This document shows, in pieces, positions 1-26,883 of a DNA stretch of 26,883 nt. Position 1 is the first letter of the stretch. Each line of letters opens with the position of its first letter. The stretch covers positions 1 to 26,883 of the IMG/VR virus record IMGVR_UViG_3300035698_007632. One strand, 5' to 3'. The position numbers and the translations under genes were made by a program. The notes beneath the pieces were generated by a model, which was not told the DNA's origin, did no database searches, and was given only the letters and a program-made list of their open reading frames with translations. This DNA comes from a virus.

Positions 1-2657
1 ATTCGGGGCACCGACCCAGCAGTTTCAAAGTCAGTCCATTCGAAGTCTTCGCCTGCAGCGCCCCTCTCGTTGAGTCTGTATCCCAGTATCTCGTATCTCC
101 AACTGCTACTCTTACTAACGTATGCGAATGGTCTCATAGACGCTATATCAGAGTCTGCCGGGAAACCGTACCAATCGATGATGTCTGCATCTGGTCGCTC
201 ATCTAGCTCAATCGATTCAATATCGACAACAGCTTCGAGCGGTCCGTCACTCATTGTAATAGTTGTTCCGTGCCAAGTAGTTCCGCGATCGTGTGTCCAC
301 AACAAGTAGGACACCGATTCAGTCACGCCACCCAACGACGATGCACCAACTAGTATGAAGTCCTCTTCGTGAATCGACAAGTGGTAGTCGCGAATGATCA
401 CATTCAGATCTGTGTAAGCTACTCCACCAGGTGATCCTAGAATCACTTCCCACACAACTTCACGCACGTCGCATATCTCTGACCACGCAGGTGTAGTTGC
501 TCGATAAGCGTCGCAGCCATAGATCTTCCAATGTGTTGCGGCTAGACATTTGTTGTAGTCCGACCACGGATCTAGTTTAAGTGGATCGCGTGGTATATCT
601 CCTTGATCACCTGAAGCTACTGCCCAACCACCATCATCGATAGCAGTCCATGTTGGTGTAGTTTCGAATAGCAAATCGGACTTAGCTACCCGCAACTTAT
701 CATCGGCTACGAACGACGCTAGTACATGCTGTCCATCCGAGATTCCCGTCTCTGGCGGCTGTGGCGGGGGCGGGGCCACAGGGGGAGGGGAGGGTGGTGT
801 GGGAACGGGTGGGTCAGGCTCGTCGGGAGGGTAGTCACCGTCCACGCCAGGCTCGCCTCTAGTCAGCGTATGTAGCTCGGCAGATACTACAACAGTGCCT
901 GCTTCATGATCGTACTCATCGGTTATAGAAATCGCACGCGCTAGTTTTGCTGCCCACGCTAGTTCGCGTATGTTCGACGCTTTTGGAATACTGATACTAA
1001 ACGTCTCCACCGGCGTTAGATCAAACACGAACCAGTCGCCTGGAAACGTCCACGTGAAGTCCTCAATAGAGTTGTTCTCTTTTGCGAATACACGACCGGC
1101 TAAACGATTAGCGAAGTTCTGCCTAGAGCCAGCTGTGGAGTCCAAGATGTGTCGATAGCTTTGCATCGCCTGTCCCGTGTAGTCGGGGGCGTCTCCTGGA
1201 GCGTATGCTATAAGCGGATGTACGTTTGCGCCGTCAAACGCTACGCCTTGAAAGTCAACCCAACTAGTCTGGTTGTAGTGACGCTGGGGTATCTCAAAAT
1301 CGCCCACGCGATCGGCAGACGTAATGGCTGCGATAGTGGGAAAGTCAGCTAAGTAATCATGACCGTCTTCGTCGTCGTCTGGTACAAACTCGGGGTCGTA
1401 GTCAACCCAAACACATCCGTGCCTGCCGGCAGCTGGAATCATGAACGCGTCTTCGCCCAGCTTGGTAATCTCATCCCACATAGAGCCGCGCATAAAGTCC
1501 AGGAACTTTAATCGATAGGGACCCCACTGATCTTTCCACGACGTGATGTTTGGTAGTACAAAGTCGACGGCACTAAATAACGTTGAGTGCCACTGGATGT
1601 AGTGGTACATGCCTGTGTGTGTTGATAGATTGAGTATCTGATGCCAGTCGGTGGGGTCTGCTTGTATGCTATCGTCTAGAGCTACTGAGAACTGCTCCTG
1701 CTGGCCCAACACGCCAGACGGACCCACCACGCTAAACGAAACAGTGGATGCGCCAGTTTTCCAGTCAATGGTATTCTCTTCAATCCAGCCAACACCGCGA
1801 ATGTTGTTTCTGCCAGTGTACGGGGAGCCGAACGCTTTTAGCGTATCCCCGTAGTATGCATTTGAGAACAGAACTACTAACCCGCCGCCCGGGAAGTCAT
1901 CTTGGTTGGCATCCTCGAATACCTTGATGTCCCACGACCATCCACCATTACTCTCAGAGCCCTGTGCAGACTCAACGATGAAATCCGTCCACGGCATGTT
2001 GTTCTCGTCGAAGATGAATACTTGACGGTAACCCGTCTGGCTCTTCCCGTTGGCGGCTTGTACCGTCAGGCTGACCAAGTACACGCCCGCAGTGCTCCAG
2101 TCTATATATCCAGGAGTGGCTGCAACGGAGCTAGGTGTATCAGCATCCTCAAAGAGCCATGTATATGTAGAGATAGCGGTGTCGTCTATCATGTAGCTCT
2201 TAGAGCCGTCGAAGTACACACTAGCTACCCCGCCGGAGATAAACGCGCACGCAGGCGGACCCATGATAGGTACAGGCGAGAAGTACTTGTTATCGTCTGT
2301 GTATGCTACGTCGTAGTCTTTGTACCACGTTACTGTATCTGCTACGGCGTCGTGAACCGCTCGAGGATATACAGGCCAGATACGAAAGTCCTTCTCAATG
2401 AGAAGTTGATCGGCGGCTTCAAATGCAATACTATTCTCGGCAATCACTACAGTGTACGTACCAGCTAGGGACCAATCACGGAAACGTACTCTGCTGCGAA
2501 GCGTACCACCTGCCGACTTGACAGCTACGGTCATGCCCTCAAGTATATCGCTAACGTCGCCAGACGCCAGTGTACACGTGAACGAACGCTGACCGTTAGT
2601 AGGAGCAGCGTCCTGGATAGTAAACGTTGCAACTACAGCAGGATTTAATACCGCCAT
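1..2657 (-). CDS. Large tail-tip protein with PKD domain and Asp-box, 3' end outside window
   Basis: An open frame of 885 codons begins with ATG at 2657 and has no stop before the left edge, so the C-terminus is missing. Residues about 1-125 are not recognised. Residues about 130-217 look like a PKD (Ig-like beta-sandwich) domain: an Ala/Gly-Ser start, FDGSKS, a YTWLFEDAD-type strand and a final GVYLVSLTVQ strand. A proline-rich linker lies at about 606-636 (DNA 750-840). After it comes a beta-rich region with an Asp-box (THDRGTTW, residues 788-795, DNA 273-296), the signature of sialidase/BNR beta-propellers. Its place after the tape measure and a small tail protein suggests a baseplate or receptor-contact component. 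The start has no clear Shine-Dalgarno sequence, unlike its neighbours. The domain calls are moderately sure; enzymatic activity is not shown. Confidence 0.8.
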   Translation of the reverse strand, partial: MAVLNPAVVATFTIQDAAPTNGQRSFTCTLASGDVSDILEGMTVAVKSAGGTLRSRVRFRDWSLAGTYTVVIAENSIAFEAADQLLIEKDFRIWPVYPRAVHDAVADTVTWYKDYDVAYTDDNKYFSPVPIMGPPACAFISGGVASVYFDGSKSYMIDDTAISTYTWLFEDADTPSSVAATPGYIDWSTAGVYLVSLTVQAANGKSQTGYRQVFIFDENNMPWTDFIVESAQGSESNGGWSWDIKVFEDANQDDFPGGGLVVLFSNAYYGDTLKAFGSPYTGRNNIRGVGWIEENTIDWKTGASTVSFSVVGPSGVLGQQEQFSVALDDSIQADPTDWHQILNLSTHTGMYHYIQWHSTLFSAVDFVLPNITSWKDQWGPYRLKFLDFMRGSMWDEITKLGEDAFMIPAAGRHGCVWVDYDPEFVPDDDEDGHDYLADFPTIAAITSADRVGDFEIPQRHYNQTSWVDFQGVAFDGANVHPLIAYAPGDAPDYTGQAMQSYRHILDSTAGSRQNFANRLAGRVFAKENNSIEDFTWTFPGDWFVFDLTPVETFSISIPKASNIRELAWAAKLARAISITDEYDHEAGTVVVSAELHTLTRGEPGVDGDYPPDEPDPPVPTPPSPPPVAPPPPQPPETGISDGQHVLASFVADDKLRVAKSDLLFETTPTWTAIDDGGWAVASGDQGDIPRDPLKLDPWSDYNKCLAATHWKIYGCDAYRATTPAWSEICDVREVVWEVILGSPGGVAYTDLNVIIRDYHLSIHEEDFILVGASSLGGVTESVSYLLWTHDRGTTWHGTTITMSDGPLEAVVDIESIELDERPDADIIDWYGFPADSDIASMRPFAYVSKSSSWRYEILGYRLNERGAAGEDFEWTDFETAGSVPR
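750..840 (-). repeat. Proline-rich linker coding tract; G-rich opposite strand
   Basis: Low-complexity stretch encoding mostly proline with Val, Glu, Asp and Thr, separating the N-terminal part of the tail-tip protein from its Asp-box region. The plus strand carries successive runs of three to five G within about 60 bases, a potential G-quadruplex. It contains one of three copies of the 14-mer CACAGGGGGAGGGG (777-790). Confidence 0.6.
777..790. repeat. 14-mer CACAGGGGGAGGGG, copy 1 of 3
   Basis: Also found at 10617-10630 (in the hairpin before the chaperone gene) and 24251-24264 (inside the HNH gene), always in the same orientation. Confidence 0.8.
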
Positions 2658-2703
2658 ATATAGTTTTATTTTGTGGGGGTGCGTGCGCAGTAGCACAAGC
2701 TCC

Positions 2704-2720
2704 CCGGCGCTCAATGCCGG
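2704..2720 (-). other. Small GC hairpin between two tail genes
   Basis: CCGGC and GCCGG arms (2704-2708 and 2716-2720) flank a 7-nt loop, 15 nt after the stop of the small tail protein. No U-run follows on the minus strand, so it is not a convincing intrinsic terminator. It may stabilise the upstream mRNA end. Confidence 0.35.
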
Positions 2721-2734
2721 CATGTTAAACTCCG

Positions 2735-3121
2735 TTAAGGTGTAAACGCCTCTAGCTGTGTGAAGCGTATCGTAACGTCTTTAGCTCCAAGAGGAGCCAT
2801 CGTCATATCTTCAGGCACTTTCGGTCGATGCATCTTGCCGGTTCGGTATACCCACGCGCGTGTATCGCTGCGCGTACGAATGTAGCCGGTAACAGACTGA
2901 GCCGTACCGAAGTACGTCATTAGTGTTTGTAGCTGCGCTTCAGTCATGTAGTCAATCACCCAGGTTGTTTTGGCATGCCCGTCTCCAAGCTCTTGACCAT
3001 CACCCGTCGTATAAAACAGACTAAACGGCTGATACTCGCTTCGAGGTGGCGACATCAACGTCTCTACGTTTACTATCGTGCCTGATGTTAGGCCGAGCAT
3101 GTAGCTATATACGTCTGCCAT
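2735..3121 (-). CDS. Small minor tail protein (distal-tail/gpM-like position)
   Basis: A 128-residue protein starting at ATG 3121, two bases after the tape measure stop, with GGAGG 10 nt upstream inside the tape measure gene. It is rich in beta-strand patterns (for example TTWVIDYM, GYIRTRSD, DVTIRFTQLEAF) and has no signal peptide or membrane segment. Proteins of this size directly after the tape measure are usually minor tail proteins linking the tube end to the tip complex. That role is inferred from position and size, not from a motif I recognise. The tail-tip gene follows after a 77-nt gap. Confidence 0.6.
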   Translation of the reverse strand: MADVYSYMLGLTSGTIVNVETLMSPPRSEYQPFSLFYTTGDGQELGDGHAKTTWVIDYMTEAQLQTLMTYFGTAQSVTGYIRTRSDTRAWVYRTGKMHRPKVPEDMTMAPLGAKDVTIRFTQLEAFTP

Positions 3122-3123
3122 GT

Positions 3124-6100
3124 CTACCCAACCTCCACAAATACTTCTTCAACCGCTTGGAACGCACTCTCGCGCGCTTGGTCTTTGAACCAGTCCTTAT
3201 CAGCGTTTGTGAACGACCCCTGGAAGCGCCAATCAGTTTGCTGTATCACTATGGATTTCCCCTGCCCCTGTGCTGCGTTGCGGCTGTTAGCTACGGACAT
3301 TGATTGCATTTGAGATAGGCCCTGAATTGCATCAAGAGTCGGTATCGGAGCATTTAGATTATCAAATATGTTCGCCAAGTCGAGACCGAATAGCTCCATC
3401 AGGTTGAGCAAGCCTTGTGGAAGTGTGTACCAAGCCGAGTCATTTAGCTTCGCCTTGTAATCTGTTAGAAATCTATCAAGGTCTTCTAGGCGCGTATAGT
3501 ATTCTGCCCGCAACTCCTCAGACGTTTGTTTAGCGGCGTCCATAATCTCGTTGATCTGCTCACGGGTAGCTTCTTCTAGCGCGGTGAGTTCATCTCTGTT
3601 TGCAGACTCCAAATCTTTTAGATCGTCATCGCGCGACTCTGACCGTTCTCTAAGCCACTCACTCCATCTCTCTTTTTCATCTGCTCGTTGCTCCGCGTAG
3701 TCTTTAGCGCGTTCAGCTGCAGCTTTCTCCATTGCCTCTTTAGCATCCGCCAGAGCTTTCTCGTAATCCTTACGTGCGTCTTCTCTAGCTTTTGCGCGAT
3801 CCTCAATGGCTTGTTGTCGTTGCTTCTCAGCGCCTTCGGCTTGCCTCCGCTGCCACTCTTCTTCATCCTCTCCAGCACGTCGAACGTTCTTTCGGTGATC
3901 ACGCATCTCGTTGAGAATACCACGAGCGTCACGATTGAGAATTAGATCATCCATTCGCGTGAGGTGATCCTCGCGCATTCGCTGTAGCTTCTTGTAGTAA
4001 TCCTCAGCATGTTCAATTAGCTTATCGCGATTATCTTCTTCCCGATCGGCTACTGTCTCGTTGTAGTCAGCATCGATGTCTACTAGCCGCTCTTGATAAC
4101 TCTCTGCGAGATCTGCAATACGCTCTTGATAGTCCTCAGCAGCATCAACACCAGCTTCGTAGTAGTCTTCATCTATATCGAGCAAGCGCTCCCGATGGTC
4201 TTTTAAGCCGTTAACAACAGCATCACGGAAAGTCTCTAGTATATTTAGTCGTCGCTCTTCGTAACGCTCAATAAGATCTTCACGATCTTCGTAGTAGGCA
4301 TCTAGGACGTCTAGCGATTGCTGCTCCGCGTCAGTGAACTCCGGCATCGACACGAATGGAGCAAATAGTCCCGACTCGCTACCCTGCATCATTTGCTTTT
4401 CTTTACCAGTCATTTTAATCAAGTGTGCTGTATTGGATGCGTACAGTGAAGCAGCGTCAGCAGCGGATCTAACATTTCTATCAAACGACGATATTCCGTA
4501 CATTACATCTTTTACGCCTTCGTGCCACTCACGCGTTACATGAGCGCCAGTAACACTACTTTCAACTAGCTTCGCAAAGGCATATTCTAATCCGCCGATC
4601 GCAATCGCAGCAGCGTCCCCCACTACGTTCCACCAGTGCTTCTCTGCTGGGCCCTCCGGACTGTCTACGTATGGGTTAGAGGTACCCAGCTGCGCAAGAA
4701 AATCTTGGTACCACTCCGACCTGCCTACTGCGTTCGCAAACGAGGCACCTAAGTTAGCTGCAGTAACTGCTACGAAAGCTACTCCCATGACTTGGCCAAC
4801 TTTAGAGGCGGCGCCACCCCCAAAAAAGCTAGTCGAACTACCAGTCCCACTAACGCCCTGCTTTTTAACATCCGTGACAGCTTGCTGACCAGCTAGTCTA
4901 TTTACAATGGCACCGAACTCAGTAACTGCTATAGTAAACTTAGTCGCAGCAGCACGCATTACCAGTAAGTTGCTAGTAATACCAACCCACTGACCCACTA
5001 GCTCTACACCCTTGCCTATAAAAGCTAAAGCACCTGCGATACCACCAATGAGCTGGGGAATAGCCGGTATCTTCGATACAAAGCGTGCAAACTCTTGAGA
5101 CGCATCAGCAATCCCTTCAACTGGATCGGCTATGACGGTTGCCCACGCTTCGCCTACGGACCTTCTGGCGTTCTCCCACGAATTCTCTACACGATCTAGT
5201 TGTGTCGTAACGTTGTCAACGTAGTTCTCAGTTTGCTCTCCTAGCAAATCTGTTGCAGATTGCATTGAGAACGGCATACCTGTAACAGCTTCAATATACT
5301 TCTTAAACCTCTTAGTTTCTGCATCGCTAGCGCCTACCTGTACCTTAGTCCAGGCTTGAATAACGTTGACGCCGTACTTACGTGCTTTTGTTTGTTCGTT
5401 AATTAATTGAGTCAGCGCTGCCGCTTCATTTGCTGTAGCAATAGTCGATATGAACTCAGCTTTTTGCTGCGTGTTGTAGTTCTCCGTAGCTGCAGATAGC
5501 ATGTCAATGTACTGAGCTAACCCCACAAACTCTCCCCCCGGAAATACTATTTCTTCCCAAGCGGTAGAGACCTCATTAGTTATACCCAAAGCAACGTTCA
5601 TCGCTTTATCGTAATCATTACCATGGTCGGTTAGCCGAATGAACATTTGTCTAACTGCGCGACCAGCCATCGTACCACGAACGTTGGCGTTAGATAATAA
5701 ACCGAACGCGCTAGCGATGTCCTCAATCTGCACACCGTAACTAGCTGCCATTGGACCAACCATCTTAAATGCTTCACCAACGTCTTTAAGATCGGCAAAC
5801 GTCTTAGCTGATACATAGTTAAAAATTTCGATGACTCGTGAAGTATCAGCAAGTGATAGCCCGAATTCCCACACAGCACCACCAACGTATTCCATGGTGT
5901 CGCCCAAGTCAGTATTGTTAATCTTGGCCAGTATTTGTAGATCGGCAGTTTGCTGTAGTACGTTCTGCAGATCTTCTTGAGTTTTTACAACTGCGCCCAC
6001 GCCAGCAGCCCACTTGCGAAGACCTTCAGCTATCTCAGGAGCTGTAAAGAGACCTAAGCTAGCTGCACTATCTTCAATCGACTTACCTAGCATCCCCCAC

Positions 6101-9100
6101 TGATCTCGCGGCGTCTCCATAGCAGATGCTGCGCGTACAACGACCTCGTTGAACTTAAGAAACTCCTTAGATGCATCGGTAAGCACATTTAGAACGCTCT
6201 GACCCCATTCAGATATGTCGCGTCCAGTTTCTTTAAGGGCGTAGCTAGCTCTACGTAGTCCGAAGAACTGCATCGTGGCATCGTTCAATGAACCCGATAC
6301 CATATCGATGAACGTAGACATATCCATAGTAGCTTTTTTCGTATCGTTCTGCACCATGGCTATTGCTGTACGAGCCGCCTGAGCAACGTACTGATACTTA
6401 GCAACGTCCGCGTCGGATGGGAATTTGAAGTCGGCTGGCAACGTCCCAGGCTTGATGGAAAAAGCCCCTCCACCTCCACCAGGTGAAGCAACTCCCATTC
6501 CCTCGCCTGAATAGCTGCCAAGTCTTAAACCACCAAGTAGTCCCGTTAGACCGGTCTTCTGCTGTCCTAACATCTGCATTCCTGTTAAGACGCGTATGCG
6601 ATTTTCAGCCGCTGCTATACTTTCATCTATTACACCAGATACTGCACGACTAGTTTCGGACTTCTTATTCTCCAGTGCTAGTTGCTTACGGCCCGCATCA
6701 TTCAACCGACCAACAGAATCTGTTAGCGCATCTTGTAGTACTTTCTTTTTCTCTTCTACAGAAATACCTGCAGCTTCTGCAGCAGTCGCCAGCGCAGTCG
6801 CTTTAGCTCCAATCGCAGTGACGTGCGCGTACTCCATTGCCTTTTTGCCGCGTGCATCTTCAGCTTTCTCGAATATCTTATTGTATTCATAACGCTCAAC
6901 TAGCGCATGTCGAAGTGGTGCGGATGCTTCTGAAACATCGGCGATAACTGCTACCAAGTCGCGTAGCGAGTCTGCGTACACCTTTTCAGCCGCCGCACGC
7001 TCCTTAGTATTTGTAGAAAGCTCGCGAGTCTCAGCAGATTCCTTACCTGCCGTATTGGCTATACCAATTGCTTTAATGATCTCACGAGCCCACTCATTCG
7101 TTTTTGGTGTTGGATAACCCTCCATAGGTTCAAGCTGACCAGCTATTAACCCATGTCTTATACCCGTACCACCAATACCTGATCCAAAACCTTTCGCCAG
7201 TACTTCAAAGAATACTTCAAGCTCTTGTGCAGCAAGTGTAGCAGCCTGCTTCAAAGTATCAAATATCTGCGTCCCACCCTCTTTTACAGGTAGCCGCTCG
7301 AACTGGAAGAGTACGTCGTCAATTATTTTGGGGACGCTTTGTCCTGCATCTTCTAGCAACTTTAACGATGCTGCGGCTTTCACTTCAAGATCAACTTTTT
7401 TCTTTGCGCGGTCTAAAGCTTCAAGCTCTGCACTATCAACCTTTTCAATTATGCCGCCGTAGTGATTCGCGACTTCAACAGCATTCCGCAACGCCTTGGC
7501 GAAATCACGTATAGCATCTTCAGCAGCTTTGTTGGCCCCTCTCTCTTGATAAGGTCCAGCTCCTCGCTGCTCTGTGTAGTACGCAGTCTGTACAGCATCT
7601 GCAGCTGCTTTCATAGCTAGTTGAATTGCAGTTGTGTTAATTCTAGAAACTGCTTCGCCCGCTTGTTCTAGCTCAGGCGCATGAATTCCTGCAGTTATAT
7701 CAACACCTGTAAACTTACTGCCGGCTATCTCAGCTATCTGGTTAATAAGCGTCGCCAGATCTACGTTAGCTCTTTCAGCTGCTTTTGTAATGTTGTCAAA
7801 TAGATCCGTACTCGATGTAGCTTCTTCAATTTGGCTGAAAGCTTTGAAGAACTCCGTAACCATATTAGAGATGGAAGAGTGGGCAAACATCTCATCGTAA
7901 GCCCCTTGTGCATCCGCTACTAATTTAGCGAACACATTATCCCCACCCGTAGCTTCTGCGATCTTATCAACCTCAGTAACTGTAGCAGTCCCAAGCTGTT
8001 TGAAGCTAGCTGCAGCTTCTGCAATCAAGTCGCGTTCAACACCAGATAGCGCAGCAAAATGCCGTCGTACAGACTCAGACACACTAGCAACGATATCTTC
8101 ATGCTTAACGAGCTCAGTGTTCATCTCGGTTAGAGCTGAACGTGCAATCCCCAAAGCCCCTTCATTTTCTGCAGAGAGTCCAACACTTTTCAATATGGAC
8201 TCGGGAGTTAAGCTTTTTTCAGGTTTTCGTGTAGAGTACGGACCGCTGCCAAAGTCTGTATCGCCACCCTCTGCTTTTATTGACGCTATAGCCTTGTCCG
8301 TATCACCTATTATACGGATTTGTTCTTTTACAGAATCTATTACTACCTGCTCAGCGCGACCCAAAAATTCAGTTACCGCTGTAGCTTCTGGAATGAGCTC
8401 TGTAGGAGGTCCCTCTTGCTCTATCATCGCCTTGTAGTATTTAGCAGCAGCAAGAGCCCAAGATTCAGTAACAGCGGTCGACAGTGACGATGTACGTTCT
8501 ACTAAGAACTCACCTACTATAGGAGCTAACGACGCTGCTGCATCGGCCATTACTGCATCATACGCACCAGCTGATCCCGATAGCGCGCGAGCAATAAAAT
8601 CTTGTACACCATGACCAAAGACCTCATGCAAATACGCTTCGAGTACAGTAGATGATGCTACGTCAGACTCTCCACTGCCTGTCGAATCTGGGTCCTTGTC
8701 ACGTACTCGATTAAATATATTTGCGCCCGACCCGCCGCCTCGAAACGTTCTGTACGTACCAAGTAATCGTTTTGAGTCGTCCCAGCTTGTATTTGTAGAT
8801 ACTACAGCATCGGTAAATCCATCCAGAATAGCAGATAGTTGCGGCTTAAGACCAATTAAAATTTTCAAACTCTCGACTAGCGCTTCGGTATTCGTCTCAG
8901 CGTGTCGAATGCTCTTGGCAAATTCTTCTCCAGAAGTGAACTCGCCAAGTGCGGTTACGTCTAGCGTCTTCTTAAGGTTGTTACGTATATTATCTAGATG
9001 TGCCGTGATTCTTTCATCAAGCTTAGGAATAATTGAGTGGCCAACTAATTCATCATAAGCTTTACGAGCGCTGTCAACAAGAGGAGCAAATACGTCTGCT

Positions 9101-9378
9101 TGGCTTACTTCAAGCTGTTTCATAGTACTAGAAGTAACCGTGGTGAGCTGCGTCATCAGCTGATTCACGGTTGTCAGTTTGGAGATATAGTCTGACCACC
9201 TCCGTGATCCAGAGGTGACCAGATCATTCATAGTTGTAATCTCACGACTAGAAGCACCTTCAGCTTTCGCCACAGCACTCAGAGCAGCCGTTACTGCTTT
9301 CTGAATACGTACAGCTTCTCTAGACGCTTGATCATCAACCTTTACTACCCAGCGATAATCAGCCGATGAGTCCGCCAT
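3124..9378 (-). CDS. Tape measure protein
   Basis: A 2084-residue protein, typical of the tape measure that sets tail length and is threaded through the tail tube. At the usual rule of about 0.15 nm per residue it implies a tail near 310 nm. ATG 9378 is preferred because GAGGAG lies 6 nt upstream; an in-frame TTG at 9384 lies too close to it. The N-terminal third is Ala/Glu-rich helix with repeats of the AYDELVGHSIIP type. Residues about 1040-1260 resemble the TP901-type tape measure core (a run with YVSAKTFADLKDVGEAFKMV). Hydrophobic segments lie near 1440, 1526 and 1583. Residues about 1686-1973 are a highly charged coiled coil with recurring ERYEER, DYYEAG and DYQERIADL heptads. The gene overlaps the preceding gene by 20 bp. 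Confidence 0.95.
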   Translation of the reverse strand: MADSSADYRWVVKVDDQASREAVRIQKAVTAALSAVAKAEGASSREITTMNDLVTSGSRRWSDYISKLTTVNQLMTQLTTVTSSTMKQLEVSQADVFAPLVDSARKAYDELVGHSIIPKLDERITAHLDNIRNNLKKTLDVTALGEFTSGEEFAKSIRHAETNTEALVESLKILIGLKPQLSAILDGFTDAVVSTNTSWDDSKRLLGTYRTFRGGGSGANIFNRVRDKDPDSTGSGESDVASSTVLEAYLHEVFGHGVQDFIARALSGSAGAYDAVMADAAASLAPIVGEFLVERTSSLSTAVTESWALAAAKYYKAMIEQEGPPTELIPEATAVTEFLGRAEQVVIDSVKEQIRIIGDTDKAIASIKAEGGDTDFGSGPYSTRKPEKSLTPESILKSVGLSAENEGALGIARSALTEMNTELVKHEDIVASVSESVRRHFAALSGVERDLIAEAAASFKQLGTATVTEVDKIAEATGGDNVFAKLVADAQGAYDEMFAHSSISNMVTEFFKAFSQIEEATSSTDLFDNITKAAERANVDLATLINQIAEIAGSKFTGVDITAGIHAPELEQAGEAVSRINTTAIQLAMKAAADAVQTAYYTEQRGAGPYQERGANKAAEDAIRDFAKALRNAVEVANHYGGIIEKVDSAELEALDRAKKKVDLEVKAAASLKLLEDAGQSVPKIIDDVLFQFERLPVKEGGTQIFDTLKQAATLAAQELEVFFEVLAKGFGSGIGGTGIRHGLIAGQLEPMEGYPTPKTNEWAREIIKAIGIANTAGKESAETRELSTNTKERAAAEKVYADSLRDLVAVIADVSEASAPLRHALVERYEYNKIFEKAEDARGKKAMEYAHVTAIGAKATALATAAEAAGISVEEKKKVLQDALTDSVGRLNDAGRKQLALENKKSETSRAVSGVIDESIAAAENRIRVLTGMQMLGQQKTGLTGLLGGLRLGSYSGEGMGVASPGGGGGAFSIKPGTLPADFKFPSDADVAKYQYVAQAARTAIAMVQNDTKKATMDMSTFIDMVSGSLNDATMQFFGLRRASYALKETGRDISEWGQSVLNVLTDASKEFLKFNEVVVRAASAMETPRDQWGMLGKSIEDSAASLGLFTAPEIAEGLRKWAAGVGAVVKTQEDLQNVLQQTADLQILAKINNTDLGDTMEYVGGAVWEFGLSLADTSRVIEIFNYVSAKTFADLKDVGEAFKMVGPMAASYGVQIEDIASAFGLLSNANVRGTMAGRAVRQMFIRLTDHGNDYDKAMNVALGITNEVSTAWEEIVFPGGEFVGLAQYIDMLSAATENYNTQQKAEFISTIATANEAAALTQLINEQTKARKYGVNVIQAWTKVQVGASDAETKRFKKYIEAVTGMPFSMQSATDLLGEQTENYVDNVTTQLDRVENSWENARRSVGEAWATVIADPVEGIADASQEFARFVSKIPAIPQLIGGIAGALAFIGKGVELVGQWVGITSNLLVMRAAATKFTIAVTEFGAIVNRLAGQQAVTDVKKQGVSGTGSSTSFFGGGAASKVGQVMGVAFVAVTAANLGASFANAVGRSEWYQDFLAQLGTSNPYVDSPEGPAEKHWWNVVGDAAAIAIGGLEYAFAKLVESSVTGAHVTREWHEGVKDVMYGISSFDRNVRSAADAASLYASNTAHLIKMTGKEKQMMQGSESGLFAPFVSMPEFTDAEQQSLDVLDAYYEDREDLIERYEERRLNILETFRDAVVNGLKDHRERLLDIDEDYYEAGVDAAEDYQERIADLAESYQERLVDIDADYNETVADREEDNRDKLIEHAEDYYKKLQRMREDHLTRMDDLILNRDARGILNEMRDHRKNVRRAGEDEEEWQRRQAEGAEKQRQQAIEDRAKAREDARKDYEKALADAKEAMEKAAAERAKDYAEQRADEKERWSEWLRERSESRDDDLKDLESANRDELTALEEATREQINEIMDAAKQTSEELRAEYYTRLEDLDRFLTDYKAKLNDSAWYTLPQGLLNLMELFGLDLANIFDNLNAPIPTLDAIQGLSQMQSMSVANSRNAAQGQGKSIVIQQTDWRFQGSFTNADKDWFKDQARESAFQAVEEVFVEVG

Positions 9379-9886
9379 ATTCAACTCCTCGCTCGATCTC
9401 TGCCTCGTATAGTGGGATTATAGTTCTCTCACCTACAAGTAACTCAGTAGCTTCGTATCCTTGTGATCCGATTGGTACCATAGGCCTACCAGGTAGGCGA
9501 TCTCTCTCGCTACCCGCAAAAAGTGTCTTGTACCTCCAGTCGTCAGGCCCTAGACTTATGACTGCTGAAGTACCTAACATAATAATAGTACCGCTACCTA
9601 TGACGCTCTCTTGCAGTGATCCAGTGCGGACTAGTACCGTGTTCTTTCTAAAACCCTCCTCAAATCGATCTCTAACCGTAATAGGATCTAAATCCTCCCA
9701 AGCGTTCGCAGTGTACGACGCGCTTGGGAGTGTGCCTTGAAAGCGAAACAAGTCAGTAACTACTTGCTCCATCGCGGCTAGCACATGGGGCGCGGCCGTT
9801 CGCGGAAATCGTTCTATCGTCTTCACGAGCTCCGCGAACGCTTTATCCCCTTCGCCCCTGTGCGTTGTGATCTCTATCGCTATCAT
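9359..9886 (-). CDS. Virion morphogenesis protein (Mu gpG-like / phage tail completion family)
   Basis: A 175-residue protein. Residues about 70-160 fit the phage virion morphogenesis family: a VRTGSLQESV segment, then GTSAVISLG, then GRPMVPIGS near the C-terminus, matching the family pattern of an RTG-L-S core, a beta-strand and a (P/R)GRP-type motif. Family members take part in tail completion or head-tail joining. Its ATG (9886) overlaps the TGA of the frameshifted chaperone frame (ATGA), and its end overlaps the tape measure start. The position between chaperones and tape measure is unusual; in many phages this family sits with the connectors before the tail tube gene. Confidence 0.65.
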   Translation of the reverse strand: MIAIEITTHRGEGDKAFAELVKTIERFPRTAAPHVLAAMEQVVTDLFRFQGTLPSASYTANAWEDLDPITVRDRFEEGFRKNTVLVRTGSLQESVIGSGTIIMLGTSAVISLGPDDWRYKTLFAGSERDRLPGRPMVPIGSQGYEATELLVGERTIIPLYEAEIERGVEYGGLIG

Positions 9887-10182
9887 TGCTCAGTACCCAT
9901 CATTTCTTTGAGTCGGCCCTTCCGCCATGAGATAGTACGTAGGTCCGACATTAGCGACTCGTCCTGATCTAGTATACCGCCTGCAGAAGGTAGAAAATTC
10001 CAGTCGAAGCTTTCTAGCGTTTGCCAAACCCCCCAGGCGCGTTCGGGTTCTACCAGATCCCAAGCGTTATCTATCTCTTCTTGCTCCTCATCCGTTAAGC
10101 CACTTCCGCCTCGTTTTTCAGCTCTGAGCCAGGCGATGAGACGGGCGTCAAGCTGCTGTTGTCTACTGGCTCGCTCGCTTCC
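9883..10182 (-). CDS. Tail assembly chaperone, -1 frame extension (gpT-like part of G-T fusion)
   Basis: There is no independent start codon with a ribosome site, but the frame is open from a TGA at 10198-10200 to a TGA at 9883-9885, which overlaps the next gene's ATG. It lies in the -1 frame relative to the upstream chaperone and encodes protein-like sequence: an amphipathic stretch with RLIAWLRAEKRG, an acidic segment DEEQEEIDNAW and an aromatic segment with WGVWQTLESFDWNFLP. This is the classic lambda G/G-T layout. A shift at either the G5 or the A5 tract gives a fusion of about 235 residues. In the family, the T part recruits the tail tube protein and the G part coats the tape measure. 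Confidence 0.8.
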   Translation of the reverse strand, partial: GSERASRQQQLDARLIAWLRAEKRGGSGLTDEEQEEIDNAWDLVEPERAWGVWQTLESFDWNFLPSAGGILDQDESLMSDLRTISWRKGRLKEMMGTEQ

Positions 10183-10589
10183 CCCAATGCAGCAGGCTCA
10201 TCGCGTTCCATTTGCCACTTCGGGTTCAAGTCATACACGGCGTTAAGCCACGCAGATACGAGATCCTCCGGAAGCTTCATGAACTCGAACGAAGTCATAT
10301 TCAAACTCAATGGCTTCACTGCATCAGGATGATTGTCGATTGTGACAGTAACACACATACATGCAGGATACATCGAGGCTACAGTAATGCCGCGAGCTAT
10401 TGATCGCATACCAGCCAAACCCGCAAGTACACCCTCCGGTGTCCCCTCCTCTGCAAAGTCTTCATCGAGATTCTCAACCACTTGTCGTGAGAGTAATACG
10501 CGTGTTAAGCCGTCATCAAACGATGCACGACGTACGGTAATTACCACGCTATACTCATCGTCTGTATATCGAACTTCCTTAGTTGCCAT
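10095..10589 (-). CDS. Tail assembly chaperone (gpG-like)
   Basis: A 164-residue protein between the major tail protein and the tape measure, the standard place for the tail assembly chaperone. I chose ATG 10589 because AAGGAGAGG lies 5 nt upstream; an ATG ten codons earlier (10619) sits inside a strong hairpin and has no Shine-Dalgarno. The first 125 residues are compact and mixed alpha/beta, and the last 35 are low-complexity (Glu, Ser, Pro, Asn), as expected for a region that is replaced when ribosomes shift frame. A -1 shift between 10098 and 10197 adds the T-like extension. Assignment rests on position, size and the overlapping frame rather than on a motif. Confidence 0.75.
   Translation of the reverse strand: MATKEVRYTDDEYSVVITVRRASFDDGLTRVLLSRQVVENLDEDFAEEGTPEGVLAGLAGMRSIARGITVASMYPACMCVTVTIDNHPDAVKPLSLNMTSFEFMKLPEDLVSAWLNAVYDLNPKWQMERDEPAALGEASEPVDNSSLTPVSSPGSELKNEAEVA
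10098..10197 (-). promoter_or_regulatory. Programmed -1 frameshift window with two candidate slippery tracts
   Basis: The shift must occur between the TGA that closes the -1 frame upstream (10198-10200) and the TAA of the zero frame (10095-10097). Two homopolymers lie inside: G5 at 10181-10185, read TTG GGG GAA, where the P-site GGG re-pairs perfectly after -1 slippage, and A5 at 10114-10118, read CTG AAA AAC. The G5 site seems better because the -1 frame already encodes a coherent helix downstream of it. Neither is a perfect X XXY YYZ heptamer. Confidence 0.6.
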
Positions 10590-10616
10590 GTAACCTCTCC
10601 TTGTATGCCCCAGGTG

Positions 10617-10630
10617 CACAGGGGGAGGGG
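10617..10630. repeat. 14-mer CACAGGGGGAGGGG, copy 2 of 3
   Basis: This non-coding copy forms one arm of the GAAA-tetraloop hairpin; the coding copies encode Pro-Pro-Pro-Val. Confidence 0.8.
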
Positions 10631-10650
10631 GATTTCTCCCCGTCCCCCTG
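10619..10650 (-). other. Strong GC hairpin with GAAA tetraloop between tail tube and chaperone genes
   Basis: On the minus strand the arms pair over 14 positions with a single C-C mismatch and close on a GAAA (GNRA) tetraloop. It begins 9 nt after the major tail protein stop and ends about 30 nt before the chaperone ATG. No U-run follows in the transcribed direction, so partial attenuation or mRNA 3'-end stabilisation is more likely than full termination. This fits the need for far more tube protein than chaperone. Confidence 0.6.
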
Positions 10651-10658
10651 CTTTTACA

Positions 10659-11495
10659 CTACCACTCGTACTCGATGACGATCTTTGCATCTGTACCAGG
10701 TGCTGAATCGAACGTGACTGTGTTTGTCAACACAGTGTACTCCGTAGTCAGCGTTTGGACCACGCCGTCGACTGCAACAATGGTGTTAGAGTCAGACGAT
10801 GGGGTGTTACTTAGCACGAAGTCTACCTCGGCGCTGTCGCCAACGAACGTGTCCAGTCCGAACTTGCCCTTCGTGACAACCATCAGATAGGGCGCGCGCG
10901 TGAAGCCGTGCACACCTGCGGTGAATGTACCGCCCAGCTCGTCGACGCCGGCGTCGTTCGCAACGATTGAGTACATGAACTCGCCGACGGTAGAATCTTC
11001 CATGCTCGCCGGTCGAGGCGAGGCGAGAGCATTCAGCAGGATGTATGTCTGCCAAACTTGCTGTCCGAAGTAGATGCTGTCATCATCTGAGTCGATAGCC
11101 TGTCGGCTACCCCACAGGATGAGTGCCGGCTCCAGACCTTGCTGGGCCGACGCGAAGCCGATTTTCTTCTGAGTGCCCGATCCGAACACCAGCACGTTAG
11201 ACAACAACGCAATGACATTCATGGCCGTCTTCGACACTCTCAACTCGCCGCTCGGACTGTCCGTGGGCGGTAACTGGAACGTGTGGTACGTTCGGTCGTC
11301 GCCACGTGCAGCGACTCGCTGGGGATCGGGAATGGTAATCGTAAGAGCTAACGCCCCACCGATGCGCAAGCCAGGGTAGGCGGTACCGATTGCAGTGCCA
11401 GCTGGAACAGACGGCATGTTGTCGGTATCACGTTCCGTGACGTATACGTATCGAAGGCCGATGCCCGTCGAAATTGATGAACCTGCGTACGCCAT
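10659..11495 (-). CDS. Major tail (tube) protein
   Basis: A 278-residue protein with AGGAGG 6 nt before ATG 11495. It follows the tail terminator candidate and precedes the chaperone pair, the usual place of the tail tube subunit. Residues 1-210 would form the tube domain (starts MAYAGSSISTGIGLRYVYVT). Residues about 222-278 form a separate beta-rich module (DFVLSNTPSS, VAVDGVVQ, EYTVLTNTVTF, IVIEYEW) of the kind seen as a surface decoration on phage structural proteins. No sheath gene lies next to it, so a non-contractile tail is the simpler reading. The hairpin after the stop may help set a high expression ratio. Confidence 0.75.
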   Translation of the reverse strand: MAYAGSSISTGIGLRYVYVTERDTDNMPSVPAGTAIGTAYPGLRIGGALALTITIPDPQRVAARGDDRTYHTFQLPPTDSPSGELRVSKTAMNVIALLSNVLVFGSGTQKKIGFASAQQGLEPALILWGSRQAIDSDDDSIYFGQQVWQTYILLNALASPRPASMEDSTVGEFMYSIVANDAGVDELGGTFTAGVHGFTRAPYLMVVTKGKFGLDTFVGDSAEVDFVLSNTPSSDSNTIVAVDGVVQTLTTEYTVLTNTVTFDSAPGTDAKIVIEYEW

Positions 11496-11509
11496 AATTT
11501 TCCTCCTGG

Positions 11510-12031
11510 TTAGTACAGGTCATGAGCGCCTACGGTAGCAACGAACGTTACTGCTTCGTACTCTACCAAAAAGGCGGTATCGAATCTGTGTCCGGTACGT
11601 CCTGTGAAGCGGCTCTCGGCTAGACCCTTGCGGATGCTTCCTTCCTCATCGTCCTCGGCGACAAGAACGAAAGGAACGCCTTGTAACAACTTCATCAGTT
11701 TGCGCCGGATGGCTTTGATGTTTCGGTAACCACGAAAGCGGTCGTAAGCACGTACCACTACCACTTGTTGATAGATTCCAGGTTCGAGCCTGGTCTCTCC
11801 TGCGTCGTGTACGGCTACGACGAGCGCTTGGCTGCACTGCTCACTGTCGGCGGCTTCTGAGGCTCGACGTACGGCTTCTTGCTCCGTGATGAGTCGGGCA
11901 GTTACATCACCTGCCTCATACACCCCCTCAGTTCCGCCTACGACTAACGCACGTAGGGAGCTCGCAGACTCACCTGTGCGCAGCAGGTTGAAGACAGCAT
12001 CAGCGGCGTCAACGCTACGAGGATCCGCCAT
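11510..12031 (-). CDS. Tail terminator / tail completion candidate
   Basis: A 173-residue protein. ATG 12031 is chosen over an in-frame start eight codons earlier because AAGGAGG lies 6 nt upstream of it. The N-terminal half begins ADPRSVDAADAVFNLLRTG and is helical. The second half alternates strands and helices (QQVVVVRAYDRFRGYRNIKAIRRKLMKLL is split by a conserved-looking RGYRN turn, and RFTGRTGHRFDTAFLVEYEAVTF reads as paired strands), like the alpha/beta tail terminator fold. It lies between head-closure genes and the tail tube gene, where the protein that caps the tube and meets the head is normally encoded. The role is inferred from position and fold pattern. Confidence 0.55.
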   Translation of the reverse strand: MADPRSVDAADAVFNLLRTGESASSLRALVVGGTEGVYEAGDVTARLITEQEAVRRASEAADSEQCSQALVVAVHDAGETRLEPGIYQQVVVVRAYDRFRGYRNIKAIRRKLMKLLQGVPFVLVAEDDEEGSIRKGLAESRFTGRTGHRFDTAFLVEYEAVTFVATVGAHDLY

Positions 12032-12266
12032 CAGTAACCTCCTTCGGAATACCAACTACATCATAGGCACCACCTCCCACTGCGAAGTCTTGTGAGTTTC
12101 CGCAGCTGCGACAAACAACACCAGCCGCAACTATCGGTATAGACGCTGTACCAACTACAGCATCATCCGCCATTAGGCGGAGGGCTAGGTTCTCACTTCC
12201 GCACTGGCTGCACGTGAACGAGCCCACATCGCCCGGTCTCCGTACAATGTGTGAGCCGTTTTCCAT
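12015..12266 (-). CDS. Small zinc-ribbon protein
   Basis: An 83-residue protein with two CxxC knuckles (C19-S-Q-C22 and C52-R-S-C55) about 30 residues apart, a classic zinc-ribbon layout. Its ATG overlaps the preceding stop (TAATG), GAGGAG lies 8 nt upstream, and its end overlaps the next gene by 17 bp. It is encoded within the head-tail connector block, so it may be a small connector or assembly factor, but zinc ribbons are also found in nucleic-acid-binding proteins. Function unknown. Confidence 0.6.
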   Translation of the reverse strand: MENGSHIVRRPGDVGSFTCSQCGSENLALRLMADDAVVGTASIPIVAAGVVCRSCGNSQDFAVGGGAYDVVGIPKEVTDGGSS

Positions 12267-12634
12267 TAGATCCGCTCCTCGCAGAGGATTTCATTCTTGT
12301 ATGCGTACGCGTCGTGCTTGATCACTATCAGATTCATAGTTGTGCCACCATCAGCATTAGCTACGAGTACTTCATCTCCCGGCTTCAACTTTTCTCCTGG
12401 AACGTCGTACTCCGTTAGAATGACCCACCGCGATGATGCCGCGTCGCGCTCCTCATGAATTACTGACGAACCGAACCAGCGACGTGCAGTAGCTAGCGGC
12501 TGGATGCGGCCAACAAACTCAGTCACGGTCGCATCAGATCCCTGTCGCGCGGGTCTTGAGTACCATGTACACGCCCACGCGTCGCGAGATATTTGCTGTT
12601 CGATTCCTCTACGTCTTATGACAGCTCCGCGCAT
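12266..12634 (-). CDS. Head closure / stopper candidate
   Basis: A 122-residue protein with GGAG 7 nt before ATG 12634; it overlaps the preceding connector gene by 19 bp. The C-terminal half is beta-rich with a GEKLKPGDEVLVANADGG segment (residues about 80-97), matching the small beta-barrel of head-closure (stopper) proteins, in which a 'GD.I' turn follows a strand. Its position just after the adaptor gene also fits. I do not see a diagnostic motif, so the call is by position and fold pattern. Confidence 0.5.
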   Translation of the reverse strand: MRGAVIRRRGIEQQISRDAWACTWYSRPARQGSDATVTEFVGRIQPLATARRWFGSSVIHEERDAASSRWVILTEYDVPGEKLKPGDEVLVANADGGTTMNLIVIKHDAYAYKNEILCEERI

Positions 12635-13329
12635 TGCACTTCTCCATAGCGCTTGGCTACACCATTACGTAACATGCTGGCTACTCGTCGAGCGTTCTCA
12701 GGTATTAGCGATCTCTTCTCCGACCCGAAGCCCTCCGAGTAGTCAGTCTCGATCGACTCCTCAATAGCCGCCGACGTAACATACGCAGCTCGTACCAAAT
12801 CTACGACGATGTCTAGATCGTCAGCCGGAATGTTTGCGTACTGGTACGCGATGGGGCTACCGTTAGCCACTGTGGTTAGCGCATGTAGTTTGTAGTATAG
12901 GTACGTTATCTCTGTATCGTTTGTAGCCGGAGTAGGCCACAAGCGTATTTGCCTGTTGAAAGCTGTCCATTTACCGCGCACGTGCTCTGCTGCTAAGCTA
13001 CGTGCGATATTTCGCCGAATGCGTGACGACATGGACCAGTCAAAGGCGGGATACTCTACAATCATCTCGTCGGTTATATTGAACGCGATGATGGAGTATG
13101 GCGATCCTGCTGGCCACCAATCAACTTCAGATACCGCAAAACAATCGGCTTCAACATCATAGTCCTGCTGACTTGATACAGTAGTAATCGTACCCTCAGA
13201 CAGAATGGGATTGTAGCGGCTATAGTATCGTACCGCACGCCTGACGAACATTTGTAGTGTATCGTCGTCAAGCGTTCGCGTCGTGTATGCGAGTCGAAAC
13301 TCACTCATGATCTCGGTAAGCAGTAACAT
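12616..13329 (-). CDS. Head-tail connector (gp6-like adaptor)
   Basis: A 237-residue protein with TAGGAG 7 nt upstream of ATG 13329. The N-terminal part (RTLDDDTLQMFVRRAVRYY, then a beta stretch with QQDYDVEADCFAV) and the C-terminal helices (VVDLVRAAYVTSAAIEES) follow the layout of phage adaptor proteins that bind the portal ring: helices that pack against the portal around a beta insert. It is the first virion gene after the enzyme cassette, 13 nt past the phosphodiesterase stop. The adaptor call is by position, length and helix pattern. Confidence 0.6.
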   Translation of the reverse strand: MLLLTEIMSEFRLAYTTRTLDDDTLQMFVRRAVRYYSRYNPILSEGTITTVSSQQDYDVEADCFAVSEVDWWPAGSPYSIIAFNITDEMIVEYPAFDWSMSSRIRRNIARSLAAEHVRGKWTAFNRQIRLWPTPATNDTEITYLYYKLHALTTVANGSPIAYQYANIPADDLDIVVDLVRAAYVTSAAIEESIETDYSEGFGSEKRSLIPENARRVASMLRNGVAKRYGEVQCAELS

Positions 13330-13342
13330 AGCGCACTCCTAC

Positions 13343-14341
13343 CTACATGTAGCCCAGGCCCTCGAGACGGGCGAGCACTATTTTCTCAGCTTCGGCATCG
13401 TAGACGTTATCGTCGACTTTGGGTATTGCATCATCCAGGCCGAACAGCTTCATGACCAACGGGAACACGTCTGTGTTGACCATGTCTCCTTCGGGTAGCT
13501 CCATCACGTTATTATGTGATAGTAGACCAATAGTACCGTCGGCTTCATGGTGCTCAAGCATTAACCCTGCAGTAGGATCATGCTCGTCGCGGAAACCGTG
13601 ATCGGATACGATCAAGATATTTTCAGCATATACGTGGCGTAGTACACGCATAATCTCTGAGATGACAGCCGAGCATGCGTTCTTTACCATCTCTGAAAGC
13701 CCGAACATGTGGCCCAAACGATCGATGAATGTGAAACTCACGAACCCCACATCGAAGCCGCGTGCGTGCCGCGTGAACCACTTAGCTACTTCAACGCTAT
13801 CATCCATGACTGCGTTGAACAGCATATCTGAAGTATTGCCTGTCCAATACTTTGCGAGCTGTGGCCAATCATTATGCCACAGTTCTTCACCACCTAAGAA
13901 CGTTCCGTAGTGACTTAGATCGCACATCTCCAGCCAACGTGTCGGCAACGTGTCGAGCATCTTTTTGGGCCACACGATACTATCTGGATGTGCTGGATAG
14001 CCAGAAGTATGTAGTGACGCTACGTCGGGAAGTACTGGCACTGCTGTTGGCAGGTTACATAGTCCGCAGCTAATTCCAGCCTGTTCAAGAATGTGCCACA
14101 TGGTTTTGTCGTAGACATCCGGGTACGTTTTCGGTACTACGCCTGCCCACGAAAGTTTACGTCCGACTACGTCGAGAACGCCATGTTCACTCGCAGGTAG
14201 TCCGGTGTATATAGCGAACCACGACGGCCCTGATAGCGGCACAGGGGCATTGAGCTTTCGCATACTGTAGTCGCGCAGTAGCGGTATAGGTTGTAATAGC
14301 CTAATCGGTGCTGCGTCAAGTCCTACAATGAGTAGCTTCAT
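13343..14341 (-). CDS. Type I phosphodiesterase / nucleotide pyrophosphatase-like enzyme (alkaline phosphatase superfamily)
   Basis: A 332-residue protein with a full set of superfamily motifs: GLD at residues 7-9 (first metal Asp, D9); SGPSWFAIYTG at 37-47, where S37 aligns with the Thr/Ser nucleophile of nucleotide pyrophosphatase/phosphodiesterases; LPASEHGVLD at 48-57; FIDRLGH at 205-211 (D207 and H211 as metal ligands); SDHGF at 246-250 (D247, H248); and a downstream His (H264/H265). The family hydrolyses or transfers phosphodiester, phosphonate or sulfate esters with two zinc ions. No signal peptide or membrane anchor, so it should act in the host cytoplasm. ATG 14341 overlaps the previous stop (TAATG) with AAGGAGA upstream. 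Substrate unknown. It is a rare gene to find among connector genes. Confidence 0.85.
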   Translation of the reverse strand: MKLLIVGLDAAPIRLLQPIPLLRDYSMRKLNAPVPLSGPSWFAIYTGLPASEHGVLDVVGRKLSWAGVVPKTYPDVYDKTMWHILEQAGISCGLCNLPTAVPVLPDVASLHTSGYPAHPDSIVWPKKMLDTLPTRWLEMCDLSHYGTFLGGEELWHNDWPQLAKYWTGNTSDMLFNAVMDDSVEVAKWFTRHARGFDVGFVSFTFIDRLGHMFGLSEMVKNACSAVISEIMRVLRHVYAENILIVSDHGFRDEHDPTAGLMLEHHEADGTIGLLSHNNVMELPEGDMVNTDVFPLVMKLFGLDDAIPKVDDNVYDAEAEKIVLARLEGLGYM

Positions 14342-14976
14342 TAGTCAGTCTCCTTGGATGATCCCATCGCAGTATTTAAATCGTGTTTCACATTTGCTCT
14401 GCGTTCGTTCAACTCCTCAACTGTCTTAGGTTTGATAAGCGCAATTGTGGGCTTTTCAATCCCGTCAACATGTCGTGACTTAGTAGCTATGACACTGAGC
14501 ACCGTCGGGTCCACGTGAGATAGTCTAAGTACGACATCACACCCAAACCAACCCAGCTGACCTTGAAGCCAAGCAAAGTCGATGGCATTCTTGTGCGTAT
14601 CAAAGCAGGCATCAGACAAACCACCGTATAGCTGTTGAACAAGTTGTAGGTAGTGTACGTTACTAGTTACATACTGCTCAACCAAGTACTCCAAGTTCGG
14701 CACCATGATTTGTATGCGACCGCCAATGCGCAGCACTCGCATCCAATCAGCTACGGCAAAGCTCGCTAGTCGATAGCTAATATGCTCAAGCGTATGCGCA
14801 GTGAATATAGCGTCCACGCTCTCATCTTCTAAAGGTAGTGCCTCGGTCAAGTCGTGAACAAGATCTACGCCAGGAAACGAACACATGTCGATGTTGACCC
14901 AGCCGGGAAACGGATCCGTACCGCTTCCGAGATTTAGGCGAGTAGCACCGACAAGCCTCTTATCAATGATTGTCAC
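14341..14976 (-). CDS. Class I SAM-dependent methyltransferase
   Basis: A 211-residue protein starting at GTG 14976, supported by GAGGAG 6 nt upstream. The SAM fold is clear: LNLGSG at 14-19 (motif I), GWVNID with D30 ending strand 2, VHDL at 40-43, LPLEDESVDAIFTAHTLEH at 47-65, and MRVLRIGGRIQIMVPN at 79-94. It resembles predicted methyltransferases found in surface-polysaccharide and phage modification loci. The domain is clearly homologous to the C-terminal half of the adjoining upstream gene (shared WVNID, VD-HDL, LEH/IEH, MRVLR/VRVLR and VQ-LYGG). Gene ends overlap by 14 bp, suggesting translational coupling. Acceptor unknown; a sugar or protein is possible. Confidence 0.85.
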   Translation of the reverse strand: MTIIDKRLVGATRLNLGSGTDPFPGWVNIDMCSFPGVDLVHDLTEALPLEDESVDAIFTAHTLEHISYRLASFAVADWMRVLRIGGRIQIMVPNLEYLVEQYVTSNVHYLQLVQQLYGGLSDACFDTHKNAIDFAWLQGQLGWFGCDVVLRLSHVDPTVLSVIATKSRHVDGIEKPTIALIKPKTVEELNERRANVKHDLNTAMGSSKETD

Positions 14977-16024
14977 CTTTAACTCCTCTCATGACTAGAT
15001 CCCACCAGTCACCAGGCAACTCGTCTACGCGCGAACACCCGTAGTGTGCAAGTTGCCCAGTCACCCACATAGGCTCAACGGTATGATAGTGATAGTCTTG
15101 CTGAGTAGCCTGCCCGCCGTACAGTAGCTGAACGGTTCGCAAGTACGATACGCGTTCATTCATGTATGCGTCTATGACTGAGTTGATATTCGGCGTCGAA
15201 AGCTCAATGATACCTCCCGGCCGTAGTACGCGTACCCAATCTCCAAGCACCTGGCTCGCCCAGTGATAACTAAAGTGCTCAATGATTTGCGATGCCCAAA
15301 TCCGGTCAACAGTGCCATCTTCGTACGGTAGAGGCTGATGAAGATCGTGAATTACATCAACTCCCTCTACTTGCCGTGCGTCGATGTTAACCCAATTTTG
15401 AATTGGGCGTCCACCACTTCCGAGATTCAAGTACAACCCGCCGTCATTGGCAATTCCATCATACCAGTCGTTTTGCATCTCCTGTCGCTTTGAAGTCTTG
15501 TAGTGCTCTAGGATGCACGTGTGGTCGAAACTAGCGATAGCTCCCTCAGCTACAATAGCCATTTCGTGCAGCCCACGCGAGTATTGAACGCCCTTACGGA
15601 ATAGCCGAACGTGCCACTCGTACGCGCGACCACCGTCTAACTCAAGATCATCGACGGTGTTATGTCTGCGTACGCGCATGCCGTTAACGTTCTCGCCAGG
15701 GTCCGTCCAAGAACTGAGATACCTGATAAGCTGCAGATTCATACGCTCATCCGCGTCGATAACCCAAATCCAATCCGTGTCCTCTCGTACTTGCGTGATG
15801 CCAAAGTTGCGCGCCGAACCATAATCCCCTGTGAGTGGGAAGTATAGCACATTTACTTCTTGAGACCGTGCTAGCTCCACAGTGTCGTCGTGACTTCCAG
15901 TATCGACGACGATGATCTCGTGAATGGTGCTGATATCCTTCAGTTGGTTGATTACCTCTACGATGTTGTCGTGCTCGTCGCGCACAATCATGCACGCACT
16001 TATTCGTGCTTTCCGGGTCTCCAT
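14963..16024 (-). CDS. GT2 glycosyltransferase fused to a SAM methyltransferase
   Basis: A 353-residue two-domain enzyme. Residues 1-190 are a GT-A, family 2 glycosyltransferase: ISACMIVRDE at 8-17, EIIVVDTGSHDDT at 36-48, and WIWVIDADE at 85-93 with the DAD (90-92) metal and nucleotide-sugar site. Residues 195-345 are a class I methyltransferase: LYLNLGSG at 197-204, WVNID to D215, VIHDL, IIEH at 247-250, and WVRVLRPGG. The fusion suggests sugar transfer and O-methylation of the same product, an inference. ATG 16024 lies inside the end of the preceding gene (25-bp overlap). The nearest good purine run (AGGGAGG) is about 14 nt upstream, so coupling to upstream translation probably matters. 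No membrane segment. Confidence 0.85.
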   Translation of the reverse strand: METRKARISACMIVRDEHDNIVEVINQLKDISTIHEIIVVDTGSHDDTVELARSQEVNVLYFPLTGDYGSARNFGITQVREDTDWIWVIDADERMNLQLIRYLSSWTDPGENVNGMRVRRHNTVDDLELDGGRAYEWHVRLFRKGVQYSRGLHEMAIVAEGAIASFDHTCILEHYKTSKRQEMQNDWYDGIANDGGLYLNLGSGGRPIQNWVNIDARQVEGVDVIHDLHQPLPYEDGTVDRIWASQIIEHFSYHWASQVLGDWVRVLRPGGIIELSTPNINSVIDAYMNERVSYLRTVQLLYGGQATQQDYHYHTVEPMWVTGQLAHYGCSRVDELPGDWWDLVMRGVKGDNH

Positions 16025-17814
16025 ACTCCGTCTCTCTGCCTCCCTCTACTTCGTACCAACATGCCTCGGGACAGACCAATGTTCGATATTGCAATGAGAA
16101 GATACTGCTTATCCTTACGATACTCTATCTTTGAAACGTTAAACCCTTGTAGAATGAAATCCCACTGCTCTGAACGCATTAGTCGCTCAGACTGAAATGC
16201 TCTCTTATCTCGGTGCACTGTAGGCACTACTATAAACAGTTGACGATGCTGTAGTAGAGCGGTTCTAACATACCTACGAATCTCGTCGTCCATCAAGTAG
16301 TGAAATTGTCCAATAGACAACATAGCTACTTCACTAGTACGCGGAAACGCTCGCGATACCTCCATACTCGGGATCGCTACGCTTACATCACGCTCAACGC
16401 CTGCTTGCAGGTTTGCTATGTGAATACTAGCTATCTCCGAAACACATAGTTCCGCAACTCGTTCATAACACCACTTGTACTGCTCACGTAGCTCACTAGT
16501 GACAAAAGCCGGGAATGATTCTTCCCGAATTCGGCGATGCTTAAGATTGGCGCCGAGCTCAACATCTGGAGATAGCCGCTGCAGCGTCTCTCTAACTGCA
16601 ACACCTACAGCTTCGGGACCTTGCGTATTTATCAACCACCGACCGCCTTGGTATCCCATCTCATGTGCGGCTTCTCGGTTGTCGTAAGCCCAACGCAGTG
16701 CATCTATTGCGAAGTCATAATCAGGAATGTGCCAATCGCCGCCAAGCTCTCGCGAGCGCTCTAAGCTCTTCGTAGGTATTGGAATGTTAAAGTCCGTATG
16801 GCACATGTTAATCATGCCAGTATGTTCAGCTACGATTGCAAATAACCCAGTTGCCATAGCTTCTCGAGGCGTTAGTCCATAACCCTCACCTTTAGGTAGG
16901 TACAACATGCAATCCGCCTGCATCATAAACTGCAGCATCTTCTCTTGATACCAATCCTCCGAAATCACACTTACCCGCGGATCGTCTAAATCTGGAAGCT
17001 GGTATAGATCATGTCCGAAGAAGCCGAGACGAGTCTTGAATATCATTCGGGCATCTGGACATTCATCTCGAGGCAGTGCTTTCTCGAATACCTCGAGCGT
17101 CTCTTTAGGCGACTTACGGCCCGTTAGAGTTGCGAAGCAGATTACAGTGAACGTATCCTTAGGTTCACGCCGAACTGGATTACAATATAGTGGATTCACT
17201 GCTAATGGTACAACATCGATTGGACGGTGTACGAACTCACCAAACACTCCAGCGCACCAGTCACATGGTACCCACAGTCGGTCTACCAAGTTACACTCGT
17301 GCCGCCACTCAGGATGTGCTACGAGTGGGTCTGTAGTCTCGTACATCGTCCAGCCGATTTTGTACGGCGCTGGGATCTTCTTGAACTCGCCCGGCGTAGC
17401 CATGCACACACCAACCAATCTGTTAGGAAGTTGAGGAGTGTGTAGCAGCTTCAGCGTCTCAGGAAGTAACCCATCTTCAACTAGAAACCATAGATGTGCA
17501 GCCTGCACGTCCACCCCGGCTTTGATAGCTGCATGCATCGTATGCTCAGCTGCAGTAGCATAACCATCGCCCATTGAGAACGGCGATTGCCAACCTATCA
17601 TCGGCATTCCTTCAGGCGTTAGCCACTCGCAATTCTCCGGAATGAACTGGCCATCAGGAATAGTTACCATTCCCTGTCCGAGTAGCTGTAGCGCGAGGGA
17701 AGCAGGAATTGGCTCTGAAGTCCCCTTACGTGGCAGACGTACTAACTGACCATCGTGATGCAGTATGTGCGGTACGCCTGTCAAGTTGTCGACCTTCAAA
17801 ACCGACATTCCCAT
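16000..17814 (-). CDS. GT-B (GT4-like) glycosyltransferase with extra N- and C-terminal domains
   Basis: A 604-residue protein with AGGGAGG 7 nt before ATG 17814. Residues about 65-425 form a GT-B glycosyltransferase: GYATAAEHT at 84-92, IGWTMYETT at 153-161, VDRLWVPCDW at 177-186, VVPLAVNP at 201-208, FATLTGRKSPKETLEVF at 227-243 and GEGYGLTPREAMATG at 309-323, with the E310/E318 pair of retaining GT4-type enzymes. Residues 1-60 are a separate small module resembling short capsid-adjacent phage domains (DG-L, P-SLALQLLGQGMV). Residues about 440-580 look like the C-terminal half of a methyltransferase (LSIGQFHYLMDDEI, QLFIVVPTVHRD, EQWDFILQGF) without a recognisable glycine-rich SAM loop. It follows the capsid gene by 42 bp. 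Confidence 0.85.
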   Translation of the reverse strand: MGMSVLKVDNLTGVPHILHHDGQLVRLPRKGTSEPIPASLALQLLGQGMVTIPDGQFIPENCEWLTPEGMPMIGWQSPFSMGDGYATAAEHTMHAAIKAGVDVQAAHLWFLVEDGLLPETLKLLHTPQLPNRLVGVCMATPGEFKKIPAPYKIGWTMYETTDPLVAHPEWRHECNLVDRLWVPCDWCAGVFGEFVHRPIDVVPLAVNPLYCNPVRREPKDTFTVICFATLTGRKSPKETLEVFEKALPRDECPDARMIFKTRLGFFGHDLYQLPDLDDPRVSVISEDWYQEKMLQFMMQADCMLYLPKGEGYGLTPREAMATGLFAIVAEHTGMINMCHTDFNIPIPTKSLERSRELGGDWHIPDYDFAIDALRWAYDNREAAHEMGYQGGRWLINTQGPEAVGVAVRETLQRLSPDVELGANLKHRRIREESFPAFVTSELREQYKWCYERVAELCVSEIASIHIANLQAGVERDVSVAIPSMEVSRAFPRTSEVAMLSIGQFHYLMDDEIRRYVRTALLQHRQLFIVVPTVHRDKRAFQSERLMRSEQWDFILQGFNVSKIEYRKDKQYLLIAISNIGLSRGMLVRSRGRQRDGVWRPGKHE

Positions 17815-17856
17815 AGTGAGTGCCTCCCTCGCCTACGGATGTACTTCTGATGGCTA

Positions 17857-19143
17857 CTACGCCGAGATGGTGATTTTGGAAAAGCAGTTACCCTGCACCA
17901 ACTTGCGTGCGTAGCGCGTGCGGATGTTGCGCGACCACATGTCGCGGTTCTCGAGCGCACCCGGCAACGTTGCGTCAGCAACATCACGGAAGGTGGCATA
18001 GATAAGCGGCATAGGCGTGATCGGGATATACGGCGCGAGGATGTACCCGGTGTCCGTCATCGAACGTGGGTAGAACCCCATCACGGCAGTGTTTGTGTCC
18101 ATGAACACGCTAGTGTACATGTCCCACCGACCGTTGTACGAACCCATATCCACAATACCAGCACTGAGCTCATTGTATCGCGATGCACCGTCGCGTCCCT
18201 GGAATTGCTGGGACTTAGCAACATAGCTTGCCACGTTGGCACCGCAGAGGATCCAATCAGCTTGTCGATAGCGGGCGGCCCAAAGGAGCTGCTCAGCATC
18301 GATGAACGCATGCATGAGAGTCTCGTACCACTCGCGTGCCAGATAGTCGGTTGCTACCGTCCAGTGCCAAGTTGCGGTACCAGCCGACGCACCATTTACG
18401 ATGTCGCTAATGACGCGCTGGTCCATCTCGCGAAGAATCTCAGCAGCGCACTGTTGAACCAGTTCGCTCTCTATATCGATACCAAACACACCACGAACGT
18501 CTTCCATGACTTCAGTTGACCACGTAGCAGCCAAGATGTCCTTTGCAGCGACGACGGTGGCGTCGGTGAGAGTCATCTTGATGCGCCGCGGAACAGTTCC
18601 TTCACCGGTAACCGTACCACCCGGGAATTCACCTGGATAGTTGGTCAGCGACTTCACGCTTGGTCCTGCGTAAGCGTAGTCGGAGTCGGCCGCAGACATA
18701 TCTTGCAAGTCGCGACCAGCTGCCGGCGCGCCGCTAGGACTTGCGTCCTCTGTTTCGAAGTCTTGGAAGTAGATCTTTCCAACACCACCGGAGCTGAGCG
18801 GCAGAGGCTGCATGGTTGCAATCCTCGTCGCCAACAACTGTGGCCACACGCGTCGAACGAGCGGCAAAGAGTACTTAGCGGGCAGGACGAAATCACCTGT
18901 CCCCTGCGTCTCTATGAGGCCCGGCATTGACGCTGCTTGCTGATTCTCAAAGAGCATGGCCATTGCTTGTCGCATACCCACACCCTTGATTTCGGGAAGC
19001 CCTTCACGATCCTCCAAGAGCCACGCCCACTTCTTTTCCAACGCTCCCCGGTAAGCTCTCTGGGTCTGCGTCAGTCCGGGAAAGCTAGCGCCCTCAGCGA
19101 GAACCATATCTTGGGATGTAAGGAATCCCTTCGGTACTGGCAT
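17857..19143 (-). CDS. Major capsid protein (T4 gp23-like, HK97 fold)
   Basis: A 428-residue protein with GGAGG 6 nt before ATG 19143. Similarity to the gp23 family shows in AMLFENQQ (62-69), in LPLVRRVWPQLLATRIATMQPLP (93-115, like the VRRAIPNLIAFD-QP segment of gp23), in KIYFQDFE (123-130), in ADWILCGANV and in GYILAPYIP near the C-terminus. It forms the capsid shell. Residues before the VRR block may be removed by the prohead protease: L49-P-E51 and L15-A-E17 both fit the (I/L)-x-E cleavage pattern of T4-type proteases. It lies between scaffold and the enzyme cassette instead of directly before connectors. Confidence 0.9.
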   Translation of the reverse strand: MPVPKGFLTSQDMVLAEGASFPGLTQTQRAYRGALEKKWAWLLEDREGLPEIKGVGMRQAMAMLFENQQAASMPGLIETQGTGDFVLPAKYSLPLVRRVWPQLLATRIATMQPLPLSSGGVGKIYFQDFETEDASPSGAPAAGRDLQDMSAADSDYAYAGPSVKSLTNYPGEFPGGTVTGEGTVPRRIKMTLTDATVVAAKDILAATWSTEVMEDVRGVFGIDIESELVQQCAAEILREMDQRVISDIVNGASAGTATWHWTVATDYLAREWYETLMHAFIDAEQLLWAARYRQADWILCGANVASYVAKSQQFQGRDGASRYNELSAGIVDMGSYNGRWDMYTSVFMDTNTAVMGFYPRSMTDTGYILAPYIPITPMPLIYATFRDVADATLPGALENRDMWSRNIRTRYARKLVQGNCFSKITISA

Positions 19144-19185
19144 AGTTTACCTCCATGTATAACTCATGTACGATTTCTGATGGTC

Positions 19186-19695
19186 CTACTCGACCACGGC
19201 TCCAGCCATTCGCAGCATCTCACGGTGATCAGCTTCCAGCACGGAATCGTCTCCGCCACCTTCGTCTCCGTCATCATCGTCCTGCCGCGCCTTGCCCTTC
19301 GTCGAAGTGCCATTGCCTGACTCGGTAATACCCAGATCGGTCATCGCCTGACTCAACGCCGCATTACGAGTTTCCTCGATGATCGTCGGCGTCAAGTCCT
19401 CAGGCTTCTCCACCTTCGCAGTGAGCTGTTCGAACACCAACTTAGGCGTACCGAACAGTGCAGCTGTGGCAATAGCCAACTTCAATTCTGTTGCGCTTGA
19501 GTCAGTCTTTGCAGCTCCTGCAGATTCTAGCGCGGTAGTCATCGTCTCCACTTGATCTTGGAGCTCCTTCATTGCGCGCTCATGCTCGTCGGTCTGCATG
19601 AACCCTTCGATGACTGTCTGCGCGGCGAGGTACGCTTCAAGCAAGTCAGATCGATTTGCCGTCAACTCCTCTATCGTTAGCGCTTTCCAATCCAT
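19186..19695 (-). CDS. Nested scaffolding protein from internal start
   Basis: An in-frame ATG at 19695 (residue 196 of the fusion) is preceded by GAGGAGG at 19701-19707 with 5-nt spacing, as good as the ribosome sites of the operon's highly expressed genes. It lies exactly at the border between the protease domain and the helical scaffold region (DWKALTIEELTANRSDL). The product would have 169 residues. This repeats the lambda C/Nu3 arrangement, in which abundant scaffold is made from inside the protease gene. The purine-rich codons here also encode Glu-Glu, so chance is possible. Confidence 0.6.
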   Translation of the reverse strand: MDWKALTIEELTANRSDLLEAYLAAQTVIEGFMQTDEHERAMKELQDQVETMTTALESAGAAKTDSSATELKLAIATAALFGTPKLVFEQLTAKVEKPEDLTPTIIEETRNAALSQAMTDLGITESGNGTSTKGKARQDDDDGDEGGGDDSVLEADHREMLRMAGAVVE

Positions 19696-20280
19696 TGTGT
19701 CCTCCTCATCGGGTTTGGTTCCGAATGTGGGAGCTTCCTCGAAGATCTCCTCAATTCCTGCACCAGCGATTCCTGGAACGTCTGCGAGATCAATCCCCTG
19801 AATCACCGCGCTATCCATCACAGTAACCATTTGATCGCCGACGGCTGCTTGATGGCTTTTGAACGCAGTAGTGCGAATAGAAGAGCCGCGGATGACTCCA
19901 TTCTCCAATATGATCCGTACGTCTTTTCCCTCTGCAGTAGGCACGATGACGGCCTCATACTTGATACGGTCTGCATCGCGCCACAAAGGCTTGCTCACTC
20001 TACCAACCGGAAGACCGGTGGGTAGCTGTCCCGTAACCGGAACGCCCATTGCCCTTCCATGCCGGCTGTATACTGTAACAACTCCGCCGGCTTCCATGAA
20101 CGCGTTCGTCGCCTCCATAGCTGTATCGTTAAACTCCGTAGAGTAGAAACGCTTGTGCGAGCTCATCACATTGTCGATGAGCGCAGTAGCCCTGTAGCGC
20201 AAATGCGCATCAGGCGCTGCAGCTTCTTCAGCTGCTACTACACTAAGCTCCATTACCTCTAGAAGGGTTGTCTCTGACAT
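19186..20280 (-). CDS. Prohead protease fused to scaffolding protein
   Basis: A 364-residue protein. ATG 20280 is chosen (AGGAGA 6 nt upstream, one base after the portal stop). Residues about 1-170 form the protease: YSRHGRAMG with candidate catalytic His H74, GRVSKPLW at 93-100, and NGVIRGSSIRTTAF with candidate catalytic Ser at 133/134, the pattern of gp21/U35-type prohead proteases. Residues about 196-340 are helical and Glu/Ala-rich, as in scaffolds, followed by a DDDDGDEGGGDD acidic stretch and a final short helix (DHREMLRMAG). Protease and scaffold fused in one frame is known from several phages. A second ribosome site inside the gene likely gives free scaffold. Confidence 0.85.
   Translation of the reverse strand: MSETTLLEVMELSVVAAEEAAAPDAHLRYRATALIDNVMSSHKRFYSTEFNDTAMEATNAFMEAGGVVTVYSRHGRAMGVPVTGQLPTGLPVGRVSKPLWRDADRIKYEAVIVPTAEGKDVRIILENGVIRGSSIRTTAFKSHQAAVGDQMVTVMDSAVIQGIDLADVPGIAGAGIEEIFEEAPTFGTKPDEEDTMDWKALTIEELTANRSDLLEAYLAAQTVIEGFMQTDEHERAMKELQDQVETMTTALESAGAAKTDSSATELKLAIATAALFGTPKLVFEQLTAKVEKPEDLTPTIIEETRNAALSQAMTDLGITESGNGTSTKGKARQDDDDGDEGGGDDSVLEADHREMLRMAGAVVE
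19701..19707 (-). promoter_or_regulatory. Internal ribosome binding site for nested scaffold
   Basis: GAGGAGG on the minus strand, 5 nt before ATG 19695, inside the protease-scaffold gene. Confidence 0.55.
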
Positions 20281-20281
20281 A

Positions 20282-21856
20282 TTAAGTCTCCTGTCGCTGA
20301 TTCTGACGCGTTTGCGATCCCTTACCTTCTGCATCTTTACCATCTTCGCGTTCGCGTTGCGTTGCATCCATGTTACCTAGAGCTCCCTCCGGCCGACCAC
20401 GCTCATCGCCTTCCACAGGGGGGACGAGGGAATTCTCTTCCAACCGCTTCTTGATCTCTTCCCATTGATCGGGTCGAACATCAAGCCACTCCGTAGCTAC
20501 GTACTCGGGATCGAGCACGCCTATCTTGTAAAGCGTTTCGGCGGCTTGGGCAAAGTTCCGCATCGTTTGCGACAACTCAAACTGATCGCGCCGCGATGGA
20601 TTTGGCCACTCAATATAGAACTCAAGGCGCTGCGGATCAATACCTTCGAGTACTAGCTGTACATGTACCATGCTTGTCAGTAGTTCCGTGAGTAGATGCT
20701 GCACGGTACCGATAGCTCTGGTATATCGACGATCTTGATACGAAATTGTTGTACTGCTCTCGCCTTCTGAATCTAGATTCAAATATAGTGGAGGTACCTT
20801 GAGAGCCGTGACAATCTTCCGGCGGTAATACTCAATGGGATCTAAACTACTGAAGCCTGTGGTCGAGGTATCAAGTACCTGAACATCGGTTTGGCCTTCC
20901 AGTACATCTCCCCCAACTTCAATGTATCCCTTGCCGATGAAGATGTCCTTTACAACTGAGAGCTCCTCGGTGCCCATACTGCTCGCAGATAACTTATTCA
21001 TCTGGAGCGACGCTCTAAACTTTGCAATGGCCTGTCGCGCTTCTTGCTCGCTCATGCTTGTAGTATCGATGGTATACAGCAGCCGTGCGAACGCTCGTGT
21101 CAACCAGTTCGCTGTTAGTGCATCTTCCATCGAGCGGAGCTTGCGATACGGCGATACGCCTGAGAACAGAGCTGATCGGCCGTACAAATCACTACCACGA
21201 CGATTCCAGCGTAGGTGGGTGATCTGCCATGCGAAGAACCCCGCAATGAAGTTCTTTTGCTGTTCATCGTATTGCTCGTACGCCCACGAACCCTCTTTAC
21301 GGCCAGTGTCTAGAAGCCCTTGTGCATCTTCGTTCCGCATCATGCTCGGTGCAGGCATATGCATTAGTCTCACGACCTGGTTCTTCTTGTTGACAACGAT
21401 CTGTTGGAAGTTGTCGCCGTACAGCAGTGCGTCGCGGCAAATCCCGCGGAGTTTCTCGTGCACTTTCGTACGCCTGAACATGTCGTCGACGATCTTTTGA
21501 ACGCGAACCGATCCGCCCTTTGAGTATACGACTCTGAACGATCTGTTGCTACCCTTCTCAGTACCCGTCGCCTCTTCTGACAACGCGTCGAGAGCTGAAC
21601 TAATCTCTGAGACGTACTCTTCCATGTTCAAGTACTCTTCGTATTGTTCAGTACGCTGCGGCGATAGCGGCGCGAACGCACGCTCGAACATCTCCCACTG
21701 CGACTCCAAATAGCCTGTAGTAGTATCCTTCCCAGGATCGCCAGGAATCGCCAGCGGCTCTTTGCCCAAAAGCTTCTGAGCAAGTCGAGTGCGCAACGAG
21801 TTGTTTTTGGGAAGTATGTCCTGTCCGAAGACTAGGTAACCATTATTTGGCAACAC
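20282..21856 (-). CDS. Portal protein (T4 gp20-like)
   Basis: A 524-residue protein, the same length as T4 gp20, starting at GTG 21856 with GGAGG 7 nt upstream; the start lies inside the end of the terminase gene (25-bp overlap). Typical portal segments include DALLYGDNFQQIVVN (residues about 142-156), ALTANWLTRAFARLLYTID, the VQVLDTSTTGFSSLDPIEYYRRKI run (helix and loop near the channel) and LKVPPLYLN. The C-terminal 50 residues are charged and low-complexity (Glu, Arg, Gln, Asp). It forms the dodecameric vertex through which DNA enters and to which connectors bind. The gene lies between TerL and the protease, the usual place. Confidence 0.9.
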   Translation of the reverse strand: MLPNNGYLVFGQDILPKNNSLRTRLAQKLLGKEPLAIPGDPGKDTTTGYLESQWEMFERAFAPLSPQRTEQYEEYLNMEEYVSEISSALDALSEEATGTEKGSNRSFRVVYSKGGSVRVQKIVDDMFRRTKVHEKLRGICRDALLYGDNFQQIVVNKKNQVVRLMHMPAPSMMRNEDAQGLLDTGRKEGSWAYEQYDEQQKNFIAGFFAWQITHLRWNRRGSDLYGRSALFSGVSPYRKLRSMEDALTANWLTRAFARLLYTIDTTSMSEQEARQAIAKFRASLQMNKLSASSMGTEELSVVKDIFIGKGYIEVGGDVLEGQTDVQVLDTSTTGFSSLDPIEYYRRKIVTALKVPPLYLNLDSEGESSTTISYQDRRYTRAIGTVQHLLTELLTSMVHVQLVLEGIDPQRLEFYIEWPNPSRRDQFELSQTMRNFAQAAETLYKIGVLDPEYVATEWLDVRPDQWEEIKKRLEENSLVPPVEGDERGRPEGALGNMDATQREREDGKDAEGKGSQTRQNQRQET

Positions 21857-23661
21857 GCATCTGCCTCCATCCGCTCTTTAGCCTGTATTATAGCTTCTTT
21901 GGGATATCCTTGCTCAATCATAAGTTGTATCGTCATCTCGTCCGCTGCCCTGTCGTACTTAGCCCATTCATCTTTGGGCGTTGTTAGCATCATGTGCATT
22001 CGTGATGCTGCGAACGAGTGCGTGTCTGCTTCTATAGCAGCCTCGCTGGAAGTGCCCTGGTACTGTAACGAGACCCGATACGCCATTTCAAGAGCATCTA
22101 GCCCGTCGTCATGCGCTCCTAGTGGGAACTCGAACAACTCGCGTCGTAAACGCTCCTGCCCGAACTCGTTCACTAGAATGTACTCGTTTGCGAACGCAGG
22201 CTGCAGTGACTGGATGCGCAGCTCCTTCGATGCGTTACCAGACTGCGTTAGCGGAATGATCGGTAGATTAGCTCCGCGCTCCATCGATGACTCACCAGAC
22301 TTGGTAGCGTAGAACGCCTGGAACTGTACCGACTCGATAGCCCACTTGTTTATGACGTATTCATCGCCGTATCGGTTCTGTGCGTTGATAATCTTGTCCG
22401 GCTGACGAATCTTAATATCGGCTATCAAGATGAAGTGCTGCCCCGTGGTTGCACGAGCAACTATCACAATCGCACTTGGATCTGCTTTATTGCTCGCTCC
22501 CAGTGAAGGATCGGTAGCAGCGAAGACTGTGCAGTCTTTCAAGCGAACTGCTGGTCTACCATTAAGTGGTACTAGCCACTCATCTCCATCCACTCTCAAC
22601 TCACGTCTGAACGTCCCATAATGCTTGAATAGACGTTGGGAGGGATCAATAGGCTCATTCTGTAGCTCCATCGAGAACGACGCTTCGCCCTCAGATACTC
22701 GCGCTACCATCAGTTCGTAGTACGTATATGCGGCCGGCCATGCAACTCCCGCACCATCCAGCATCTCTTCTTCGTGGGCTTGGTAGTACTCCATTGCATC
22801 TACCTCGCGTCGCGGATTGGACAAGTTAGTTATGATCTCTGTCCAGTACGCCCATAACTCCTCGTTCTCAGCCCACGCAGTTACCGCTTTGAACGTCTTG
22901 CTATGGAATAGAGGATTCTGATGCAACTTCCGTGTTAAACAGTCATAGTGGATGAAGTTCCCGATGACGAACACTTTCGTGTCCTCCCAGCCTGCACGCA
23001 TCACTGACTGGAAGAACCATTTCTGAGTACCGTCCCGTTGCGTATCGCTCTGAACCTGCTTCAAGTCTTCAGGGTCATCAACGATGATAAGGTCAGGACG
23101 CCACTGTCGATACTTACGGCCTCTAACCTTCATTCCTGCACCTAGTGCCGAGATCTTGATGTACGACGCTAGTTCTATGTCTGACTGCTCCCACTTCCGA
23201 CCTCGGAACTTTTCTCCGAAGTCTTCGTGGATCCGCTCGTTATCTTCTAGCTCTACCTTGATCGTAGCCAGCTGTCCCTTGGCCTGATCTTGGGAGTCTG
23301 AGATGATCAACATGTAGTGACGCTTCTTAAGCACCGCGCACCAGAGTGGAAATCCCAGTGTTACCCACGTTGTCTTGCCATGGCCACGAGGCCATGCTAC
23401 AACGTTGTTGTTACGTCCTGGTGTTTCAATGATATGAGCTAAGTCACCCGCCAACTCCCTGTGCATTGGAACCGGCTCTTTAGTAAAGTGATGAGATAGG
23501 TAGAACCTACAAAAGAACTCTAGGTCTACCTCTGCTAACTGAACACGTAGGTCCTTGTCAAAAGCCGCATCGAGTAGTCCGTTCTCTTCAAGCTGTTCTA
23601 CGGTAAAGAGCCTAAGCAGCGTCTCCCGTATTAGCTCCAAGTCGATTCTCTCGAGCTGCAT
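21832..23661 (-). CDS. terL: Terminase large subunit
   Basis: A 609-residue packaging motor, close in length to T4 gp17. ATPase domain: Walker A WPRGHGKTTW with K96 and T97, Walker B LIIVDD at 191-196 followed by E198, and an FVIGNF coupling segment near 231-236. Nuclease domain (RNase H fold): D384 in AATDPSLG, D394, E443 in AIESV, and D518/D519/D522 in GAHDDGLDALEMA. It cuts and translocates the concatemeric genome into the prohead. ATG 23661 lies inside the HNH gene (50-bp overlap) and has only a weak ribosome site, so translation may depend on coupling to the HNH gene. Confidence 0.97.
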   Translation of the reverse strand: MQLERIDLELIRETLLRLFTVEQLEENGLLDAAFDKDLRVQLAEVDLEFFCRFYLSHHFTKEPVPMHRELAGDLAHIIETPGRNNNVVAWPRGHGKTTWVTLGFPLWCAVLKKRHYMLIISDSQDQAKGQLATIKVELEDNERIHEDFGEKFRGRKWEQSDIELASYIKISALGAGMKVRGRKYRQWRPDLIIVDDPEDLKQVQSDTQRDGTQKWFFQSVMRAGWEDTKVFVIGNFIHYDCLTRKLHQNPLFHSKTFKAVTAWAENEELWAYWTEIITNLSNPRREVDAMEYYQAHEEEMLDGAGVAWPAAYTYYELMVARVSEGEASFSMELQNEPIDPSQRLFKHYGTFRRELRVDGDEWLVPLNGRPAVRLKDCTVFAATDPSLGASNKADPSAIVIVARATTGQHFILIADIKIRQPDKIINAQNRYGDEYVINKWAIESVQFQAFYATKSGESSMERGANLPIIPLTQSGNASKELRIQSLQPAFANEYILVNEFGQERLRRELFEFPLGAHDDGLDALEMAYRVSLQYQGTSSEAAIEADTHSFAASRMHMMLTTPKDEWAKYDRAADEMTIQLMIEQGYPKEAIIQAKERMEADACCQIMVT

Positions 23662-24325
23662 TGTCTAATACCATTCCGGCTTTAGCAAAAGCCTGATCTT
23701 GTGCTACAGCGCTCGTGTCAGCACGCTCGTCGTCCAATGGATAGCCGCGAGTATCTGTGTAGCCCGGGATTACATTCAAGAATGCGAAGTCCTCGTACCA
23801 CTGCAACGCCGCGTAGTTGTATGCTAGTGCGGCAACATCGTCAGAGTTGAACATCCCGATGTGGTGTACTCGCCCGTTGACCGTGATCTGAGTCTCGAAC
23901 TTCCCAGAGCGCTTATGCTTCCACACACCCTTGTATGGCGATGTGACGCCATCGCGCCTCTTTGCTACGTTGTGCGCATTTTGCTGGTGTGTACAAACTC
24001 GCAAGTTCTCATGGCGGTTGTCCAATGAGTTCCCGTTGATATGGTCAACCTTTAAGTCTGCGTCGAAACACTCAGCTACTTGCCGGTGCATTTGGATCTT
24101 TCCCCCGCCTGTCTTCCACCGCGTAGCGACTCCGTACCCTGACTTGTCCGATGTGTACTGCCACTTGTTCCGCGATAGTTCCCACCAGCGATCTTCATCA
24201 ACGATCGCATAGCGTCCTCGAGTCAGCCAGATGTACGTGGAACCCTCGGGCACAGGGGGAGGGGTTTTATCCTGGTCGCGCGTATGTATAGAGCGCTCTA
24301 CAATTGCTCCGTGTACTTGTGTCAT
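23612..24325 (-). CDS. HNH endonuclease with AP2 DNA-binding domain
   Basis: A 237-residue protein with GGAGG 9 nt before ATG 24325. The HNH core is at residues about 78-119: MHRQVAECF, then KVDHINGNSLDNRHENL with the DH-x-N-x-x-x-DNR-x-ENL signature of HNH_3 nucleases, then THQQNAHN. Residues about 130-183 are an AP2-like domain (YKGVWKHKRSGKFETQI, HIGMFNSDDVAALAYNYAA). Free-standing HNH-AP2 proteins are usually homing endonucleases, but HNH nucleases beside terminase genes can also be needed for cos cleavage and packaging. Its start follows the hairpin-rich spacer, and its end overlaps terL by 50 bp, which suggests it is integrated in the operon's translation. Confidence 0.9.
   Translation of the reverse strand: MTQVHGAIVERSIHTRDQDKTPPPVPEGSTYIWLTRGRYAIVDEDRWWELSRNKWQYTSDKSGYGVATRWKTGGGKIQMHRQVAECFDADLKVDHINGNSLDNRHENLRVCTHQQNAHNVAKRRDGVTSPYKGVWKHKRSGKFETQITVNGRVHHIGMFNSDDVAALAYNYAALQWYEDFAFLNVIPGYTDTRGYPLDDERADTSAVAQDQAFAKAGMVLDNAARENRLGANTGDAA
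24251..24264. repeat. 14-mer CACAGGGGGAGGGG, copy 3 of 3
   Basis: Lies in the N-terminal linker of the HNH-AP2 gene, coding for TPPPVP. Confidence 0.8.
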
Positions 24326-24347
24326 ACTTCACTGCCTCCGTTAGTGA

Positions 24348-24517
24348 CCACCCCCCGGTGGGAGTTTGTGTGGGCTCAAGGCACAAACTCCCTAGGGTGG
24401 ATCAAGGAGAGTATAAATCTCCATGTACCCGAGCCCGCGTAGTCGGAGGACTTGCGAGCCCGGGAATGCGACAGGCGTTCCGTAGTTCACTCTTGACCAG
24501 ATTAAGCCGTTAGGCTT
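24348..24517. other. Hairpin-rich non-coding spacer between terminase small subunit and HNH genes
   Basis: No gene fits here. At least six stem-loops crowd this block: CCACC/GGTGG with a C4 loop (24348-24361); an 11-bp perfect inverted repeat GGGAGTTTGTG/CACAAACTCCC with an 11-nt loop (24360-24392), which shares two bases with the first and so competes with it; GGAGA/TCTCC (24406-24422); CGC-AGTC/GACT-GCG with a GGAG loop (24436-24456); GGAATGC/GCGTTCC with one G-U pair (24463-24481); and AAGCC/GGCTT (24504-24517). CGAGCCCG is repeated directly (24430-24437, 24455-24462), as is GTTAGGC (24509-24515, 24521-24527). Possible roles: a packaging site, an mRNA processing or attenuation region, or a mobile-gene scar. 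Confidence 0.6.
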
Positions 24518-24527
24518 TTAGTTAGGC

Positions 24528-25265
<738 letters not shown>

Positions 25266-25284
25266 TGTGCTGTCTCCCGTGTCG

Positions 25285-25311
25285 GTGTGATTTTACCTCT
25301 GGCATTCACAC
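25285..25311. other. Inverted repeat GTGTGA/TCACAC in the operon leader
   Basis: Perfect 6-bp arms separated by 15 bp, between the leftward promoter and the first start codon. It could be a repressor operator or an RNA stem-loop in the 5' leader. Short, so chance is possible. Confidence 0.35.
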
Positions 25312-25338
25312 GGACTTAATGCAGCGGTCCTTGTATCC

Positions 25339-25367
25339 ATTATACCATAGTCCCGTGTACAAGTCAA
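25339..25367 (-). promoter_or_regulatory. Near-consensus sigma-70 promoter for the virion operon
   Basis: On the minus strand: -35 TTGACT (25367-25362), 17-nt spacer, perfect -10 TATAAT (25344-25339), with TGG directly before the -10 (extended -10). Transcription would start near 25332, giving a leader of about 67 nt before the small terminase ATG. It needs only the host vegetative sigma factor. Confidence 0.9.
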
Positions 25368-25440
25368 CTGGGCCCTTCGATGTTATTCGAGGCGATATGT
25401 TAAGTATTAGGCGAAATTCTGAGACTATTGGTAAAATTGG

Positions 25441-25471
25441 TTGCAGATCGTCAGGAATGCGGATGTATGAT
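25441..25471 (+). promoter_or_regulatory. Weak sigma-70 promoter candidate for the rightward genes
   Basis: -35 TTGCAG (25441-25446), 19-nt spacer, -10 TATGAT (25466-25471), about 45 nt before the first ribosome site on the plus strand. The spacer is long, so this is only a candidate; the real promoter may be elsewhere or use a phage-specific factor. Confidence 0.35.
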
Positions 25472-25517
25472 ATAGCAAAGAGCGTGTTCTATATGTAATT
25501 AAATACGGGAGGAGTAT

Positions 25518-25538
25518 ATGAAATGGTTTGCAGTATGA
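25518..25538 (+). CDS. Six-codon leader ORF (possible leader peptide)
   Basis: GGGAGGAG lies just before ATG 25518; the frame encodes MKWFAV and stops at TGA 25536-25538, overlapping the ATG of the next mini-ORF (ATGA). It might be a translational leader or only a strong ribosome loading site. Its spacing (3 nt) is tight, so confidence is low. Confidence 0.3.
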   Translation: MKWFAV

Positions 25539-25585
25539 TCAGAAGTATATCGTATTCTCTAGTGTACGAAAGGAGTCTGTTGTGA
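25535..25585 (+). CDS. 16-codon mini-ORF coupled to the next gene
   Basis: ATG 25535 overlaps the previous mini-ORF stop, and its TGA (25583-25585) overlaps the GTG start of the next gene (GTGA). The chain of start-stop overlaps suggests translational coupling or re-initiation rather than a functional peptide. Confidence 0.3.
   Translation: MIRSISYSLVYERSLL
25563..25576 (+). repeat. Leader module TGTACGAAAGGAGT, copy 1
   Basis: A 14-base sequence containing the Shine-Dalgarno core, identical to 25774-25787 before the next gene. Conservation outside the SD core suggests duplication of leaders or a shared regulatory element. Confidence 0.75.
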
Positions 25586-25740
25586 AGCTATACGTAAGCA
25601 AGTTTGATAAGGACAGAGTTAGAATGTACTTGAAGGATGAAGTGAGTGTAGTAGTTTCTACGAAGGTGCTAAGTAAAATAGTAACAGCAGCTAAGGAGAG
25701 AGGACAGGAGGTGCGGCCTGTAGTAGTAGATAGTAAGTAG
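25582..25740 (+). CDS. Hypothetical small protein (52 aa)
   Basis: GTG 25582 is preferred over an in-frame TTG at 25528 because AAAGGAG lies 6-7 nt upstream. The protein (VKLYVSKFDKDRVRMYL...) is basic, mixed beta and helix, with no cysteine, signal peptide or membrane segment. Not recognised. It opens the array of small rightward genes, and its ribosome site lies in a 14-mer (TGTACGAAAGGAGT) that is repeated before the next gene. Confidence 0.55.
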   Translation: MKLYVSKFDKDRVRMYLKDEVSVVVSTKVLSKIVTAAKERGQEVRPVVVDSK

Positions 25741-25754
25741 TAAGGACACTCATA

Positions 25755-25787
25755 TCGGACGGTAGATACAGTATGTACGAAAGGAGT
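25755..25787 (+). repeat. Composite leader: TCGGACGGTA, CGGTAGATACAG and TGTACGAAAGGAGT
   Basis: This leader joins three modules found elsewhere in the array: TCGGACGGTA (also at 26573-26582), CGGTAGATACAG (25760-25771, also at 26023-26034) and TGTACGAAAGGAGT (25774-25787, also at 25563-25576). It precedes the 68-residue gene. Confidence 0.75.
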
Positions 25788-25793
25788 AGTATT

Positions 25794-26000
25794 ATGTCTG
25801 AATACAAGAAGCTTCATGAGGCGCTGTGGGCATTACGTAAGATGTGGATGGACGCACGAACGCAAGCTTACTATGCCCATGCAGTAGGTCGTGGGTTAGA
25901 GTCCGAACGACTTGAGACTAGAGAGGAGAACATATACTCAATCATGAAGAAGATTATGCATCGTATTCTCGTGCTGCAGGTGGAGAAGCGATGTAGCTAG
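25794..26000 (+). CDS. Hypothetical helical protein (68 aa)
   Basis: ATG 25794 is chosen for the AAAGGAG 8-9 nt upstream; an ATG seven codons earlier lies inside the repeated leader. The product is almost entirely helical by composition (KLHEALWALRKMWMDARTQ, LETREENIYSIMKKIMHRIL) and basic, with one terminal Cys. No family recognised. It could be a small regulator or host-takeover peptide, as small genes in such arrays often are, but nothing in the sequence shows this. Confidence 0.6.
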   Translation: MSEYKKLHEALWALRKMWMDARTQAYYAHAVGRGLESERLETREENIYSIMKKIMHRILVLQVEKRCS

Positions 26001-26022
26001 TGGAGGTCCTCGTTATTGTAGC

Positions 26023-26034
26023 CGGTAGATACAG
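26023..26034 (+). repeat. Leader module CGGTAGATACAG, copy 2
   Basis: Identical 12 bases to 25760-25771. Followed by GGATA/TATCC, a small hairpin at 26041-26053, and then a strong ribosome site. Confidence 0.7.
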
Positions 26035-26084
26035 AAGTATGGATAAGCTATCCTACGTATTCTACATAGAGAGGAGGTGATATC

Positions 26085-26195
26085 ATGGTAGAGCAAGCGA
26101 TGCAGGCTCTTTGTAACATCGTTGTAGGAGGGTTTGGGCTGGTAATACTGTGCCTAGGAGTCTGGGCAGTATGTGCAGCAATTCGCAGTCTGTAG
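26085..26195 (+). CDS. Small single-span membrane protein (36 aa)
   Basis: ATG 26085 follows GAGGAGGTGATAT, a near-perfect Shine-Dalgarno sequence, and the frame ends at TAG 26193-26195. The first 10 residues are polar, then a hydrophobic run of about 22 residues (NIVVGGFGLVILCLGVWAVC) could cross the membrane once, ending in AAIRSL. It has two or three cysteines. Tiny membrane proteins in phage early regions sometimes act in superinfection exclusion or lysis control; no such function is shown here. It is easily missed because of its size. Confidence 0.6.
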   Translation: MVEQAMQALCNIVVGGFGLVILCLGVWAVCAAIRSL

Positions 26196-26211
26196 TGGAG
26201 CAGTTCTCCAC
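26195..26211 (+). other. Hairpin after the small membrane protein gene
   Basis: GTGGAG/CTCCAC with a 5-nt loop directly at the stop codon. No U-run, so probably an mRNA processing or stability element. Confidence 0.4.
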
Positions 26212-26238
26212 CCATATTCGCATCCCATAGAGGGTGCA

Positions 26239-26253
26239 TGTGCTATAAGCACA
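26239..26253 (+). other. Hairpin just before a ribosome site
   Basis: TGTGCT/AGCACA with a 3-nt loop (ATA), immediately before AAAGGA of the 81-residue gene. It may help keep the ribosome site open or serve as a processing site. Confidence 0.4.
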
Positions 26254-26269
26254 GAAAGGAACAAGTAAC

Positions 26270-26515
26270 ATGGCTAGCACGAAGAGCAAGAAGAACACGA
26301 TGAACGAAGAGGCAATGATAGCGAAAGCGTCTAAGTTGCAGCGTCAGCATGCGTACCATAAGGAGTACAACACAGGTACGTACATCACAGATAAGGAGGT
26401 AGTAATAATCTTAGGCATGAAGTACATCCGGTATAAAGCCGGAGGTGTGGAGAAGATGAGAATAGCAAGAGAGGGCGAGAACCTGGTAGGTCTCAAGGAG
26501 ACAACTCTCAGCTAG
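26270..26515 (+). CDS. Hypothetical basic protein (81 aa)
   Basis: AAAGGA lies about 10 nt before ATG 26270. The first 30 residues are very basic (Lys, Arg and Gln), and the rest has beta-strand character (TYITDKEVVIILGMKYIRYK, then VEKMRIAREGENLVGL). No cysteine and no membrane segment. Not recognised. A nucleic-acid-binding role would suit the charge, but that is only a guess. Confidence 0.6.
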   Translation: MASTKSKKNTMNEEAMIAKASKLQRQHAYHKEYNTGTYITDKEVVIILGMKYIRYKAGGVEKMRIAREGENLVGLKETTLS

Positions 26516-26533
26516 CTGATGGTTAATGGCCGG

Positions 26534-26556
26534 TCGCTACTGATTGCTAGTAGCGA
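26534..26556 (+). other. Intergenic hairpin TCGCTACT/AGTAGCGA
   Basis: Perfect 8-bp arms around a 7-nt loop, between two small genes, with additional outer GG/CC pairing across a bulge. No U-run follows. It may separate mRNA segments. Confidence 0.5.
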
Positions 26557-26572
26557 TCGACCACGGATTGCT

Positions 26573-26582
26573 TCGGACGGTA
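26573..26582 (+). repeat. Leader module TCGGACGGTA, copy 2
   Basis: Identical to 25755-25764; here followed by TGTACGGACACT, again close to the TGTACG of the other leaders, and then by AAAGGAG of the next gene. Confidence 0.65.
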
Positions 26583-26612
26583 TGTACGGACACTAGTATA
26601 AAGGAGATTCAC

Positions 26613-26837
26613 ATGAAGTTGTTCGAACGTATTAAGGAATGGAACCTGGTTCGTATGAGTCGCATTATGAACGAGGCTGCCACGATTGAGCAGCTTGAGG
26701 ACGTACGCAAGTACGTACTTGAGCAGATCGAGGAGTACTTCGAAGAGGCCAAGTTGGAGTGGCGACCTTATCGCACGTACTTGGATGACGATGTGATTGC
26801 TGATCTTGCGTTGTTCATAGCAGGACTAGCCGAGTAG
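26613..26837 (+). CDS. Hypothetical acidic helical protein (74 aa)
   Basis: ATG 26613 is chosen for AAAGGAG 6 nt upstream; an upstream in-frame start would run through the leader repeat and a hairpin. The protein is helical throughout (KLFERIKEWNLVRMSRIM, IEQLEDVRKYVLEQIEEYF) and acidic toward the C-terminus, ending in a short hydrophobic helix (DLALFIAGLAE). No family recognised. Confidence 0.6.
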   Translation: MKLFERIKEWNLVRMSRIMNEAATIEQLEDVRKYVLEQIEEYFEEAKLEWRPYRTYLDDDVIADLALFIAGLAE

Positions 26838-26849
26838 TTGTACAGCTTG

Positions 26850-26876
26850 GGAGGAGTGTGTTCATACCGCTCCTCC
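26850..26876 (+). other. Hairpin GGAGGAGTG/CGCTCCTCC at the window edge
   Basis: Nine paired positions (one U-G) around a 9-nt loop. The left arm is itself a Shine-Dalgarno-like GGGAGGAG, so the structure could hide a ribosome site; the downstream gene, if any, lies outside the window. Confidence 0.45.
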
Positions 26877-26883
26877 TCATTCA

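Follow-up and report, generated by a model that had tools for sequence, protein, structure and literature searches.

A Glycosyltransferase, Methyltransferase, and Phosphodiesterase Cassette between the Capsid and Adaptor Genes of an Uncultured Phage and Its Possible Role in Virion Glycosylation

Why would a phage keep four enzymes of glycan-pathway type in the middle of its head genes? The question is raised by a 26,883-base virus record from IMG/VR, the whole of which we call the window. At positions 13343-17814 on the minus strand, four overlapping enzyme genes are flanked by the gene for a Gp23-type major capsid protein (MCP; 428 aa, 17857-19143, minus strand; Pfam Gp23, 1.9e-29; PHROG 138 major head protein, 9.6e-31) and the gene for an SU10-type head-tail adaptor (12616-13329, minus strand; Pfam SU10_adaptor, 1.5e-8). 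All genes that could be assigned to a family are on the minus strand, and their order is that of a late operon in a tailed phage. On the head side these are a small-terminase-like gene (a label guessed from its position), an HNH gene, the large terminase, portal, protease, MCP, and the four enzymes; on the tail side, where the names are given partly by size and order, they are the adaptor, small connector and tail genes, the tail tube, the tape measure, and a tail protein. A first-pass annotation of this DNA had described four consecutive enzyme genes with short overlaps, and the open reading frames, order, strand, and junctions are all reproduced here. The first glycosyltransferase gene (GT1) overlaps a GT2 glycosyltransferase-methyltransferase fusion gene (GT2-MT) by 25 bp, the latter overlaps a stand-alone methyltransferase gene (MT) by 14 bp, MT and the phosphodiesterase gene (PDE) meet in TAATG, and a gap of 13 nt separates PDE from the adaptor gene. 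The families of the four enzymes are backed by both Pfam and PHROGs.

Domains and motifs of the four enzymes

GT1 (604 aa, 16000-17814, minus strand) consists of three parts: a small N-terminal domain, a GT-B part, and a C-terminal domain with a class I methyltransferase fold. The GT-B catalytic part (aa 57-412; 16579-17646, minus strand) contains an EX7E motif at E310-E318, and both residues are invariant across 27 aligned sequences. Pfam Glycos_transf_1 matches the window protein at 5e-5, slightly below the curated cut-off, and matches the relatives in contigs L005, L007, and L061 above it. When the AF2 model of GT1 (pLDDT 88.9, pTM 0.87) was searched with Foldseek, the best PDB match was 3oy2 (chlorovirus B736L), followed by MshA, BshA, and PglA, which are GT4-type enzymes; profile comparison likewise returned B736L as the best PDB match. 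By fold and EX7E motif, GT1 is thus predicted to be a GT4-type GT-B glycosyltransferase. The N-terminal domain (aa 1-56; 17647-17814, minus strand) is conserved across the GT1 proteins of the clade (alignment A5), has no match in PHROGs at E<=1, and, as an HMM, matches GT1 proteins only. In contigs L059 and L060, a small separate gene ahead of the adaptor resembled this domain by eye; hhalign gave a probability of only 19%, and we therefore claim neither homology to that gene nor a docking role.

The C-terminal domain of GT1 (aa 417-577; 16084-16566, minus strand) gives a profile that matches SAM methyltransferases in the PDB. SAM motif I (D-x-G-x-G, e.g., DIGVGDG) is clear in the domain-bearing relatives that lack a GT2-MT fusion; in the alignment of relatives, its G-x-G is absent from the window, L002, and L030, and the motif looks aberrant in L035. 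By motif I, the window domain would not count as a class I SAM methyltransferase. The earlier statement that catalytic motifs are intact in all four enzymes holds for the EX7E motif of GT1, the DXD motif of GT2, the LNLGSG motif of the methyltransferases, and the ligands of PDE; it fails for a fifth domain, since the methyltransferase fold of GT1 is without SAM motif I.

The fusion gene (14963-16024, minus strand), which was assigned with Pfam, encodes a predicted GT2 domain (15455-16024, minus strand) on the strength of a Glycos_transf_2 match above the cut-off (7.9e-15) and a DXD motif at aa 90-92 (D90-A-D92). The methyltransferase domain fused to it (14966-15439, minus strand; Methyltransf_11, 8.6e-7) and the stand-alone MT (14341-14976, minus strand, GTG start; Methyltransf_11, 1.7e-7) are paralogues with ∼41% identity (alignment A4). 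Both contain the motif I sequence LNLGSG and, on this motif and the Pfam matches, both are probably class I SAM methyltransferases. Among the IMG/VR relatives compared, the GT2-MT fusion occurs only in the window, L002, L030, and L035, the same four contigs in which SAM motif I of GT1 is missing or, in L035, aberrant. It looks as though the methylation step was handed over in the window's subclade, with GT1 losing its motif and GT2 gaining a methyltransferase. Because the four contigs form one group in the MCP tree (support 90/74, or 100/99 without L035), the hand-over counts as one evolutionary event and not as repeated evidence, and we claim no statistic for this single clade.

PDE (13343-14341, minus strand; Pfam Phosphodiest, 1e-9) belongs to the alkaline phosphatase superfamily. 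The residues D9, S37, D207, H211, D247, H248, and H265 stand out in the alignments, and S37 aligns with the nucleophile region of NPP7. A PF01663 match above the cut-off, together with the two-metal ligands and the nucleophile, argues for a type I phosphodiesterase. Neither a signal peptide nor a membrane segment is evident from hydropathy. The gene is present in four contigs of the relatives compared; in L030 and L032 it was recognized via gene order, and neither tblastn against 50,697 phage records nor IMG/VR pattern scans found PDE relatives beyond L002. A structure model of PDE was poor (pLDDT 54) and was left out of the fold search. Membership in this enzyme family is the one basis on which a phosphodiester-linked glycan may be proposed.

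Linkage of the glycosyltransferase to the capsid gene

The first-pass annotation had suggested looking in related phages for co-occurrence of the four genes beside a gp23-like capsid gene. For a fair test of linkage, the contigs have to be found by MCP alone, with the enzymes not consulted. This gave 19 contigs with MCP identities of at least 38%, one of which ends inside the MCP gene. In all 18 that read past the MCP end (38-75% identity), GT1 or its beginning comes next, with at times a LAGLIDADG or HNH homing endonuclease in between and nothing else. The count of 18/18 overstates the number of independent cases because several contigs are close or near-identical relatives. The MCP tree is deep, with path lengths exceeding one change per site. 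GT1 distances correlate with those of MCP, adaptor, and protease (rho 0.43, 0.61, and 0.51; for each, 0/200 Mantel permutations), and the distances of the head genes correlate among themselves in much the same way. An ORF in L035 that fuses MCP and GT1 reflects an in-frame deletion of ∼150 bp relative to L004 and is probably an assembly or strain artifact.

The linkage to the capsid gene is thus borne out for GT1 and not for the full set, which among the IMG/VR relatives found is complete in the window and L002 only. In contigs that extend to the adaptor, GT1 stands by itself in the MCP-adaptor slot of L007, L031, L037, L046, and L053; most contigs have GT1 plus GT2 there, and the window, L002, and L030 have larger sets. 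Other occupants of the slot in relatives are homing endonucleases, a radical SAM enzyme, fiber-like genes, and further proteins; four to six GT2 matches were counted in each of the larger relatives, some of which also have an epimerase. Since only GT1 is found throughout, with GT2, MT, and PDE each present in some contigs and absent from others, we regard GT1 as a fixed gene of the head module and the rest as a variable cassette. The four-gene arrangement itself is beyond chance because it recurs in L002, with all four genes at 52-65% protein identity, and because divergence between the window and L002 at third codon positions is about twice that at the first two, a pattern that indicates purifying selection on the cassette. 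Among Gp23-type phages farther away, the sister phages L059 and L060 have GT9-like enzymes in the slot; L061 has a GT4, a GDP-mannose dehydratase relative, a sugar nucleotidyltransferase, and a GT2-like gene; in L062 and L065 (MCP ∼27%), the HMMs used found no glycosyltransferase in the slot.

When 84,980 species genomes of bacteria and archaea were scanned for relatives of GT1, 11 loci came up, and nine of these are in MAGs labeled Anaerolineae, Anaerolineales, Anaerolineaceae, or Aggregatilineales (Chloroflexota). In 8 of the 11, a GT4 gene lies exactly between MCP and connector, and most have a tape-measure match downstream; one of the eight (L133) comes from a MAG labeled Gammaproteobacteria. 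The glycosyltransferase domain is homologous to that of GT1 and the slot is the same, whereas the prophage MCPs belong to phrog_3990 or phrog_3116/PF25209 rather than Gp23, and the enzyme is mostly 330-400 aa long without a methyltransferase domain. The slot therefore recurs behind three MCP families, and these prophages are an independent replicate of the linkage. For GT1 (alignment A5), matches at E<=1e-20 occur in two genome sets. In the phylum to which an Anaerolineae MAG belongs, 34 of 400 genomes have one (best 217 bits); for the phylum of the Gammaproteobacteria-labeled MAG, the count is 17 of 398 (best 117 bits). Chloroflexota as the host is a lead only, because the first of these genome sets yielded essentially no MCP of the window type (one weak match). 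The nearest cultured case comes from Arthrobacter phages (the Kelleziovirus Kitkat and DanielleIgnace), whose structural modules include a related GT4 gene. The predicted enzyme there stands a few genes after MCP, behind the connectors, with neither methyltransferase nor PDE beside it; in Streptomyces phages, the related glycosyltransferase lies outside the head block. A tblastn search of GT1 and GT2-MT against phages had no mycobacteriophage among its matches.

Proposed virion glycosylation and competing explanations

We find it fairly probable that the four genes are a cassette for virion glycosylation, that they are expressed alongside the head genes, and that their products equip the capsid or some other virion protein with a methylated glycan. 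Late expression would bring cytosolic GT1 together with newly made virion protein. With a nucleotide sugar as donor, GT1 might then glycosylate new capsid protein or a co-made virion protein or, alternatively, extend a sugar already in place; the GT2-MT fusion would add a second sugar and O-methylate it, and the paralogous MT could supply a further methyl group. A simple protein-glycosylation pathway offers PDE no obvious role. As a cytosolic enzyme, it may add, trim, transfer, or recycle a phospho-group, or clear an inhibitory nucleotide byproduct. The basis for this reading is the gene order, the folds, the motifs, the fixed linkage of GT1 to MCP, the purifying selection, and the variability of the accessory genes, in a clade with no known cultured members that is known here from sequence alone. 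Gene position is evidence of co-expression and co-inheritance, not of substrate; a virion protein as acceptor is what we infer, along with the step order, the identity of the sugars, and the role of PDE. The late methylated-glycan pathway first proposed for this locus thus keeps its core, the best supported part, with GT1 fixed beside MCP, and loses conservation of the four-gene set.

Three other explanations were weighed, and each is judged less likely than virion glycosylation. It is unlikely, in our estimate, that only GT1 acts on virion proteins and that MT and PDE are passengers with unrelated tasks in a tolerated insertion site, as the mixed contents of the slot in relatives and the restriction of PDE to four contigs would allow. 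The inserts are mostly glycan-type enzymes (GT2, GT9, and sugar-nucleotide enzymes), the genes overlap, and all four are kept in L002 under purifying selection, which speaks against this. For MT and PDE as passengers, the suggested tasks are nucleotide or SAM metabolism and counter-defense.

Instead, as happens in serotype conversion, the enzymes could alter the host envelope during infection and thereby mask receptors or exclude superinfecting phages. The GT2 domain is also matched by phrog_841 (GtrB-like) and other moron glycosyltransferase profiles, and the closest chromosomal relatives of GT1 are Chloroflexota multidomain glycosyltransferases, probably enzymes of surface polysaccharides. 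However, gtrABC serotype conversion involves a membrane GtrA flippase and membrane-bound glycosyltransferases, and the slot has no GtrA flippase gene and the four proteins have no membrane segments (maximum 19-residue hydropathy 1.07-1.44). Serotype-conversion genes usually lie near att sites, whereas the cassette slot is inside the head operon and GT1 is co-inherited with head genes. A host-surface target, which the first-pass annotation had offered as an alternative, is therefore less likely, with neither a membrane segment nor a GtrA/GtrB-type partner seen, and we rate it as rather improbable.

Glucosylation of DNA is a well-known role of phage glycosyltransferases. That the present enzymes decorate phage DNA bases against restriction, a role to which a passage of PMC12619734 (on Pyle 2024) recently adds diverse glycosyltransferases, is nonetheless very improbable: among 12 related contigs (none known to be complete; six are 50-70 kb long), PF00303 (thymidylate synthase/hydroxymethylase) was found in 0/12 by a search that was positive in 9/14 control genomes, Tet_JBP was found in 0/12 by a search without a positive control, and the cassette stands behind MCP, not among replication genes.

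Significance and known systems

Few cultured phages are, to our knowledge, documented to have glycosylated capsids, and such glycosylation is usually taken as an occasional add-on. Our results suggest that the window phage and its relatives cover their own particles with a methylated sugar coat, and in this clade the glycosyltransferase behaves as a core head gene across a deep tree. Phage-encoded virion glycosylation is already known; a GT1 fixed beside MCP throughout a clade, with a lineage-specific cassette, is a new variation. More tentatively, the MCP-connector slot might be a locus dedicated to the glycan coat in a large group of uncultured Chloroflexota phages, in which an obligatory capsid-linked GT4-methyltransferase is combined with exchangeable GT2, GT9, methyltransferase, radical SAM, phosphodiesterase, and sugar-nucleotide genes. 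The glycan type would differ by lineage, as with O-antigen loci, and could include phospho-linked methylated sugars of a kind not known from viruses. A related enzyme in the same slot beside unrelated capsid proteins makes a glycan role in particle maturation or protection directly testable, the MCP-glycosyltransferase gene order is a signature for spotting virion glycosylation in metagenomes, and the locus supplies new glycosyltransferase-methyltransferase fusions for study.

By analogy, the closest experimental precedent appears to be mycobacteriophage Corndog (cluster O), in which gp35-gp38, an O-methyltransferase, two glycosyltransferases, and a GlcNAc-transferase, lie within the head gene block between portal and protease (PMC4351075). 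The Corndog capsid has been predicted to carry complex methyl and glycan modifications (PMC4351075, PMC12363180), and passages in PMC12363180 and PMC12619734, citing Freeman 2023, report virion glycosylation for Che8, Corndog, and Myrna. As in the Corndog and Che8 kind of system, the window has glycosyltransferase and methyltransferase genes in the head operon, a likeness of gene content and position. The genes here lie between MCP and adaptor instead, the window clade has a clade-fixed GT4-MT protein, and the window adds the GT2-MT fusion and PDE. A further analogy, not one of membership, is with the chlorovirus PBCV-1, where the multidomain glycosyltransferase-methyltransferase A064R and the methyltransferase A061L build a methylated capsid N-glycan (PMC9614988); like the window, it pairs a virus-encoded glycosyltransferase-methyltransferase protein with a second methyltransferase. 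PBCV-1 is, in contrast, a eukaryotic virus, domain 1 of A064R is of GT-A type, and the capsid gene and the enzyme genes do not share an operon. The best PDB match of GT1, B736L, is a protein distinct from A064R and comes from another chlorovirus.

Glycan enzymes of the capsid slot in relatives

On the compared contig L061, the slot 3′ of the Gp23-type major capsid protein (MCP) gene holds genes for a GT4 glycosyltransferase, a GDP-mannose dehydratase-like epimerase and a sugar nucleotidyltransferase, together with a GT2-like gene and an aminotransferase-like gene, the last assigned by eye (11915-17081), and thus carries an almost complete sugar-nucleotide gene set. In the sister phages L059 and L060, the gap between a Gp23-type MCP gene and the adaptor gene is occupied by GT9 (heptosyltransferase-like) enzymes (L059:11136-14054; L060:11094-12197). 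In the relative L030 (9843-12353), the slot carries, between GT2-MT and the phosphodiesterase (PDE), genes for two further enzymes, one of the radical SAM-SPASM type and the other a Methyltransf_24 methyltransferase; a gp80 fibre-like gene comes after them.

Chromosomal relatives of GT1 and a PDE-like gene on a MAG contig

The nearest chromosomal relatives of GT1 (L142-L149) are portions of larger glycosyltransferase proteins, of 650-860 aa or longer, that combine GT-B and GT2 and belong to genomes from the phylum of an Anaerolineae MAG; the phage gene may have been derived from such proteins. A PDE-like gene adjoins a GT4 gene and sugar-nucleotide genes on the MAG contig L135 (5553-6947), where no phage head genes were seen.

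Endonuclease genes and unusual reading frames

Homing-endonuclease-like genes, of LAGLIDADG or HNH type as read by eye from the sequence, are inserted between MCP and GT1 in four relatives (L009:5943-6407, L010:1279-1740, L049:9392-9778 and L057:4324-4797). In the window, the large terminase gene is overlapped at its start by an HNH endonuclease gene (23612-24325), which is kept in L002 (79% protein identity) and is also present in L030. The large terminase ORF of L037 (3084-6098) encodes 1004 aa, versus ∼600 aa in other clade members, and the extra length is possibly an intein or insertion. A single 968-aa ORF spans MCP and GT1 in L035 (5226-8132), where an in-frame deletion of ∼150 bp relative to L004 takes out the gene boundary; we regard this fusion as probably an assembly or strain artefact.
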